NCBI GenBank assembly: GCA_016342745.1 | Contig: JAEINT010000021.1 | Location: 30,465-94,464, forward strand | Direction: 5' to 3' | Origin: Labilibaculum sp. | GTDB lineage: Bacteria > Bacteroidota > Bacteroidia > Bacteroidales > Marinifilaceae | Length of the DNA: 64,000 bases | Shown: positions 1-64,000 of the stretch, piece by piece | How the letters are laid out: each line of letters opens with the position of its first letter | Numbering within the stretch: the stretch's first letter is position 1 | Notes under the pieces: generated by a model | What the model saw: the letters and a program-made list of their open reading frames with translations, nothing else | What the model was told of the DNA's origin: nothing | Databases searched by the model: none | Translations under genes and position numbers: made by a program

Positions 1-1
1 G

Positions 2-1603
2 AGACATGTTAGGTTTGTAATTAGTGCCATAATATTTTTCTTTTTTTATCATATTGTTACTGCACAAACGCCAGATAAATTTAGGAATCCGATATTACCA
101 GGATATCATCCAGATCCTTCAATATGCAGGGTAGGTGATGATTATTATTTGGTTAATTCCTCTTTTGTGTGGTATCCGGGAATTCCAGTATTTCATAGTA
201 AAGATTTGGTGAATTGGGATCTAATTGGGCATGCTATTAATCGCCCTGATCAACTTGATTTTAGTGGATTGCCAGATAAATTAGGTGTGTTTGCTCCAAC
301 AATTCGTCATCATAATGGCGTGTTTTATATTATCAATACATGTGTGGCATGTAAAATGAACTTTTACATCACAGCGACTAATCCTGCCGGCCCCTGGTCT
401 GATCCTATTTGGTTGCCAGAAGCAGAGGGCATTGATCCATCATTGTTTTGGGATGATGATGGGAAGTGCTATTATACTGGCATGAAAGGCCCTAAAAAGA
501 AGCAATGGAAAGATCAGTGTGTGATATACAATCAGGAGCTTGATTTGGAGAAGCAAAAGCTGGTTGGAGAAGAACAGATCTTAACTTATGGACATGCTAA
601 CAATGCTTCGTATCCAGAAGGTCCACACCTTTACAAAATAAATGGAAAATATATGTTGATGATATCGGAAGGAGGAACTGGTATGTATCATGCATTAACA
701 GTTCACCATAGTGATTCTATTAATGGACCATTTATTTCAAATTACATTAATCCTGTTTTATCGCATCGTCAGTTTGGGGAGAATTACCCATTACAGGCAA
801 TTGGGCATGGCGATTTGGTACAGACACAGAACGGTGAGTGGTGGTGCGTTTTACTTGGAAAAAGGCGAATTGAAAGGTTTACAACATTAGGGCGGGAAAC
901 TTTTCTTGCAAAAGTCGAGTTTGAAGGAAATACACCCGTTTTTAATCCTGGCTACGGTAAAGTATTGAATGTACAAAAAAGACCAAACTTACCTTGGACA
1001 CCTGTTGAAAAAGATCCTGTAAGAGATGATTTTAATGGAACAAAAATAGGATTAAAGTGGTGTACGATTAGAACACCGCTAAAAGAGTTTTATAAGCTTG
1101 AAAATGGAAAACTAAGCATCGATCTACGTCCTGAGTTAATGGATAGTTTGGTGAATTCTTCAATATTGTTGCAGCGAATTGTAGATCACAAATTTGAATG
1201 CATGACAAAAATGCGTTTTAACACTACTAAAGTTAACGAGCAAGCTGGTTTGACTATTTATAGAACCAATGAAAATCATTACAAGCTATTAAAGAGTAAA
1301 AATTCATTGGTGTTAATAAAATCATTTGAAGGTGTAAAAACAGAAGTTGCAAGAGTACCATATGTTAATAAAGAGGTTTACCTAAAGGTGGAAGGCAACA
1401 ATTTGGATGTTCAATTTAGTTATGGAGAATCAAAAGAGGATTTGAAATCAATTGGTGGAATACAAAGTTTAAAGGTAATTGCTGATGGACATGGAAATCA
1501 ATTCAATGGACCAGGTGTTGGTGTTTACGCTACTAGTAATGGTAAAAAAACAAAGGCGTTTGCAAACTTTGAATGGTTTGATTATCAAGACTTAACGGAA
1601 TGA
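2..1603 (+). CDS. Glycoside hydrolase family 43 (beta-xylosidase/arabinofuranosidase type), 5' end outside window
   Basis: The frame is open to the left edge, so the start codon lies outside the window. A hydrophobic stretch ending TAQ at about 65-76 is a signal peptide, so the enzyme is exported. The five-bladed propeller motifs of GH43 are visible: the catalytic-base Asp in GYHPDPSI, the pKa-tuning Asp in GIDPSLFWDDDG and the acid Glu in YPEGPHLYK. From about base 1020 a second beta-sandwich domain begins (RDDFNGTKIGLKW), as in two-domain GH43 xylosidases. An internal TTG at 149 is not a credible start, because both the signal peptide and the catalytic base lie upstream of it. The family is certain; the substrate (xylan or arabinan side chains) is inferred. 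Confidence 0.9.
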   Translation, partial: RHVRFVISAIIFFFFYHIVTAQTPDKFRNPILPGYHPDPSICRVGDDYYLVNSSFVWYPGIPVFHSKDLVNWDLIGHAINRPDQLDFSGLPDKLGVFAPTIRHHNGVFYIINTCVACKMNFYITATNPAGPWSDPIWLPEAEGIDPSLFWDDDGKCYYTGMKGPKKKQWKDQCVIYNQELDLEKQKLVGEEQILTYGHANNASYPEGPHLYKINGKYMLMISEGGTGMYHALTVHHSDSINGPFISNYINPVLSHRQFGENYPLQAIGHGDLVQTQNGEWWCVLLGKRRIERFTTLGRETFLAKVEFEGNTPVFNPGYGKVLNVQKRPNLPWTPVEKDPVRDDFNGTKIGLKWCTIRTPLKEFYKLENGKLSIDLRPELMDSLVNSSILLQRIVDHKFECMTKMRFNTTKVNEQAGLTIYRTNENHYKLLKSKNSLVLIKSFEGVKTEVARVPYVNKEVYLKVEGNNLDVQFSYGESKEDLKSIGGIQSLKVIADGHGNQFNGPGVGVYATSNGKKTKAFANFEWFDYQDLTE

Positions 1604-2051
1604 TGGTCTTTGATTATAGAAATCGTGTTATAATAACTTCTTGTATGTATTTTTCTTTTTTAAGGCCATTCTAAGAGCCTTCACTATATTTTTGCACATA
1701 TATTATCAATTTAATTCATAACCTATTATCCTATGATTGTAAGCATCGGTAGCTAATGAATATGCAAATTTAAATCTTATCATCTTAAAATATATTTTGC
1801 TAATTTATTTAATCTTTTAAATTGAGATATAAGTGAGTTTTGTTAATTTCTATATTATCAATTTCTTGTTGGTTTCTGCTTCCGTTGTAATCTGGTTTTT
1901 ATCTATTATCTTGAATATTAAGAATTATATTTTTTAACAATTACAATTGAACGGATTTACTATAAGTTGATCTATTTAGGGATTAATTTAAATGAAAATT
2001 TAAGTCTAAAAAAGATTCTAACCTCAATCTTAAGAGGGTAATGCAAGATGT

Positions 2052-2133
2052 GTTTTTGTTCCACAAAAACTCTTGTGCCTTCCAGCAGGGACTTTTCATC
2101 CCAGGATGAAAAGCTTGATTGTCCAAAGGACAA
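2052..2133. repeat. Cluster of three short palindromes
   Basis: Three perfect inverted repeats follow one another: GTTTTTGT-tcc-ACAAAAAC at 2052-2070, CTTTTCATCC-ca-GGATGAAAAG at 2092-2113, and TTGTCC-aaa-GGACAA at 2119-2133. Each has a loop of only 2-3 nt. The layout parallels the triple palindromes at 28117-28182 and 24918-25056, suggesting a REP/BIME-like dispersed repeat class. None has a following T-run, so they are not simple terminators. Confidence 0.6.
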
Positions 2134-2349
2134 AGTAAGGAGATAAGAGTTGGTGATTTATATATTTACTTGATAATAAAAATACCTGTGTGATAGATAA
2201 TTTATTTTTACAGAAGATGGATGGCTGCCGAAACCTTAGTGATATTTTAATTCGCATTCAGGTTTCCAAAGCCTATTAAAGCCATATGATCTTCGTTTAT
2301 CACTTCAGATCAGATGGTGTTTTTTGAGGTTTTTATATTCCCAAAAGAT

Positions 2350-2765
2350 TTAAGGTAGCATTAATGGTTTGCATCCGTTAATTCCTTCTTTCTGAGAGAC
2401 AAAGTTATTTCCATTTTGAAACCAATTTGAATAATGGTATAAAACCGAATCGAATTGTAAGATACAGACCTTAATACATGCGTTGGCAAAGTTGGAATCG
2501 GTCGTGGATTGACAAAAGCGTTCGGCATAAACGCGCTCAATCATTTCAAAGCGTTTTTTTTCTTGCGCACAGGCCAGGCAGCAAAGAGCTTTGTATTGAT
2601 TGCATTCTGCAAAATACAAAGCCCATTGCCAGCCTGCTTAAAACACATTGAAATGATTTTCACAGCCGGCGCACAGGCCATTTATTCCGTTTCCTTTTGG
2701 CCATTCATGACCTGAAATTAAAAAGGGATGCTTACGCAAGTATGAAGGCCTCCTTGTATGAAAAT
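2350..2765 (-). pseudogene. Decayed Cys-rich reading frame, family not recognised
   Basis: On the minus strand one frame runs from about 2765 to 2350 with a single internal stop near 2640. The conceptual product has ordered Cys/His pairs (GLCAGCENHF, then after the stop AGWQWALYFAEC, ALCCLACAQEKKRFEMIERV) and a higher G+C content than its surroundings. That composition and the even amino-acid use suggest former coding sequence. I do not recognise the family, and no start with a ribosome site is visible. It could also be chance openness; confidence is low. Confidence 0.3.
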
Positions 2766-2969
2766 AAGATGAAAATAAAATGGTTGATTTACAAGTTAAG
2801 TTATCACTTTGAAGATGTACTAAGCAAGTTTATGTTTTGGTGCGACCAAAACCTTAATAACATCCCGTTGGTCTTTATTTAGAAATTGTATAGTAAAAGA
2901 ATATTAAAAAGGGGAGAGTTAAAATGGGAGAACAATCTTATTCTATGGTAGTGGAATAGGTCAAGTAAA

Positions 2970-4184
2970 TTATAATATTTTTCTAAGTTTGTTCATATCC
3001 CTACTTACTTTTTCATTGACCACCTTCGAATAGATTTGAGTAGTACGGATATTTTTATGACCAAGCATAGAACTAATTGATTCGATAGGTACACCATTGG
3101 CTAAGGTTACTGTAGTTGCAAATGTATGTCTGGCGATATGGAAGGTTAAGTTTTTGTCTATAGAAGCCAAGTCTGCCAGTTCTTTTAAATAAGCATTTAA
3201 TTTTTGGTTACTCAAATGTGGGAGAATATGCTCCTCTGTTTTTTTTGCAGGGAACAATTTGTATTTATCAATTAGCTGTATTGCCTTTGGAAGCAAAGGA
3301 ATGTTAGAAGGTACCTTGGTTTTCTTTCGTTGTGTAATAATCCATAGATTACCATCTATACCATTTCTAATGTTATTTGTTGTAAGATTTATAACATCAA
3401 TATATGCTAATCCTGAATAGCAGGAAAAAACAAATAGGTCTCGAACAATATCTAAACGAGGTGTCGATAGTTTTAAATTCTGAAGTTTTAGCAATTCTTC
3501 TTTGTTTAAGTATTCACGCTTAACTTCTACTAAAGTGGTTTTGTATTTAGAGAAAGGATCTTTGCTTAGCCAATCATTTTTGATCGCAATATTAATTATT
3601 TTTTTTAAATTTTTGATGTACTTATAAGTGGTGTTGTTATTGCATTTCCGAACAGTTTTAAAATAGTGATCCAAATCGACTATAAATGAATACTTAATCC
3701 TAAATAAATCAATATCCGTTAGCTTGTATTGATGTTTTAGAAAACTCTTAATATGATCTAATGTCGTAATATACCTTTGAATAGTAGCAGGAGCATATGA
3801 AATACCTATTAACTCTGAAATTTGCTTGTTATGGTATTCAAATACCTGTATCAGAGTTTTTTTGTTTTCATCAACGCCAAGAAATCGAGCTTTCAATTTT
3901 TTAGCAGAAATAAATTCACCATTTTTCACCATTTCAGTATGATGCTCATAGATTGCATTTTTAAGAGCATCTAAAAATTGATTGATTTGAATACCACCTT
4001 TCTTTTTAGGAAAAGCTTTATTCAATTTGCTATTCCAATTTTGGAGATTAATGTATCTGCCTGTTGCAATCTCCACACGCTCCTCATCTACAGAGATACG
4101 CATATAGATAGGAGCCTCACCCTGTTTGTTAGAGCGATTCTTTCGAATTAAGAAGCTGATATTAAGTGTCGAAAAGGTGTTCAT
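2970..4184 (-). CDS. Tyrosine recombinase / site-specific integrase (Bacteroidota type)
   Basis: The 404-residue protein has an N-terminal arm-binding domain (about 1-90, RKNRSNKQGEAPIYMRIS), a SAM-like core-binding domain (about 110-210) and a C-terminal catalytic domain. Visible catalytic elements are the beta-hairpin Lys region (RKKTKVPSN), the HxxR box (FHIARHTFAT), the second His (LGHKNIRTT) and the Tyr nucleophile (TTQIYSKV). The usual first catalytic Arg is replaced by Ala (YSGLAYIDV), a substitution seen in IntDOT-like integrases of this phylum. It lies about 300 bases from tRNA-Ser, a common attachment site, but no second copy of the tRNA 3' end is seen in the window, so the element may be eroded or extend elsewhere. 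Confidence 0.9.
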   Translation of the reverse strand: MNTFSTLNISFLIRKNRSNKQGEAPIYMRISVDEERVEIATGRYINLQNWNSKLNKAFPKKKGGIQINQFLDALKNAIYEHHTEMVKNGEFISAKKLKARFLGVDENKKTLIQVFEYHNKQISELIGISYAPATIQRYITTLDHIKSFLKHQYKLTDIDLFRIKYSFIVDLDHYFKTVRKCNNNTTYKYIKNLKKIINIAIKNDWLSKDPFSKYKTTLVEVKREYLNKEELLKLQNLKLSTPRLDIVRDLFVFSCYSGLAYIDVINLTTNNIRNGIDGNLWIITQRKKTKVPSNIPLLPKAIQLIDKYKLFPAKKTEEHILPHLSNQKLNAYLKELADLASIDKNLTFHIARHTFATTVTLANGVPIESISSMLGHKNIRTTQIYSKVVNEKVSRDMNKLRKIL

Positions 4185-4434
4185 GCTTTAATAAAATCAA
4201 TTCATACTAAATGTGTATTTTTCAGAATCTTGATTAATTATTGAATGATGTTTAATAAATTTACTAAAAATCAAGCACATTAAAAATTTTATTTTTGAGG
4301 TTGATGTGATTTAATCTGTTTTGATTCAGTTTGTTATGTGGGTGTTGGTGAACAAGGAGGGTGTGTAGATTTGTTCACCGGAGAGTTCCCGTATCTAATG
4401 GTTTTATTTATACTAGAATGAATAGGGTGAAAAC
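4185..4434. other. Spacer between recombinase and tRNA with a 9-bp inverted repeat
   Basis: This AT-rich stretch carries the recombinase promoter region. At 4347-4379 GGTGAACAA and TTGTTCACC form a 9-bp inverted repeat separated by 15 bases. It could be a recombinase or regulator binding site; nothing else is recognisable. Confidence 0.4.
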
Positions 4435-4470
4435 AAAAAAGACTGTAAATCAAGGGATTTACAGTCTTTT
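4435..4470 (-). terminator. Intrinsic terminator downstream of tRNA-Ser
   Basis: An 11-bp perfect stem (GACTGTAAATC / GATTTACAGTC, 4441-4451 with 4456-4466) has a 4-nt loop and is flanked by A6 on the left, read as a T-run on the minus strand, and T4 on the right. It lies 20 bases past the tRNA 3' end. Confidence 0.85.
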
Positions 4471-4490
4471 GGTTTAGGATAAATCCTAAG

Positions 4491-4578
4491 TGGCGGAGAA
4501 AGAGGGATTCGAACCCCCGGTACGTTGCCGCACAATAGTTTTCAAGACTACCGCATTCGACCACTCTGCCATTTCTCC
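4491..4578 (-). tRNA. tRNA-Ser (anticodon UGA), CCA encoded
   Basis: On the minus strand the sequence folds as a class II tRNA. The acceptor GGAGAAA pairs with TTTCTCC, followed by discriminator G and an encoded CCA. The anticodon loop reads CTTGAAA with UGA, and a long variable arm precedes the T-loop GGTTCGAATCC. Length is 88 nt including CCA. UGA decodes UCA/UCG-type Ser codons. A weak open frame on the same bases is a by-product. Confidence 0.95.
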
Positions 4579-4724
4579 AGTATGTTTTTGAGCTTTAATT
4601 GCTCTGCTATCTCTTGTGATAACGGGTGCAAATATATGGCAAAAAATACTACTGACCAAACATTATTTTGCAATAAGGTGTAAATAATTTGGAAGCCCTT
4701 GAACTTCAGTTCAATTAATTTTCA

Positions 4725-5666
4725 TTATCCATGCAAATCCAGTTCATTTAGCATGTATAGGGAGTGTTCTACGGTTTTAAAAATCTCAGAACAGTACTCA
4801 TTTACCGCTTTTGGACTACCAGGCATCGTATAAACTAAAGTTTTATTCATAACACCTGCAATCCCTCTACTCACAAGAGCATTTGGTTTCTCCATACCGT
4901 ATTTTACACGTATTAATTCCATAATTCCAGGAATTTCTTTCGTTAGGTGTTTTTTAACAACATCTGGTGTAATATCTCTAGGACCAATACCTGTACCTCC
5001 AGTAGTGAAAACAGCATCGTAATTTTCTTTCTGAGCTTTTTTAAGCAGTTTACTTAAATCTTCTTCTTGGTCTGGAATAATCATTTTGTCAATATGGTAA
5101 TGACGATTCTTGGATTTGAAAAAATCTTCAGCTAATTTTTCCAATAAAGGGCCACTTTTATCTTCATATTCTCCTCGACTTGCCCGATCACTAAGTGTGA
5201 TAATCATTGTCTTTATAATTCGTGGATGATAGACAAGTACATCTCCAGCCTTTAAATTTCCATCTTTTAAAACCCTACAGAATATTCCTTCTTTGGGCAT
5301 TACACAATTACCAATTTCGCGGAAAATACTGCAATTATCGCCATGGCATTTTTTACCAATTTGAGTCACTTCTAACTCCAAATCACCGAAAAGGAAACGA
5401 TCAAGTGGGGCTGTGTGATGAAGTAGAATGCCTTCTGTAGTAATGTTTTCTGCAAATTCACCAAAGTCAATTTTTCGTTTGGCTTTTATTGAGAATTTAT
5501 CAACACTTTCCTTTGCTAATAAACTTACCTGTCGATGCCAGTTGCCCGAATGAGCATCGTTCGCTACTCCTTTTGAGTTTAACTCGATAGAATCAACAGG
5601 TTTTTTTATGGTGCCTTTTTTCTCAGATATATTTACAGACAGTACTGCTACTTTTTTATCGCTCAT
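4725..5666 (-). CDS. MOSC domain fused to MoaB/MogA-type molybdopterin-binding protein
   Basis: The 313-residue protein joins two molybdenum-cofactor modules. Residues 1-150 are a MOSC domain with the conserved Cys cluster region (KKCHGDNCSI, GNCVMPKEGIFCRV), associated with sulfur or metal transfer to Moco. Residues 152-313 are a MoaB/MogA domain (TLSDRASRGEY, TTGGTGIGPRDITPD, MPGSPKAVNEYC), which adenylylates molybdopterin before metal insertion. It is the last gene of the minus-strand Moco operon, 14 bases after moaC. The fusion occurs in several anaerobes; which enzyme the MOSC part serves is unknown. Confidence 0.9.
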   Translation of the reverse strand: MSDKKVAVLSVNISEKKGTIKKPVDSIELNSKGVANDAHSGNWHRQVSLLAKESVDKFSIKAKRKIDFGEFAENITTEGILLHHTAPLDRFLFGDLELEVTQIGKKCHGDNCSIFREIGNCVMPKEGIFCRVLKDGNLKAGDVLVYHPRIIKTMIITLSDRASRGEYEDKSGPLLEKLAEDFFKSKNRHYHIDKMIIPDQEEDLSKLLKKAQKENYDAVFTTGGTGIGPRDITPDVVKKHLTKEIPGIMELIRVKYGMEKPNALVSRGIAGVMNKTLVYTMPGSPKAVNEYCSEIFKTVEHSLYMLNELDLHG

Positions 5667-5680
5667 AATTATCGGCTTTC

Positions 5681-6136
5681 TTATTTTATATCGATCTTGG
5701 TTTTCTCCAATAGAGTTATTCCTACTATTATCATGGATTTATCAACTGCCTTACACATATCGTAAACGGTCAATAGTGCAACACTGGCAGCTGTTAATGC
5801 TTCCATTTCAACACCTGTTTGACCGATACATTTAACTCTAGTGTTGGCTTGAACTCCATTTTCTACAATTGTACATTTCACTTCAGCTTTTGTAATTTGA
5901 AGTGTATGGCAAAGAGGAATTAGGTCGCTTGTTTTTTTTGCAGCCTGAATTCCTGCTATTTCGGCAATGGTTAATACATCACCTTTTTTAAGCGCATTTT
6001 CTTTTATTAATTCAATGGTTCTTGGTTCAAGTTGAATGATACCAGTTGCTTTTGCTTCTCGCATTTGTGGCGTTTTATCACCTACATCAACCATGTTGGC
6101 TTTCCCATCCTTATCTATATGACTAAATTCTCCCAT
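5681..6136 (-). CDS. moaC: Cyclic pyranopterin monophosphate synthase MoaC
   Basis: MoaC converts the MoaA product 3',8-cyclo-dihydro-GTP to cyclic pyranopterin monophosphate. Family signatures are present: HIDKDGKANMVDVGDK near the N-terminus, LIPLCHTLQ, and the active-site run GVEMEALTAASVALLT followed by YDMCKAVDK with the catalytic Lys. At about 151 residues the length is normal. The open frame extends to a GTG at 6148, but the ATG at 6136 (MGEFSHID) fits the family N-terminus. It sits between moaA and the MOSC/MoaB fusion in one operon. Confidence 0.94.
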   Translation of the reverse strand: MGEFSHIDKDGKANMVDVGDKTPQMREAKATGIIQLEPRTIELIKENALKKGDVLTIAEIAGIQAAKKTSDLIPLCHTLQITKAEVKCTIVENGVQANTRVKCIGQTGVEMEALTAASVALLTVYDMCKAVDKSMIIVGITLLEKTKIDIK

Positions 6137-6140
6137 TTTA

Positions 6141-6178
6141 CTGATCACTGTTTACTAATAATTGTTCACTGACCTCTG
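6141..6178. repeat. CAGT-rich intergenic repeat inside the moa operon
   Basis: The short moaA-moaC spacer contains ACTGATCACTGTTTACT and TTGTTCACTGA, permutations of a TCACTG/TTTACTG unit. A related string on the opposite strand lies at 55044-55079 (CAGTAAACAGTAAAG, ATCAGTGAACAG). It looks like a dispersed simple repeat that entered the operon spacer without disrupting a gene. Confidence 0.45.
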
Positions 6179-6188
6179 ATGACTTTAC

Positions 6189-6989
6189 TTACCCTCCAAT
6201 ACCGTAAAAGCTACCATCCTTATTTTTGGTTCCAGCTTTTGGTTTGTGGTTAATCGATTTGTCAATTGCTTTCTTATTGCCCAATTCGTTAATGTCAAAT
6301 TCACTAGCATTAAAAAGGCATGGTTTAACTTTTCCGTTAGCCGTTAAACGAATCCGATTACATTCAACACAGTTGCCGCCTTTTCCACCTTCTACAATCG
6401 AAAACTCACCACTGGCTAAATCCATTTGTTTAATGAAACGCAGCTCTAGATTATTTTGTTTACAATATTTGTGCAAATGCTCTAGGTCATCTAGGTCAGC
6501 ATTTGGCATACGAACACAATTAATTTTTACCGGATGTAAACCAGCTTCTTGCGCGGCCTTTATTCCTTTAAAAACATCTTCAATATTACCCAATCGGGTT
6601 AATTCCTTATACCTTTTAGGATTCATTGTGTCCAGACTGATATTTACTCTACACAAACCAGCCTCGGCTAATTGTTTGGCAAATTTATCGAGTAAGATAC
6701 CATTGGTAGTCATTGCGATTTCTTCTATCCCTGAAATTTCAGCTATTATTTTTACTAAATCAACAATCCCTTTACGGACCAAGGGTTCTCCACCTGTTAG
6801 TCTCACTTTGGTAATTCCTGTAGCGACAGCTTCTTTTACGAAATCGCCTATTTGTTCAAAGCTCAAAACTTCATCATGAGCCATCAAATCAACGCCATCT
6901 TCGGGCATACAATAAGTGCATCGAAGATTACATCGATCTGTAACAGATATTCGTAAGTAATTAATATTTCTGTTATAATTGTCTAACAT
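6189..6989 (-). CDS. moaA: GTP 3',8-cyclase MoaA, compact form
   Basis: This radical-SAM enzyme performs the first step of Moco synthesis on GTP. Visible are the N-terminal cluster CNLRCTYC, LTGGEPLVR, the C-terminal cluster (CVECNRIRL, then a Cys in KVKPCLF) and the essential Gly-Gly C-terminus (GSFYGIGG). The ATG at 6989 (MLDNYNRN) gives 266 residues and overlaps the end of moeA by 17 bases; the longer frame to 7064 lies inside moeA. E. coli MoaA has about 329 residues and its C-terminal Cys cluster begins near residue 257. Here it begins near 207, so about 50 residues between RFIKQM and the cluster are absent, without any frameshift. Confidence 0.92.
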   Translation of the reverse strand: MLDNYNRNINYLRISVTDRCNLRCTYCMPEDGVDLMAHDEVLSFEQIGDFVKEAVATGITKVRLTGGEPLVRKGIVDLVKIIAEISGIEEIAMTTNGILLDKFAKQLAEAGLCRVNISLDTMNPKRYKELTRLGNIEDVFKGIKAAQEAGLHPVKINCVRMPNADLDDLEHLHKYCKQNNLELRFIKQMDLASGEFSIVEGGKGGNCVECNRIRLTANGKVKPCLFNASEFDINELGNKKAIDKSINHKPKAGTKNKDGSFYGIGG

Positions 6990-8148
6990 GTACAAATTCT
7001 CCTTCCATAAATTCATCAACTTCACGCGGAACCGCCATAATTCCGTTTGCCATGGTAAAGGCATTTATATGCGCTGAACCGTGATAATTAATCGGAACAA
7101 CTTTATTGTTGGCATTAAATCGAACAGGTATAAATTCCAATCGATCAGTTCTTTTTCTTTTGTACTCAGATGCTATTGGCATGCGCACCATTGGGGCATT
7201 ATAATCGTGACCCATTAAGCGGTAAAGCATTGGTTTTCCCAATAACTCAAATTGGACAAATGAGGATACTGGATTTCCTGGTAATCCCAATACATATTTT
7301 CCTTTGCTAGTAGCAAAAACAGTATGCTTTCCTGGTTTAACAGCTAGAGTGTGAAACCAGATATTGAATCCTAACTCTTTAAGAATTTGTGGGATATAGT
7401 CGAAATCTCCCACGGAAACACCTCCAGAAATAATTAAAACATCATTTTCTTCCAGACACTTAACCATAGCTTCTTTGGTTGCTTCTTTTGAGTCAGCAAC
7501 AATACCATGGTTATAACCCTTAATTCCCATTTTTTGCAATTGTGCATTTAATTGCCACGAGTTTACATTTCTTATTTGGGATTTATTTGGTTTGTCTTGT
7601 GGCTCTACCAATTCACTCCCAGTTGCGATAGTTGCAACTTTTGGTTGGCGGTAAACAGCAGGACTTGAGCACCCAACAGATGCTAAAACCGAAATGTGTT
7701 GTGCTTTTAGTCGTGTTCCTTTTGTTAAAACCACATCGTTTTTTAAAATATCTTCCCCTTTAAGGCAAATATTCGATTTTGTTTTTTCTTTCGTAAAACG
7801 AATGTGTCCTTCATCAACTTCTTCCGTGTGCTCAATCATGATAACAGTATCTGCACCTTCTGGAACCATTGCTCCAGTCATTATTTTGGAGCATTGTTTA
7901 TCTCCAATATTTAAAGTTGGAGCCGAACCAGCAGCAATAACTTCTAGGACTTCAAGATTTTCACTTAAATCAGACTGTTTACAGGCATAACCATCCATAG
8001 CTGATTTATTAAACGGAGGTAGCGACATATCAGAAAGTACATCTTCGGCTAATACTCGATTCAAACAATCCGAAAGATCAATAATCTCTCTGTCTAATTT
8101 AGTTGTGGCATGTTTAACTGTTTTCAATGCCTCGTGAAACGTAATCAT
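6973..8148 (-). CDS. moeA: Molybdopterin molybdotransferase MoeA
   Basis: MoeA inserts molybdate into adenylylated molybdopterin. The 391-residue protein shows the N-terminal signature LPPFNKSAMDGYA, the MPT-binding domain (ATGSELV, IISGGVSVGDFDY, GLPGNPVSSFVQF) and a C-terminal beta domain (VPINYHGSAHI). Length and order match the family. It starts 4 bases after mobB ends and overlaps the moaA start, implying translational coupling in one transcript. Confidence 0.94.
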   Translation of the reverse strand: MITFHEALKTVKHATTKLDREIIDLSDCLNRVLAEDVLSDMSLPPFNKSAMDGYACKQSDLSENLEVLEVIAAGSAPTLNIGDKQCSKIMTGAMVPEGADTVIMIEHTEEVDEGHIRFTKEKTKSNICLKGEDILKNDVVLTKGTRLKAQHISVLASVGCSSPAVYRQPKVATIATGSELVEPQDKPNKSQIRNVNSWQLNAQLQKMGIKGYNHGIVADSKEATKEAMVKCLEENDVLIISGGVSVGDFDYIPQILKELGFNIWFHTLAVKPGKHTVFATSKGKYVLGLPGNPVSSFVQFELLGKPMLYRLMGHDYNAPMVRMPIASEYKRKRTDRLEFIPVRFNANNKVVPINYHGSAHINAFTMANGIMAVPREVDEFMEGEFVHVRQL

Positions 8149-8152
8149 ATTG

Positions 8153-8698
8153 TTAGTTTTTTATTAACCAGCCATTTTCGGTAAAAGCAATTTTATTACT
8201 GTCAAAATCGAATTTTTCACCATTAAATTCAATCTTTTTGTCAGCCAATTGTTTGTACTTAATAGCTCTGGATTTTATTTGGTTATTGTTTTTTTTATCA
8301 ATCATTAAAAATAGACCTGGTACAATCAGGTCCCGCAATCCTCCCGATTCACAAATAATTGGATTTTCTGGGGGGATAACCTTTTCAAAATAAGAAAGAA
8401 TATCTGGAAGAGTATCATCTTTTCCTTGAACGTAATAGACCTCTTTGCTTCCAGCTCTGAATAATCGATTACTATCTTTATTTCCTTTTTTGCTGTATTC
8501 TTTTGTAATCACATAATCAGCGGTTTCTTTAATAAGCTCTAATTTATCACTTATTTTATGAAAATGAGGTGATATTTTAATACAAATGAGATTACTTTTG
8601 CATTTCAAATTGTTAATTAATTGGCATGCAAACAGGGTTTTACCAACATTTCTGCCAGTTCCTGCAATTAGTAATATGTTTTTTCTGATATTATTCAT
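8153..8698 (-). CDS. mobB: MobB-like molybdopterin-guanine dinucleotide biosynthesis P-loop protein
   Basis: The product has a P-loop near the N-terminus (IAGTGRNVGKTLFA) in the MobB/CobQ-like arrangement and an acidic-aromatic region ICESGGLRDL consistent with a Walker-B-like segment. The ATG at 8698 gives about 181 residues; the longer frame to 8725 runs into the terminator hairpin. MobB assists MobA in adding GMP to Moco. It is the first gene of the operon, directly after the leader attenuator. A generic P-loop NTPase with another role is possible, but the context supports MobB. Confidence 0.7.
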   Translation of the reverse strand: MNNIRKNILLIAGTGRNVGKTLFACQLINNLKCKSNLICIKISPHFHKISDKLELIKETADYVITKEYSKKGNKDSNRLFRAGSKEVYYVQGKDDTLPDILSYFEKVIPPENPIICESGGLRDLIVPGLFLMIDKKNNNQIKSRAIKYKQLADKKIEFNGEKFDFDSNKIAFTENGWLIKN

Positions 8699-8701
8699 TC
8701 T

Positions 8702-8743
8702 AAAAAATAAAAACCTCCAACTCATGTCTTGAATTGGAGGTTT
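8702..8743 (-). terminator. Attenuator-like terminator before the Moco operon
   Basis: On the minus strand AAACCTCCAA and TTGGAGGTTT (8743-8711) form a 10-bp stem followed by a T-rich tract that reaches to within a few bases of the mobB ATG. No minus-strand gene lies upstream within 450 bases, so its likely role is conditional termination under control of the preceding leader RNA. Confidence 0.8.
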
Positions 8744-8749
8744 ATGTTT

Positions 8750-8912
8750 TAAGAAAGAATAGCGTGCAATTTACCATGGCAGGATAAACGAGACAATCTA
8801 TTCTTCAGACCTAAATCACAATACTCCTTTCCAATTTTGGGTCTATGCCCAGCGGGAGACAAACTCGTTTCCAAGTTTACCTATCGGTTTACAATCCTTT
8901 CCAATTATTTTA
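8750..8912 (-). promoter_or_regulatory. Structured leader RNA, candidate molybdenum-cofactor riboswitch
   Basis: Between the promoter and the attenuator the minus strand can form several helices. AAACTTG-GAAA-CGAGTTT is a 7-bp hairpin capped by a GNRA tetraloop (8878-8861). It is followed by CTCCCGCTGGGCATAGACCC, then an AGACC/GGTCT pairing and an 8-bp AAGAATAG/CTATTCTT helix (about 8804-8752). Moco-responsive RNAs commonly precede Moco synthesis operons and include a GNRA hairpin. Position, GNRA loop and downstream attenuator all fit, but I cannot align it to the family model. AATTGGAAAGGA occurs twice in the leader. Confidence 0.5.
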
Positions 8913-8953
8913 TTGGTGAAGTAACTGACAACTCGGAGATTATTTAATAGTGG

Positions 8954-8983
8954 TAAAGATATTAATATTAATGAATCTACAAA
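8954..8983 (-). promoter_or_regulatory. Predicted promoter of the Moco operon
   Basis: On the minus strand TTTG (8983-8980) is followed after 18 bases by TATCTTTA (8961-8954), one mismatch from the Bacteroidota TAnnTTTG -7 element. It would start a leader of roughly 250 nt before mobB. Confidence 0.4.
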
Positions 8984-9196
8984 TGTGTATGTGTGCGGAT
9001 TTGTGATATCCTATAATCTTCAAAATCGTTATTGTTTTGCGCTATTTTCGGAAAGGCCTGTGTACTTTGACTTTTTAGATGAAAACGTTTGTGTTATTGT
9101 TTATTGGTAATTAAATAAGATAGTCTTATTTATATTTGGTTTGATTAAAAAATAAAATACATTCTTATCTTTATATAGGATATTAAATGAAAGTAA

Positions 9197-10132
9197 ATGG
9201 GGAATCATAGTCACGGCCATGCTCATCACGACCATGGAGATTTAAAAGGGAAGAACCTAGGGATTGCAATATTACTGAATGTTGGAATTACTGTTGCTCA
9301 AGTAATAGGTGGTTTCATCTCAGGAAGTTTGGCCTTGTTATCAGATGCAATGCATAATTTTAGCGATGTTCTTGCTTTAATTATTAGTTGGTATGCAAGT
9401 AAATTGTCGGGGCGAAAGCAAACCGCAGAACAGACCTTTGGTTATAAAAGAGCTGAGATTCTAGCTGCTCTTATAAACGCTATTTCTTTAATTGTTATTG
9501 CCTTTTTTCTTTTCAAAGAAGCTATTGAACGTATTAAAGAACCCCAAGAGGTTGGTGCTGGAATTGTTATGGCATTAGGAGGACTTTCAATTCTTTTGAA
9601 TTGGCTAAGTATGCTGTTGGTTAAAAAGGGTGCAAAAGATAATATGAATATGCGTGCTGCTTACCTTCATTTGCTTTCTGATATGATTTCGTCAGTAGCA
9701 GTTGTTTTAGGAGGCTTAGCAATGTATTTATGGGAAATACCTTGGGTTGATAGCATTATTTCTATTGTGATTGCTCTTTATTTGGTCTATTCAAGTTGGG
9801 GCTTAGTGAAAGAAAGCGTACGCATTTTAATGCAGTTTGCTCCATTGCATATTAATTTAGATGATATTCACGAGAAAATTCAAGAGTTGGATGGAATAGA
9901 AAATATGCATCATGTACATGTATGGCAATTAGATGATAAACAAGTTAATTTTGAGGCCCATATCAGTTTTAAACAGGATTTAAAGCTAAGTGAGGTCAAC
10001 TTGATTTTGCATCAATTAGAGCATATTTTACATGATGATTTTGAGATAAATCATGTAACCCTTCAGCCTGAATTAAATGGTTCGTGCGATGACGAGAGTA
10101 TCGTGATTCAGGAGAAAGGGCACACGCATTAA
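9197..10132 (+). CDS. Cation diffusion facilitator (zinc/cobalt/cadmium exporter, CzcD/ZitB type)
   Basis: This 311-residue inner-membrane H+/metal antiporter has a His-rich N-terminus (HSHGHAHHDHG), six membrane helices and a cytoplasmic C-terminal domain (about 210-300). The two metal-site motifs HxxxD-like are seen in helix 2 (LLSDAMHNFSD) and helix 5 (HLLSDMISS). The C-terminal GHTH adds further metal ligands. It exports excess divalent metal from the cytoplasm. It stands alone, divergent from the Moco operon and convergent with the phosphatase gene 9 bases downstream. A TATCTTTA box at 9166-9173 could be its -7 element. Confidence 0.92.
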   Translation: MGNHSHGHAHHDHGDLKGKNLGIAILLNVGITVAQVIGGFISGSLALLSDAMHNFSDVLALIISWYASKLSGRKQTAEQTFGYKRAEILAALINAISLIVIAFFLFKEAIERIKEPQEVGAGIVMALGGLSILLNWLSMLLVKKGAKDNMNMRAAYLHLLSDMISSVAVVLGGLAMYLWEIPWVDSIISIVIALYLVYSSWGLVKESVRILMQFAPLHINLDDIHEKIQELDGIENMHHVHVWQLDDKQVNFEAHISFKQDLKLSEVNLILHQLEHILHDDFEINHVTLQPELNGSCDDESIVIQEKGHTH

Positions 10133-10141
10133 TTTAATCTT

Positions 10142-10792
10142 TTAATCAAGAGATTGGATTAGATCCATTGGATGATGTATGATGGTTTGAGCACCGTTTT
10201 CTAAAAGTTCTTCCATATCTCGAAATCCCCATAGAACACCAACGGCATGCATGCCTGAATTGTTTGCCGTTTCCATATCAACTCCCGAATCACCAACATA
10301 CATTAATTCTTCAGGTGCAATGCCCATTTTTTCACTAATTAATAATGCACCTTTTGGATCAGGTTTACGTGGGATATCACCTCCGGCACCAATTACCATT
10401 TCAAGTTGCCAGTTGGCAAGTAATACATTTACAACTTTTTGTGTTAGTTCGTTGGCTTTGTTGGAGAAAATAGCAATTTTAAGATTGCGATCTCTCAAGG
10501 AGTTAAGTAAATCGGAAATGCCTGGGTATAGAGCCGTTTTTGCGATACAATTATCATCGTAAACTTTCATCATTCTTTGAAAACTTTCTTCTATAAATGA
10601 TGCATCGCGATGTGATTTAGGAAGTGCATTTTCTACCAAGCTTTTTATGCCTCGACCAACAAATGTTTTGTAGGTAATATAATCATGTGTGTCCAAGTTT
10701 TTTTCTTGCAATACCTTATTCATTGAATCAGCAATATCTTCTATTGAATTAGCTAATGTGCCATCCAGATCAAAAACAACTCCTTTATACAT
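10142..10792 (-). CDS. gph: HAD-superfamily phosphatase, phosphoglycolate phosphatase-like
   Basis: The four HAD motifs are present in 216 residues: nucleophile DLDGT (motif I), IFSNKAN (II), the Lys in PRKPDPKGA (III) and VGDSGVDMETA (IV). A helical cap lies at about 15-80. The Gph subfamily dephosphorylates 2-phosphoglycolate formed during DNA repair, but related HAD enzymes accept other small phosphates, so the substrate is inferred. It converges with the CDF exporter and has its own start 260 bases from the next minus-strand gene. Confidence 0.8.
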   Translation of the reverse strand: MYKGVVFDLDGTLANSIEDIADSMNKVLQEKNLDTHDYITYKTFVGRGIKSLVENALPKSHRDASFIEESFQRMMKVYDDNCIAKTALYPGISDLLNSLRDRNLKIAIFSNKANELTQKVVNVLLANWQLEMVIGAGGDIPRKPDPKGALLISEKMGIAPEELMYVGDSGVDMETANNSGMHAVGVLWGFRDMEELLENGAQTIIHHPMDLIQSLD

Positions 10793-10875
10793 ATCTATTT
10801 CTTTAGGTTTATTCTATGCAAATATTCAAAACTCAAATTAAGTTTACAAAGAGAAATGACGTTTTTTTTTTGCAT

Positions 10876-10909
10876 AAAAAAACAGCCAATTAATTCATTT
10901 AATTGACTG
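10876..10909 (-). terminator. Intrinsic terminator
   Basis: CAG-C-CAATTAA and TTAATTG-A-CTG (10883-10893 with 10899-10909) pair around a 5-nt loop, followed on the minus strand by T7. It ends the secreted-protein gene at 10925-11656. Confidence 0.75.
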
Positions 10910-10924
10910 CTTTAAGAATATAGC

Positions 10925-11656
10925 TTATTTTATTATTGTACGTAGTTCTGCATCATAGTCTTCTATAACATCCATCCATTCATCGTACATGTTTTGCCAC
11001 GATCCTTCTCCATAAATTTCTTCAAATGCCTTTTTATAACCTTGGTCTTTTGACCAATCAGCATAATTGTCAAAGTTCCATACCATTCCAACATCAGCAC
11101 TTTTAGTAGTGTGAAGAGGATTATTGAAAACTAAGAATGCAAAACCCAGTTTTTCAGAAGTCTTCATAAGCTTTTTAGCAATGGATTTAAAACGATAATA
11201 TTGCCCCTTTTTAAGGTGAATTGCCCAAGCTTCATAATATTTTGATTTTACAAGGATATCTTTTCCAAAAGACAATTTTTCATTGTAATTCCAAAGTGAG
11301 ACGGAACCATATTTTTCAACAAGAGGATCAACATTTTTTTTCCAATCATCTTGATGTCCTCCTTCTTCCATTGGTCTCGAGTCTAGCGCGGAATAGGTTG
11401 TTGGTCCCATAATCCATACATACCATCCAGCTCTGTCGCCATAATCAACTCTTCGTAAGCCTGCTACGTGGTCACCTTTTTGATGGAATTTATCATTGTG
11501 AGCTTTAATTGCTTTTTCAAATTCTTGGTTCATTCCTTTTTTTGGTAACATGTAAACACTCTCAACTACTGTTTGCTCTTTTTCCTCATTGGTTTGAGCA
11601 ACAATTGTAAAACTGAAAAATAATGCAATTGCTAAACCAATTATTCGTTTTTTCAT
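10925..11656 (-). CDS. Secreted protein of unknown function
   Basis: The 243-residue product begins with a Sec signal peptide (KKRIIGLAIALFFSF, cleavage after VAQ). The mature part has two similar halves rich in aromatic residues (GLRRVDYGDRAGWYVWIMGP and KKGQYYRFKSIAKKLMKTS), reminiscent of a duplicated ferredoxin-like or ABM fold; that fold call is inference. It is transcribed alone with a strong terminator. I do not recognise the family. Confidence 0.7.
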   Translation of the reverse strand: MKKRIIGLAIALFFSFTIVAQTNEEKEQTVVESVYMLPKKGMNQEFEKAIKAHNDKFHQKGDHVAGLRRVDYGDRAGWYVWIMGPTTYSALDSRPMEEGGHQDDWKKNVDPLVEKYGSVSLWNYNEKLSFGKDILVKSKYYEAWAIHLKKGQYYRFKSIAKKLMKTSEKLGFAFLVFNNPLHTTKSADVGMVWNFDNYADWSKDQGYKKAFEEIYGEGSWQNMYDEWMDVIEDYDAELRTIIK

Positions 11657-11924
11657 GTTAATAAGGTTTTGGTGAATAATGACTTAAGATACAATATTTA
11701 TTTGGACTAAATCTAACTAACTTTTATTAAACTGCTTATGTAGAGGGTTTAGTGAGTTTGCGTAATGTTGTAAAATGAAAAAGAATTGATGTGAAAAGAA
11801 GGGTGTTGTATTGAAAAAAGTAGACGTTATTTTTGATCTTGCTATTCTGATGGAGGGCAAAAGAAAAAAAACTGAAAAAAAAGAAAAGAATCCCTCCTTG
11901 CTAGTGCTATTAAGAAAAAAACCA
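11657..11924. other. Divergent intergenic region, nothing specific seen
   Basis: This AT- and A-rich stretch separates the secreted-protein gene from the threonine-operon promoter and must hold the promoter of the former. I see no further gene or repeat. Confidence 0.4.
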
Positions 11925-11932
11925 TATATTTG
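11925..11932 (+). promoter_or_regulatory. Predicted -7 element of the thr operon
   Basis: TATATTTG matches TAnnTTTG exactly, 59 bases before the leader-peptide ATG. The only -33 candidate (CTTG at 11897-11900) is 24 bases away, further than ideal. Confidence 0.4.
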
Positions 11933-11990
11933 ATCTACTTAAAGATGGAGAATAGATTTTTTGAAACAAATAAATAACATAGCAACCGAA

Positions 11991-12086
11991 ATGAACATGT
12001 TGAATACCAACATGCGAATGTCTATGTCTGAAAATTTTATTTGTACTATTTCTACCATTATCGCAACTACCACAACAACCCTTTAG
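11991..12086 (+). CDS. Threonine-operon leader peptide (31 aa)
   Basis: A short frame precedes thrA by 206 bases and ends at a TAG. It contains eight Thr codons, five of them consecutive just before the final Leu and stop, plus four Ile codons in the second half (CTISTIIATTTTTL). This is the composition of thr attenuation leaders, whose ribosome stalls when charged Thr-tRNA or Ile-tRNA is scarce. A hairpin AACCC/GGGTT (12077-12092) overlaps the last Thr codons and the stop, so a stalled ribosome would open it. Internal ATGs at 11997, 12012, 12018 and 12024 are alternative starts. Too short for ordinary gene finding; the sequence pattern and the operon context agree. Confidence 0.75.
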   Translation: MNMLNTNMRMSMSENFICTISTIIATTTTTL

Positions 12087-12157
12087 GGGGTTAAATTATT
12101 ACATATCGCCATAGGTGAGTAGTTGATTACTCAAAAATCAGTAAGGTATTTTGTACC
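12077..12157 (+). promoter_or_regulatory. Candidate thr attenuation structures
   Basis: After the leader peptide, three small helices are possible: AACCC/GGGTT (12077-12092), GAGTA/TACTC (12117-12132) and GGTA/TACC (12145-12157). None is followed by a long T-run, so the switch may act through Rho, through an alternative fold not resolved by eye, or on translation. Confidence 0.35.
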
Positions 12158-12292
12158 ATGTGCAAAAATATTAGATAGATACTTAATTGTATTTTATCAT
12201 TTTGCATCAAGATATCTTTTAACCAAAATTATATCAATCGATAGCTGACTCGACATTTGTAGGGAGAGAAGGCTATTTAAAGGAAATTAAAA

Positions 12293-14728
12293 ATGAAGGT
12301 TTTAAAATTTGGAGGAAGCTCAGTTTCTAATGCAGGGAATTGTAAGCGTGTTCAGGAAATTATTAAGAGGGATTATGCCAACTGTAAGCAAGTTGTAGTT
12401 GTTTCAGCATTTGGTGGGGTTACCGATGAGTTGGAAAGGTGCATTAATCTTGCAAGTCAGCGGAACAAAGAGTATGAAATTGCTCTCTTAAAATTAAGGG
12501 AAAGACACGATCAGGTAACGAATGAATTAAATGTTCCTGATGAAATAAAAACAAAGGTCTCGAAAAAGTTTGATGAGCTAGAGGAGCTACTTCAGGGTGT
12601 GTATCTGCTTGAGGAGATATCCGAGAAGATAAAAAATGCCGTGATGGGAACAGGAGAAGTCTTGTCATCGCTAATTTTTTCAGCTTATCTTATTGAGTCT
12701 GGCATGAAGGCAAAGTGTTTCGATTCTAGAAAATACATTAAAACTCAGAATGGGAAGGGTGTATTCTTAAATAGTAAAGAAACCAACGAGAATCTAAAAT
12801 CAATAAAAGAGGAAGATTTTCAAGTTGCAGTTTTCCCTGGCTTTATTGCTTCAGGCAAAAAAGGAGAGTTAACCTTATTGGGTCGTGGAGGATCTGATTA
12901 TACTGCTTCTATTTTAGCCGCAGGCTTGAATTGCTCTGAATTAGAAATTTGGACTGATGTTAGTGGAATGTACACTGCAGATCCAAGGTTAGTATCTCAA
13001 GCGATTCCTATCGAACAAATGTCTTTTCAGGAAGCGATGGAGCTTTCGCATTTTGGCGCGAAGGTAATTTATCCTCCAACATTAATTCCGGTATTGCAAA
13101 ATAAGATAAACGTTCGAATTAAGAACACATTTGCACCTGATGACAATGGAACCTTAATAACTACGAACCCTAAAAGTGAGCGATCCATTGTAAGAGGATT
13201 GTCTTCTGTAAATCACGTTAACCTATTTACCTTGTCTGGTAGTGGAATGGTTGGAATTAGTGGATTTGCTTCTCGTTTTTTTACATGTTTGGCTCAAAAT
13301 AAAATTAATGTAATTCTAATTACTCAGGCTTCATCGGAGCACAGTATGAGTGTTGGTATTCATGAAGATGATAAAGATTTAGCGATAGAAGCTGTTCGTT
13401 CTGAATTCGAAATGGAAATTGGAATGAATTTGGTAAATGAACCATTGGTAGAGGAAAACTTATCAATTGTTGCTGTTGTTGGTGAAGATATGGGATTTAC
13501 GCCTGGTATTTCTGGGAAAGTATTTAGTGTACTTGGTAAAAATGGTGTGAACATTCGCGCCATGGCTCAAGGAGGAAATGAGCTAAACATTACCTTTATG
13601 GTTCCAACCTACGATGTGAAAAAGGTCTTGAATGTTATTCATGAGGATTTTTTCATTTCAACACATAAGAAAATCAATTTATACATTGCTGGAGTAGGTA
13701 ATGTTGGGAAAAAATTATTGGAGTTTATTGATCATCAGTACAACTATTTAATAGAAGAGAAAGGATTACAATTAGTTGTGCGTGCAGTTACCAACAGTCG
13801 TAAAATGTATTTTGCGGATGATGAAAATATGCTTCAAGATTGGCAGCAAAAGTTAGAGCATGAATCGGAAACTGCCAATTTGCAGGAGTTTGTAAAAAGA
13901 ATGGATCAAGCCAATCTACGTAACTCTGTATTTATCGATATTACAGCTAGCGAGCAGGTGAGTAAAGTTTATCAGCAAGTCTTAAATTCAACGGTTTCTA
14001 TTGTAGCTTGTAATAAAATTGCTGCATCTTCCGATTTTGAGAACTATTTAAGAATTAAGGCTGCAGCAAGAAAGCACAATGTCGAATTCATGTTCGAAAG
14101 TAATGTAGGTGCAGGATTGCCCGTAATTAGTACTATTAATAGCTTGATAAATACAGGAGATCAAGTGGTTGGTATACAGGCTGTTGTTTCAGGTAGTCTT
14201 AATTTTATAATGAATGAGTTTAACAATGGTAAATCATTTGTAGAAGCTGTTAAAATGGCTATGGAGCAAGGATTTACAGAGCCAGATCCAAAGATTGATT
14301 TAAGCGGAATGGATGTCTTAAGAAAGCTGCTTATCCTATCTAGAGAAGCTGGTTATGCTTTGGAAGAAAAAGATGTTGAGCATGAACCAATGATTCCATT
14401 ATCATGCTTAAATGGTGAGACTGCTGAAGATTTGATTCGCGATCTTGAAGAGAATAATGATTATTTTGAAGCATGGCGAACTGTCATGGCTGAGAAGAAT
14501 ATTCGATATCGTTACATCGCTTCTTTTAAAGATGGTAAAGCAAATGTGAGTTTGCAAGAGGTGAAACCAGATCATCCATTTTATGACGTACATGGAAAGG
14601 ATAATGTGATTTCCCTAAATACAAAATGGTATGACGATCAGCCTTTGATTATTAAAGGTGCCGGTGCGGGTGCAGAAGTTACAGCATCAGGTATTTTTGG
14701 AGATATCATTAGAATTACAAGCAATTAA
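12293..14728 (+). CDS. thrA: Bifunctional aspartokinase I / homoserine dehydrogenase I
   Basis: The 811-residue fusion catalyses the first and third steps from aspartate to threonine. Residues 1-290 are the aspartokinase domain (MKVLKFGGSSVSN, LGRGGSDYTASILA), 310-455 hold tandem ACT regulatory domains that normally bind threonine, and 463-811 are the homoserine dehydrogenase with its Rossmann start (IAGVGNVGKKLLEF) and catalytic region (AVVSGSLNFIMNEF). Length equals enterobacterial ThrA. It opens the thrABC operon, so both feedback inhibition and the upstream leader likely sense threonine. Confidence 0.96.
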   Translation: MKVLKFGGSSVSNAGNCKRVQEIIKRDYANCKQVVVVSAFGGVTDELERCINLASQRNKEYEIALLKLRERHDQVTNELNVPDEIKTKVSKKFDELEELLQGVYLLEEISEKIKNAVMGTGEVLSSLIFSAYLIESGMKAKCFDSRKYIKTQNGKGVFLNSKETNENLKSIKEEDFQVAVFPGFIASGKKGELTLLGRGGSDYTASILAAGLNCSELEIWTDVSGMYTADPRLVSQAIPIEQMSFQEAMELSHFGAKVIYPPTLIPVLQNKINVRIKNTFAPDDNGTLITTNPKSERSIVRGLSSVNHVNLFTLSGSGMVGISGFASRFFTCLAQNKINVILITQASSEHSMSVGIHEDDKDLAIEAVRSEFEMEIGMNLVNEPLVEENLSIVAVVGEDMGFTPGISGKVFSVLGKNGVNIRAMAQGGNELNITFMVPTYDVKKVLNVIHEDFFISTHKKINLYIAGVGNVGKKLLEFIDHQYNYLIEEKGLQLVVRAVTNSRKMYFADDENMLQDWQQKLEHESETANLQEFVKRMDQANLRNSVFIDITASEQVSKVYQQVLNSTVSIVACNKIAASSDFENYLRIKAAARKHNVEFMFESNVGAGLPVISTINSLINTGDQVVGIQAVVSGSLNFIMNEFNNGKSFVEAVKMAMEQGFTEPDPKIDLSGMDVLRKLLILSREAGYALEEKDVEHEPMIPLSCLNGETAEDLIRDLEENNDYFEAWRTVMAEKNIRYRYIASFKDGKANVSLQEVKPDHPFYDVHGKDNVISLNTKWYDDQPLIIKGAGAGAEVTASGIFGDIIRITSN

Positions 14729-14751
14729 TTACCATTTAGAAAAAGAATAAG

Positions 14752-15678
14752 ATGTCAGATAGTGTAAAAGTTTTTGCTCCAGGTAGTGTTTCTAACGTTG
14801 GCTGTGGTTTCGATATATTAGGATTCGCCATTGATGGGGTAGGTGATGAAATGATTGTTAAGAAAAATGATCAAAACAAAATAGTAATAGCGCCAATTAA
14901 AGATTATGAGAATCTGCCTACAGATCCAAAGAAGAATGTAGCTAGTGTCGCCATTCAGGCTTTATTAGACGATTTAGGAAGCGATCAAGGTTTCGATGTT
15001 GAGATTATTAAGAATATTAAACCTGGAAGCGGAATTGGATCGAGTGCAGCTAGTGCAGCGGGTGGAGTAGTTGCAGTTAATGAATTGTTAGGAAATCCTT
15101 ATTCTCGTTTGCAGTTGGTTGATTTTGCTATGAAGGGTGAAGAAGTTGCATCAGGAGATGTTCATGCTGATAATGTGGCACCAGCAACTTTAGGTGGCTT
15201 CTGTCTAATTAGAGGCTACGATCCTTTGGATGTAATTCACATTCAGCAGCCAGAGAATCTTTGGTGTACGGTAATTCATCCGCAAATTGAAATTAAAACA
15301 AAAGAATCTCGTGAATTGTTATCTCCAGAAATTCCTTTGAAAAAAGCGATTCGACAGTGGGGAAATGTAGCAGGATTAATGTCTGGACTTTATACTTCTA
15401 ATTACGAATTAATTGGGCGTTCGCTAGAAGATCATATTGTAGAGCCACAAAGAAAAGTACTAATTCCTGAATTTGATGAATTAAAGCTGTCCGTAATGGA
15501 GGCTGGTGCTCTTGGATGTAGTATTTCAGGATCGGGTCCTTCTGTTTTTGCTTTGGCAAATGGAAGAGAAACGGCCGATGTTATTGCAGCAGCTATGGAT
15601 ACTGTTTTTAAACGTACCGATTTAGATTACAAAATATATGTGTCTAAAGTCAGCGATGGAGGAGTTAAAATCCTATAG
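14752..15678 (+). CDS. thrB: Homoserine kinase
   Basis: ThrB phosphorylates homoserine. The GHMP-kinase ATP loop PGSGIGSSAASAAGG is clear at about residues 90-105, with the N-terminal FAPGSVSNVGCGFDI and the C-terminal GCSISGSGPSVFAL motif. The 308-residue length is standard. It follows thrA by 23 bases. Confidence 0.95.
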   Translation: MSDSVKVFAPGSVSNVGCGFDILGFAIDGVGDEMIVKKNDQNKIVIAPIKDYENLPTDPKKNVASVAIQALLDDLGSDQGFDVEIIKNIKPGSGIGSSAASAAGGVVAVNELLGNPYSRLQLVDFAMKGEEVASGDVHADNVAPATLGGFCLIRGYDPLDVIHIQQPENLWCTVIHPQIEIKTKESRELLSPEIPLKKAIRQWGNVAGLMSGLYTSNYELIGRSLEDHIVEPQRKVLIPEFDELKLSVMEAGALGCSISGSGPSVFALANGRETADVIAAAMDTVFKRTDLDYKIYVSKVSDGGVKIL

Positions 15679-15734
15679 TGCTCGCAGTGATAGATAAATG
15701 AAAGATTGATTTAAATTCAGGAAAGGAACTACCA

Positions 15735-17033
15735 GTGAAATATTTTAGTACAAATAATACAGAGTTACGATACAGCTTTAAAGAAGCTGTTATAAAAGGC
15801 CTTGCGCCTGATAAGGGATTGTTTTTCCCAGTTTCAATACCCAAATTAAGTGATGCATTTTTTAAGAATTTACCTAATTTAAGTTTGCCGGAAATTGGTT
15901 TTGAGGTAGCTAAGCATTTTGTTGGAGACGATATTTCAGATGCTAACCTTAGGGAAATTACGGAAGAGGTTCTAAACTTTCCAATCCCTGTTGTACCAGT
16001 AGAAGAAGGAATCAGTACATTGGAATTGTTCCACGGACCTACTTGTGCCTTTAAAGATGTTGGTGCTCGTTTCATGTCTCGATGTTTAAGTGCATTTGCG
16101 AAGAAAAGTCAGGAAGATGTTACCATTTTAGTTGCAACCTCAGGTGACACGGGCAGTGCTGTAGCAAATGGATTTCTTGGTGTTGAAGGTGTACAGGTTA
16201 TTATATTGTATCCTGCAGGCAAGGTGAGTAAAATTCAGGAGCAACAATTGACAACAATGGGACAGAACATTACTGCTCTCGAAGTTGATGGTACTTTTGA
16301 CGATTGTCAGGCATTGGTTAAAACCGCTTTCGCGGATAAAGAATTAAATGAGAAGTTGAACTTAACATCAGCTAATTCAATTAATATTGCTCGATTGTTG
16401 CCTCAAAGCTTTTATTATTTTTATGCTTGGGCACAAATGCAGCCAACCAATAAGAAATTGGTGTTTTCTGTGCCAAGTGGAAACTACGGAAATTTAACGG
16501 GAGGATTGTTGGCTAAACAAATGGGTTTACCAATTCATTCTTTTGTTGCAGCTGCAAACAAAAACAAAGTAGTACCAGATTATTTGGCTTCGGGTAAATA
16601 CGAGCCAAAGGCATCGGTCCAAACCATTTCCAATGCAATGGATGTTGGTGCACCAAGTAATTTTGCTAGAATGATGGAAATGTATCAAGATCGCCATGCT
16701 GATGTAATTAAAGATGTAAATGGAGCTTGGAACACTGATGAGGAGACCGAAGAAGCGATGTTGGATGTATATAATAGGACTAAATACATTTTAGATCCTC
16801 ATGGGGCAGTTGCTTATCTCGGATTGAAGAAATACCTTAATGTGAAAGATGAGCTTGGTATTTTCCTTGAAACAGCACATCCAGCGAAATTTAAAGATAC
16901 GGTGGAGGCAGTATTAAATACCGAAATAAAGATTCCAGACTATTTACAGGAGTGTTTAGGGAAAAAAAAGTTAAGTTTTTTAATTAGTAAAGAATTTAAT
17001 GATTTTAAGGCATATCTTTTAAAAATAGATTAA
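15735..17033 (+). CDS. thrC: Threonine synthase
   Basis: This PLP enzyme converts O-phosphohomoserine to threonine. The Schiff-base Lys lies in GPTCAFKDVGARFMS and the phosphate-binding region in SGNYGNLTGGLLA; the N-terminal YFSTNNTELRYSFKEA is typical of ThrC. The start is a GTG at 15735 preceded by GGAAAGGA. It is the last gene of the operon, with 432 residues, followed 7 bases later by a strong terminator. Confidence 0.95.
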   Translation: MKYFSTNNTELRYSFKEAVIKGLAPDKGLFFPVSIPKLSDAFFKNLPNLSLPEIGFEVAKHFVGDDISDANLREITEEVLNFPIPVVPVEEGISTLELFHGPTCAFKDVGARFMSRCLSAFAKKSQEDVTILVATSGDTGSAVANGFLGVEGVQVIILYPAGKVSKIQEQQLTTMGQNITALEVDGTFDDCQALVKTAFADKELNEKLNLTSANSINIARLLPQSFYYFYAWAQMQPTNKKLVFSVPSGNYGNLTGGLLAKQMGLPIHSFVAAANKNKVVPDYLASGKYEPKASVQTISNAMDVGAPSNFARMMEMYQDRHADVIKDVNGAWNTDEETEEAMLDVYNRTKYILDPHGAVAYLGLKKYLNVKDELGIFLETAHPAKFKDTVEAVLNTEIKIPDYLQECLGKKKLSFLISKEFNDFKAYLLKID

Positions 17034-17040
17034 ATATTCA

Positions 17041-17073
17041 AAATGCTGTCTCCTATTCGAGACAGCATTTTTT
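17041..17073 (+). terminator. Intrinsic terminator of the thr operon
   Basis: AAATGCTGTCTC and GAGACAGCATTT form a perfect 12-bp stem with a 6-nt loop and a T6 tail. Confidence 0.92.
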
Positions 17074-17420
17074 CTAAGCATCTCATAATGATGTATATCA
17101 TTCTGTTTTGCATCTCTAGTAATATTAAGGTGTTTGTAGATTTGAATAGAATGTATTGATTGCTAGTGCTTATTTGGTTGATAGATAGTTTTTTGACTTG
17201 CTTTTTGTTTTGTTTTAATTCAAGTGAGGAGTTTAATATAATTGAATATTAGTAATCAGAACTTTTGCTATAATGGTTAAATAAAATTACCATTTAAATA
17301 CTGTTATGATTTAATTAATATTCTGCATTTAATGGTTTACGGGGAGTACCGTAAATTTTGTCTCATTTATTATGTTGTACTCATTGAAAGATTAAAATTG
17401 TTATTTTTTCTTATTGGAAA
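17074..17420. other. Intergenic region upstream of HU with palindromes
   Basis: No gene is seen. TTTACGG/CCGTAAA (17336-17355, 6-nt loop) is a compact inverted repeat about 150 bases before the HU start; ATGGT/ACCAT arms lie near 17272-17292. These may be regulator sites for the HU promoter. Confidence 0.35.
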
Positions 17421-17451
17421 TTTGCAAACCATCAGAAATCCTTTATATTTG
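17421..17451 (+). promoter_or_regulatory. Consensus Bacteroidota promoter of the HU gene
   Basis: TTTG at 17421-17424, 19 bases, then TATATTTG at 17444-17451 match the primary-sigma consensus (TTTG-N19-TAnnTTTG) perfectly, 51 bases before the ATG. It is the clearest promoter in the window. Confidence 0.8.
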
Positions 17452-17502
17452 TATATGATTCAAATTTAAAAACAATTTTTAACCCTAAAATTTTATAAAG
17501 TT

Positions 17503-17775
17503 ATGAACAAAGCTCAATTAATTGATGCAATTGCTAGCAAAGCTGGTTTGACTAAAGCTGATTCTAAAAAAGCATTAGATGCTTTCATTGAAACTACTAC
17601 TGAAGCATTAAAAGGTGATGATAGAGTAGCACTTGTAGGATTTGGTTCATTTTCTGTTTCTAAGCGTGATGCTAGAACTGGTAGAAATCCTCAAACTGGT
17701 AAGCCAATTAATATTCCAGCTAAAAAAGTTATCAAATTTAAAGCTGGTTCTGAATTAGCAGACTCTGTACAATAG
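17503..17775 (+). CDS. HU-family DNA-binding protein
   Basis: The 90-residue protein has the full HU fold: helix-turn-helix N-terminus ([20 protein letters not shown]), GFGSFSV, and the DNA-wrapping arm [15 protein letters not shown]. It bends and compacts chromosomal DNA as a dimer. The consensus promoter and strong terminator suggest high monocistronic expression. Confidence 0.96.
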
Positions 17776-17798
17776 ATAATTGTAAGTCAAAAATATTA

Positions 17799-17831
17799 GA
17801 GGGGGTGTATTTATACTACCTCCTTTTTTTT
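17799..17831 (+). terminator. Intrinsic terminator after HU
   Basis: AGGGGGTGTA and TACTACCTCCT pair with one bulge and one G-T around TTTA, followed by T8. Confidence 0.8.
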
Positions 17832-17849
17832 GCACCTAATTTTTTGTGA

Positions 17850-18533
17850 ATGGAGAGAAAAACTTTACAACAAGCAGTTCAATTTTTAGAAGGGTTTATT
17901 AGTGATCATCGGAAAGAAATAATTGATAAAAATGTGGCGAATCGAACACGCTATATTAAGATTGTGCTTGAAGATATTTTTCAACCTCAAAATGCAAGTG
18001 CTGTAATGCGTTCATGTGATTGTTTTGGAGTGCAGGATTTACACGTGATCGAAAATAGAAACGAATACAATTTAAATCCAGATGTCGTAATGGGCTCCTC
18101 GAAATGGGTTCATTTGCATCGACACAATCAAGAAGAAAAAAACACCTTAAGTACGATTTCGCAATTAAAGGAGGAAGGATATCGTATAATTGCTACTACT
18201 CCTCATACAAATGACATTCTTTTACCTGATTTTAATCTGGAAAAAGGTAAAGCTGCCTTTTTCTTTGGGACAGAATTGACAGGATTATCGCAAGAGGTAA
18301 TGGATCATGCTGATGAATTTGTAAAAATTCCAATGTATGGCTTTACTGAAAGCTTTAATATTTCAGTCTGTGCAGCTTTGGTTTTAAATCATTTGTCGAC
18401 AGAGCTTCGTCGTTCAAAAATTGATTGGCAATTGTCTGACAATGAAACGTTAGAACTTAAATTGGATTGGTTAAAGAAATCGGTGCGAGCAAGTGATAAA
18501 CTCTTGGTTGAATTCTTTAAAAAGAATAAATAG
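17850..18533 (+). CDS. trmH: tRNA (guanosine-2'-O-)-methyltransferase TrmH (SpoU family)
   Basis: The three SpoU motifs of knotted SAM methyltransferases are in order: NASAVMRSCDCFGVQ, FFFGTELTGLS and MYGFTESFNISVCAAL. TrmH methylates the ribose of G18 in tRNAs. At 227 residues it resembles E. coli TrmH including the helical C-terminal extension. It may be its own unit, just after the HU terminator. Confidence 0.88.
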   Translation: MERKTLQQAVQFLEGFISDHRKEIIDKNVANRTRYIKIVLEDIFQPQNASAVMRSCDCFGVQDLHVIENRNEYNLNPDVVMGSSKWVHLHRHNQEEKNTLSTISQLKEEGYRIIATTPHTNDILLPDFNLEKGKAAFFFGTELTGLSQEVMDHADEFVKIPMYGFTESFNISVCAALVLNHLSTELRRSKIDWQLSDNETLELKLDWLKKSVRASDKLLVEFFKKNK

Positions 18534-18709
18534 AACAAAATTCTAGTTCGAATTCATTCGTAATACATTAGGTTAAATATTTGGCGGATGATTATTTTGC
18601 GCAAATATTTCGGAAATGGTAAAAAGATTATTATTTTTGATCAAAACTACCTAGCCGTAGATAAATACGATGTTTTCGCATACTTTGAATAAAAATTAAC
18701 TACCACTAT

Positions 18710-19417
18710 ATGAATTGTGTTGTAATTGACGATGATAAACTTTCAAGAAAAGTTGTTGAGAGTTATATTGAAAGAACCGACTTTTTATCATTTGGAGCAT
18801 CCTACCCAAGTGCAATAGATGCGATTAATAACATCAAGAAAAATGAGCCGATTGATTTAATATTTTTGGATATTGAAATGCCGGAGATGAGTGGTATGGA
18901 ATTTTTGAATAGCTTAAATTCTACTCCTCAAATTATTATCATTTCTTCTAAAGAGCAATATGCTTTAGAGGCCTTTGAATATGATGTTACGGATTACCTT
19001 TTAAAGCCAATTAGTTATAGCCGTTTCTTTAAGGCGGTTAGCAAGGCAAATCGTCGTTACAAGAACAGTGAAGGATTCATGCAGGATAAAAATGAAATTT
19101 TTATCAAGAGCAACTCTTCTTTGGTTCGTTTAAATTACGATGATATATTATGGATTGAAGCATTGGAGAATTATGTGGTTGTAAACACATACCAAGAAAA
19201 ATATACAATTCACTTTACGATGAAGGCCATTGAAGAAAAGATGCCTGCTGCACGATTCTCTCGAATCCATCGTTCTTATATTGTGAATCTAAGTAAAATT
19301 GAACTTATTGAGGACAATTCGGTTGTGATTGAAACAGATGGAGGACCAAAGTCTATTCCAATTGGAAAATCATATCGCGATAAATTAATGGGAGACATTA
19401 ATTTAATGACCCGATAG
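18710..19417 (+). CDS. LytTR-family response regulator
   Basis: The N-terminal receiver domain (1-120) has acidic pocket residues (VIDDDKLS), the phospho-acceptor Asp in LIFLDIEMPEMSG and the switch Lys in YLLKPIS. The C-terminal LytTR DNA-binding domain (about 135-235) shows ILWIEALENYVVV and RIHRSYIVNL. LytTR proteins bind direct repeats upstream of target promoters. No LytS-type kinase gene is adjacent, so it is an orphan regulator here. Upstream, AATATTTG/CAAATATT (18576-18609) is a possible operator. Confidence 0.92.
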   Translation: MNCVVIDDDKLSRKVVESYIERTDFLSFGASYPSAIDAINNIKKNEPIDLIFLDIEMPEMSGMEFLNSLNSTPQIIIISSKEQYALEAFEYDVTDYLLKPISYSRFFKAVSKANRRYKNSEGFMQDKNEIFIKSNSSLVRLNYDDILWIEALENYVVVNTYQEKYTIHFTMKAIEEKMPAARFSRIHRSYIVNLSKIELIEDNSVVIETDGGPKSIPIGKSYRDKLMGDINLMTR

Positions 19418-19428
19418 TTTTTTAATGG

Positions 19429-19468
19429 CAGGATTTTTTTTGAATTTTGTAGTTCAATAAAAATCCTG
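19429..19468 (+). promoter_or_regulatory. Inverted repeat abutting an aminotransferase start
   Basis: CAGGATTTTT (19429-19438) and AAAAATCCTG (19459-19468) form a 10-bp inverted repeat ending 3 bases before the ATG at 19472. It could end the regulator transcript or occlude ribosome entry to the next gene. There is no T-run after the right arm. Confidence 0.4.
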
Positions 19469-19471
19469 TTT

Positions 19472-20665
19472 ATGATTACGAATCGACAATTATTTCTACA
19501 ACACGTAGCGACAACTTCTGACTATCCTATTTCATTAGAAATTGAGAGAGCGGAAGGGATATATATGTACAGCCCGGACGGTAAGCCTTATTTGGATCTC
19601 GTGTCGGGTGTTTCTGTTAGTAACCTAGGACACGGACACCCTCGTGTTCGTCAGGCAGTAAAAGATCAGGTAGACAAATACATGCACTTGATGGTGTATG
19701 GAGAGTTTATCGAAACACCTCAAGTTCAATTAGCTAAATTGCTTAGCGATAACTTACCAGAGAGTTTAAATTCCGTTTATTTTGTTAATTCAGGTAGTGA
19801 GGCTATTGAAGGCGCACTAAAATTGGGAAAGCGCTATACTGGAAGATCAGAAATTATCACCTTTAAAAATGCATATCATGGAAGTACTCATGGAGCCCTA
19901 AGTGTTTTGGGTGATGAGGAAATGAAAAATGCTTTCAGACCATTGTTGCCAGATATTCGTATTATTGAATTTGGAAATGTTATAGACCTAGAGCAAATTA
20001 CAGAACGTACTGCTTGCGTTATTCTAGAGCCAATCCAATCAGAAGGTGGGATGATCATTCCATCTAAAGAATTTATTCAAACTTTACGTGCTCGGTGTAC
20101 AGAAAAAGGTGCGTTGTTGATATTCGATGAGGTTCAAATGGGCTTTGGAAGAACGGGTAAATTGTTTGCCTTTGAGCATTTTGGTGTTGTGCCGGATATT
20201 CTTTGCTTGGCAAAAGCTATGGGTGGAGGTATGCCAATAGGAGCTTTCATATCCGATAAGAAAATACTTGATTCTTTTAAGAGTAATCCAATGCTTGGAC
20301 ACATAACAACTTTTGGAGGTCATCCGGTTTGTTGTGCGGCAGCAAATGCTTCTTTAGAAGTGTTATTAGAAGAAAATATTGTAGCTGATGTCCAACGTAA
20401 AGGTGAGCTTTTTGTTGACTTGCTAAAAGATCACCCTATGGTAAAAGGTTTTCGTCAGTTAGGGCTTTTTATTGCAGTGATAGTAGAATCGAAAGAAATT
20501 ATGCTTGAGATTATGAAGGAAGCATATGAAATTGGAGTGGTTATGGATGCTTTTCTTTTCTGTGATGATGCATACAGAATTGCACCACCTTTAAACATTA
20601 CGGACGAAGAAATTCACAAAGCTTCAGAAATGCTTATCCAAGCTATGGATAAAGTAAATAAATAG
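19472..20665 (+). CDS. Class III PLP-dependent aminotransferase
   Basis: The 397-residue enzyme carries the class III signature with PLP-contacting Asp and Lys (FDEVQMGFGRTGKLFAF, DILCLAKAMGGGMPIGAF), SGSEAIEGALK and the cofactor region KNAYHGSTHG. The family includes acetylornithine, ornithine, 4-aminobutyrate and diaminopelargonate transaminases; no arginine or biotin genes are adjacent to fix the substrate. It is followed 3 bases later by a secreted unknown and then DPP III, apparently one operon. Confidence 0.85.
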   Translation: MITNRQLFLQHVATTSDYPISLEIERAEGIYMYSPDGKPYLDLVSGVSVSNLGHGHPRVRQAVKDQVDKYMHLMVYGEFIETPQVQLAKLLSDNLPESLNSVYFVNSGSEAIEGALKLGKRYTGRSEIITFKNAYHGSTHGALSVLGDEEMKNAFRPLLPDIRIIEFGNVIDLEQITERTACVILEPIQSEGGMIIPSKEFIQTLRARCTEKGALLIFDEVQMGFGRTGKLFAFEHFGVVPDILCLAKAMGGGMPIGAFISDKKILDSFKSNPMLGHITTFGGHPVCCAAANASLEVLLEENIVADVQRKGELFVDLLKDHPMVKGFRQLGLFIAVIVESKEIMLEIMKEAYEIGVVMDAFLFCDDAYRIAPPLNITDEEIHKASEMLIQAMDKVNK

Positions 20666-20668
20666 TCT

Positions 20669-21478
20669 ATGAGAAAGTTTTTGCTAGTTGTTTTTGTTTT
20701 TTTTTCAGGCTTAAATGCTTTTGCTCAAGTTGATTTAGTAGTAAAAGAGAAAGAACTTGCTTCTAATTTTGAGCTTTTACTAAAGGCAGATACAGATTCG
20801 CTTAAGTTGAGTGTTTGTGGGGATATTGAAGACCAATTTCTCGAGTTGTTGTCGAATGAGGAGAGCTTTGTCTATCCTTTTTCGGGATTAGCAAACATGG
20901 GCAAATTAACTTCACCAGATGAATTGTTACGAATATTCAACTGGAACTGTGTACTAAGTGATGGTACTTATCGATATTTTGGAATTCTTCAAATCAAAGA
21001 GAAGAAAGCTATTCGTGTTGAAAAATTGGTTGATTCTACTGCTGATACGGATATGATGAAGCAATACTCCATTTCCAATTGGGGAGGAGCATTATATTAC
21101 CAGATTATTCCGATTAAGCAAAAAGGTTCGCGTTCCTATTTCTTGTTAGGATGGGACGGGAATAATTATCAGACAAGCAAAAAAATAATTGAAATACTAA
21201 ATATTGATAAGGAAGGCAAGCTTAGTTTTGGCTCGCCCGTAATTTTGTGGAGAGGTAAAGTACTGAATCGAGTTGTTTTTGAATATGCTAAGCAGGCAAG
21301 AATGACTATTCAATATGAGGAAAAAGCCAAGCGTTTTGTATTTGATCATTTGGCTCCTTCTAAGCCGATTTACCAAAATCAATTTGAATATTATGGCCCC
21401 GATTTCTCTTATGATGCTTTAGAGTATCGCAAAGGAAAATGGGAACTAGTTGAAAATGTAGATGTAAGAAATAAATAA
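20669..21478 (+). CDS. Secreted protein of unknown function
   Basis: A signal peptide (RKFLLVVFVFFSGLNAFA, cleaved before QVD) precedes about 250 residues with Trp/Tyr-rich segments (SNWGGALYYQIIPIK, YFLLGWDGNNYQTSKK). The pattern suggests a beta-rich periplasmic protein. It lies between the aminotransferase (3 bases) and DPP III (1 base), so it is co-transcribed. No family is recognised with certainty. Confidence 0.75.
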   Translation: MRKFLLVVFVFFSGLNAFAQVDLVVKEKELASNFELLLKADTDSLKLSVCGDIEDQFLELLSNEESFVYPFSGLANMGKLTSPDELLRIFNWNCVLSDGTYRYFGILQIKEKKAIRVEKLVDSTADTDMMKQYSISNWGGALYYQIIPIKQKGSRSYFLLGWDGNNYQTSKKIIEILNIDKEGKLSFGSPVILWRGKVLNRVVFEYAKQARMTIQYEEKAKRFVFDHLAPSKPIYQNQFEYYGPDFSYDALEYRKGKWELVENVDVRNK

Positions 21479-21479
21479 A

Positions 21480-23444
21480 ATGAGCGATACATTCCAATAT
21501 CAAACCGAACAGTTTGCCGACATTAAAATATTAAGATATCAAGTTCCTGGATTTGAGGATTTGAGTTTACACCAAAAAGAATTAATTTATTATTTGGCGG
21601 AAGCTGCTCGTTGTGGTCGTGATATTTTATTCGATCAAAACAATAAGAATAACCTGAGTATTCGTCGTACTATGGAAGCAATTCTTAAGTCTTACGATGG
21701 AGATAGGGAATGTGAAGAATTTAAAAGTTTCATCGTCTATACCAAACGTGTTTGGTTCTCAAACGGAATTCATCATCATTATTCAATGGATAAGTTCATG
21801 CCAAAATTCTCAGAGGAGTATTTTGGAGAATTGTTGAGCAATACGAATCATGAGTTACTGCCTTTGCTAAAAGGAGAGGATGTTGTTGGATTAATTAGCA
21901 GATTGGTTCCGGTTTTATTTGATGAGAACGTGGATGCTAAAAGGGTTGTATTGGATCCTGATTTGGATTTAATTCAAGACTCGGCTAACAATTATTACGA
22001 AGGGGTTTGTGAGAAGGAAGTGGAAGACTTTTATGCCAAAATGGAGAAGGGTGATTCGGAAAGGCCAATATCTGCAGGTTTGAATTCCAAGTTGGTAAAG
22101 GAAGATGGGAAGTTGATTGAAAAAACATGGAAAGTTGGAGGGATGTACACCGAAGCAATCGAGAAGATTGTGTTTTGGTTGGAAAAGGCAATTCCTGTTG
22201 CTGATAGTGACCTACAGAAAGAATCCTTAATTAAGCTGGTTGATTTTTACAAGACTGGAGATTTAAAAACTTTCGATGAATATTCAATTTTGTGGGTGAA
22301 AGATTTAGATGCTCATATTGATGTTGTAAATGGATTCATTGAAGTTTATGGAGATGCATTAGCAGTTAAAGCTAGTTGGGAATCGATCGTGAACTTTAAA
22401 GATATTGAAGCTACAAAAAGAGCTGTGATCATTTCTGATAATGCACAATGGTTTGAAGATCATTCTCCTGTTGATGAACGATTCAAAAAAGATGAGGTGA
22501 AAGGTGTTAGTGCCAAGGTAATTACGGTTGCGATGTTGGGTGGTGATTGTCATCCAGCAACACCAATTGGAGTCAATTTGCCAAATGCAGAGTGGATTCG
22601 TAAAGAACATGGAAGCAAGTCGGTTACCATTGATAACATTACACATGCATATCATCAGTCTTCTTTAAAAGGCGGTATGGTTGAAGAATTTGCTTTCAGT
22701 AAAGAAGAAGTCGCAAGAGCAAAAGAGCATGGATATTTAGGCGGAAACTTACATACAGATTTACACGAATGCCTTGGGCATGGTTCGGGGCAATTGTTGC
22801 CAGGTGTTGGAATGGATGCATTAAAGAATTACCATTCTACTTTAGAGGAGGCTAGGGCAGATCTTTTTGCTTTGTACTACATGATGGATCCAAAAATGGT
22901 CGACTTGACCTTGATGCCTAGTTTGGATGTTGCCAAAGCCGAATACGATGGTTATATCCGCAATGGATTAATTACGCAGCTTACTAGAATAGAACTAGGT
23001 AAAGATATTGAGGAATCTCACATGAGAAATCGTCAGCTAATTGCCAAATGGGTATTTGAAAAAGGCGAATCCGATAAGGTAATTGAGAAAGTGCAAAAGG
23101 ATGGGAAAACCTATTTTGTTGTAAATGATTATCAGAAATTAAGAGAACTTTTTGGTGATTTGCTGAGAGAAGTTCAGCGCATTAAATCGGAAGGTGATTT
23201 TGTAGTTGGAAAAGCTCTTGTTGAAGATTACGCCGTAAAAGTAGATACTGTATTGCACAAGGAAGTAAAGGAGCGATTTGAGAAATTGAATTTGGCTGCT
23301 TATGCTGGTTTTATCAATCCTGACTATCATCCAGTAATGGAAGATGGTAAAGTAGTGGATGTGAAAATATCGTATCCAGATGATTTTACAAAACAAATGC
23401 TTGAATATGGAGAGAAGTATTCTTTTCTTCCACATCAGAATTAA
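21480..23444 (+). CDS. Dipeptidyl-peptidase III (family M49), cytoplasmic
   Basis: This zinc exopeptidase removes dipeptides from oligopeptide N-termini. The M49 motif HECLGH is at residues 429-434 and the third-ligand motif EEARAD near 463; the tail and the two-lobe length (654 residues) fit. The Cys in the hexapeptide is the Bacteroidota variant of the usual HELLGH. No signal peptide is present. Terminal gene of a three-gene operon with a good terminator. Confidence 0.92.
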   Translation: MSDTFQYQTEQFADIKILRYQVPGFEDLSLHQKELIYYLAEAARCGRDILFDQNNKNNLSIRRTMEAILKSYDGDRECEEFKSFIVYTKRVWFSNGIHHHYSMDKFMPKFSEEYFGELLSNTNHELLPLLKGEDVVGLISRLVPVLFDENVDAKRVVLDPDLDLIQDSANNYYEGVCEKEVEDFYAKMEKGDSERPISAGLNSKLVKEDGKLIEKTWKVGGMYTEAIEKIVFWLEKAIPVADSDLQKESLIKLVDFYKTGDLKTFDEYSILWVKDLDAHIDVVNGFIEVYGDALAVKASWESIVNFKDIEATKRAVIISDNAQWFEDHSPVDERFKKDEVKGVSAKVITVAMLGGDCHPATPIGVNLPNAEWIRKEHGSKSVTIDNITHAYHQSSLKGGMVEEFAFSKEEVARAKEHGYLGGNLHTDLHECLGHGSGQLLPGVGMDALKNYHSTLEEARADLFALYYMMDPKMVDLTLMPSLDVAKAEYDGYIRNGLITQLTRIELGKDIEESHMRNRQLIAKWVFEKGESDKVIEKVQKDGKTYFVVNDYQKLRELFGDLLREVQRIKSEGDFVVGKALVEDYAVKVDTVLHKEVKERFEKLNLAAYAGFINPDYHPVMEDGKVVDVKISYPDDFTKQMLEYGEKYSFLPHQN

Positions 23445-23450
23445 GATATA

Positions 23451-23477
23451 GGAGATGAGTGATCATCTCCTTTTTTC
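23451..23477 (+). terminator. Intrinsic terminator after DPP III
   Basis: GGAGATGA-gtga-TCATCTCC gives an 8-bp stem with a tetraloop and a T6 tail. Confidence 0.88.
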
Positions 23478-23521
23478 ATCTTGAAAATTGAAGCCTTTGT
23501 CGAATAATTAGTAAAATAGAT

Positions 23522-23550
23522 TTTGCTTGAATGATCTTTTGCTAAATTTG
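23522..23550 (+). promoter_or_regulatory. Predicted promoter of the M28 peptidase
   Basis: TTTG (23522-23525) and TAAATTTG (23543-23550) are separated by 17 bases, slightly short of the 19-21 norm; the -7 box matches exactly. Confidence 0.4.
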
Positions 23551-23574
23551 GAGACAACCTAATAATGATACAAA

Positions 23575-24837
23575 ATGATAAAACAAATAAGCTTATTGCT
23601 CTGTCTGGGATTATGGTCTGTTGTAATCTGTGCTCAAGATATGAACTATACCAAGCAATTGGTGAATAAATTGAGTTCGCCAGAGTTTCATGGGCGAGGC
23701 TATGTAAATAGTGGTGACAGTATTGCTGCTGCTTATTTATCGAAGGAAATGAACAGGATCGGATTAAAAGGCTTTACGGATAATTACTACCAATCGTATA
23801 CTACTTCTATTAATACTTACCCAGAAAGCCCAAGATTGGCTCTAGATGGCAAAGAGTTGGTATCGGCAAGTGAGTATATTGTAAACCCAAATGCGAAAAC
23901 TTGTATTGGTGAGTCGGAATTGACCTGGATCACAAAGGATGTTTTAACAAACCAGAGAGTTTTGGGTGACTTCATGAAAAAAGATCTTTCCAATTCATTT
24001 TTGGCAATTGACTCGACCGGCTTAAATAATAAGGACTTGTATAATTTTGCTCAAACTATGTTGAAAAAGAATGTGTTCGATGCAAAAGGGATTGTTTTAA
24101 TAAATGGGAAACTGAAATTCTCAGCAAGAACAAAATTGGTTGATTACCCAACCTTCATGGTGAAGACAAATGTTATTTCACCTGATGTAAAAAAGATCAC
24201 TTACGACATCAAAAGTAAATTTATTGAGGAATATAAAACCCAGAATCTAATTGGTTACATCAAGGGGAAATCAGATACTTGCATTGTCTTTTCAGCCCAT
24301 TACGACCATTTAGGCCATTTTGGCGATAAAATCTATCCTGGTGCAAATGATAACGCGAGTGGTGTTGCCATGGTTTTGAATTTTGCCAAGCATTTTAAGG
24401 CTCAAAAAAAGAAGCCTCATTATACAATGGTATTTGCCTTGTTTAGCGGAGAAGAAGCAGGCTTGCTTGGTTCAAATCATTACGCAGATAATGCATTGAT
24501 ATCATTAGAAAAGACTAAAATGGTATTGAATTTTGATATGGTTGCCACTGGAGATAAAGGAATTTACGTGATTAATGGCAAAAGTGTTCCTAGCGAAATG
24601 GCAAAGTTTAATGCGATTAATAAAGAGAAAGAATATGTGTTTAAAATGTTTGGAACTGGTGAATCTTCATCTTCCGATCATGCTCCATTTCATGAAAAAG
24701 GAGTGAAGGCAGTATTTTTTTACACTCACAGTGCTAATTCAGAATATCACGAAGTAACAGATACAGCAGATAAATTACAATACACCCAATTCGAAGGAAT
24801 CTTTAAATTGGTGAGAGATTATGCCGAAATGAAGTAA
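23575..24837 (+). CDS. M28-family zinc aminopeptidase, exported
   Basis: A signal peptide (MIKQISLLLCLGLWSVVICA) leads into a 420-residue M28 peptidase. The di-zinc ligands are recognisable in order: SAHYDHLG, GANDNASGVAM, FSGEEAGLLGS, NFDMVATG and the final His in SANSEYHEVTD. An inserted region (about 120-215) may be a lid. It acts in the periplasm or at the outer membrane on peptides, complementing the cytoplasmic DPP III upstream. Confidence 0.92.
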   Translation: MIKQISLLLCLGLWSVVICAQDMNYTKQLVNKLSSPEFHGRGYVNSGDSIAAAYLSKEMNRIGLKGFTDNYYQSYTTSINTYPESPRLALDGKELVSASEYIVNPNAKTCIGESELTWITKDVLTNQRVLGDFMKKDLSNSFLAIDSTGLNNKDLYNFAQTMLKKNVFDAKGIVLINGKLKFSARTKLVDYPTFMVKTNVISPDVKKITYDIKSKFIEEYKTQNLIGYIKGKSDTCIVFSAHYDHLGHFGDKIYPGANDNASGVAMVLNFAKHFKAQKKKPHYTMVFALFSGEEAGLLGSNHYADNALISLEKTKMVLNFDMVATGDKGIYVINGKSVPSEMAKFNAINKEKEYVFKMFGTGESSSSDHAPFHEKGVKAVFFYTHSANSEYHEVTDTADKLQYTQFEGIFKLVRDYAEMK

Positions 24838-24864
24838 GATATTTGTAGGATACTATTCTAACTA

Positions 24865-24904
24865 TAAAAAAGAGCTTTTGTCGTTGACAAAGGCTCTTTT
24901 TTTG
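24865..24904 (+). terminator. Intrinsic terminator after the M28 peptidase
   Basis: AAAGAGC-TTTTGTC pairs with GACAAAG-GCTCTTT around a 3-nt loop and ends in T7. Confidence 0.88.
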
Positions 24905-24917
24905 TACTTGATGCTCT

Positions 24918-25056
24918 TGGGATTCCGACTTGAGTTCGGATTCCCAGTAACAGTAGGGCAGATGTAGTTAGTCATACCCCGACATTTACAAGGTGCTTAT
25001 AGTTGGAGTATGACTGCCAAAGAAAACCTGTCAGGATTCAGAATCCTGACAGGTTT
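24918..25056. repeat. Second triple-palindrome cluster
   Basis: Three inverted repeats in a row: TGGGATTCCGA/TCGGATTCCCA (24918-24946, 10 of 11 pairs), AGTCATACCCC/GGAGTATGACT (24970-25015, 10 of 11) and a perfect 16-bp stem AAACCTGTCAGGATTC/GAATCCTGACAGGTTT with a one-base loop (25024-25056). The last can also terminate the convergent DUF5686 gene. A half copy (AAAACCTGTCATGATT) lies near 28241. Confidence 0.7.
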
Positions 25057-25071
25057 ATACTTCGTTGTTTT

Positions 25072-27705
25072 TTACAGATTAAACTTCAATTTAATACCAG
25101 TATCTCTGTGATTCTTTCCATCAAAACTCCAAACAACTTCTACATCCAAAAGAAGAAATATCTGCGATAAGCTATAGCCAACTTCCCAGTAATTTTTCTT
25201 GTCAGCATGAGTTAAATAATTAGCAAATAGCTTTTCTTGAATGGCCAATGAATTATTCAAAATAGGCAATCGCTTTAACAGAAAACGATCGGATGTATAT
25301 TGTAAGTGAGCTTCCAGATAATCTTCTGTCGTTGAGTGTTGGTAGTAATTCAATAATCGGAAGGTATCCCACGAGGTTCCAATCATTACAGTTGGTTTGC
25401 TGGTGTTAAAATGACGATAATCAGCAAAGAAACTTTGTTTGTTTGAAAGGAAACTACCAGCTTTAGCGCTATAGTTTATGCGATCGTTAAAACCAATATC
25501 GAATGCTTGTTTTATCGAGGCTTCTAATAAGGAATAATCTGTTTCTGAATCGAGCACATCATTAATTCCTTTTTTGTAGAGTAAAGAAAATGTTGGTTGA
25601 GAATGATAGTTTACCATGCGTTTAACGCCTTTTTTCACAGTGTATCTGTGTCGAGGTGTATAATCCAATTGGGCTGTAAAGGTTAGTGCCTTGTTGTCAC
25701 GAACTAATTCTGGTGAAACCCCTTTTGGAATATTCGATGAATAATCTTGATTATCAGGGTCGGAAATGTACCATTTGTTGGTATTGTACAGTTGTTTTCT
25801 GTTTGAATATTCCAGTTCTGTATAAAGGTTTAAGCCATTTGCAAGATCGGTTTCATGCCATACACTCACATAGTTTTTATCGTATAATTTCAAATAATTA
25901 TCCTTAAAATATAAGCTTGTGATATCATTTAGCATTGGGTTTATACCTGAATCGTCATTAAAATCGATTGCTTTGCTACCTGCCTCGAAAGCGATCCAAG
26001 CACGTTTTATTCCATTGTAACGATATCTACTGCCAATCGAAAAATCAAGATGCTTTCTTGAGAAAGCATAGCTTACCTCTGGCGAAATATCAAAATAATG
26101 TCCGATGGTATCGCTTTTTACATATCGGAAAGGAGCTTTAAATGTAAAGCCTTGAACTGTATTGTAAGATATTTTATCGAAGGCAAATAGACCTGGTGTT
26201 TCAAGCCTTGCATTCTCTTCTTTGTATCTGTATGTTTTACCAAACAGAATATGCTTAAACTTAAATTTCCGATTTGCCTGACGTACAGAATCCTTATATT
26301 CAGGTGTGCTTCTTACAATTTCAATGGAGTCCTTTTTTAAGAAACTGATATTTTCGTCCTTTGAAAGCGGAATGGGTCTCATTTGTGCCCAATACAAGGA
26401 GTCTTTGTTTTTTGCATCCTTAGCAATCTTTAATTTTTCTATTTTGATTTCCAGTGGCTCCTTAATTTTTTCTTTGCGTTTTTCCTGGTTTTCTTTTTCC
26501 ATTAATCGGTATAGCTTTCGCATGTCCGAATTATTCATATCCTCTTTTGCCAAAAGATTTTGAATTTCGTCCTTCCGCTTTTTTTCCTTAACCGATAGAA
26601 TTTCTGATTTTTCGGAATTGGTTAAATCATTTATGCTTTCAGCTTCTTGTTTTTGAGCTAATTCTTGTTGCCTTAAATAATCATGATCCAAATCTGGATT
26701 CAAAACAATTTTATAATCTTTAATGGAAGCCACATAAATCATATTCATGCCAAAGCCCATACCTTTAAAATTCACATCGAAATCGAAACTTACCGGCATC
26801 CAAACGCTTTCGCTAACAGGAGCATATAGTTGATGCATATGCACATCAGTCATTGGAAGCGTGAGTTTTAAATCGGCAGAATGTATGTTCCAGAAGTTTT
26901 CGGCAATATTAAGGAAACCACGAAACAAATCTTTTCCTTTTCGTTTGGGCGTTACTTTAATTCTGTTGATCATTCTTCCCTGATCCTCAAAAACAGATTC
27001 CAACTGAAATTTGTAAACAGAAAATGCTGTTTTATCCAAGGGTGATATGAAGCCATCTTCTTTGGTGTCGTATAAGTTGGCAGTTATAAATTGCATTGGG
27101 TTGGCCTGCTTATCTAAATTAGATGAACGGATGGAAATTACCTCTTCTTCAATTTTATCAGGAAGTTCAAAGTGGATTTTTGAAATGTTTTCGGTTACAA
27201 AAGTTTTACCTTCTACAATGTCATCTTCAGCCAGTTTCTTTTTTAAAAGTCGTGGAACACTGGTAATCTTTCCAGATCCTTTTAAGTAGACTGTATTGTC
27301 GTATTCGCTAACTTGCTTGGTGTAATAATCGCCCATGGCAATTGCCTTACGCATTACATAGTAAGCTGGATCTTCACCACTAGCCAATACTTTCACTTCT
27401 TTTAGTTGATAGGTTTGAGAAGCCAAAGCAACATCCATTTCGATGTCATTGTCACTCATGCTTACTTGAACTTCTTTGGTTTTGAAGCCCAAGTATCTGT
27501 ATTGAAGATTCCATTCACCTTTTGGGAGGTTTAGTTGGTATTGACCTTCAATATTTGATGTTGTACCAGTAGCCAGTTCCTTAATATAAATGTTGGCAAA
27601 GGGAATTGCTTTTCCATCGGTATCACTTATTTTTCCAGTAATTTGTTGAGAATATCCTAAAAAAGATAAAAGGCAAAAAAATAGAAGGAGTAAATTTTTT
27701 GTCAT
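25072..27705 (-). CDS. DUF5686 / carboxypeptidase-regulatory-like outer-membrane protein
   Basis: After a signal peptide (KNLLLLFFCLLSFLGYSQ), residues 20-105 form a CarboxypepD_reg-like beta domain (ITGKISDTDGKAIPFANIYI) typical of Bacteroidota surface proteins. The remainder matches the DUF5686 arrangement: a soluble region, a charged Lys/Glu-rich linker (about 345-440) and a C-terminal half with alternating aromatic strands ending in a terminal Asn-Leu, consistent with a beta-barrel. The 877-residue length is usual. Function is unknown; TonB-independent envelope assembly roles are speculative. Confidence 0.85.
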   Translation of the reverse strand: MTKNLLLLFFCLLSFLGYSQQITGKISDTDGKAIPFANIYIKELATGTTSNIEGQYQLNLPKGEWNLQYRYLGFKTKEVQVSMSDNDIEMDVALASQTYQLKEVKVLASGEDPAYYVMRKAIAMGDYYTKQVSEYDNTVYLKGSGKITSVPRLLKKKLAEDDIVEGKTFVTENISKIHFELPDKIEEEVISIRSSNLDKQANPMQFITANLYDTKEDGFISPLDKTAFSVYKFQLESVFEDQGRMINRIKVTPKRKGKDLFRGFLNIAENFWNIHSADLKLTLPMTDVHMHQLYAPVSESVWMPVSFDFDVNFKGMGFGMNMIYVASIKDYKIVLNPDLDHDYLRQQELAQKQEAESINDLTNSEKSEILSVKEKKRKDEIQNLLAKEDMNNSDMRKLYRLMEKENQEKRKEKIKEPLEIKIEKLKIAKDAKNKDSLYWAQMRPIPLSKDENISFLKKDSIEIVRSTPEYKDSVRQANRKFKFKHILFGKTYRYKEENARLETPGLFAFDKISYNTVQGFTFKAPFRYVKSDTIGHYFDISPEVSYAFSRKHLDFSIGSRYRYNGIKRAWIAFEAGSKAIDFNDDSGINPMLNDITSLYFKDNYLKLYDKNYVSVWHETDLANGLNLYTELEYSNRKQLYNTNKWYISDPDNQDYSSNIPKGVSPELVRDNKALTFTAQLDYTPRHRYTVKKGVKRMVNYHSQPTFSLLYKKGINDVLDSETDYSLLEASIKQAFDIGFNDRINYSAKAGSFLSNKQSFFADYRHFNTSKPTVMIGTSWDTFRLLNYYQHSTTEDYLEAHLQYTSDRFLLKRLPILNNSLAIQEKLFANYLTHADKKNYWEVGYSLSQIFLLLDVEVVWSFDGKNHRDTGIKLKFNL

Positions 27706-28116
27706 GATTTAGTTTTTGCTTGTAATTTTTATGTGACGGCTTTGTTTTTAATTTTGTTACAGTTGTTTGCTGGTTATTTCTGTATTTCTAGACAAACATC
27801 ATCAACTCTATGCAGTAACAATGCATTTTACATGAGTATGGTTGTCTGGCATGAGTTTAAAAATACACTTCTTAAAAATTCATATTGCTTATGTGTTAAG
27901 TGTAATAAAACAATATTAATTATAATGTAAAGTGTGAATTTATGGAAAAAGAAGATAGGGATTAAGCCGATTAATGTTCTTTATGTTTTTTTAACAGCTT
28001 TCAGTTCAAGGAGTCATTGTATGGTAAAGACTCTTTATTAGGATGAAATTTCCAATATTAATAGTTGGAAAGCAGGATTCAGAAAAATTTAGGATTTAAT
28101 TTTTTAAGGCTAAGTG
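27706..28116. other. Intergenic region, no gene supported
   Basis: Divergent spacer upstream of the DUF5686 gene. A 65-codon plus-strand frame at 27733 has poor composition and no ribosome site and is not called. Nothing else is recognised before the palindrome cluster. Confidence 0.4.
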
Positions 28117-28182
28117 TGACTCCGAAGGAGTCAGATGTTTATAGAATTGTAATTCTATAAACCTACGACCCCAATGGGGTCG
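28117..28182. repeat. Third triple-palindrome cluster
   Basis: TGACTCC-gaa-GGAGTCA (28117-28133), TTTATAGAATT-gt-AATTCTATAAA (28138-28161) and CGACCCC-aat-GGGGTCG (28166-28182) are perfect palindromes separated by 4 bases each. The two outer ones have the same 7-3-7 geometry. No T-run follows, and this is upstream rather than downstream of genes, so a REP-like mobile repeat is likelier than a terminator. Confidence 0.75.
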
Positions 28183-28499
28183 AATTACATTTAAATTAGA
28201 GAAGAATTTTTATTTTATTAGGACAAGTTTATCATTAAAAGGAAAACCTGTCATGATTATTATTATTCATTAAATATTTTTTTAAGTTTAATTCTAGCAT
28301 CATGCTATTATCTGGATCGTGTTTAACATGAATATTGAAGGGAAAAGTGAAGTTTTTACACGTTTTAAGTAAAACTACTGACAGTATTCTGCAATTTTTT
28401 CGCATTTTCTGTCATTAAGACAGAATTTACTTCTTGGCATAAGCTTTGACTATAGCACTTCTGAAAAATTGTAATTCAAAATTTAAAAACGATATAAAT
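28183..28499. other. Leader region of htpG
   Basis: The 317-base stretch before htpG is AT-rich and contains the half-palindrome AAAACCTGTCATGATT near 28241. I see no confident -7 box or heat-shock element (CIRCE-type) here. Confidence 0.35.
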
Positions 28500-30551
28500 A
28501 TGTCAACAGGAAAAATTGGTGTTACTAGTAACGATCTGTTTCCAATTATCAAGAAATTTTTGTACTCAGATCACGATATCTTTTTGCGTGAGATTGTTTC
28601 CAATGCAGTAGATGCTACTCAAAAATTAAAAACATTAGCTTCAACTGGAGAATTTACAGGTGATTTAGGTGATTTGAAAGTTAGCGTTGCGATCGATAAA
28701 GAGGCTAAAACCATTACGATTTCAGATAATGGTATTGGTATGACTCAAGAGGAGATTGAGAAGTACATTAATCAGATTGCATTTTCAGGAGCTGAAGAGT
28801 TTTTGGATAAATATAAAGATCAGGCTAACGCTATTATTGGTCATTTTGGATTGGGATTTTATTCTTCATTTATGGTATCCGATAAGGTGGATATTGTTAC
28901 TCTTTCGCACAAAGAAGGCGCTGAAGCTATAAAATGGAGTTGTGAAGGTAATCCTGAGTATACAGTTGAAAAAGTTGAAAAAGCGGAACGTGGTACGGAT
29001 ATCGTAATGCACATTTCTGAAGAGGAAGAGTCTTTCCTTGAAGAAAGCCGTATTCAAGAGCTTTTGAACAAGTACTGTAAATTTTTACCTATCGAGATTG
29101 CTTTTGGAAAGAAAAAGGATTTTAAAGAGGGTAAGGAAGAAGAGACAGAAGAGGATAACATTATTAACGATACAAATCCTGCATGGACAAAGAAGCCTGC
29201 TGATTTGAAAGATGAAGATTACAATGATTTTTATCGTCAGTTATACCCAATGGGAGAGGATCCATTGTTTCACATTCACTTGAATGTTGATTTTCCTTTT
29301 AACCTAACTGGTGTATTGTATTTCCCAAAAATTAAGAACAGTGTAGAAGTTCAAAAGAACAAAATTCAATTGTATTGCAATCAGGTATTTGTTACTGATT
29401 CAGTAGAAGGAATTGTTCCAGAATTTTTAACACTTCTACATGGTGTTATCGATTCTCCGGATATTCCATTGAATGTATCTCGTTCTTACCTGCAGAGTGA
29501 TGGTAATGTGAAGAAAATTGCGAATCATATTTCTAAGAAGGTTGCAGATAGCATGAACGATATCTTCAAGAATGATCGTGCAGATTTCGAAAAGAAATGG
29601 GATGATTTACGCATGTTCGTTCAGTACGGAATGTTAACAGAAGAGAAGTTCTACGATCGTTCTAAGAAATTCATGTTGTTTAAAAATACCGAAGGAAAGT
29701 ATTTTACAATTGAAGAATATGAAGCATTAATCAAAGAAAATCAGACCGATAAGGAAAGTAGTTTAATTACGCTTTATGCAACTGATGTTGATGCTCAATA
29801 TACATACATTGAGGCTGCTAAGGCTAAAGGATATGATGTTTTGGTAATGGATAGCCAGTTGGATAATCACTTGATTAACCATTTGGAGCAAAAAACACCT
29901 ACAACAAAATATGTTCGTGTTGATTCTGATATCATCGACAAATTGATTCAAAAGGATGAAGTGAAAACTTCAAAATTAACAGAAGAGCAAAGAAATGATT
30001 TGATTCCTGTTTTCAATGCACATTTACCTGCTGAGAAAGTGAATTACATTGTGACTTTCGAATCGTTGGGAGAGGAAGCTCAGCCATTAATGATTACACA
30101 AGCTGAGTTTATGCGTCGTATGAAAGATATGGCTGCTATGAATGCTGGAATGGGCTTCTATGGCGAAATGCCAGACTCTTACAATTTGGTTGTAAATTCT
30201 GATCATGCTTTAATCGAAAATATCTTAAGCGATAAGGATGATAAAATGGGTGCTAATTTAACTGATGTTAATGCTAAATTGACTCCATTGTTCGAAGAAA
30301 GAGCGCAATTAGATGCTTTGAAAAAGGACAAGAAAGAAGAAGAAGTTCCTCAAGAGGAAAAAGATAAGATGGCTGATGTTCAGAAGCAAATTACTGAAGT
30401 GAATGCTGAAAAAGAAGAATTGCTAAAAGGATATGGTAAGGACAACCAATTGGTAAAACAATTAATCGATCTTGCATTGCTTGCCAACAATATGTTGAAA
30501 GGTGAAGAATTAGCAAAATTCGTAAAACGAAGTGTAGATATGATCAAGTAA
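28500..30551 (+). CDS. htpG: Molecular chaperone HtpG (Hsp90)
   Basis: Cytosolic Hsp90 ATPase of about 683 residues. The GHKL ATP pocket is shown by LREIVSNAVDATQKL, ISDNGIGMT and IIGHFGLGFYSSF; the middle domain has PLNVSRSYLQSD and the C-terminal dimerisation part contains a Lys/Glu-rich segment (about 600-650). The open frame reaches 28446, but homologues begin at MSTGKIGV, the ATG at 28500. It is monocistronic, with a strong terminator 22 bases downstream. Confidence 0.95.
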   Translation: MSTGKIGVTSNDLFPIIKKFLYSDHDIFLREIVSNAVDATQKLKTLASTGEFTGDLGDLKVSVAIDKEAKTITISDNGIGMTQEEIEKYINQIAFSGAEEFLDKYKDQANAIIGHFGLGFYSSFMVSDKVDIVTLSHKEGAEAIKWSCEGNPEYTVEKVEKAERGTDIVMHISEEEESFLEESRIQELLNKYCKFLPIEIAFGKKKDFKEGKEEETEEDNIINDTNPAWTKKPADLKDEDYNDFYRQLYPMGEDPLFHIHLNVDFPFNLTGVLYFPKIKNSVEVQKNKIQLYCNQVFVTDSVEGIVPEFLTLLHGVIDSPDIPLNVSRSYLQSDGNVKKIANHISKKVADSMNDIFKNDRADFEKKWDDLRMFVQYGMLTEEKFYDRSKKFMLFKNTEGKYFTIEEYEALIKENQTDKESSLITLYATDVDAQYTYIEAAKAKGYDVLVMDSQLDNHLINHLEQKTPTTKYVRVDSDIIDKLIQKDEVKTSKLTEEQRNDLIPVFNAHLPAEKVNYIVTFESLGEEAQPLMITQAEFMRRMKDMAAMNAGMGFYGEMPDSYNLVVNSDHALIENILSDKDDKMGANLTDVNAKLTPLFEERAQLDALKKDKKEEEVPQEEKDKMADVQKQITEVNAEKEELLKGYGKDNQLVKQLIDLALLANNMLKGEELAKFVKRSVDMIK

Positions 30552-30572
30552 GGATCTTATTATTAATAATAT

Positions 30573-30607
30573 AAAACAGCCGAACTATTCATAGTTCGGC
30601 TGTTTTG
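30573..30607 (+). terminator. Intrinsic terminator after htpG
   Basis: AAAACAGCCGAACTA and TAGTTCGGCTGTTTT form a 15-bp perfect stem with a 4-nt loop. Confidence 0.92.
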
Positions 30608-30636
30608 AATCAAATATTTTGCTCGGTATAGTGCAC

Positions 30637-30661
30637 AAAAAAAAGCCCTTAACGGGCTTTT
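30637..30661 (-). terminator. Intrinsic terminator of the DEAD-box helicase gene
   Basis: AAAAGCCC/GGGCTTTT (30641-30648 with 30654-30661) is followed on the minus strand by T8. It directly abuts the helicase stop codon. Confidence 0.85.
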
Positions 30662-30662
30662 C

Positions 30663-32003
30663 TTATTTCTTATTTTTAAGTTTTCGACCTTTCTTTCGGT
30701 TTCTCTTTTGAGCTTCCAGTTGTTTTTGTCGACCTTTCGACATGGAAGGAGTTTTAGAATTTTTAGCAGATTTTTTATGAAAAGCTCCACTTTTTAAATC
30801 CAAACGTACTGTATTTTTAATTTTGATATTTCGAGTTTGAATTTTTTCATCTTCAAGCAATTGACTTGTAAAGATTACTTCGATAGGAACGGCTCCAATT
30901 TCGATAGGCTTTTTAATTAAAGCTTCGATTTTTTCCATCAATTCTTCTTCGCCTTTATTTACAAAGCTAATAGCAGTACCTTCTCGTTCGGCACGACCCG
31001 TACGACCAACACGGTGAACATACTCAACGTAGTTGCTAGGAATATCGAAGTTAATTACGTGACTGATGTTTTCAATATCAATACCACGGGCTGCAACATC
31101 CGATGCAATTAAAACTCTAGATCGACCTTCTTTGAAATCGTTTAGAGCATTAATCCTTGTGTTCTGAGCTTTGTTCGAGTGAATTACACTTAGGTCGCCA
31201 CCTAAGAAATCTTCCAAACGATCAACAATTCGATCTGCATTCTTTTTTGTCTCCGTAAAGATCATCACTTTATTAAAAGTCTCTTTATCTTTCAAAAGCT
31301 CTTTTAATAAGGCAATTTTACTTAGAATGTTTGGTGCCTGATATTGCAATTGATGAATGTTTTCTACAGTTGAAGCCTGTGGCGCTACTTCAATTCGCAC
31401 CGGATTCAACAAGAAAGTTTCAGCCATTTGAGCTATGGTATCTGAGAATGTTGCTGAGAACAATAAGTTCTGATGAACTTCTGGCAAAATCTCAAAAATG
31501 GCATTTAGCTGAGGCATGAAGCCCAAGTCCATCATTTTATCCGCTTCATCAATAACCAAAGTTTTAATGAGTGTGAATTTCACAATTCGCGTCATGTAGA
31601 TATCCATTAAACGACCAGGAGTCGCCACAATGATATCGATACCTTCATACAAATTTTCTTTTTGCGTATTGATGTTTACACCACCGTAAACACCTACAGC
31701 ACGAAGATCCATGAAAGGAGTTAGTAGTTCAATGGTTTCTACCACCTGTAATACTAATTCGCGAGTTGGAACTACAATCAATGCTCTAGGATCATGTCCT
31801 TTTGCATAATTTAGTTTCATTAGAATCGGCATCAGATAGGCTAGGGTTTTTCCTGTTCCTGTCTGGGCAATTCCAATTACGTCTTTACCTGCACGAATAG
31901 GAGAAAATACATCAGTCTGTATCTCTGTTGGTTTTTCGAATCCCGCTTCGTCAAGCGCCATTCGTATTTGTTTGCTTAATTTGATGTCGTCAAATGAAAT
32001 CAT
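30663..32003 (-). CDS. DEAD-box ATP-dependent RNA helicase (RhlE-like)
   Basis: The conserved motifs are in order: Q-motif (FEKPTEIQTDVF), Walker A AQTGTGKT, PTREL, TPGR, DEAD (VIDEADKMMD), SAT, and the C-terminal ARGIDI and HRVGRTGRAEREG. The C-terminal tail after about 405 is strongly basic (KGRQKQLEAQKRNRKKGRK), typical of RhlE-group enzymes that remodel rRNA or mRNA structures. The ATG at 32003 (MISFDDIKLS) fits the family better than the upstream one at 32030. Confidence 0.92.
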   Translation of the reverse strand: MISFDDIKLSKQIRMALDEAGFEKPTEIQTDVFSPIRAGKDVIGIAQTGTGKTLAYLMPILMKLNYAKGHDPRALIVVPTRELVLQVVETIELLTPFMDLRAVGVYGGVNINTQKENLYEGIDIIVATPGRLMDIYMTRIVKFTLIKTLVIDEADKMMDLGFMPQLNAIFEILPEVHQNLLFSATFSDTIAQMAETFLLNPVRIEVAPQASTVENIHQLQYQAPNILSKIALLKELLKDKETFNKVMIFTETKKNADRIVDRLEDFLGGDLSVIHSNKAQNTRINALNDFKEGRSRVLIASDVAARGIDIENISHVINFDIPSNYVEYVHRVGRTGRAEREGTAISFVNKGEEELMEKIEALIKKPIEIGAVPIEVIFTSQLLEDEKIQTRNIKIKNTVRLDLKSGAFHKKSAKNSKTPSMSKGRQKQLEAQKRNRKKGRKLKNKK

Positions 32004-32106
32004 TACTATGGTATTTGAAAATTTGTGCAAAAATAGGCAAATAAACCGACATTAAGGTCTTTTTGTTAATGTGGATCGCAATTAGTCTTAAAAAATCAAT
32101 TCTAAT

Positions 32107-32631
32107 TTAACCCCAAAGCACTTGCACTTCAGCTTTAAGCGACGAAATTGCAATTTCGATTGCTGGTTTTTGTTGTTGCATATGCGATTCAATTACAGCT
32201 TTGCTCAACACAATAGATGGATCTTCCTTTGCAATTTGAGCAGCTTCTGTATTAATTAATTGAACAATGCTGTTTTTTGCATTTTTAATTTTTACCCATG
32301 ATTCATCGGTGACATAAAGCTGTTGAGCCAAATTGTGCTCAAATTCGGTACGGATAGCAATGATCAGCTTCTGTTGAAATTGTAAGTTGTTGAGTCCGTT
32401 CGTGTTTTCTCTAATAATTAAAGACTCTGGATGAATGCGCTCAAGAAAAAGAAGCAAACGTTCACATGCTTGTAAACGAATTGGAGTTATTTGCTTGTTA
32501 TTCTTCAGTAAAATCTGATGTTGTATTTTTCGTTCCTCTTGCTTTAAAAAAGCCTTTATTAAAAGATAGGCTGTTGCAAAAACAACCAGCGATGGAATGA
32601 TATACTTGAAAATTTCAATTAGGTCCTTCAT
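32107..32631 (-). CDS. Membrane-anchored conserved protein, DUF7935-like
   Basis: One N-terminal transmembrane helix (YIIPSLVVFATAYLLIKAFL) is followed by a soluble mostly helical domain of about 145 residues with the conserved CERLLLFLERIHPESLI and EFEHNLAQQLYV stretches. This is a Bacteroidota-specific protein of unknown function seen near helicase or metabolic genes. It lies 103 bases upstream of the helicase in the same direction, so co-transcription is possible. Confidence 0.7.
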   Translation of the reverse strand: MKDLIEIFKYIIPSLVVFATAYLLIKAFLKQEERKIQHQILLKNNKQITPIRLQACERLLLFLERIHPESLIIRENTNGLNNLQFQQKLIIAIRTEFEHNLAQQLYVTDESWVKIKNAKNSIVQLINTEAAQIAKEDPSIVLSKAVIESHMQQQKPAIEIAISSLKAEVQVLWG

Positions 32632-32690
32632 TTTTATAATTTTCTTTTCGATTTTTATTTTTTATCAGTTCTCCGAATGTTTAAAAACAG

Positions 32691-32698
32691 TATATTTG
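32691..32698 (+). promoter_or_regulatory. Predicted -7 element upstream of the aspartate aminotransferase
   Basis: TATATTTG matches the -7 consensus exactly 117 bases before the ATG; no TTTG at the right spacing is visible. Confidence 0.3.
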
Positions 32699-32814
32699 TT
32701 CAGTGAAATAATTGTTCTAAGATAGCTTAATCACACAAACTATTTTGTTTACAAAGGGGGAATAATGATCACAAAAGTATTAACCAATTTACGAAATCCC
32801 TAAATTAATTTAGA

Positions 32815-34008
32815 ATGTTGAAAGTTTCGGATCGAATTGCAGCTATGGAGATATCTCCAACACTTGCAATGTCACAGAAAAGTAGAGAAATGAAAGCTCA
32901 AGGGATTGATGTTATCAATCTGAGTGTTGGTGAACCGGATTTTAATACCCCTAACCACATTAAAGAAGCGGCGAAGAAGGCAATAGATGATAACTATTCG
33001 CACTATTCTCCAGTTCCTGGGTATGTAGAATTACGTCAAGCAGTTGTTCGTAAGCTAAAGCGCGAAAACGATCTTGACTTTACGGTAGATCAAATTGTGG
33101 TTTCTAATGGAGCCAAACAGTCTATTGCTAATGCGATGATGAGTGTGGTTAACAAAGGTGATGAAGTAATCATTCCAACACCATTTTGGGTTAGTTACAG
33201 CGAAATTGTAAAGTTAGCAGAAGGTATAAATGTATTTGTTCCTGCAAGTATTGAGCAGGATTTTAAAATTTCACCAGAACAATTAGAAGCTGCTATCACA
33301 CCAAAAACTAAAGCATTTTTGTTTAGTTCTCCAAGTAATCCAACGGGTAGCTTGTATTCTAAAGAAGAACTAAGAGCTTTAGCTGATGTTTTTGTAAAGT
33401 ATCCAGATATTGTAATCATGTCTGATGAAATTTATGAACACATCAATTATGTTGGAACACACGAAAGCATTGCTCAATTTGAGGAATTGAAAGATCGTGT
33501 TGTTGTTATAAATGGTGTTTCGAAAGGATATGCTATGACCGGTTGGAGAATTGGTTACATCGCAGCTCCTTTATGGATTGCTAAGGCTTGTGGTAAACTG
33601 CAAGGTCAAATGACATCTGGTGCATCATCAGTTGCGCAGATTGCTTCTGTAGCTGCTTTAGATGGTGATCAATCAACTACGATTGCTATGCGTAATGCAT
33701 TTCAAAAACGTAAAGATTTGGCATTGGCTCAACTAAGAGAAATTCCAGGATTTGAAGTGAGAGAACCAAATGGAGCATTTTATCTGTTTCCTAAGGTAAG
33801 TCAGATTTTCGGTAAGTCGAATGGAAGTGTTAGCATTAATTCTGCTACAGATCTTAGTTTGTATTTGTTAGAGCAAGCAAATGTAGCAACTGTTACAGGA
33901 GAGGCTTTTGGAGCACCTGAGTGCTTGCGTTTGTCTTATGCTACTAGCGAAGAACAAATGGCTGAAGCTATTCGTAGAATTAAAACTGCGGTTGAGAAGT
34001 TAAGCTAA
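32815..34008 (+). CDS. Aspartate aminotransferase (class I PLP)
   Basis: This 397-residue class I/II aminotransferase of the Ib subgroup has the PLP Lys in NGVSKGYAMTGWRIGY, the phosphate and ring contacts SNGAKQSI and SSPSNPTG, SDEIYEH, and the substrate carboxylate Arg in LRLSYATS. It exchanges the amino group between aspartate and 2-oxoglutarate, supplying aspartate that the threonine operon consumes, although the genes are unlinked. Monocistronic with its own terminator. Confidence 0.92.
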   Translation: MLKVSDRIAAMEISPTLAMSQKSREMKAQGIDVINLSVGEPDFNTPNHIKEAAKKAIDDNYSHYSPVPGYVELRQAVVRKLKRENDLDFTVDQIVVSNGAKQSIANAMMSVVNKGDEVIIPTPFWVSYSEIVKLAEGINVFVPASIEQDFKISPEQLEAAITPKTKAFLFSSPSNPTGSLYSKEELRALADVFVKYPDIVIMSDEIYEHINYVGTHESIAQFEELKDRVVVINGVSKGYAMTGWRIGYIAAPLWIAKACGKLQGQMTSGASSVAQIASVAALDGDQSTTIAMRNAFQKRKDLALAQLREIPGFEVREPNGAFYLFPKVSQIFGKSNGSVSINSATDLSLYLLEQANVATVTGEAFGAPECLRLSYATSEEQMAEAIRRIKTAVEKLS

Positions 34009-34029
34009 TCAACACAAATCATATTTTAG

Positions 34030-34063
34030 AAGGCTATCTCATTTTTATGAGATAGCCTTTTTT
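34030..34063 (+). terminator. Intrinsic terminator
   Basis: AAGGCTATCTCAT and ATGAGATAGCCTT form a 13-bp stem with a T-rich loop and T6 tail. Confidence 0.9.
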
Positions 34064-34168
34064 GTTAAAAGCTGTTAAGGTGGAAAAGTGAGATACGTGA
34101 TGAGACGTAGATAAGTGTCTTCGTATTGAAAGGAAGTTTTGAATAAGCCTACTTAAATAAAGACACTT

Positions 34169-34792
34169 ATGAAAAATATAATCTTACTATTCACATTGCT
34201 GGTTTTTGTTTTTAATGCCAGATTACTACATGCACAATACAGCTATGAAAAGCCCGTTCAACGCGAAACGGTGAATCTTGATCGTAAAGATAAGTTTGGG
34301 TTGGGTTTTCATTATGGTCCGGCATGGACAACTGGAGATTCAAAATACTTTGCCAAATCGGGTAATTCCTTTAGTTTGGATTTAGGAGTCCAATCAAATA
34401 ATTTTTATTTCGGATCAGAATTTACGCTCACATCTTGGCGAGATTTTAAAGATTCAAATGAGGCCAGTGAAATGAATTTTGACGATGTCAATTTTCTATG
34501 GTTAATGCATGCAAAAATATTTATGGGAGATGGAAAGGTGAAACCGTATTTTGGCTTGGGAACCGATTTAATTACAATTGTTTTGGGTATACTGGAACCC
34601 GATGATGAGGATTGTTGTTACGATTCCTATTGTGATCATTACGATGATGATCGAAATTACAATGCCTGGATTGTTCCTTCTGTAGGAATACGTTGGGATA
34701 TGGGGCCCGATGTAAGCGGAAATATTGGCTTAAGTGCGAACCTTTCCGATAATTACGATTTTATTCGCTTGCAGGTTGGTATTGTATTTTAA
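34169..34792 (+). CDS. Outer-membrane-like secreted protein, unknown
   Basis: A signal peptide (KNIILLFTLLVFVFNARLLHA) precedes about 185 residues of alternating aromatic strands (GLGFHYGPAWTTGD, FSLDLGVQSNNFYFGSEF) ending VGIVF with a terminal Phe, the pattern of a small beta-barrel. An acidic Cys-containing loop (EPDDEDCCYDSYCDHYDDD) stands out and could bind a metal ion; that is inference. Homology to a named family is not evident. Confidence 0.7.
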   Translation: MKNIILLFTLLVFVFNARLLHAQYSYEKPVQRETVNLDRKDKFGLGFHYGPAWTTGDSKYFAKSGNSFSLDLGVQSNNFYFGSEFTLTSWRDFKDSNEASEMNFDDVNFLWLMHAKIFMGDGKVKPYFGLGTDLITIVLGILEPDDEDCCYDSYCDHYDDDRNYNAWIVPSVGIRWDMGPDVSGNIGLSANLSDNYDFIRLQVGIVF

Positions 34793-34795
34793 GCA

Positions 34796-34828
34796 CAAAA
34801 AAACTCCCCCAAATGGAGGAGTTTCTAT
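34796..34828. terminator. Bidirectional terminator between convergent genes
   Basis: AAACTCCCCC-aaat-GGAGGAGTTT (34801-34824, one C-A mismatch) with A-run on the left and T-run on the right serves both flanking genes. Confidence 0.8.
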
Positions 34829-34846
34829 ATATCAAGTAGATCAGTT

Positions 34847-36046
34847 CTATTTGTACAATTCTTTTAAGCGAGTTGCCATTCCTTCAGCCAGTGCAGCACA
34901 TTGATCGAAATCTTCGCTGTTTGGAGCACAAAGTGCTTCAGGTGTAGCTTCAATGGTTTCCCATTTAATTGCTTCAGCAAATTTATTCAATCGCTTAAGG
35001 CCTCCGCCTCCCCATGATTTAGATCCGAATACACCTAATACATGATCTTTAACTGCCATGTGTTCCAATTCGTTGATTAATGTTTCCATAGTTGGGAAAA
35101 CATCACCATTGTAGGCACAACTACCTAAAATTACACCACGAAATTTAAAAATATCGTTAATGATATAAGAAGGGTGTGTTTTTGAAGCATCGTGAATACG
35201 AATTTTCTTGATTCCTCGCTTTACCAATTGACGTGCGATGTTGTCCGCCATTTTTTCTGTATTTCCATACATAGAAGAGTAAACAATTACACAACCTTCG
35301 TCGGTTTTGTATTGGCTCCACTTATCGTATTTTGCTACAATATCAGCAACATGAGTTCTCCAGATTGGTCCGTGAGTAGCACAGATCATTTTGATCTCTA
35401 AACCACCAAGTTTCTTCAATGCATTTTGCGTTGGGCGACCATATTTGCCAACAATATTTGAATAGTAACGACTAATTTCATCATCCAAATAATCCAAATC
35501 CAATTCGTCATCGAAAATGCCACCATCAAGTGTTCCGAATGCACCAAAAGCATCACCAGAGAATAAAATTCCATTTGTCGATTCGAAAGTTACCATGGTT
35601 TCTGGCCAGTGCAACATTGGCACCATATAGAAATTCAATTTGTGTTCTCCCAAATCGATGTTGTCGCCTTCTTTTACTTCTAAAAGGTTATCCTTGATTC
35701 CGTAAAAACGCTCCAGCATAGGGAATGTTTTCTTGTTTCCTACTATTTGCATTTCAGGATAACGTTCAACCAAAGACCTTATAGATCCAGAGTGATCTGG
35801 TTCCATATGATTAATGATAAGGTAATCTGCTTTACGACCGTCCAACACTTCTTCAATATTGTCAAGATACTCATCCATAGTGCCTTTCTCAACAGTATCA
35901 ACAATGGCTACTTTTTCGTCAAGAATAACGTACGAGTTGTACGCTACTCCTTTTGGTAAAGGCCAGTAGTTTTCAAAAATGTGAGTTTTTCTGTCGTTGG
36001 TTCCTACCCAGAAAATTTTATCAGTAATGTTGTTCTTATTGTGCAT
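34847..36046 (-). CDS. FprA-type flavodiiron protein (NO/O2 reductase)
   Basis: The N-terminal beta-lactamase-like domain (about 1-250) has the diiron ligands HMEPDHSGS, then MLHWPETM, SGDAFGAFG and the later His in CATHGPIWR. The C-terminal flavodoxin domain binds FMN (YSSMYGNTEKMADNIA). These enzymes reduce NO to N2O and/or O2 to water in anaerobes. The ATG at 36046 (MHNKNNIT) is preferred; the frame extends to 36064. It sits 200 bases from a Crp/Fnr regulator gene on the same strand. Confidence 0.92.
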   Translation of the reverse strand: MHNKNNITDKIFWVGTNDRKTHIFENYWPLPKGVAYNSYVILDEKVAIVDTVEKGTMDEYLDNIEEVLDGRKADYLIINHMEPDHSGSIRSLVERYPEMQIVGNKKTFPMLERFYGIKDNLLEVKEGDNIDLGEHKLNFYMVPMLHWPETMVTFESTNGILFSGDAFGAFGTLDGGIFDDELDLDYLDDEISRYYSNIVGKYGRPTQNALKKLGGLEIKMICATHGPIWRTHVADIVAKYDKWSQYKTDEGCVIVYSSMYGNTEKMADNIARQLVKRGIKKIRIHDASKTHPSYIINDIFKFRGVILGSCAYNGDVFPTMETLINELEHMAVKDHVLGVFGSKSWGGGGLKRLNKFAEAIKWETIEATPEALCAPNSEDFDQCAALAEGMATRLKELYK

Positions 36047-36245
36047 TTTTAATGTTTTTGTCAATTTTGTGTATTCAGACTTTTCAGACCCATTTTCACA
36101 ACTACTCTAGGGTAGAAGTAGAGTTAAAAGTCTTACGTGCTCAGATTTATAACAAGAAACTAGAACACTTTGTTTACAGCCCACAAAATTAAGAATATTT
36201 TTATTTTCGAAATGCTTCTACAACATCTTCTTTTAAAATTCTTAC

Positions 36246-36917
36246 CTATTGTTGCAAAAGCCTGATGAGTTGTTGCTTATTTATGATTTTTATCTCTCTT
36301 CTGTTGGTTTCAATTAAACCTTCTTGTTCCATTTCTTTTAAACTACGGGCAAAAGATGGGCGTGTTACGCCAAAGAACTGGGCCATTTCCGACTGGGACT
36401 TAGGCATTGTAATTTCACTTTTATCTGGAGCAGCTAATTTTAGAATGTAATTGGCTAATTTTCCTTTTATGGTTTTAAAGTTTAAAAACATCAATTTATT
36501 GGCCAAAAACTGACTTCTATTCGATATTGAATTAAGGTAATTGGTAAGAAAAACTTTATTTTCCATGAAAAGATCAATTACTGATGCTTTTGCAAGAGAG
36601 AAAATCTCGACTTCGTCGTTTGCAGTAACATTAACTGGAAATTGATTCCGTTGCCCAAATAAAAACGCTGAAGCAATAGGATAGGGTGCCATAATGTCTT
36701 CAATCTTAATGCTTTTACCTGATGGATCTAGCATTTCCCCCTTAACACTACCTTTTAAAACGATCATTAAGTTTTCGCAGCGATCTTCACGAAAAGCAAT
36801 CATGTCTCCTTTGGTATATTTTTTAATTTGAAATTGAGCATTACTCAAGAGTTCTTCCAAATCCTCAGGAGAAATTCCTCTAAATACAGGCGATTGCGAA
36901 AGTTGTTGATATAGCAT
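36246..36917 (-). CDS. Crp/Fnr-family transcriptional regulator
   Basis: An N-terminal cyclic-nucleotide-binding-like beta-barrel (about 20-120, CENLMIVLKGSVKGE) and a C-terminal winged helix (SEMAQFFGVTRPSFARSLKEM) give the standard 223-residue regulator. FNR-type cluster Cys residues are missing (one Cys only), so it is not an iron-sulfur O2 sensor; the ligand is unknown and could be heme/NO as in HcpR/DNR proteins. Its location next to the flavodiiron gene and the palindrome at 41808 suggest a nitrosative or redox regulon. Confidence 0.9.
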   Translation of the reverse strand: MLYQQLSQSPVFRGISPEDLEELLSNAQFQIKKYTKGDMIAFREDRCENLMIVLKGSVKGEMLDPSGKSIKIEDIMAPYPIASAFLFGQRNQFPVNVTANDEVEIFSLAKASVIDLFMENKVFLTNYLNSISNRSQFLANKLMFLNFKTIKGKLANYILKLAAPDKSEITMPKSQSEMAQFFGVTRPSFARSLKEMEQEGLIETNRREIKIINKQQLIRLLQQ

Positions 36918-37023
36918 TTTGTAGTATTCCGTTTAAAAAGCATTGCAAGATTACGAGTTTCCTTGAATTTTGCAAGGAATAAAAGAGGTATTTGTCTTAA
37001 TAACGAATACCTCCTAAACTTTC

Positions 37024-38259
37024 TTACACCATTTTTAATAAGTTTCTTTTAAAACTAATAACAGAAATTGTAGTTAATAGAGCTCCTATTCCTAATAAAA
37101 CTAACATTTTTGGATAGATTTCGGAGATTGGTAATTGTCTCCAGAAAATATCAAAGAAGCCTTCCATAGCCCAATAATTTACAGAAATAACAGCAAGACT
37201 CTTCATGATTTCTGGCATGAAAATAAGTGGCATCATACTTCCACCAAGAGCTGATATTACTAATATTACAAGTGTTGACAAACTTTCTACTTGCTTTCTG
37301 CTTTTGCAAACCGAAGCCATAAAAATTCCAAAACTGGAACAGGCAATAGCAGCTGCCAAAATCATAAGAATTAGAGCAGGAAGGTTAATAAAGATATCTA
37401 AGCCTAAAGCTAACCAGGAATACAAGAACATAACCGTTAATTGCAGAACAGCCATAAACAGAGTAGAAAGCATTTTACCATATAAAATGCTGGAGGAAGA
37501 AATTGGAGATACCAATAATCTTCGGAAAGTACCATCTTCTTTTTCCTTTAGAAGGGATGCACCACTTGCCGAAACGCTGAAGAGCAACATCATAATTGCG
37601 ATGCCTGCAATAGCTTGAACCAAGCCTAGGTTCCCATTTTTTTCTTCTCCAATTAATGCTGTCATCGGTAAATTAGAATTTTCTTCTAATTCAGTAGAGT
37701 CATCAGAAGCTTCAAACTCTCCGAATTGACTTGCCACTTGTTCTTGGATATCTATAATTTCAGAATCGGAAAGCTTAGGGTTTTTCTCTTTAATGAAAGA
37801 ATTGACTTTTCCTTTAATTCCTTTTTTCATCGTTATGCCAAACAAATTTGACCATAAAGCTTGTTGCAATAAGCCCATTTCTATTTCTTTCGCTTCGTCG
37901 TAAAACAATTCCATAGGGGCTTTGTTTCCTGCTTCAACTGAATCTTGAAATCCTTTGTAAAGAACTAATACGGCACTGTTTTTGCCTTTTTTCACAAGCA
38001 TTTCAGCTTCAGGTAAAGTTTTAGCGATTAAATTTAATCCATCTTCTTTATTAAGAGTGGTGTAAACTTCCTTAGAAAGTTCTGTGTTGTCTTTATCGGC
38101 AAAAAGAAGTGAGATTGGACGAGATTCTTGCGGTTTTCCAATACCTCCATACATTAATGCGAAAATGGTAATTAAGGCAATTGGCAATAATAAGGACAAT
38201 AAGACCGCTGTACGGTCTTTAAAATATTGGCGTATGTCTTTTAAAGCTATTGTGAACAT
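37024..38259 (-). CDS. ABC-2 type exporter permease
   Basis: The 411-residue membrane protein has one N-terminal helix (DRTAVLLSLLLPIALITIFA), a large extracytoplasmic domain (about 40-215) and five C-terminal helices, the ABC2_membrane_3 layout. Motif KEKEDGTFRRLLVSPIS is the family cytoplasmic loop. Paired with the ATPase gene 59 bases upstream in the same operon. Substrate unknown; such pairs export drugs, lipids or polysaccharide. Confidence 0.88.
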   Translation of the reverse strand: MFTIALKDIRQYFKDRTAVLLSLLLPIALITIFALMYGGIGKPQESRPISLLFADKDNTELSKEVYTTLNKEDGLNLIAKTLPEAEMLVKKGKNSAVLVLYKGFQDSVEAGNKAPMELFYDEAKEIEMGLLQQALWSNLFGITMKKGIKGKVNSFIKEKNPKLSDSEIIDIQEQVASQFGEFEASDDSTELEENSNLPMTALIGEEKNGNLGLVQAIAGIAIMMLLFSVSASGASLLKEKEDGTFRRLLVSPISSSSILYGKMLSTLFMAVLQLTVMFLYSWLALGLDIFINLPALILMILAAAIACSSFGIFMASVCKSRKQVESLSTLVILVISALGGSMMPLIFMPEIMKSLAVISVNYWAMEGFFDIFWRQLPISEIYPKMLVLLGIGALLTTISVISFKRNLLKMV

Positions 38260-38318
38260 GATATTGTAGGATTAAAAACGGGTTGGACAAATGATATGAA
38301 ACTTGCAATTGGAATGGA

Positions 38319-39245
38319 TTAATCTCGTAAAGATTTGCCCGTCAGTTCAAGGAAAATACTTTCTAGACTAAGACTTCTAACATCCAGTTTTTCCAGTTGT
38401 AAATTCGCGTTGGTACACAATTGAATTAATTCAGGTAAATCGGTATTGGTTTTTGATGTTGAAAGTATCATTTGATTATCCTGAATAGAAAGTTGACCAT
38501 TAAAATGATTGCTCATACTAACCAAATCTGTTTTTTGTGGATTGGTGAACTTTACTTGAATTTCTTCCTTAACCGATGATGCTTTTTTTAGCTCATCAAG
38601 ACTACCTTCCGTTATGATTCTACCTTCATCAATGATTCCTATTCGATCGCATAAGCGTTCTGCTTCTTCCATATAATGAGTGGTGTAAATCATGGTAAGA
38701 CCGCGAGAATGCAATTCTTCTATCACCTCAAAGATTAAGTTTCTACTTTGTGGATCAATACCTACCGTTGGCTCATCCATGAAAACAATTTTGGGATCGT
38801 GAAGAAGTGCAGCGGCAATGTTAATTCTTCTCTTCATTCCGCCCGAATAGGTTTTTATTTTGTGATTTTTCCGATCAGCCAAGCCCAGGAATTCAAGCAA
38901 TTCATCCGTTTTGCTTTGCAATTGCTTGCCTTTGATTCCATATAAAGTGCCCCAAAATTTTAAATTCTCGATAGCTGTAAGATCTTCGTAAAGAGCAATT
39001 TCTTGAGGGACTACACCAATTATTTTTTTGCACTCAGAAGTATTCTTATACAAGGATTTATCTTGATAAAGAACTTCTCCACCATCAGGTTTGAGGAGGG
39101 AACTTAAAATACTTATTGTAGTTGTTTTTCCTGCACCATTTGGGCCTAATAGGCCATATAATTCCCCTTCTTTTATGGAGAGAGAAACATTTGAAAGCGC
39201 CTTTACATCATTGTAAGACTTACTTAGATTTTTTGCAACGAGCAT
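38319..39245 (-). CDS. ABC transporter ATP-binding protein
   Basis: Walker A GPNGAGKTTT, signature YSGGMKRRINIAAALL, Walker B KIVFMDEPTVGID and the switch His in TTHYMEEAERL are all present in the first 220 residues. The C-terminal 85 residues match the drug-exporter (CcmA/DrrA-like) extension. It powers the ABC-2 permease encoded downstream. Confidence 0.93.
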   Translation of the reverse strand: MLVAKNLSKSYNDVKALSNVSLSIKEGELYGLLGPNGAGKTTTISILSSLLKPDGGEVLYQDKSLYKNTSECKKIIGVVPQEIALYEDLTAIENLKFWGTLYGIKGKQLQSKTDELLEFLGLADRKNHKIKTYSGGMKRRINIAAALLHDPKIVFMDEPTVGIDPQSRNLIFEVIEELHSRGLTMIYTTHYMEEAERLCDRIGIIDEGRIITEGSLDELKKASSVKEEIQVKFTNPQKTDLVSMSNHFNGQLSIQDNQMILSTSKTNTDLPELIQLCTNANLQLEKLDVRSLSLESIFLELTGKSLRD

Positions 39246-39323
39246 AGTAATAGGATTGATGATTATTTATCAAGCCTAAATTTACATAACTTATATCGAA
39301 TTTTTATGAGTTTGATTTAGATA

Positions 39324-41612
39324 TTACCTTAGAAGTGCAACATTGCCTTTTTTAACAACATGCTTACCATCTAAAAATGTTACTTCTAATACATAAACGT
39401 AAACGTCAATATCTTGAAGTTGACCTTTGAAAAAACCATCCCAGCCTGTATTAATATTGCTTGTTTCGAATAATTTATGTCCTAAGCGATTATAAATAAC
39501 AAGGCTTGCTTCCTTTACATCACCACCTCTAATAAATAGTTTGTCGTTGTGACCATCACCATTTGGGGTAAATGCCTTAGGCAAACCTACAAATGGATAG
39601 TTTTCAATAAATCCTATATCAATTGTATCGCTAGAGGTGCAGTTTTGATCAGTAGTTACTTCAACCCAGAACCGACCTTCAGTGCTAAGTGTTATTTTTT
39701 GTGTAATTTCTCCCGTACTCCATTTGTAAAAGCAATTCGGAGTTCCTGCGTCTAATTGAATTTTTTGGTTTGGATAACTTACTAAATCTTGTCCCAAGTT
39801 AATCTCGGGCGTTGATAGCATCGTGATTTCGATACAGTCTGACTCAACATTGCCATTTGCATCGATAATTTCTAAGCAGTAATGGCCTTTATTTTTTAAA
39901 TAGACTTCGGGCGTATTTTTATTTAAGCCAAGCCATTTGTATTCCAAAGGCAAACTTGGATTTCCTTCCAACTGGGGACTAACATAAACGGAATCTCCAG
40001 AGCAGATGATTTGATCGTCGCCAAGGAAAACACCAAATTTTTCACCTTTTCGATGATCGATGTATAAGGTATCTTTGTTTGAGCAAGCATATTGATCGGA
40101 AACTTCAACCATGAATACACCGCCACTTTTAGCCGTGATTTTTTGGCTTGTTTCTCCTGTATTCCAAATAAAGTCTGAACCTTCGTTTCCAGCATCTAAC
40201 AAGATTGAATCTTGATCCCAAAGAACGCGATCAGAACCTAAATCGATAATTGGATTTGGGTGATAGTTTACTTCTGTTTCTCCTGTTTTTTGAAATCCAT
40301 CGGGATCGGTAATCTTCACCCAATATTCTCCAGCTTCATCTATGTTTATTAAACTATCAGTAGATCCATTACTCCACTCAAACTGATACGCCTGATTGAT
40401 ACTTAGATTGGGTTCTAAATTTAATTTCTCATTCCCACACATGTGAATAAGCTCTGGCAAATGGATATTGAAAAGATCCGATTCCATTTTTGCATAGAAA
40501 CTCTTGGAATTTGCACATCCATGAGATGATTCCACACGAATTGAATAGCTGCCCGATTCTGTGATTTTTATTTCTGAATCTGTAGAACCATTAGACCATA
40601 AATAAGAGCTTGCTTCATCCGTAAGTGTGAACAACGGATTATTATCATCTATTATTATTCGATCTTCAATCTTAATCGAGGGCTTTTCATAAACAAGGAT
40701 ATCGATATCGGCTTTAATTTCTTGATTGTCGGTTAAGTCTGTAACGGAAACATGGTAGTTGCCATTTTTGCTTACGGTGATGTCTTTTGTCTGTTCTCCT
40801 GTGCTCCATAGGTAGGAGTACTTAGATGGTAAGTCAATGGAAGGAGATAAGACAACACTATCACCTTCGCAAATACTCTTACTTCCGCCTAAATCAACAG
40901 TAAAGCTTTTTACAACTTCCATACCTGCGAAAATGGTATCGCTATTGCAACCAAAGGCATCTGTTTCTATTAACCTAAAATAGTTGTTTGTTTCATTTTT
41001 AGGCCATTTAATCTTTACTTCTAGTTCTTGTTTGTTGTCTTTTACCTCGCTATTATGTTCGATTAGCCTAGCGCCATCAGGAACCCATATATCGTAAGTA
41101 GAATTCTTACCAATTTTAGCAGAATAATTTTGAGTAGAGCTAATTTTAGCTTTGGGGTAATAATCGTCAACTTCAGGTTTTGCTAATGGCATAACCTGTA
41201 TGGTTGCAGATTTATATTCTTCAGGAATAAACATTGGTGTAAGGTCCTCTAACCATGCTTTTTTTAGTTCTATATGGTAGTTTTTAATGCGATCGGATGT
41301 ATTTCTAAAAAATAATGACATGTTGAAGTTGGCAAAATCGATTCCCATTCTTCCGTTTAAAATTATTGCAGGGCTGTTGTTTACAGAGAAGCTTACGAAC
41401 CATTTTTTGTCTTTTGGACCTTCCAGTAACAACTGAATTTCCTGCATAGGTAATATTTCCCCATTATTGGCAGAGCAATACATGATTTGGTAATCGGAAT
41501 CGATACGAACTGTATCTTGTTGTGAATAGCTTGAAAATGCAACACTTAGAAGCATGAAAGACAAACTTAATTGCTTCCTGATAAATTCGAAAATATTCTT
41601 TTTTCTGCTCAT
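39324..41612 (-). CDS. Type IX-secreted protein with gliding-motility C-terminal domain
   Basis: The 762-residue protein starts with a signal peptide and ends with a T9SS sorting domain of the gliding (type B) class (PKAFTPNGDGHNDKLFI, VIYNRLGHKLFE, GWDG). Between them are about six degenerate repeats with the core WSTGE or WSNGST followed by a beta strand and a Gly-X-Tyr/Phe motif, near residues 268, 337, 415, 480, 555 and 630. These resemble Ig-like/SprB-type modules. It is probably a cell-surface adhesin or extracellular structural protein. Confidence 0.9.
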   Translation of the reverse strand: MSRKKNIFEFIRKQLSLSFMLLSVAFSSYSQQDTVRIDSDYQIMYCSANNGEILPMQEIQLLLEGPKDKKWFVSFSVNNSPAIILNGRMGIDFANFNMSLFFRNTSDRIKNYHIELKKAWLEDLTPMFIPEEYKSATIQVMPLAKPEVDDYYPKAKISSTQNYSAKIGKNSTYDIWVPDGARLIEHNSEVKDNKQELEVKIKWPKNETNNYFRLIETDAFGCNSDTIFAGMEVVKSFTVDLGGSKSICEGDSVVLSPSIDLPSKYSYLWSTGEQTKDITVSKNGNYHVSVTDLTDNQEIKADIDILVYEKPSIKIEDRIIIDDNNPLFTLTDEASSYLWSNGSTDSEIKITESGSYSIRVESSHGCANSKSFYAKMESDLFNIHLPELIHMCGNEKLNLEPNLSINQAYQFEWSNGSTDSLINIDEAGEYWVKITDPDGFQKTGETEVNYHPNPIIDLGSDRVLWDQDSILLDAGNEGSDFIWNTGETSQKITAKSGGVFMVEVSDQYACSNKDTLYIDHRKGEKFGVFLGDDQIICSGDSVYVSPQLEGNPSLPLEYKWLGLNKNTPEVYLKNKGHYCLEIIDANGNVESDCIEITMLSTPEINLGQDLVSYPNQKIQLDAGTPNCFYKWSTGEITQKITLSTEGRFWVEVTTDQNCTSSDTIDIGFIENYPFVGLPKAFTPNGDGHNDKLFIRGGDVKEASLVIYNRLGHKLFETSNINTGWDGFFKGQLQDIDVYVYVLEVTFLDGKHVVKKGNVALLR

Positions 41613-41807
41613 GAGCTCTTTTTTGTGTTGTTATTTGGGAGTGAAAAGAATCATTTTTGTCAAAATACAAAGCATTCTTAAAACTCTCAGGATAGGCGTT
41701 TGGTCAGCGTTAGGGATTCATTAATCACTAAAAAACGACCATTAGTCCGATATTTTACGTGAATTGATCTGCTTTTGTTTTGATTCTGCGGCAATATTTT
41801 TAAGATG

Positions 41808-41823
41808 TGTAACATCGGTTACA
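41808..41823 (+). promoter_or_regulatory. Crp/Fnr-type operator
   Basis: TGTAACATCGGTTACA is a perfect inverted repeat matching TGTnA-N6-TnACA. Its centre is about 41 bases before the expected transcription start from the -7 box at 41845, the class II activation position. The regulator encoded at 36246-36917 is the obvious candidate, untested. Confidence 0.65.
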
Positions 41824-41844
41824 GTTTTTTTCTCTTGCTAGATC

Positions 41845-41852
41845 TACATTTG
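41845..41852 (+). promoter_or_regulatory. -7 element of the DUF1858/GTPase/ABC operon
   Basis: TACATTTG matches TAnnTTTG. There is no good TTTG -33 box; the operator occupies that zone, as expected for an activator-dependent promoter. Confidence 0.55.
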
Positions 41853-41883
41853 TATCAAGAAATCATTAAAAATCTTTTTCGAG

Positions 41884-43173
41884 ATGGAGAATCAATATTT
41901 TAATACCACAGATAGTTTACTTGATATTTGCACTAAATATCCAGAAACAATAAAAATTTTTGTTTCAAACGGATTCAAGCAATTAGAGGATGAGAAGAAA
42001 AGAGCGCTTTTTGGAAAATCATTATCCTTGGGAATGGCTTTGAAGATGAAGAAATTAAATGTGGATACTTTTACTACTTTATTAGTGGAAGGTATTGATT
42101 TGAATCGTAAACAAGTTGATGGAGATTTAAATCAGAATACAAAAGAACAAAAGGCAGATTCAGTTCACATTCAAGGATTACTTCCTTGTCCAGTGCGTGT
42201 TCCTTTGGTTGAAGGTATTGAGGGGTTTATAGCCGAATATGAAAAAGAGCACGATAACGAAATCGTTTATGATTTAAAAGCTGCTTCGATGGGATTAGAT
42301 TGGTTAATTGATGATGTAATTAATCAGGAGAATACCGATAATTTAGCTGACGTTTTTATTTCTGCAGGTTTTGATTTGTTCTTCGATGACAAATTGATGG
42401 GTAAATTCAAAAAACAAGGCGTATTTAAGGATAGTACAGGTTTCGATCGCTTGAACAAAGATTTCGATAATGATGATATTTGTTTGAAAGATCCACAAGG
42501 GCATTATTCTATGATTGGTGTTGTTCCAGCAGTATTCTTGGTAAACAAGGATGAGTTAGGAGACAGACCAGTTCCTCGCACATGGGCAGATATTTTCAAG
42601 CCTGAATTTAAGAGAAGCGTAAGTTTACCAATTAGTGATTTTGATTTGTTTAACTCCATGTTGCTGCATATTTACAAAGCTTATGGCGAAGAAGGGGTAA
42701 GAGGTTTAGGAGCTTGTTTATTGGAAAGTATGCACCCATCTCAAATGGTAAAATCTCATACCAAAAAGAGTCAGAAACCAGCCATTACAATTATGCCTTA
42801 TTTCTTTACCAAAATGGTAAAAGTTGGAGGTCCAATGATAGCCGTATGGCCAGAAGATGGTGCGATTATCAGTCCAATTTTCATGTTGACAAAAGAAGAT
42901 CGTTTGGAGAAAACGCAGCCAGTAATTGATTTCTTCGCATCAGAAGGAGTTGGTGAAATTCTTTCGCATCAAGGCTTATTCCCAAGTATCAATCCTAATG
43001 TTGATAATCGTTTACCAGAAGAGAATAAATTCATGTGGTTGGGTTGGGATTACATCAATAGTAACGATATTGGTTCGTTAATTACAAAATGTGAAGCTAT
43101 CTTTAAGAAATCCATACAGGATGAATCGTTTGCAAATTTAGGACCTTTGAATTATACACCAAGCAACGATTAA
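41884..43173 (+). CDS. Solute-binding-protein fold with DUF1858-like N-terminus, no signal peptide
   Basis: Residues 1-70 (TTDSLLDICTKYPETIKIFVSNGF) resemble the DUF1858/ScdA-N helical domain associated with hybrid-cluster and redox proteins. From about 95 the chain reads like a class II periplasmic binding protein of the Fe3+/molybdate type (CPVRVPLVEGIEGFIAEYE, GVVPAVFLVNK, PRTWADIFKPEFK). There is no signal peptide or lipobox, so the domain should be cytoplasmic, unusual for this fold. First of four same-strand genes; the next starts 48 bases later. Ligand unknown; a metal, oxyanion or cofactor is inferred from the partners. Confidence 0.75.
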   Translation: MENQYFNTTDSLLDICTKYPETIKIFVSNGFKQLEDEKKRALFGKSLSLGMALKMKKLNVDTFTTLLVEGIDLNRKQVDGDLNQNTKEQKADSVHIQGLLPCPVRVPLVEGIEGFIAEYEKEHDNEIVYDLKAASMGLDWLIDDVINQENTDNLADVFISAGFDLFFDDKLMGKFKKQGVFKDSTGFDRLNKDFDNDDICLKDPQGHYSMIGVVPAVFLVNKDELGDRPVPRTWADIFKPEFKRSVSLPISDFDLFNSMLLHIYKAYGEEGVRGLGACLLESMHPSQMVKSHTKKSQKPAITIMPYFFTKMVKVGGPMIAVWPEDGAIISPIFMLTKEDRLEKTQPVIDFFASEGVGEILSHQGLFPSINPNVDNRLPEENKFMWLGWDYINSNDIGSLITKCEAIFKKSIQDESFANLGPLNYTPSND

Positions 43174-43221
43174 TAATCGTAAAATCAGTAAAAAAAATTG
43201 AATACTTAAACAGCACCAGAT

Positions 43222-43929
43222 ATGAACTTAGTTACAGTTTCAGGACCTCCTTCATCAGGAAAAACAGCAGTGATTTTAAAGACCATCGATTCGTTACAAA
43301 AGCGAGGTTTAGAAGTTGGTGTGGTGAAATTTGATTGCCTTTATACCGATGATGATATTTTATATGAAAAGGCTGGAGTGAAGGTGAAAAAAGGATTGTC
43401 CGGTTCACTTTGCCCAGATCATTATTTTGTAAGTAATATCGAGGAAGTAACTCAGTGGGGAATTAAGGAAGGATTAGATTTATTAATCACGGAAAGTGCT
43501 GGTTTATGTAATCGTTGTTCACCATATGTAAAAAGCATAACAGCTGTTTGTGTTATCGATAATTTGAGCGGAATTAATACACCAAAGAAAATTGGTCCGA
43601 TGTTGAAGAGTGCTGATATCGTTATTATCACAAAAGGTGATATTGTATCGCAAGCTGAAAGAGAAGTGTTTGCATCTAGAGTGAATCAAGTTAATCCTGG
43701 ATCGAGCATTATGCATATAAATGGATTAACAGGACAAGGCGCTTACGAGTTAAGCACATTACTGTACGATGAAAAAGTTGAGATAAAGACTTTAGTAGGT
43801 GAGAAATTGAGATTCTCAATGCCATCGGCTCTGTGTTCGTACTGTTTGGGCGAAACCAGAATTGGAGAAAGCTACCAAATGGGTAATGTTCGCAAGATTG
43901 ATATGAGCGACAAGAAGGACGAAAAGTAG
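43222..43929 (+). CDS. HypB/UreG-like SIMIBI GTPase with CxxC motifs
   Basis: The 235-residue protein has Walker A SGPPSSGKTAV at the N-terminus, a metal-site-like motif after Walker B (ITESAGLCNRCSPY) at the position where HypB and UreG carry their CP-type nickel sites, a base-recognition ITKGD, and a C-terminal CxxC (LCSYCLGETRIG). Family members drive metal insertion into hydrogenase or urease by GTP-dependent dimerisation. No hydrogenase or urease gene is in this window. It likely hands a metal or cofactor between its neighbours. Confidence 0.8.
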   Translation: MNLVTVSGPPSSGKTAVILKTIDSLQKRGLEVGVVKFDCLYTDDDILYEKAGVKVKKGLSGSLCPDHYFVSNIEEVTQWGIKEGLDLLITESAGLCNRCSPYVKSITAVCVIDNLSGINTPKKIGPMLKSADIVIITKGDIVSQAEREVFASRVNQVNPGSSIMHINGLTGQGAYELSTLLYDEKVEIKTLVGEKLRFSMPSALCSYCLGETRIGESYQMGNVRKIDMSDKKDEK

Positions 43930-43957
43930 ACTAGTAAAAGCTAAAAACAAACACGAC

Positions 43958-44986
43958 ATGATCACAGTTCAAGATATACAACAAAAAACAATCGCCGAAT
44001 TATTCGAGCAATATCCTTTTCTTCCTGGTTTTTTTGAGGAGAATACCTTACAGGTTAATGGTCAGATTGATGAGAAATTAATCGATTATCTGAAGTTTTT
44101 AGATGATGAGGAAGAAGCCGAGAACAGAGCCATTGATAAAGACCAGTTGATGGCATCGATGACCACTTACATTACTCAGATGTTGGAGTTTTTAGGTGAA
44201 GATGAGGATGATGGAGTTCATAGCATCAGCATTCTTCCAGGAACTAATAAATCTGGTGAAGCTGAGCAGTTTGGTGAATTGAAAATCAGTAAAAGTGAGA
44301 TTGTTTGTATCGTTGGGCCAACTGGATCGGGAAAAAGTAGATTATTAGGAGATATCGAATGGGTAGCTCAAAAAGATACGCCAACTTCACGTACCATTTT
44401 GGTAAATGGAGAAATGGGAGACAAAAAATGGCGTGTAAGTTCAGGACATAAATTAGTAGCTCAGCTATCGCAGAATATGAACTTTGTAATGGATCTTTCT
44501 GTTTACGAGTTTCTTGAATTGCATGCACAGAGTAGATTAGTTGAAGATATTGAAAGTGTTATTGCTAAGATAATTGAAGAAGCCAATAAGCTTGCTGGAG
44601 AAAAGTTTGCATTAACAACTCCTATTACAAGTTTGAGTGGCGGACAATCAAGGGCATTAATGATTGCAGATACTGCTATTTTAAGTAAGTCGCCAATTAT
44701 TTTGATTGATGAAATTGAAAATGCGGGTATCGATCGCAAAAAAGCCTTGGACTTGTTAATTGGTGAAGAAAAAATTGTTTTGATGGCAACGCACGATCCA
44801 ATGCTGGCTTTAATGGGCGACAAGCGAATCGTGATCAAAAATGGTGGAATTCACAAAGTGATTGAAACCAGCGATGAAGAGAGAAACCTATTGGTTGATT
44901 TGGAACGTATGGATTCTGTTGTTCAAAACATGAGAACAAGACTTCGTAACGGAGACATCATTAAAAAGGAAGACATCGGATTTTAA
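43958..44986 (+). CDS. ABC-type ATPase with DUF1858-like N-terminal domain, soluble
   Basis: Residues 1-60 (VQDIQQKTIAELFEQYPFLP) resemble the DUF1858 module of the first gene. Residues 95-300 form an ABC ATPase: Walker A GPTGSGKSRLL, signature LSGGQSRAL, Walker B IILIDEIENAGID and switch His MATHDPM. There are no membrane helices, and no permease gene is nearby. Such stand-alone ATPases can act in enzyme activation (for example the A2 component for methyl-coenzyme M reductase) rather than transport. Third gene, 28 bases after the GTPase. Confidence 0.82.
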   Translation: MITVQDIQQKTIAELFEQYPFLPGFFEENTLQVNGQIDEKLIDYLKFLDDEEEAENRAIDKDQLMASMTTYITQMLEFLGEDEDDGVHSISILPGTNKSGEAEQFGELKISKSEIVCIVGPTGSGKSRLLGDIEWVAQKDTPTSRTILVNGEMGDKKWRVSSGHKLVAQLSQNMNFVMDLSVYEFLELHAQSRLVEDIESVIAKIIEEANKLAGEKFALTTPITSLSGGQSRALMIADTAILSKSPIILIDEIENAGIDRKKALDLLIGEEKIVLMATHDPMLALMGDKRIVIKNGGIHKVIETSDEERNLLVDLERMDSVVQNMRTRLRNGDIIKKEDIGF

Positions 44987-45060
44987 TTATAAATGATGAA
45001 TTATTAATTAAAAATATCATGGCATTTGCTTCTTATTTAAGAAACAGATGATAGTATAAG

Positions 45061-45107
45061 AGTTCTCCCTTTTTGAGGGGAGATGGCGATAGTCAGAGGG
45101 GTGTTTT
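45061..45107. repeat. Dispersed repeat with CTCCC/GGGGAG hairpin, copy 1
   Basis: AGTTCTCCCTTTTTGAGGGG followed by AGATGGCGATAGTCAGAGGG resembles 53621-53667 in sequence and order. It lies in the spacer before the zinc-ribbon gene. Confidence 0.55.
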
Positions 45108-45202
45108 TATTAGAAAATAATACAAATTATAAAATCAGGTTTTGAAATGGGATAAGTTCTAAGATTTCCAATTTAAAATCTAATTAAAAGGAGGATAAAA
45201 TT

Positions 45203-45445
45203 ATGCATGACGGTTGCGCAGGAAGTTTCGAGAACGGACAACAAGTAGTTGATAAAGTAAGAATGATGGGTTTTGCTCAGCAATTGATGCCAATGCCATT
45301 GGATATCGAATGCCACGGATGTAAAGAGACTTTTACAATGGAAGAGTTCGAAGGACATTGTCCTAAATGTGATATGGTACATGGAGTAACACCTTGCCAC
45401 GCATTTGATCCTAATAACATTATGGCTGCAGGTGTAGGATACTAA
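45203..45445 (+). CDS. Small zinc-ribbon protein (80 aa)
   Basis: Six Cys include a CxxC-x12-CxxC zinc ribbon (C37/C40 and C53/C56), plus C5 and C65; the C-terminus is glycine-rich. The ATG has a strong ribosome site (AAAGGAGGAT). It follows the ABC ATPase by 216 bases on the same strand and is followed by a terminator. HypA, partner of HypB, is also a small zinc-ribbon metallochaperone, so this may be the analogue for the GTPase; that parallel is inference. Composition and spacing argue for a real gene. Confidence 0.75.
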   Translation: MHDGCAGSFENGQQVVDKVRMMGFAQQLMPMPLDIECHGCKETFTMEEFEGHCPKCDMVHGVTPCHAFDPNNIMAAGVGY

Positions 45446-45478
45446 TGAATTGATTTTGGATTAATTCCAGAGCTTTAA

Positions 45479-45520
45479 AAAAATCCCAATAGAATATTCT
45501 AATTCTATTGGGATTTTTTG
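45479..45520 (+). terminator. Intrinsic terminator of the DUF1858/GTPase/ABC operon
   Basis: AAATCCCAATAGAAT and ATTCTATTGGGATTT form a 15-bp perfect stem with a 6-nt loop and T6 tail. Confidence 0.92.
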
Positions 45521-45567
45521 TGCCTATTTATTAGTAAATTGATTCCAATTTATAAACAGGATATACA

Positions 45568-46242
45568 ATGAATTTAAATTTAGTTGATCAATTAACCCTT
45601 CTTGCATTAGATGATGAAAAGGGAAATTTTGTTGCCGATTCTTTTTCATTTGCATATGGCTTAGCAGGAGCTATTATTTTGGAGCTTTCTTTGCAAAATA
45701 AGATTGAGATTAGTGAGAAGAAGATAGAAGTGAATTCGCATAAAACTTGTGGAGATTTATTGCTTGATCATTTCATGGATCAGATTCGAAACTCGAAGAA
45801 AAAGAGAGATATACAGTCGTGGGTTCAGATAATTGGAGATAAGCTTTCTTTTGTTCAAGAAGAGACTGTTAAAAAGCTGATTGGCGATGGTATTCTACGC
45901 AAAAAAGAAGAAAAGATTCTTTGGGTCTTTTCAAATGACAAGTATCCAACCATAAATGCAAAGCCCGAAAACGAACTAAGAAAACGTCTAAATGATATTC
46001 TTTTAAACGATCGTAAGTTGGACTTGAAGGAAAGTATGTTGATTAGCTTAATTGATATGTGTTCTTTGAATAAGGAAGTTTTTGGCAAAGAGGGAGCCAA
46101 GAAATACGAAAAGAAAATCAAAGCAATTATTGAAAATGCAAAACTAAGTTCGGAGGTAGGGAAAGCAGTACAAGAAATTCATGATGCTTTAATGATGGTA
46201 ATTGTTATGATGTTAACAACTACGACAATTATTAATAATTAA
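45568..46242 (+). CDS. GPP34 (GOLPH3-like) family protein
   Basis: The N-terminal NLVDQLTLLALDDEKGNFV and AYGLAGAIILELSLQ are typical of the GPP34 domain, all-helical and named for a eukaryotic Golgi phosphoinositide-binding protein. A C-terminal hydrophobic stretch (LMMVIVMMLTTTTII) may associate with membrane. Length 224 residues. Bacterial members have no settled function. Monocistronic, convergent with the J-domain gene. Confidence 0.82.
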   Translation: MNLNLVDQLTLLALDDEKGNFVADSFSFAYGLAGAIILELSLQNKIEISEKKIEVNSHKTCGDLLLDHFMDQIRNSKKKRDIQSWVQIIGDKLSFVQEETVKKLIGDGILRKKEEKILWVFSNDKYPTINAKPENELRKRLNDILLNDRKLDLKESMLISLIDMCSLNKEVFGKEGAKKYEKKIKAIIENAKLSSEVGKAVQEIHDALMMVIVMMLTTTTIINN

Positions 46243-46251
46243 GATTTTAAA

Positions 46252-46971
46252 TTATCCTCTTCTGGTCCGTTTTCTTAATTTGACAATTTTATCGGTATAG
46301 AAAATCTTCAATTCATCAATGAAAGTATTAGGATCTGGATATTCTCTTAGTACTTTGTAGGTGTGTTTGCTCTTGGCTGCAAGCAGTAAAGCTTCCAATT
46401 TTTCCTTTTCTCTTTTTAAGTAAAGATCCGATGTTGATGTTTTTGAAATTACAGTAGTTTCTTGCGTTTGGTTCATTGCATTACCGCTGGTAATGTGTCT
46501 GTGAAGCAATTTCAATTCAAGTAAATTCCCAGCTTGGTAAGTGTTGATCAATTTGCTGGTAACTTCCGTTGCCAAATCAATTTTTTCTTCATCCATAGAG
46601 AATTTGTCAGGATGAACATGCAACATCGCTTCTCGATACAAACGTTTAATTTCTTTTTGATTTTCAGGGTTTTGAGTGGAATCTTGTTTGTTGCAAGCAA
46701 GTTTTATTCCAACAGGTTCCTTGTAATTTTTGCCCCTGCGTTTTTGCTCCAGTCTTTTTTCTTTTTTAAGCTGTTTCCTCTTTTTGTAAAGGATTCTTAG
46801 TTCTTGAACTTCAATTAATTCTTCGGCCAATTTAGAGCGAAGCAAAGCTTCAAATGCATTCGTTTCCTGCTCAATTAATTCTAGTTCCTTCTGCAAAGAT
46901 TCAATTTCTGCTTTTAGAACAAACTGATTTTGTTGATTGGTATCTATGTTCGCTTGTTTTTTCTCTAGCAT
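46252..46971 (-). CDS. J-domain (DnaJ-like) protein with N-terminal coiled coil
   Basis: Residues 1-90 are a highly charged coiled coil (EIESLQKELELIEQETNAFE, KKRKQLKKEKRLEQKRR). A J domain follows at about 105-160 with the HPD tripeptide (LYREAMLHVHPDKFSM), needed to stimulate DnaK. The C-terminal 70 residues are basic and helical. No zinc-finger or substrate-binding domains of canonical DnaJ occur, so it is a specialised co-chaperone. It is 18 bases downstream of the AraC regulator gene on the same strand. Confidence 0.8.
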   Translation of the reverse strand: MLEKKQANIDTNQQNQFVLKAEIESLQKELELIEQETNAFEALLRSKLAEELIEVQELRILYKKRKQLKKEKRLEQKRRGKNYKEPVGIKLACNKQDSTQNPENQKEIKRLYREAMLHVHPDKFSMDEEKIDLATEVTSKLINTYQAGNLLELKLLHRHITSGNAMNQTQETTVISKTSTSDLYLKREKEKLEALLLAAKSKHTYKVLREYPDPNTFIDELKIFYTDKIVKLRKRTRRG

Positions 46972-46989
46972 GAATTCTGACTTCGATGA

Positions 46990-47988
46990 TTAGGCTTGTG
47001 CAGCTAATCGATATTCATTAGGAGTGGTTTGCAAGTGTTTTTTAAAGCTGGTTGCAAAATACTGACTCGACGAAAAACCGCAGGAAAAACTAATGTCGGC
47101 AATGCTTTTGTCAGGCTTCGAAATTAGAATCTGTTTGGCCATTTCCAGACGAATACGATTCAAATATTGCATGGGTGTTTGATTCGTAATTTGCTTAAAA
47201 ATATAGGTGAATCTTGTAATGCCCAGGCCGCTGGCCTTTGCCATTTCTTCAGTTGTCCACGGATCTTGCAAGGTTTCGGAAAGTTCGCTAATGAACAATT
47301 CGACACTTCGATGGCTGTCGGTTAAGTGCGGATTTAGTTTTACACCACCCTGATCGAATAAATCCAATATCAGAAGAAACAACTCGTTTACACGAAAGCG
47401 TAGTTTTGAAGAATTGCTTCCCTCAACATCTGAATCGATCAATTCTCCTAATTTCTGAAAGCAGTCTCTTATTCGTTTGTTGCCTTTCCAATAGGCTTGT
47501 TCGTTTTGTCTTAAAAATAGAGTTAAACGTTCCAAATCTGTATCCGATAAGATAATCCAATCGGGCCAAATCCAATCCATATGTGGTTTTCTTACCCCAA
47601 CATCCAATATCAACCAGTACATTTTCCCTATGCCTACTTCAGGGTTGCCAACCTTATGCGATTGCCAGGGACGAGTAATGGTCATGTCATTAGCTTGTAA
47701 GTGAAGTTCAGAATCCTTTAAAAGATAAGGCATGTTACCACTTTCCAGAAAGTGGATTTCGATTCCTTCGTTTCGGTGCCAATCCAATCCCCAATCTTGC
47801 TCCGAAGCACCATCCCAGTAGCCCACAGAATTCAATCCTGTTGTTTCGTCGGTTAATCGTTTGCCTGGATAAGTAAATCGCGAAAGCGCATTGTATTTTA
47901 TTTTACCACGATCACCAGCACCAACCAAGCTCTGACATGTATCGGCATAGTATATTTTGTCTTCTTCTTTGAATGGCTGAATGATCAT
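46990..47988 (-). CDS. AraC-family transcriptional regulator of the glycoside cluster
   Basis: An N-terminal cupin-like sensor domain (about 60-150, HRNEGIEIHFLESGN) and a C-terminal double helix-turn-helix (EEMAKASGLGITRFTYIFKQ, SIADISFSCGFSSSQYFATS, then FKKHLQTTPNEYR) identify an AraC/XylS regulator. It is transcribed divergently from the DUF1080 operon across a 222-base gap, which implies it controls that operon in response to a sugar derivative. Confidence 0.9.
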   Translation of the reverse strand: MIIQPFKEEDKIYYADTCQSLVGAGDRGKIKYNALSRFTYPGKRLTDETTGLNSVGYWDGASEQDWGLDWHRNEGIEIHFLESGNMPYLLKDSELHLQANDMTITRPWQSHKVGNPEVGIGKMYWLILDVGVRKPHMDWIWPDWIILSDTDLERLTLFLRQNEQAYWKGNKRIRDCFQKLGELIDSDVEGSNSSKLRFRVNELFLLILDLFDQGGVKLNPHLTDSHRSVELFISELSETLQDPWTTEEMAKASGLGITRFTYIFKQITNQTPMQYLNRIRLEMAKQILISKPDKSIADISFSCGFSSSQYFATSFKKHLQTTPNEYRLAAQA

Positions 47989-48210
47989 TTGTTTAAATAT
48001 TTTCAGTGAGTGATTTTAAACCGCTAATTCGAACAAAGTTAATAATTTTGAGAAACTCTCATTTAGATTTAAGCTAGTTATCATTCAGTAGTTTATCACG
48101 CTGAATTGGAATTGTCTAATTCCTTGCAGATAAATGAAATAAATGAAGGTGAATGAATTCGAACAAGAATTTAAGAAGACATATTTACAAAATTAACTCA
48201 ATAATTTACG

Positions 48211-49101
48211 ATGAAAACATTTTTCACATTCCTATTTGTAAGCCTGTTTACGGTATCATTTGCTCAGAAAGCGCCAACGAATAATTTTGAAATTTCTAAA
48301 AAATGGCAGAATCTGCTTGACAAGAACTTAACAAATTTTGAGGTTTTTATTGGTGTTCCTCACACTTCCGTTGATATTGATTACGATCACAAGAGTGCGA
48401 ACGTGCATAAGGGAACACCAATGGGATTAAATAATGATCCTAAAAAAGTGATGTCGACGATTGAAGAAAATGGTGAGATTATTTTAAAGGTGACTGGTGA
48501 GATTTATGCAGGATTAACCTCTTTACAGGAGTTCGAGAACTATCATTTAAAGGCTCAGTTTAAGTGGGGAGAGAAAAAATGGGAACCAAGATTAAACGCA
48601 AAAAGAGATAATGGGATTTTATACCATTGTCATGGAAAGCATGGTGCCTTTTGGAATGTTTGGATGTCGAGTTTGGAATGCCAGATTCAAGAAGATGACA
48701 TGGGAGACTTTGTTTCATTAGTACATGCAAGAGCACAGGTGCGTTCATCTAAAATTGGTAAAAACCTTTATAAGGTAACAGGTGAAGATGATGCATTACT
48801 TAATTATGGTGGGAAGGGAAATCCTGGTTATTGCCACATCAATAAGTCAAACGAGAAGCCAAATGGAGAGTGGAATACCATCGAGGTAATCTGTTATAAA
48901 AATCAAAGTTTACACATCGTAAATGGTAAGGTAGTTATGGTCGTATTGAATACCAGAAAAGAGATTGATGGCAAGGAACTTCCGCTTACAAAAGGAAAAA
49001 TTCAGTTGCAATGCGAAGGTGCAGAAGCTTACTATAAGGATGTTCAGATTAAATCGATCAAAAGGTTTCCTAAAAATTTCAAGAAAGAAGCAGGATTATA
49101 A
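48211..49101 (+). CDS. DUF1080 / 3-keto-disaccharide hydrolase-like secreted protein
   Basis: A signal peptide (KTFFTFLFVSLFTVSFAQ) precedes a concanavalin-like beta-jelly-roll with the family motif ENYHLKAQFKWGEKKW and NGILYHCHG. DUF1080 proteins hydrolyse or eliminate 3-keto-glycosides produced by Gfo/Idh/MocA dehydrogenases. The C-terminus (KGKIQLQCEGAEAYYKDVQI) is the diagnostic end of the fold. First gene of a five-gene operon, acting in the periplasm. Confidence 0.88.
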   Translation: MKTFFTFLFVSLFTVSFAQKAPTNNFEISKKWQNLLDKNLTNFEVFIGVPHTSVDIDYDHKSANVHKGTPMGLNNDPKKVMSTIEENGEIILKVTGEIYAGLTSLQEFENYHLKAQFKWGEKKWEPRLNAKRDNGILYHCHGKHGAFWNVWMSSLECQIQEDDMGDFVSLVHARAQVRSSKIGKNLYKVTGEDDALLNYGGKGNPGYCHINKSNEKPNGEWNTIEVICYKNQSLHIVNGKVVMVVLNTRKEIDGKELPLTKGKIQLQCEGAEAYYKDVQIKSIKRFPKNFKKEAGL

Positions 49102-49128
49102 ACCGCACTCGAATTATTTGACTCCATT

Positions 49129-50286
49129 ATGAATAGGAAATTAAGGATGGGCATGGTTGGCGGTGGACAAGGAGCCTTTATTGGTGGTGTTCATCGAATG
49201 GCTGCAGCTCTCGATAATGAAATAGATTTAGTTTGTGGAGCTTTTAGTAGCTCTCCCGAAAAATCATTTGCATCAGGAAAGAAATTGTATTTGCCCGAAA
49301 ATCGGATTTATGGCAGTTTTGAGGAGATGATCCGCAAAGAAAAAGAATTGAGCAAGGAGATAAGAATGGATTTTGTATCTATTGTAACTCCCAATCACAT
49401 GCATTTTGCGCCTGCAAAAATGGCTTTGGAGAATGGTTTTCATGTAATTTGCGATAAGCCAGTTTGTTTTTCTTTGGAAGAGGCTGAGGAATTGGCCAAG
49501 ATTGTTGAGCAAAAAGGTTTAATTTTCGCTTTGACTCATAACTACACTGCTTACCCGATGGTAAAGCAAGCCCGAGAGATGGTGAAAACGAATTTGCTTG
49601 GGAAAATCCGTAAAGTAGTTGTTGAATATCCACAAGGATGGTTGGCAACACCATTGGAATTAACTGGGCAGAAACAGGCTGCATGGAGATCCGATCCTAC
49701 TCGTTCGGGAATTGGAGGATCGTTGGGAGACATTGGAACACATGCTGCTAATTTGGCTGAATACATTAGCTCGCAAGAGATCTCGGAGATTTGTGCAGAC
49801 ATTAACATTTTTGTGGAAGGAAGATTACTCGATGACGATGCCAATGTTTTACTCCGCTTTAACAAAGGAGCGAAGGGGATATTGCATTGCAGCCAGATTA
49901 GTGTAGGAGAAGAAAATGGTTTGAGCATTAGAATTTATGGCGAAAAAGGTGGTTTGGAATGGCATCAGCAAGAACCAAATAGCCTGCGTTACAGACAGCT
50001 TGATCAGCCGCTACAAGTACTACGAACAGGAGTAGGTGATTTGTTTGAAATAACGCAGGCACATACCCGAATTCCTGCCGGACATCCTGAAGGATATCTA
50101 GAAGCATTTGCGAACATTTATCGGAATTTTGCATTTCGAATAAAGGCAGATTCTTCGGAACGACTTGTTCTTGCTGAGACTCATGATTTTCCTACAATTG
50201 AAGATGGTGTTCGCGGAATGCGATTCATTACCCGTGCAGTAGAATCGGGAAATAGTGAGCAGAAATGGATCAAACTAGCAGATTAA
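49129..50286 (+). CDS. Gfo/Idh/MocA-family oxidoreductase
   Basis: The N-terminal Rossmann fold begins RMGMVGGGQGAFIGGVHR; the EKP-like catalytic motif is ICDKPVC at about residues 108-114, and GIGGSLGDIGTHAANLAEY is the C-terminal substrate motif with active Asp and His. Length 385. Most enzymes of this type oxidise the C3 or other hydroxyl of sugars with NAD. No signal peptide, so cytoplasmic. It is 27 bases after the DUF1080 gene. Confidence 0.93.
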   Translation: MNRKLRMGMVGGGQGAFIGGVHRMAAALDNEIDLVCGAFSSSPEKSFASGKKLYLPENRIYGSFEEMIRKEKELSKEIRMDFVSIVTPNHMHFAPAKMALENGFHVICDKPVCFSLEEAEELAKIVEQKGLIFALTHNYTAYPMVKQAREMVKTNLLGKIRKVVVEYPQGWLATPLELTGQKQAAWRSDPTRSGIGGSLGDIGTHAANLAEYISSQEISEICADINIFVEGRLLDDDANVLLRFNKGAKGILHCSQISVGEENGLSIRIYGEKGGLEWHQQEPNSLRYRQLDQPLQVLRTGVGDLFEITQAHTRIPAGHPEGYLEAFANIYRNFAFRIKADSSERLVLAETHDFPTIEDGVRGMRFITRAVESGNSEQKWIKLAD

Positions 50287-50308
50287 ATATTCTAAACCCA
50301 AAGAAACA

Positions 50309-51352
50309 ATGAAAGGACCCGCAATATTTTTGGCTCAATTTATGGATGACAATCCACCCTTTGATACTTTTAAATCGGCTTGTGAACAAATGGCTGCATA
50401 TGGGTATAAAGGAGTACAAATTCCAACTTGGGACAACAGATGTGTTGATCTGGAGAAATTAGCCAACAGCAAAACCTATGCTGAAGAATTGAAAGGAATT
50501 GCCAATGAAGCAGGTGTTGAAATCACCGAATTGTCTACTCATTTGCAAGGGCAATTGATCGCTACGCATCCAGCCTACGATCAAATGTACGATGGTTTTG
50601 CACCTCCCGAAGTTCATAACAACTCAAAAGCGAGAAGCGAATGGGCAATTAAGCAGCTAATGCTTTCGGCAAAGGCAAGTGCTAATTTGGGAATTACAGA
50701 GCATGTTTCTTTTTCAGGATCATTGCTTTGGCCTTATATGTATCCATGGCCGCAGCGCCCGGCAGGATTGGTAGAGGCGGGTTTTAAGGAGTTAGCTGAT
50801 AGATGGGTTCCTATTTTGAATGAGTTCGATAAATACAATGTTGATGTTTGTTTTGAGCTTCATCCCGGTGAAGATTTGCATGATGGACATACTTTCGAGC
50901 GTTTCTTGGAAGTAACTAACAATCACAAGCGTGCAAATATTTTGTACGATCCGAGTCATTTTATTTTGCAGCAAATGAATTACCTCGATTTTATCGATTT
51001 CTATCATGAGCGCATTAAAATGTTTCATGTGAAAGATGCTGAGTTTAACCCAACTGGAAAAGGTGGGGTTTATGGAGGCTATTTACCATGGGAAGAACGA
51101 GCGGGACGCTTTAGATCTTTGGGCGATGGTCAGATCGATTTTTCAGCCATTTTTAGCAAGCTAACACAGTACGACTTTGAAGGTTGGGCTGTTGTAGAAT
51201 GGGAATGTTGCATGAAAAATGCTGTAGATGGAGCAAAAGAAGGTGTCGATTTTGTAAACAAACACATGATAAGAAAGCCGGAAAGAGCATTCGATGATTT
51301 TGCAAATGCGGGAACCGATGAAAAGATGAATCGTGAAATATTAGGGATTTAA
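50309..51352 (+). CDS. Sugar phosphate isomerase/epimerase (AP endonuclease 2-like TIM barrel)
   Basis: The 347-residue protein matches the xylose-isomerase-like TIM-barrel family: VCFELHPGEDLHDG with metal-ligand Glu and His, ILYDPSHF, MFHVKDAEF and the last Glu in AVVEWECCM. Members interconvert keto-sugars or their epimers in catabolic clusters. It follows the oxidoreductase by 22 bases and probably works on the keto-sugar it yields. Confidence 0.9.
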   Translation: MKGPAIFLAQFMDDNPPFDTFKSACEQMAAYGYKGVQIPTWDNRCVDLEKLANSKTYAEELKGIANEAGVEITELSTHLQGQLIATHPAYDQMYDGFAPPEVHNNSKARSEWAIKQLMLSAKASANLGITEHVSFSGSLLWPYMYPWPQRPAGLVEAGFKELADRWVPILNEFDKYNVDVCFELHPGEDLHDGHTFERFLEVTNNHKRANILYDPSHFILQQMNYLDFIDFYHERIKMFHVKDAEFNPTGKGGVYGGYLPWEERAGRFRSLGDGQIDFSAIFSKLTQYDFEGWAVVEWECCMKNAVDGAKEGVDFVNKHMIRKPERAFDDFANAGTDEKMNREILGI

Positions 51353-51434
51353 ACGAAGTCGTTTATTCAAACGAATATTTCTTATTTTTATAAAATTATT
51401 TAGCCCACCAGCCAAATAGTATTAATTAAAGCGA

Positions 51435-52259
51435 ATGAAAGTAATGTTTAAAAAAATTCGATTTACCCTATTAATTGCCTGTTGTTTTATGACTAATTTA
51501 TCTGGTTTTGCACAGAATAATCCGACGAATGAAGTGCCCAATTTAAAAGGCAAAAATGTACTAATTGTATATGGCGGTTGGAAAGGACATAATCCGCAGG
51601 CTTTTGTCGAAAGAATTACTCCTTGGCTAAAGGAAGAGGGAGCTATTATCACCACAAGTGAATCATTGGATTCTTATACTGATGAAAAGTTAATGGCAGA
51701 AACCGACTTGGTGATCCAATCGTGGACCATGGGTAAAATTTCGAAAGAACAAGCCAATGGTTTACTTACTGCCGTAAAAAATGGAACAGGTTTAGCCGGT
51801 TGCCATGGAGGTATTGGCGATTCTTTTCGCGATAATTCCGAGTATTTGTATATGGTTGGCGGACAATGGGCCGCGCATCCTGGTGGCAAAATTAACTACG
51901 ATGTAAACATTTGCGATACAAAAGATCCAATTACCGAAGGTTTAAGCGATTTTGATGTGATGAACACAGAACAATACTACATGTTGGTAGATCCTAATGT
52001 AAAGGTATTGGCAACAACAACATTTAGTGGAGAGCACAATGCTTGGATAGAAGGTGCTGTGATACCTGTTGTTTGGAAAAAGTATTATGGAAAAGGCCGA
52101 GTGTACAATTTGTCGATAGGTCATGAGCCTAAGGATTTTGACAATCCGTCGGTATGGACGCTATTGAAAAGAGGATTTGCTTGGGCTGCTGAAAGTAAAT
52201 ATCAGGCTAAGGAGAATTTGATGTCGCCAGTTTACGATTCCAAACAATGCCCAAAATAA
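51435..52259 (+). CDS. ThuA domain-containing protein, exported
   Basis: After a signal peptide (FTLLIACCFMTNLSGFA), residues 35-245 form a ThuA/class I glutamine-amidotransferase-like fold (NVLIVYGGWKGHNPQAFVE, GTGLAGCHGGIGDSF, WKKYYGKGRVYNLSIGHE). ThuA proteins accompany 3-keto-sugar pathways such as trehalose utilisation in rhizobia. The exact reaction is unknown. Fourth gene in the operon. Confidence 0.88.
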   Translation: MKVMFKKIRFTLLIACCFMTNLSGFAQNNPTNEVPNLKGKNVLIVYGGWKGHNPQAFVERITPWLKEEGAIITTSESLDSYTDEKLMAETDLVIQSWTMGKISKEQANGLLTAVKNGTGLAGCHGGIGDSFRDNSEYLYMVGGQWAAHPGGKINYDVNICDTKDPITEGLSDFDVMNTEQYYMLVDPNVKVLATTTFSGEHNAWIEGAVIPVVWKKYYGKGRVYNLSIGHEPKDFDNPSVWTLLKRGFAWAAESKYQAKENLMSPVYDSKQCPK

Positions 52260-52299
52260 GTTGATCAGGAAAATAATAGTTACTTCTTAGAATTAGAAA

Positions 52300-53292
52300 A
52301 TGTTGAAAAGAATATACCTCGCATTAGTGTTGTTGGCAATTGCGATAACAACAAATGCACAAAATTTACAAGATTACCGATGGGAACTGGTAGAAACCAG
52401 TGGAGATGTAGTTGGACGTCATGAGAATGCTTTTGTCGAATTTCAAGACAAATTTTATTTGATTGGAGGCCGTGGAATAATGCCAGTAAATGTCTTTGAT
52501 CCGAAAACGAATACGTGGGAAACCAAAGGCAAAACACCATTGGAGCTGCATCATTTTCAGGCAATTGTTCATGAAGATGCCATTTATCTGGTAGGAGCAA
52601 TGACTGGACCTTATCCAAAGGAGTTACCCGCAGAAAATATTTGGATTTATTATCCTGATAAAGACAAGTGGACGAAAGGACCTGAAGTACCTATGGAAAT
52701 GCGAAGAGGAGGAGCAGGTGCTGCTATTCGTGACAATAAAATTTACATGGTATGTGGAATCGAATATGGTCACACTAGTGGTGTATCCAATCGATTTGAT
52801 TGTTTTAATTTGAAGACCAACAATTGGGAGAGCCTGACAAAAGCGCCTCATGTTCGAGATCATTTCTCGGCCATTGTGGTGAACGATAAGCTGTATTGTA
52901 TAGGAGGAAGAAATACAAGTGTGCATTACAAAGACAATTTTGGTGCATTTTTCTCGGCAACAATTCCTTTTGTTGATGAATATGATTTTAAATTAGGAAA
53001 ATGGTTCACACATAAAAGTACACTTCCTGTACCAACAGCAGCAGGTGGAATTGCAGCCATTGGCAATAATATTGTTTACATGGGTGGTGAAGGAATGAGT
53101 CGAAAGGCTTACGCCGAAACTCAATGTCTTGATTTAGAAACCAGAGAGTGGAAGCTTCTGGCTCCATTAAAAATTGGGAGGCATGGAAGCAATGCGATTT
53201 TTTACAATAACAAAATCTATTTTGCTGCAGGTAGCCCCAATCAAGGTGGTGGTAATATGAATTCCATAGAGGTTTTTACTGTGAAACCATGA
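52300..53292 (+). CDS. Kelch-repeat beta-propeller protein, exported
   Basis: A signal peptide (RIYLALVLLAIAITTNA) is followed by six Kelch-like blades with recurring Gly-Gly pairs and Trp-Glu/Lys (FYLIGGRGIMPVN, YMVCGIEYGH, LYCIGGRNTSVH, IVYMGGEGMSRK). Such propellers bind or modify carbohydrates; NanM-like mutarotases share this size. It is the last gene of the cluster with a terminator 50 bases after its stop. Confidence 0.85.
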   Translation: MLKRIYLALVLLAIAITTNAQNLQDYRWELVETSGDVVGRHENAFVEFQDKFYLIGGRGIMPVNVFDPKTNTWETKGKTPLELHHFQAIVHEDAIYLVGAMTGPYPKELPAENIWIYYPDKDKWTKGPEVPMEMRRGGAGAAIRDNKIYMVCGIEYGHTSGVSNRFDCFNLKTNNWESLTKAPHVRDHFSAIVVNDKLYCIGGRNTSVHYKDNFGAFFSATIPFVDEYDFKLGKWFTHKSTLPVPTAAGGIAAIGNNIVYMGGEGMSRKAYAETQCLDLETREWKLLAPLKIGRHGSNAIFYNNKIYFAAGSPNQGGGNMNSIEVFTVKP

Positions 53293-53341
53293 TATGAATA
53301 ATGACCGATTTGATATTTCGGTAGAATATATAATTCAAATG

Positions 53342-53381
53342 AAATCCCAATGAATCAAATTGTTCCATTGGGATTTTTTTA
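53342..53381 (+). terminator. Intrinsic terminator of the 3-keto-glycoside operon
   Basis: AAATCCCAATG and CATTGGGATTT (11 bp) are separated by a 13-nt loop and followed by T7. Confidence 0.85.
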
Positions 53382-53758
53382 TTCAGATACCTCATCCTAT
53401 CCTTCTCCTGAAGGAGAAGAGAACGCATCTCCAAAATCAGAGCAAATCAAGTGCAATAAGATGTATAAAAGAGATGATTTTAAGAATTAGCACCCTTTCA
53501 CCTGTCGGTACTTTGTTCACTTTTACTTTTTTTCCAAGTGTGTTCACGAGCTCTGCTTCGCTACGGTACCCTTTCAAGGGAGAGATTGAATATGAAAGTA
53601 TGTGCAAAAGTTAAAGTAGTGAATTCTCCCATTTTAAGGGGAGATGTTCGAAGAACAGAGGGGGGGCATGTTTACAAATAAACTCTTCATGATATCTCTT
53701 GTGTTTTTAACAATACTCTTGATAAAGTGTTAGCTAGCTTGAAAATCAAGAAATAAAA
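53382..53758. other. Repeat-rich spacer
   Basis: No gene is supported. CTTCTCC-tgaa-GGAGAAG (53402-53419) is a small palindrome. Bases 53621-53667 (ATTCTCCC...AAGGGGAGATGTTCG, ACAGAGGGG) are the second copy of the dispersed repeat at 45061-45107. An 84-codon frame at 53360 crosses the terminator and repeats and is rejected. Confidence 0.5.
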
Positions 53759-54451
53759 ATGAGCAAGCCTTGCTATATTTTGACGAATAAATTCCAAACC
53801 GTTTCACAAAATCGCTATATTCGAAACGGAAATAAAATCTTCGAATTGAAACAACGATTAATCATACTATCTGATTTGTGGGGCCTTGAAGATGCTGAAT
53901 GGATGATTACCTACCAGAAGCAATTAGAGCCGTACTTTGAACTGGAATTTTACGATTCCCGCAAGCTAGTGGATTTAGATTTATCGGATAATTCAAAAAA
54001 TGGCATTCACGCGCAATTTGTGAATGGTGGAATTGATAGAGCAGCACGCAAACTATCTAGAAAAGAAAAACAAGACGTAAATGTTTTGGCATTCAGTATT
54101 GGAGGTGTTATTGCTTGGAAAGCTGCATTTCGAGGACTATCAATTAAAAAACTATACGCAATTTCGTCAACTCGTTTGCGCTACGAAACAGAGAAGCCAG
54201 ATTGTAAATGTGCTTTGTTTTATGGTGAAGAAGATCAATACAAACCAAGTGTAAATTGGCATGCCAGCTTAACTTTAGATTGCAATTACATCGAAAATGG
54301 CGAGCATGAAATGTATCAGGAAGAAGAATTTGCAATTAGTTTATGCAAGAAAATAAGTAAAGAACTGACATCACAACAAAATAGCCCCAAGAATGAAGCA
54401 AGAAAGCATAATAGATCAAACCGTAACATTCGTAAAACAAACCCTTGCTGA
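53759..54451 (+). CDS. Alpha/beta-hydrolase-like protein, unknown
   Basis: The segment VLAFSIGGVIAWKAAF fits a nucleophile elbow (S-x-G-G) of the alpha/beta hydrolase fold, with RLIILSDLWGLEDAEWM as an early strand-loop and the late GEHEMYQEE as a plausible catalytic-His region. Length 230 is short. The last 20 residues overlap the next gene by 59 bases in another frame, so the tail may be non-conserved. No named subfamily is recognised. Confidence 0.65.
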   Translation: MSKPCYILTNKFQTVSQNRYIRNGNKIFELKQRLIILSDLWGLEDAEWMITYQKQLEPYFELEFYDSRKLVDLDLSDNSKNGIHAQFVNGGIDRAARKLSRKEKQDVNVLAFSIGGVIAWKAAFRGLSIKKLYAISSTRLRYETEKPDCKCALFYGEEDQYKPSVNWHASLTLDCNYIENGEHEMYQEEEFAISLCKKISKELTSQQNSPKNEARKHNRSNRNIRKTNPC

Positions 54452-55043
54452 TGCCGAAGGAGGGCACGATTGGTTTCATATTTATCGGGTATGGAAATCG
54501 GCTAAACAACTAGCCATTAGTGAAGAGGTCGATTTGTTTGTTGTAGAATTGGGTGCTTTACTGCATGATATTGCTGACTCAAAGTTTCACAATGGAGATG
54601 AAGAAGTTGGTCCAAGAATAGCCAGAGAATTTCTCTCTTCACTTTCGGTAGACGAAGCTACCATACAGCATGTGGTAGAGATTATCAACAACATCTCTTT
54701 TAAGGGCGGGAAAGAAGCTCAGAAATTCAAATCATTAGAATTGGATGTGGTGCAAGATGCGGATCGAATGGATGCTATTGGTGCCATTGGAATTGCCCGA
54801 ACCTTTAATTATGGAGGACATAAAAACCGAGCAATTTATGATCCAGCAATTCCGCCAAACCTTAACATGACCAAAGAGGAATACAAAAACAGCGATGCCC
54901 CAACTGTTAATCATTTTTACGAAAAATTGCTTTTACTAAAAGACCGAATGAACACCAAAGCAGGAATTGCCATGGCCGAAAAACGTCATGCTTTTATGAT
55001 GGCTTACCTAGATCAATTTTATTTAGAGTGGGAAGGAAAATAA
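54393..55043 (+). CDS. HD-domain phosphohydrolase (YedJ-like)
   Basis: The metal-binding H...HD...D signature is clear: GGHDWFHIYRV, LGALLHDIADSKF and VVQDADRMDAIGAIG, giving about 216 residues of the YedJ/RpfG-like small HD group. These cytoplasmic enzymes hydrolyse phosphate esters or nucleotides; substrate unknown. It overlaps the upstream hydrolase-like gene by 59 bases, indicating co-translation. Confidence 0.87.
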   Translation: MKQESIIDQTVTFVKQTLADAEGGHDWFHIYRVWKSAKQLAISEEVDLFVVELGALLHDIADSKFHNGDEEVGPRIAREFLSSLSVDEATIQHVVEIINNISFKGGKEAQKFKSLELDVVQDADRMDAIGAIGIARTFNYGGHKNRAIYDPAIPPNLNMTKEEYKNSDAPTVNHFYEKLLLLKDRMNTKAGIAMAEKRHAFMMAYLDQFYLEWEGK

Positions 55044-55493
55044 CAGTATTCAGTAAACAGTAAAGCGATCAGTGAACAGATAAGAATTAAAGTTTACATA
55101 GCTGGTTAAGCATAGTCAGCAAAAAAAGAAATAATTACAGGTGCCCAATAGGGTGCTTTTTTTTTGTGCCCTAAATCTGTAGAGCTGTTTTGATTCTTAA
55201 CTTGTTTCTCAGAAAGAATTGATTGAAACCTGCCAATTAGAGAAGGAAAAAACTACGAACGACTTACAAAAGTTACTCATCCTCATTTGTGATGTTTGTT
55301 TTTGCAATTTATGGCACAAAAAACTCCTTACAAAGCAATTAAACTTTTTTACTGAAAATATAAATATGTAAATTTATAAGGCTTGCTTCTTTTATAGTTT
55401 GCTAAAGCAATAAAATAATTAAAGTTTTTTTTGATGTAGTACAGTTCTTTTTGTTGAAAATTAACCGTTTGTAGATTTAAATAGCTTAAATTA
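55044..55493. other. Spacer with CAGT repeat and weak terminator
   Basis: 55044-55079 carries CAGTATTCAGTAAACAGT and ATCAGTGAACAG, related to 6141-6178 on the other strand. GTGCCC/GGGTGC with two G-T pairs and a T9 tail (55141-55165) is a weak terminator. The rest is AT-rich and holds the promoter of the GDPD operon, with no clear consensus match. Confidence 0.45.
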
Positions 55494-56261
55494 ATGAGTG
55501 ATATGTTAGATAAAATTGTGGCGCATAGAGGTGAGTCTTTTGATGCACCAGAGAATTCTCTTTCGGCCGTTAAAATGGCATGGGAGAGAGGCGCAAGAAT
55601 AGTTGAAATAGACATTCATTTAACAGCAGATAATGAAATAGCTGTTATTCACGATAAACATACGGGGCGAGTTGGTGATCGAAAATTATTTGTAAAACAA
55701 ACGAGTTTGCAGGAGCTGAAGAAAGTTGATGTGGGCATTAAAAAAGCAATAACTTTTAAGGGAGAAAAAATTCCAAGCTTAAATGAGGTGATTGAAACGG
55801 TTCCTTTGGGAGCAAAATTGGTAATTGAAATTAAATGTGGTAAAAATATAATAAAGCCTTTGGTGCAATTATTAGAAAACTCAGTACTTAAGAATCATCA
55901 AATAGAAATTATATCCTTTCACTTGGATGTGTTAGGATTAATGAAAAAGAAAGCTCCACAATACAAAACTTTATGGTTGCTCGATTTAGACTATTATTTG
56001 CCGCATTGGTTACTGTATATCAGGCCGAAGAAAATTATTAAGAAGATTAAGGAAAATGGGCTCGATGGCGTGAATGTTTGGGCTGGAAAAATAATTAATA
56101 AATCATTTGTAAAAGCATTTCAAAAGGAGGGTTTTCATTTTTATGTATGGACAGTAAACGAATTAGATGAAGCAGAAAGAGTTTTAGGCTATGGAATTGA
56201 TGCCATTACAACTGACCGAGCCGAATGGATAACAAAACAATTAGCAGGGAGAAAACAATGA
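55494..56261 (+). CDS. Glycerophosphodiester phosphodiesterase
   Basis: The GDPD TIM-barrel signature is at the N-terminus (VAHRGESFDAPENS, ARIVEIDIHLTADNE, AVIHDKHTGR), with a later catalytic-metal Glu in LVIEIKCG. It releases glycerol-3-phosphate from deacylated phospholipids. No signal peptide: cytoplasmic. The stop TGA overlaps the ATG of the next gene (ATGA), so the two are translationally coupled. Confidence 0.92.
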   Translation: MSDMLDKIVAHRGESFDAPENSLSAVKMAWERGARIVEIDIHLTADNEIAVIHDKHTGRVGDRKLFVKQTSLQELKKVDVGIKKAITFKGEKIPSLNEVIETVPLGAKLVIEIKCGKNIIKPLVQLLENSVLKNHQIEIISFHLDVLGLMKKKAPQYKTLWLLDLDYYLPHWLLYIRPKKIIKKIKENGLDGVNVWAGKIINKSFVKAFQKEGFHFYVWTVNELDEAERVLGYGIDAITTDRAEWITKQLAGRKQ

Positions 56262-57268
56262 AAAAAGTAATCATAGGTGTTCATGGTCTTGGAAATAAAC
56301 CACCTAAATATCTTCTTGAGAAATGGTGGAAAGATGCCATTAAAGAAGGTTTTTGTAAAAGTGGTATTGCAGATGATTTGCCTGAATTTGAGCTGGTTTA
56401 CTGGGCTGTTATACTTTATGAAAAACCGCTAAACAAATGGGAAAAGGATACCAACAGTCCATATTATCTTGATGAACCCTACAATAAATCTCCTAAGCTT
56501 GTTGTTGTCGAAGACACTTCTTTTCAGCAAGATTTGATTGATTTTATATCAAATCAGTTAAATAAAATATTTTTGAACGAGGATAAAACTTTAAATTATG
56601 GCTTTATTACTGATTTTATTCTTCACAAATACTTCAAAGACCTGGAGATTTATTACACCGAAGAGTGTCAGATAGAGGATGAGTTAACTTGTAAAGCAAA
56701 ATATTTAATTCAAAATAGAATCATTGAAGTACTTAAGAAATATGAAGGTTGTGAGATCATGATAATTGCTCATTCAATGGGATCCATTATTACATTTGAT
56801 GTGCTCACGTTTTTGATTCCAGAAATAAATATTCATACTCTGGTGACCATTGGTTCTCCTTTAGGTTTGCCTGTAGTAATAAGTAAAATCGCATCGGAAT
56901 ACCGAAAAATCAGCAATGGGCATACTTATATGGCTACACCGCCTGGCGTGCTTAATAATTGGTTTAATCTTGCTGATATTCAGGATAAGGTCGCTTTGAA
57001 TTACAAACTCAATGATGATTTTAGTCCGAATTTACTTGGAATCTCTCCAATCGATTTTATGATTGTGAACGATTATGAAATTAACAAGAATAAAAATCCG
57101 CACAAATCATTTGGATACCTGCGAGCTCCAGAGATGTCAAAAATTTTAAGCGATTTTATAGTTCAGAAAAAGAAAAATTTTGCCAACAGGCTTGTCAATA
57201 AATTGGATCAAGTGCTTGAAGATATTAAAGTGCAAACGGAATTTGTTAAAGACCGATTAAAAATTTAA
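56258..57268 (+). CDS. Alpha/beta-hydrolase (lipase-like), unknown substrate
   Basis: The ATG at 56258 overlaps the GDPD stop; the longer frame to 56225 lies inside that gene. The product opens with VIIGVHGLGNKPPKYLL, an oxyanion loop, and has the nucleophile elbow MIIAHSMGSIITFDVL at about residue 170. About 336 residues. Its place between GDPD and GlpD suggests lysophospholipid or acylglycerol hydrolysis (inference). A 32-bp segment at 56421-56452 recurs exactly at 62680-62711. Confidence 0.8.
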   Translation: MKKVIIGVHGLGNKPPKYLLEKWWKDAIKEGFCKSGIADDLPEFELVYWAVILYEKPLNKWEKDTNSPYYLDEPYNKSPKLVVVEDTSFQQDLIDFISNQLNKIFLNEDKTLNYGFITDFILHKYFKDLEIYYTEECQIEDELTCKAKYLIQNRIIEVLKKYEGCEIMIIAHSMGSIITFDVLTFLIPEINIHTLVTIGSPLGLPVVISKIASEYRKISNGHTYMATPPGVLNNWFNLADIQDKVALNYKLNDDFSPNLLGISPIDFMIVNDYEINKNKNPHKSFGYLRAPEMSKILSDFIVQKKKNFANRLVNKLDQVLEDIKVQTEFVKDRLKI

Positions 57269-57273
57269 TAACT

Positions 57274-58842
57274 ATGGATAGAGCTAAATCATTATCAGTT
57301 ATTGCAGATACATCAATCCTTTGGGATGTAATTATTATTGGAGGTGGTGCTTCTGGTATAGGTGTAGCCGTTGATTCTGCAGCAAGGGGTTATAAAACTT
57401 TACTAGTTGAGCAAGCCGATTTTGGCAAAGGTACATCAAGTAGAAGCACAAAATTGGCACATGGAGGTGTGCGTTATTTGCAGCAAGGGAACATTTCATT
57501 GGTACTCGAAGCCTTAAAAGAAAGAGGTATCATGAAGCGTAATGCACCGCATCTGGTAAAAGATTTAGAGTTTGTAGTCCCAGTTTACGACTGGTGGGAA
57601 GGCCCTTTTTATGGAATTGGATTAAAATTGTACGATATATTGGCAGGAAAAGAAGGCCTGGGTGCATCTCAGTTTTTGTCGAAAGAAGAAACCATAAATA
57701 AAATTCCAACTGTTGAAACAGATGGTTTAAAAGGAGGCGTAATTTATCACGATGGACAGTTTGATGATGCTCGTTTGCTTATTAACTTGGCACAAACCGC
57801 TCATGAACAAGGTGCAAGCATTGCCAATTACGTGAAAGCTGTATCCATTTTAAAAAACGAAGATCTAATAAGTGGTGTTGAAGTAGAGGATCAGGAAACC
57901 GGTAAAATATATAAGCTAAGGTCGAAACTTGTTATCAATGCCACAGGGGTATTTACCGATACCGTTCGGAAAATGGATGATGCAAGTGCAACACCGATCA
58001 TGACGAGTAGTCAGGGAGTGCATATTGTTTTGGACAAAAGTTTTTTACCTGGAGACAGTGCTATCATGGTTCCTCATACCGATGATGGTCGTGTATTGTT
58101 TGCAGTACCCTGGCACGATAAAATAATTGTGGGAACTACAGATACCCCAGTAAAAGAGTACCCTTTGGAACCAGTTGCCTTCGACGAAGAAATAGAGTTT
58201 TTGCTAACGCATGCAGCACGATACTTGACCAATGACCCAAGTTCTAAGGACATAAAAAGTATTTTTGTTGGACTTCGCCCATTGGTAATGGAGGGAGATA
58301 CTCAAAACACTGCAGCTATATCTAGAGAACATACCATCAACATTTCCCGAAGTGGCTTGTTATCTATTGCAGGTGGAAAATGGACTACCTATCGAAAAAT
58401 GGCAGAAGATGTTGTTGATCAGGCTATTTTAATTGGTGATTTAGACTCAAAAAAATGCCTAACCGAAGATTTGCAAATTTATGGTTATCACCAACATGCT
58501 GAGGTTTTTGGAGACTTGGAACAATTTGGTTCAGCAGCTGCTAATTTGATTAGCTTGCTTGATGAAAAGCCAAATTACAGGAACAAATTGCATCCTGATT
58601 ATTCACATGTAGAAGGAGAAGTAATTTGGGCAGTTAGAAAAGAAATGGCTCGAAGCATTGAAGATTTTCTTGCTCGAAGAACCCGTTTGTTGTTTTTAGA
58701 TGTGGAAGCTTCATTGCTTGTTGCTCCAAAAGTGGCTCAACTAATGGCTCAAGAACTAGGACATAACAAAGGCTGGGAGAAGCTGGAGTTGGAAAGATAT
58801 ACTGATTTAACAAGAAACTATAGACACAAGCAGGTGAATTAA
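57274..58842 (+). CDS. glpD: Aerobic-type glycerol-3-phosphate dehydrogenase (FAD)
   Basis: The FAD-binding IIIGGGASGIGVAVDSAARG at the N-terminus, HGGVRYLQQGN, VINATGVFTDTVR and GGKWTTYRKMAED are characteristic of GlpD; the C-terminal DAO_C helical domain fills 395-520. It oxidises glycerol-3-phosphate to dihydroxyacetone phosphate and passes electrons to quinone. It is 5 bases after the hydrolase gene; there is no glycerol kinase or facilitator in the window, so the substrate source is most likely the GDPD product. Confidence 0.94.
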   Translation: MDRAKSLSVIADTSILWDVIIIGGGASGIGVAVDSAARGYKTLLVEQADFGKGTSSRSTKLAHGGVRYLQQGNISLVLEALKERGIMKRNAPHLVKDLEFVVPVYDWWEGPFYGIGLKLYDILAGKEGLGASQFLSKEETINKIPTVETDGLKGGVIYHDGQFDDARLLINLAQTAHEQGASIANYVKAVSILKNEDLISGVEVEDQETGKIYKLRSKLVINATGVFTDTVRKMDDASATPIMTSSQGVHIVLDKSFLPGDSAIMVPHTDDGRVLFAVPWHDKIIVGTTDTPVKEYPLEPVAFDEEIEFLLTHAARYLTNDPSSKDIKSIFVGLRPLVMEGDTQNTAAISREHTINISRSGLLSIAGGKWTTYRKMAEDVVDQAILIGDLDSKKCLTEDLQIYGYHQHAEVFGDLEQFGSAAANLISLLDEKPNYRNKLHPDYSHVEGEVIWAVRKEMARSIEDFLARRTRLLFLDVEASLLVAPKVAQLMAQELGHNKGWEKLELERYTDLTRNYRHKQVN

Positions 58843-58913
58843 AAAACACTATTAAACAATGCTTATAGGATAGTAAATATGTGATTTTCATAGATTTCTA
58901 TTTAATTGGTCAT

Positions 58914-59115
58914 GGGGTGCCTCCGAAGCTAGGAGGGGTACTTCAGAACCGCTCGTTTGTACTTTTTAAGTAGGGTGGAGTACTTCGAAACAACAAAGCC
59001 GGAGCAAAAAGGCTCGGCGAGGGAGCAAAAAGAACCAAACTTGCTTCTTTTAGGTAGGTGGTAGTACTTCAATATAGCAAATCCGGAACTCAGCAGTACC
59101 TAGCTGGAGTTAAGA
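58914..59115. repeat. Degenerate short-period repeat region
   Basis: GTACTTC occurs at 58938, 58980 and 59064 (spacings 42 and 84). GGAGCAAAAA recurs 21 bases apart at 59001 and 59022. AAGTAGGGTGGAGTACTTC aligns with AGGTAGGTGGTAGTACTTC. The 21/42-base register suggests an eroded tandem array. No coding frame is intact here. Confidence 0.45.
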
Positions 59116-59131
59116 ACTACAAAATCAACTT

Positions 59132-59300
59132 TATTTAGTTAAGCTATAGTGTAATGTAAAATAAACAGGATTATTATTTTATTAGCTAATTATCGCTTTA
59201 TAGGCGAAAACATTATAAGTGTACTTTTAACCTCTTATCTAGCATGCTACAGTGCATGGATGTACTGTAGCCATACGTTATCGGCAAGCAAAACATACAC
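59132..59300. repeat. Cassette-boundary-like element, copy 1
   Basis: The copy contains GCTATAGTGTAATGTAAAAT, then TAGGCGAAAA (59201), a perfect 8-bp hairpin GCTACAGT/ACTGTAGC (59246-59271) and CATACGTTATCGGCAAGC (59272-59289). The distance from TAGGCGAAAA to CATACGTTA is 71 bases, identical to copy 2 at 63176-63345. Hairpin plus GTTA-type end recalls recombination sites of gene cassettes. Confidence 0.65.
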
Positions 59301-59471
59301 TACGAATTTGCGAAATCAATAACCTAGTATATCAATTCAACTTTAAAAAGGAATAAATCTTTATTGATAAAATCTCCTATTCTATCGATAAAGTACTCAA
59401 CTTCGTTGATTCTATTTCTTAAGAAGTAGTTGGAATCATAGTTTAGGTGCATAAATTAAAATGAACCTACT
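59301..59471. other. Leader of the DUF1566 gene
   Basis: AT-rich bases between the repeat element and the start codon; presumed promoter region, no consensus match seen. Confidence 0.3.
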
Positions 59472-60725
59472 ATGAAGCAAATAAATTACATCAAAAATAG
59501 TTTAGCTTTCAACAGCTACAAAAGTGCAAAACCAAGTATAGCGAAAGTGTTACTATTAGCCTTTTCCATTTCCATTACAGCATCTTGCGATAATGATGAA
59601 GAGACAATAGACGTTGAAGTTTCCGAACCTACAGTTGCTTTTGTTTTAACCGATACGGGACAAAATGCATTCTATGATGGTGATGGTAATGAAATTTCTG
59701 AACCAATTGAAGGAGAAGACTATTACGGGCAAGATGCTCAGTATACAGGAACTTCATCATCATTTCAAGACAATGACGATGGTACGGTCTCCGATTTGAA
59801 TACAGGTTTAATGTGGCAACAAACCCCAGACTTTGAGCGTCATAATTTTTACGATGCCTTTGATTATGTTGATGGTTTGGAAATTGGTGGTTATACAGAT
59901 TGGAGACTTCCGACTATTAAAGAATTGTATTCTCTACTAAACTCTAATGGTGAGTTAGACCCAACAAATACTTCAGGTTCTCAACCTTATCTTTACGATG
60001 AATATTTCGATTTTGAATATGATGAGATGATGCCTTACGCTGGCGCTTATTGGTCAAGTACGAAATATGTTAAAGGAGGCTTGCAAACAACCAACATTGA
60101 AGGTGCATTTGGTTTTAACTTTGCCGACGGACACATAAAATCGTATGAAACAGGCTTGTATTTTGATGGGAGTTCGGGAGTTCAAGACCCAGGAAGTTTT
60201 GTAAGAGCAGTACGCGGCGAAGAAAATGTATATGGTGTTAACAGTTTTGCCGATAATGGTGATGAAACGGTTACAGACAATGCTACTGGACTTATGTGGC
60301 AGCAAGTTGACGATGGTAATACTTACAATTGGAAAGAAGCCTTAGCTTATGCATCAAACAGTGAACTTGCAGGATATTCAGATTGGCGATTACCAAATAC
60401 CAAAGAGCTACAGAGTATTGTAGACTACGAAAAAACTACAATTCCTGCTATCGATGAAGCGTATTTTACTTGTACAGATGGGGATAGTTGGTTCTGGACA
60501 AGTACAACACAAGGTGATTTTAAATACACAGCTTGTTATATGGCCTTTGGAAAAGCATACAGTAGAGATAATAGTTCTGCTACAGAGTATTACGACTGGC
60601 ATGGTGCAGGTGCACAACGTTCCGATCCAAAAACTGGAAACCCAGAAGATTACCTTCTTGAATCGGACAATGCTGATGATTTACTTAGGATAAGTAACTA
60701 CGTTCGTTTAGTTAGAAATAATTGA
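59472..60725 (+). CDS. Lipoprotein with two DUF1566 (Lcl) domains
   Basis: A long N-region (about 20 residues) precedes a hydrophobic segment and lipobox-like ITASC. Two DUF1566 modules repeat the order DDGTVSDLNTGLMWQQ, YTDWRLPTIKELYSL, YWSST, FVRAVRG (about 97-250) and DETVTDNATGLMWQQ, YSDWRLPNTKELQSI, WFWTST, YVRLVRN (about 263-417). The C-type-lectin-like fold of this family suggests surface ligand binding. First gene of the accessory end. The upstream cassette-like element suggests acquisition. Confidence 0.85.
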   Translation: MKQINYIKNSLAFNSYKSAKPSIAKVLLLAFSISITASCDNDEETIDVEVSEPTVAFVLTDTGQNAFYDGDGNEISEPIEGEDYYGQDAQYTGTSSSFQDNDDGTVSDLNTGLMWQQTPDFERHNFYDAFDYVDGLEIGGYTDWRLPTIKELYSLLNSNGELDPTNTSGSQPYLYDEYFDFEYDEMMPYAGAYWSSTKYVKGGLQTTNIEGAFGFNFADGHIKSYETGLYFDGSSGVQDPGSFVRAVRGEENVYGVNSFADNGDETVTDNATGLMWQQVDDGNTYNWKEALAYASNSELAGYSDWRLPNTKELQSIVDYEKTTIPAIDEAYFTCTDGDSWFWTSTTQGDFKYTACYMAFGKAYSRDNSSATEYYDWHGAGAQRSDPKTGNPEDYLLESDNADDLLRISNYVRLVRNN

Positions 60726-60823
60726 TATAGTCAGTAAAATGCTAGTTAAGTTTGGTGCTTTTCATACCTACGTAGCTAGCATGATTTGTAAAATTCAAAC
60801 ACTATAATAAGTCCGTAAATATT

Positions 60824-62269
60824 ATGAGAAAGAATAAATTATTGATTTTTGGTATGCTCTCAATGTCTCTATTTTGGGCATGTAGCACGGATGATAACTT
60901 AACAGAATCTATAGACGAAACAGAAGATGCTGAAGAGGTGGTGCTTGATGATTCGGATGTTGATAACATTGTCGACCATGATGATGATGCCGATTACATA
61001 TGGAATAGTTCTGATGTAGTTGAGGTAAGTTTAAATGGTAGCTCTGTCAGTTCGAGTGGAAGCGGCTTAACGATCGTTGGTAGTAAAATTACGATTACCA
61101 ATGCTGGTAATTATAGCTTTACAGGAACGCTAGACGATGGACAAATTTATGTAGATACGGAAGACGAAACGATTGTTCGGCTCATATTGAACAATGCTGA
61201 TATAACTTGTTCGAATAATGCTGCCATTTATGTGAGCAATGCAGAAAAAGTAATGTTGGTATTGGCGGATGGTTCTTCAAATAAAGTTAGCGATGGAGCG
61301 GTATATAGCACGGATGAAGAAGATGCAAATGCTGCTGTTTTTAGCAAAGAGGATCTTACTGTATATGGTGATGGTTCGCTTACTGTTACCGGAAATTACA
61401 ACGACGGACTTACCAGTAAAGATGGATTGATAATAGCCAGTGGGAACATTATTGTTGATGCAGTTGATGATGGTATTCGAGGTAAAGATTACATGGTAAT
61501 TAATAGTGGAGATATAACTGTTAATTGCGACGGCGATGGATTAAAATCAGATAATATTGAAGATGAAGGACGTGGTTACATTACCATAAACAATGGTAGT
61601 TTTGATATTACATCGGGTGGCGATGCAATTTATGCAGGGAAAGATATCTTAGTGCTTATTGGCGAATTCAACTTAAAATCGGGTGGAGGAAGCAATGCTT
61701 ATTTAAGCAGCGAGGCTTCGGCCAAATCGATAAAATCGGGAATTATAAGCCAGTTTTATGGAGGTATCATAAACATTGATGCGGCCGATGATGGCATTAA
61801 TTCCGATGGTGACATTGAAATTTATGGAGGAACTTTTGATGTGGCTTCGGGCGATGATGGTATGCATTCAGATGTTGATCTTATTATAGAAAATGCGGAA
61901 ATTACTATTAGTAGCTCATTAGAAGGTATCGAAGCCGGTTATATTACTGTAAATAGTGGAACAATTAAAGTAACAGCAACCGATGATGGCTTTAATGCAA
62001 CACAGGGTACAGAAGTGATGAGTGATGATGGTAGTCAGCTGACAGTAAATGGCGGTACTATTACTGTAAACATGTCTGGTAATGATGTTGATGCAATGGA
62101 TTCAAACGGTGATATTACCATAAGTGGAGGCATAGTTAACTTGTACATTCCTACAAGCGGTCCGTGTGAGGGGCTAGATGCTAATGGAACAATTACAATA
62201 GGTAGTGATGCAACGGTTTACGAAAATGACGAGGTATATACTGGTTCTAGTAGCAACGGAGGGCGCTAA
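60824..62269 (+). CDS. Cthe_2159-like carbohydrate-binding beta-helix lipoprotein
   Basis: Lipobox LFWAC at about residue 20 is followed by a very acidic linker (EDAEEVVLDDSDVDNIVDHD). The main body (about 75-480) is an array of short Gly/Asp-rich beta-helix turns (DGLTSKDGLII, DGIRGKDYMVINSGDI, DGINSDGDIEIYGGTF) matching the carbohydrate-binding Cthe_2159/DUF4353 family, which binds acidic polysaccharide such as polygalacturonate with Ca2+. It pairs with the DUF1566 lipoprotein 98 bases upstream. Confidence 0.85.
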   Translation: MRKNKLLIFGMLSMSLFWACSTDDNLTESIDETEDAEEVVLDDSDVDNIVDHDDDADYIWNSSDVVEVSLNGSSVSSSGSGLTIVGSKITITNAGNYSFTGTLDDGQIYVDTEDETIVRLILNNADITCSNNAAIYVSNAEKVMLVLADGSSNKVSDGAVYSTDEEDANAAVFSKEDLTVYGDGSLTVTGNYNDGLTSKDGLIIASGNIIVDAVDDGIRGKDYMVINSGDITVNCDGDGLKSDNIEDEGRGYITINNGSFDITSGGDAIYAGKDILVLIGEFNLKSGGGSNAYLSSEASAKSIKSGIISQFYGGIINIDAADDGINSDGDIEIYGGTFDVASGDDGMHSDVDLIIENAEITISSSLEGIEAGYITVNSGTIKVTATDDGFNATQGTEVMSDDGSQLTVNGGTITVNMSGNDVDAMDSNGDITISGGIVNLYIPTSGPCEGLDANGTITIGSDATVYENDEVYTGSSSNGGR

Positions 62270-62385
62270 TTTATTAGATTTTATTGCATAGCCTATTTAC
62301 GAAAACTCGTATGCAAAAACTACAAATTCAGTAAAATGAGAAATTTGAATGTGCGTTTTTTGAATCGTTACAGGTGTTTTTTTAT

Positions 62386-62424
62386 AGCTGAGTTTGTAAT
62401 TTTATTTTCAAACTCAGCTTTTCT
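62386..62424 (+). terminator. Intrinsic terminator
   Basis: AGCTGAGTTTG and CAAACTCAGCT (11 bp) enclose a 12-nt AT loop and are followed by TTTCTCTTTT. Confidence 0.8.
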
Positions 62425-62445
62425 CTTTTCATTGTTTTTTAAGTT

Positions 62446-62616
62446 TTAGATGATTTTGAAAGTATGAAAAACAAGTTCGCCATCTAAACTCGCATTTAGT
62501 AGACGTTGTAGCAGAGGAGCTAAAATACCGTTCTTGCCTTCCAGACTTTTCCCGGCCTTTAATTGTTCGATTGCATCCTTTTCAAAATCATCATATTTAA
62601 ATTCATTCGTTTCCAT
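62446..62616 (-). pseudogene. IS256-family transposase, N-terminal remnant (56 aa)
   Basis: The minus-strand frame reads with the N-terminal IS256 pattern (FEKDAIEQLKAGKSLEGKNG, then ILAPLLQRLLNASLDGEL) and then diverges into an unrelated tail before a stop. Complete transposases of this family exceed 380 residues, so more than 85 percent is missing. The N-terminal match is good but short. Confidence 0.75.
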
Positions 62617-62679
62617 AAAGCTCAAGTTATTAAATGTTTATTTAATATTCACTTGACACACTTTACTGAACAGACTCTA
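62446..62679 (-). mobile_element. Left-end remnant of an IS256-family insertion sequence
   Basis: The transposase remnant is preceded (minus strand) by about 60 bases ending in a putative terminal repeat starting AGAGTCTGTTCAGTAAAGTG (62678 downward). The end coincides with the start of an exact 32-bp copy of the hydrolase gene, so 62679/62680 is the element boundary. The right end and most of the coding region are lost. Confidence 0.65.
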
Positions 62680-62711
62680 AAAAACCGCTAAACAAATGGG
62701 AAAAGGATACC
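62680..62711 (+). repeat. Duplicated fragment of the upstream hydrolase gene
   Basis: The 32 bases are identical to 56421-56452 inside the alpha/beta hydrolase gene and in the same orientation; weaker similarity continues for about 20 bases (TATATTGAT versus TATTATCTTGAT). Confidence 0.85.
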
Positions 62712-62739
62712 GATAGCCTATATATTGATTTTTTCTACT

Positions 62740-63064
62740 GCAAGTGCATGTTTTCCTTTCGCAAGCTTATTATTTCTGACGCAGATGGTCTTTTCCTATT
62801 GCAATTGGTGTTTTTTGGTTCGCAAGTGCATGTTTTCCTTTCGCAAGCTTATTATTTCTGACACAGATGGTCTTTTTCCTATTGCAATTGGTGTTTTTTG
62901 GTTCGCAAGTGCATGTTTTCCTTTCGTAGGCTTATTATTTCTGACGCAGATGATCTTTTTCCTATTGCAATTGGTGTTTTTTGGTTCGCAAGTGCATGTT
63001 TTCCTTTCGCAAGCTTATTATTTCTGACACAGATGGTCTTTTTCCTATTGCAATTGGTGTTTTG
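62740..63064. repeat. 82/83-bp minisatellite, about 3.9 copies
   Basis: The unit starting GCAAGTGCATGTTTTCCTTT repeats at 62740, 62822, 62905 and 62988 with only a few substitutions (CGCAAG/CGTAGG, GACGCAG/GACACAG, GGTC/GATC). Open frames through it are periodic artefacts. Units are contiguous, so this is not a CRISPR array. Confidence 0.9.
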
Positions 63065-63175
63065 ATGCTAGAATAAGCCCTCGACAATTGGCAAAGGCAT
63101 TTTCCACAGGCTAATAAGCGATCTTTCCTGCAATTCGTAGGCAAGCGCTAAAAAGACGAAATTATCTTTTATTCT

Positions 63176-63345
63176 GTTAATCTATAATGTCCTGTAAAAT
63201 ATTCTAATGCTTATTTTGTTTAAGTATTATTGTTTTGTAGATTCATAGGCGAAAAGTAGATTAATGCAACTTATCCACCCCATTTGGTGTTGTGAAGTGC
63301 ATTAGTGCACTTTATACATACGTTAGCTGCAAGGCAAAACAAATA
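63176..63345. repeat. Cassette-boundary-like element, copy 2
   Basis: Elements in order: CTATAATGTCCTGTAAAATA, TAGGCGAAAA (63246), a 7-bp hairpin AAGTGCA-ttag-TGCACTT (63295-63312) and CATACGTTAGCTGCAAGG (63317-63334). It matches copy 1 in order and in the 71-base spacing. The start of the next gene is 11 bases downstream. Confidence 0.7.
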
Positions 63346-63355
63346 ATCAACGAAG

Positions 63356-63928
63356 ATGAAATTTAAATACAGGCTATTTTTATTTTTTGTGTATCTCTTG
63401 TGGTTTTTTAAAGGAGGATTTTTGTTCGCACAGTCATATGGGAATCTAACTAAAATAAAGATTGATTCGATACTAGATTCCCAAATTCTGGAGCAAAATA
63501 AAATTGACACAACGTTTTCTTTAGTTGGGCGTACAAAGTTTTACGAAAAAAAGCTAGGATTCATAAAAGTTAGGTCTGGACAAGGAATTTCAAGTGATGA
63601 TAGAATTTTCAGTAATAAAAATCTTCACATGGCTTTATATTCAAGTACTAAATTAAAAAGGAAGAGATCTGAAAATTACATTTATAGATACTTTTTTATA
63701 AATGGGAGCTTCGTTAAATATGAAGCAGTTGAATATTGGACAATAAAAAGTGATAATACAGATAAGTTAAGACATAGGATAGTTCTTTATTTTAATGATA
63801 AAGAAGTTATTGAGAAAGTTCTAGATATTAGAGATGATTTTAAGTTGTCTAAGATTAATATTCCTAATATTCTTGAGCAATCTATTAAGTTTGATAAGAA
63901 GTTAAATAAAACAAAGCCCAACAGCTAA
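63356..63928 (+). CDS. Small exported protein of unknown function in a cassette-like unit
   Basis: A signal peptide (YRLFLFFVYLLWFFKGGFLFA, Q at cleavage) precedes 165 basic residues with no recognised domain (GRTKFYEKKLGFIKVRS, YRYFFINGSFVKYEAVEYW). The gene is more AT-rich than most of the window. GTTAGCT 28 bases before the start and its exact complement AGCTAAC overlapping the stop frame the gene like cassette core sites. Confidence 0.75.
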   Translation: MKFKYRLFLFFVYLLWFFKGGFLFAQSYGNLTKIKIDSILDSQILEQNKIDTTFSLVGRTKFYEKKLGFIKVRSGQGISSDDRIFSNKNLHMALYSSTKLKRKRSENYIYRYFFINGSFVKYEAVEYWTIKSDNTDKLRHRIVLYFNDKEVIEKVLDIRDDFKLSKINIPNILEQSIKFDKKLNKTKPNS

Positions 63929-64000
63929 CAACTAAGCATTCGTGTGGCAGGAACTGCCCAACATGAAGGGTTTGTTGACGTAACCGAAAAAAATGGCACT
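63929..64000. other. Right edge, start of a possible attachment-site-like stem
   Basis: After AGCTAAC, GGCAG-gaa-CTGCC (63946-63958) can form a short hairpin and GTTGACGTAACC follows; the structure is cut by the window end. Confidence 0.3.

Follow-up and report, generated by a model that had tools for sequence, protein, structure and literature searches.

A permease-less set of binding-protein, GTPase and ABC ATPase genes in Labilibaculum and its link to the hybrid cluster protein Hcp

Genes and proteins of the locus

The window (the whole 64,000-nucleotide stretch of Labilibaculum sp. DNA analyzed) contained four open reading frames in one run, located exactly where a preliminary description had placed them, encoding a solute-binding protein (SBP), a GTPase, an ABC ATPase and a small zinc ribbon (Table 1). 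The SBP was 90% identical to a named Labilibaculum protein, and the GTPase was 99% identical to a protein of L. filiforme. The flavodiiron protein gene, which lies outside the set, occupied the same position in 8 further loci.

Table 1. Features of the locus, in window coordinates
Feature	Position	Strand	Basis or remark
Flavodiiron protein (ODP and flavodoxin domains)	34847..36064	-	Adjoins the regulator
Crp/Fnr regulator, candidate HcpR2	36246..36917	-	R-P-S-F-A-R recognition helix
HcpR2-type operator TGTAACatcgGTTACA	41808..41823		60 bp 5' of the SBP start codon
SBP gene	41884..43173	+	ORF list; Pfam DUF1858 and SBP_bac_6
HypB/UreG-like GTPase gene	43222..43929	+	ORF list; Pfam CobW/HypB/UreG
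ABC ATPase gene, without permease	43958..44986	+	ORF list; ABC_tran
HypA-like zinc ribbon gene, 80 residues	45203..45445	+	Sub-cut-off HypA matches
Terminator-like inverted repeat and T run, 3' of the zinc ribbon gene	about 45483..45519	+	By eye, unscored

The SBP matched DUF1858 (55.3 bits; cut-off 32.2) and SBP_bac_6 (283 bits). An AlphaFold2 model matched the FbpA-type ferric-binding protein fold, with PLP- and sugar-phosphate binders scoring at nearly equal Z, and a PDB sequence search with the SBP profile returned the DUF1858 structure 2fi0 and weak SBP matches only. FbpA holds iron through a Tyr-Tyr pair; unlike FbpA and FutA1, the SBP seems to have an invariant Cys and His (C102 and H284, conserved across relatives) where a Tyr-Tyr pair would be expected, and the conserved stretch near the presumed FbpA-ligand region was P305-Y-F-F. 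The protein also differs from the SBP_bac_6 importers in its N-terminal DUF1858 domain and in lacking an export signal and a permease. Its N-terminus, read directly, had no hydrophobic stretch, in line with the earlier remark that an export signal is absent, and on a crude hydropathy scale, which is not a signal-peptide predictor, the best 15-residue value within the first 45 residues had a median of 0.58 over 83 SBP relatives, with a maximum of 1.84 (L166), against 2.15–2.81 in five exported-looking proteins. By this measure, none of the 83 began like the exported SBP of an SBP-dependent ABC importer.

No recurrent permease-like gene was found beside the operon in 89 loci (the window, 80 fetched loci and eight further loci), and direct reading revealed none in the window. 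Membrane-protein neighbors in the same run occurred in 17 of the 89 loci and belonged to various types; a PepSY-like protein, present in 4 loci, was the most common. An ordinary iron importer with a missed permease or signal peptide, an objection that the preliminary description had itself raised, is thus hardly credible, even though both the SBP and the ABC protein belong to importer families.

The GTPase exceeded the gathering cut-off of PF02492, the CobW/HypB/UreG superfamily (51.1 versus 20.7 bits), and fell below those of HypB TIGR00073 (48.4 versus 121.2 bits) and UreG TIGR00101 (27.9 versus 204.2 bits). Its conserved residues were C39, C64-P-D-H67, C96xxC99, C110 and C205xxC208, including the two CxxC pairs described earlier; the seven cysteines and H67 were invariant in the alignment. 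The zinc ribbon carried an MHDGC start (Met-His in most members), a CxxC...CPxC arrangement and C65. The ribbon, described earlier as HypA-sized, resembled HypA, with scores below the cut-offs of PF01155 (19.8 versus 28.9 bits) and TIGR00100 (18.4 versus 88.1 bits).

In the ABC ATPase (ABC_tran, 59 bits), the Walker A, signature, Walker B and H-loop motifs were all conserved, and the N-terminal ~80 residues were distantly DUF1858-like. Pfam DUF1858 matched this N-terminal domain in 7 of 29 members (best E 0.0024), the window's own not among them, and a profile of the domain matched the SBP DUF1858 domain with E 7e-5 and a probability of 63%. A fold search with the domain gave no match significant at E 0.001, and its top three were 2k5e, YtfE (5fnn) and 2k53, the first and third of which we take to be DUF1858 proteins. 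The claim that both proteins begin with DUF1858-like domains therefore holds clearly for the SBP, while for the ABC protein the likeness is, judged from sequence, genuine but weak.

Conservation of the set and its association with Hcp

GTPase alignment was used to retrieve named loci, and the best 80 among 190 confirmed ones were taken; they spanned Bacteroidota, Spirochaetes, Cloacimonadota, Fusobacteria, Firmicutes, Aminicenantes, Acidobacteria and others. In tblastn comparisons, the SBP–GTPase–ABC order was kept on one strand in 76 of the 80, the other 4 stopping at contig ends, so the proposal that the genes travel together was borne out. The zinc ribbon was present in 61 of the 80 loci; because 14 of the 19 loci without it (Firmicutes and Halanaerobia) had room for it, the ribbon is not obligate. 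Among these best 80 loci, the GTPases were at least 78% identical across phyla, which suggests strong sequence constraint, horizontal transfer or both.

Hcp, an NO reductase with a unique Fe-S-O cluster, was the commonest neighbor, occurring in 26 of the 89 loci, mostly directly downstream and in a few cases upstream; by our own estimate, any single gene of a genome of 3 Mb would be expected by chance at about 1% of loci. Blind clustering of neighbors, in which Marinifilaceae were counted once, likewise ranked Hcp first (24 locus groups), followed by Rrf2 regulators (20), ABC ATPases (19), Crp/Fnr regulators (12) and cupins (11). An Rrf2-family regulator was encoded in 20 of the 89 loci, in many of them 5' of the operon. 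The earlier statement that no target enzyme is adjacent was accurate for the window alone and did not extend to its relatives; moreover, the host hcp shares the operator of the set.

The host hcp was the sole hcp or prismane-family gene in 5.37 Mb (PF03063, 610 bits). Its product was of class I, with a Cx2C-x8-C-x5-C start (C5, C8, C17 and C23), and had all of the residues that we take to be the hybrid-cluster ligands (H242, E266, C310, C403, C431, C456 and E491). A PepSY-like membrane protein gene stood beside it, with homologues of 42–46% identity beside the operon in L027, L031, L037 and L077. Nickel insertion, as performed by HypA/HypB, is suggested by the HypA-like ribbon with its Met-His start and by the UreG-like Cys-Pro motif of the GTPase; however, the host had no HypB above cut-off (the two sub-threshold matches were this GTPase and a CobW-like protein), and its one prismane-family protein was Hcp rather than CODH, leaving this reading very unlikely.

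Co-occurrence was followed across genomes. Hcp was detected at E 1e-40 in 41 of the 48 genomes reached through the loci, which came from 50 of the 80 loci. The 7 carriers without a detected Hcp, which included three Aminicenantes, were all titled as MAGs and had no evident alternative client next to the operon, with NrfA nearby in L074; together with G626, GTPase carriers without a detected Hcp numbered 8. Among 245 Clostridia genomes, 14 had a GTPase match, 11 of them at least 71% identical, and all 11 had an Hcp of at least 57% identity, compared with 71 of the 245 overall (P 6.7e-7, or 2.3e-6 without the centre genome, which had been chosen for its GTPase; 2.3e-4 when any Hcp was counted, as found in 117 of the 245; none of the P values in this paragraph takes kinship into account). 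The corresponding figures for 198 Spirochaetota genomes were 12 matches and 9 close GTPases, with Hcp in 8 of these 9 versus 64 of the 198 overall (P 5.8e-4, centre genome included). The baseline Hcp frequency was about 30% in both samples, and Hcp lay within about 5 kb of the GTPase in 3 of 11 and 7 of 9 close-GTPase genomes, respectively. In the Bacteroidota sample (247 genomes), all 14 genomes with a GTPase match also had Hcp; 13 of the 14 matches were paralogues of 63–66% identity, and the sample was set aside because only the host had a close GTPase. No Hcp was found near the GTPase in the five paralogue neighborhoods inspected from this sample (L157–L161).

Most sampled Hcp-bearing genomes lacked the set, a close GTPase being present in 11 of the 117 Hcp-bearing Clostridia, and Hcp can therefore do without it. 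The idea that the set serves a distinct subclass of Hcp was considered and rejected, the ligand positions being identical between 40 carrier Hcps (of an initial 41, one was excluded for its length) and 30 non-carrier Hcps. On a quick Hcp tree, the carrier label changed 10 times, at least 6 of them on well-supported branches, and was nevertheless clustered in comparison with shuffled labels (mean 22.8 changes; 0 of 500 as low). The absence of the set from most Hcp genomes, the equal ligands and the 6–10 tree changes favor a role in assembling or repairing Hcp under certain conditions over a strict requirement.

Operator and regulator

The sequence GTAACnnnnGTTAC is the HcpR2 site, which the available portion of Rodionov et al. 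2005 (PMC1274295) ties to a proline at CRP position 181. An exact copy was located between -300 and +40 of the SBP gene in 27 of the 75 loci with usable upstream DNA (12 of the 27 being Marinifilaceae), against 0.19 expected from the 9 exact sites in the remaining 1.19 Mb of these loci; 7 of those 9 off-operon sites stood 76–115 bp 5' of hcp. The window operon likewise has the site in its promoter, as members of the HcpR2 regulon do. The candidate regulator had a proline in its R-P-S-F-A-R recognition helix which, aligned to CRP by eye, presumably corresponds to position 181.

In the 5.37 Mb of the host, the 16-mer occurred twice, before this operon and about 140 bp 5' of hcp, and its reversed control occurred once. 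The 14-mer had 7 sites, four of them inside ORFs and three in promoters, namely those of this operon, hcp, and a cupin gene followed by a rhodanese gene (69 bp 5' of the cupin). Since the reversed control gave 13 sites and the 14-mer thus showed no genome-wide excess in the host, the operator argument rests on the positions of the sites. The host cupin was 34–40% identical to the cupin encoded directly 5' of the operon in L016, L017, L022, L023, L030 and L064. Overall, Hcp or the operator site, or both, were found in 44 of the 89 loci, and most loci showed neither.

Taken together, these data connect the gene set strongly with Hcp and with nitrosative stress, Hcp being its likely client. A general nitrosative-stress device, salvaging iron or rebuilding many NO-damaged Fe-S proteins and merely co-regulated with Hcp, is a rival reading in whose favor several observations can be cited: the carriers without a detected Hcp, the Rrf2-family regulators 5' of many operons, the NifS- and NifU-like genes (by eye) near the operon in five Spirochaete loci, the weak resemblance of the ABC N-terminal domain to YtfE/RIC, and the independence of most genomes' Hcp from any such set. 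We nonetheless regard it as unlikely, though worth keeping in view, because the commonest neighbor was Hcp rather than another repair or NO gene and the host promoter sites came down to the operon, hcp and the cupin.

Proposed function and relation to known systems

The fixed gene set, Hcp as the commonest neighbor, the shared operator, the co-occurrence and the invariant Cys and His residues form the observed basis of our proposal, in which a soluble, nucleotide-driven machine, whose expression HcpR is predicted to induce along with that of Hcp, would supply Hcp with iron or a cluster precursor for building or mending its hybrid cluster. We put this at an even chance. The conserved Cys/His pattern fits the metal or cofactor machine envisaged earlier, the delivery step itself being what we infer. 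HcpR would turn on the operon along with hcp; a metal or precursor might be held in the SBP cleft by C102 and H284; the DUF1858-like domains could be the means by which the SBP docks onto the ABC ATPase and possibly onto Hcp as well; ATP binding by an ABC pair would open the SBP, as in an importer, without a membrane part; and the GTPase, with the zinc ribbon where present, may carry or gate the metal, by analogy with HypA/HypB and UreG for nickel. The delivered iron or precursor would then be assembled into, or used to repair, the hybrid cluster under nitrosative stress. Counting against this proposal are the Hcp genomes without the set, the equal ligand positions of carrier and non-carrier Hcps, the lack of a kinship correction in the co-occurrence statistics, the Hcp-less carriers, the many loci with neither Hcp nor the site, the lack of a 14-mer excess, the single 16-mer control hit against two, and the ambiguous SBP fold match.

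The set resembles HypA/HypB and UreG in its SIMIBI GTPase of the same Pfam family, in the Cys-Pro at the UreG CPH position and in the small HypA-like ribbon encoded together with the GTPase. It differs in scoring far below the HypB, UreG and HypA cut-offs, in its additional invariant cysteines, in the constant presence of an SBP and an ABC ATPase, and in its predicted client, which is Hcp rather than hydrogenase or urease. SufC of SufBCD is likewise a soluble ABC ATPase engaged in cluster work, whereas the four genes include no SufB/D scaffold; YtfE/RIC, an NO-stress iron-centre protein, shares a DUF1858/ScdA_N-like domain (the weak 5fnn fold match) but has a hemerythrin-like domain that the four proteins lack. 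TIGR03980, the hybrid cluster protein-associated domain, matched weakly in 14 of 28 relatives (best 3.3e-4), the window's own DUF1858 domain giving no match. The SBP DUF1858 domain is probably related to this family, whose name shows that a curator had already tied a DUF1858-like domain to Hcp. That name includes no SBP, GTPase or ABC partner, and the tie to these three proteins appears to be new within the literature searched.

In the accessible part of the open-licence PMC literature, neither a description of the four-gene set nor one of Hcp maturation factors was found, in agreement with the earlier remark that no described pathway uses this set. NTP-driven maturation by CooC/CooJ/CooT is described, in excerpts of PMC13056359 and PMC10502027, for CODH, a structural relative of Hcp, but CooC is another type of NTPase and the Coo system has no SBP or ABC protein. 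The available text of a C. difficile HcpR study (PMC12915319) names hcp and frdX as targets and does not mention the set, nor do the available sections of a B. thetaiotaomicron preprint (PMC13370916). HypA/HypB and importer genes are reported near some CODHs in a Ni-CODH context study (PMC6344411), the set being absent from the portion available, and the hybrid cluster appears only in two references in the accessible text of an Fe-S assembly review (PMC8593673). A 2026 survey of 1476 hcp operons, as excerpted, regarded their neighbors as too varied to interpret (PMC13056359). With a conserved and co-regulated partner set, hybrid-cluster assembly or repair would become directly testable.

Paralogous triads extend the picture. 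All 11 paralogous GTPases (40–65% identity) retained every listed cysteine and H67, and the paralogue neighbors, assigned by Pfam or by eye, included FecB/FecC-type uptake, TonB-related and methyltransferase genes. The SBP might instead bind a small molecule, such as a phosphate ester, PLP or a nitrogen oxide, with the NTPases forming a sensor or feeder for Hcp. The seven invariant cysteines and H67, the Cys/His-rich ribbon and the identical ligands of all 11 paralogues, several of them beside metal-uptake or nitrogenase-like genes, leave little room for such a role, which we consider improbable. Because the paralogue triads stand beside varied metal genes, the triad seems to be a module that operates alongside several metal systems, and its DUF1858-bearing form would be the Hcp branch. 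More tentatively, the membrane-free ABC machine may represent a new class of cytosolic metal loader, composed of a recycled iron-transporter SBP and ATPase with a HypB-like GTPase, in which the Hcp branch, with its DUF1858 docking and ribbon, would build or rebuild the hybrid cluster of class I Hcp and sister triads would serve other metal systems, including nitrogenase-like enzymes; if true, a transporter SBP and ATPase would be shown to work as a soluble metal loader. In paralogue locus L154, NifH- and NifD/K-like genes (Pfam or eye) adjoined the triad. Ten paralogue loci had an SBP-family neighbor; inspected by eye, the starts of these proteins did not resemble those of exported ones, and 8 of the 10 SBPs retained the cysteine at C102.

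Genes recurring beside the operon

Both the host cupin and the PepSY-like membrane gene turn up again next to the operon elsewhere, in other orders or phyla, and they may therefore share a pathway with it. In five loci (L018, L036, L039 and two more), an Rrf2 regulator lies immediately ahead of the solute-binding protein (SBP) gene, and NifS- and NifU-like genes, recognised by eye, occur a few genes ahead of the operon on the opposite strand. Three Aminicenantes MAGs (L020, L041 and L051) carry the full four-gene set with no hybrid cluster protein (Hcp) detected, reflecting either incomplete bins or another client. Hcp was likewise undetected in the MAG containing locus L074, where NrfA and NrfH-like genes lie downstream of the operon.

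Features within and outside the window
Feature	Position	Evidence or context
Cupin, with rhodanese (host)	L211:1106-1432	HcpR2-type site ahead of cupin
PepSY-like membrane gene	L083:5178-6701	Adjoins host hcp
Molybdenum cofactor genes	window 4725-8950	Moco riboswitch ahead of genes
Moco riboswitch	window 8808-8950 (-)	
CobW-like GTPase, uroporphyrinogen-decarboxylase-like neighbour (by eye)	L217:400-3530	Sub-threshold HypB-profile match
Cytochrome c nitrite reductase NrfA, NrfH-like gene	L074:15620-17740	Pfam (NrfA); by eye (NrfH-like)
GPP34 (Golgi phosphoprotein 3) family protein	window 45568-46242	Directly after operon's terminator-like repeat

Sister triads

Loci L149-L154 and L156-L161 hold triads of a cytosolic-looking SBP, a GTPase and an ABC ATPase, representing a wider uncharacterised family. 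No zinc ribbon was seen with these triads, and a Pfam scan of four of their SBPs found no DUF1858. They adjoin Fec-type uptake, TonB and methyltransferase genes; the L154 triad neighbours NifH- and NifD/K-like genes.

Other cofactor genes and operon flanks

The molybdenum cofactor genes look ordinary. The CobW-like GTPase, second of the host's sub-threshold HypB-profile matches, and its neighbour possibly form a corrinoid system. A strong Shine-Dalgarno-like AAGGAGG (window 45188-45202) precedes the zinc ribbon gene; strong Shine-Dalgarno sequences are uncommon in Bacteroidota, and this one may hint at horizontal origin. The GPP34 family protein is carried here by a Bacteroidota-like genome.
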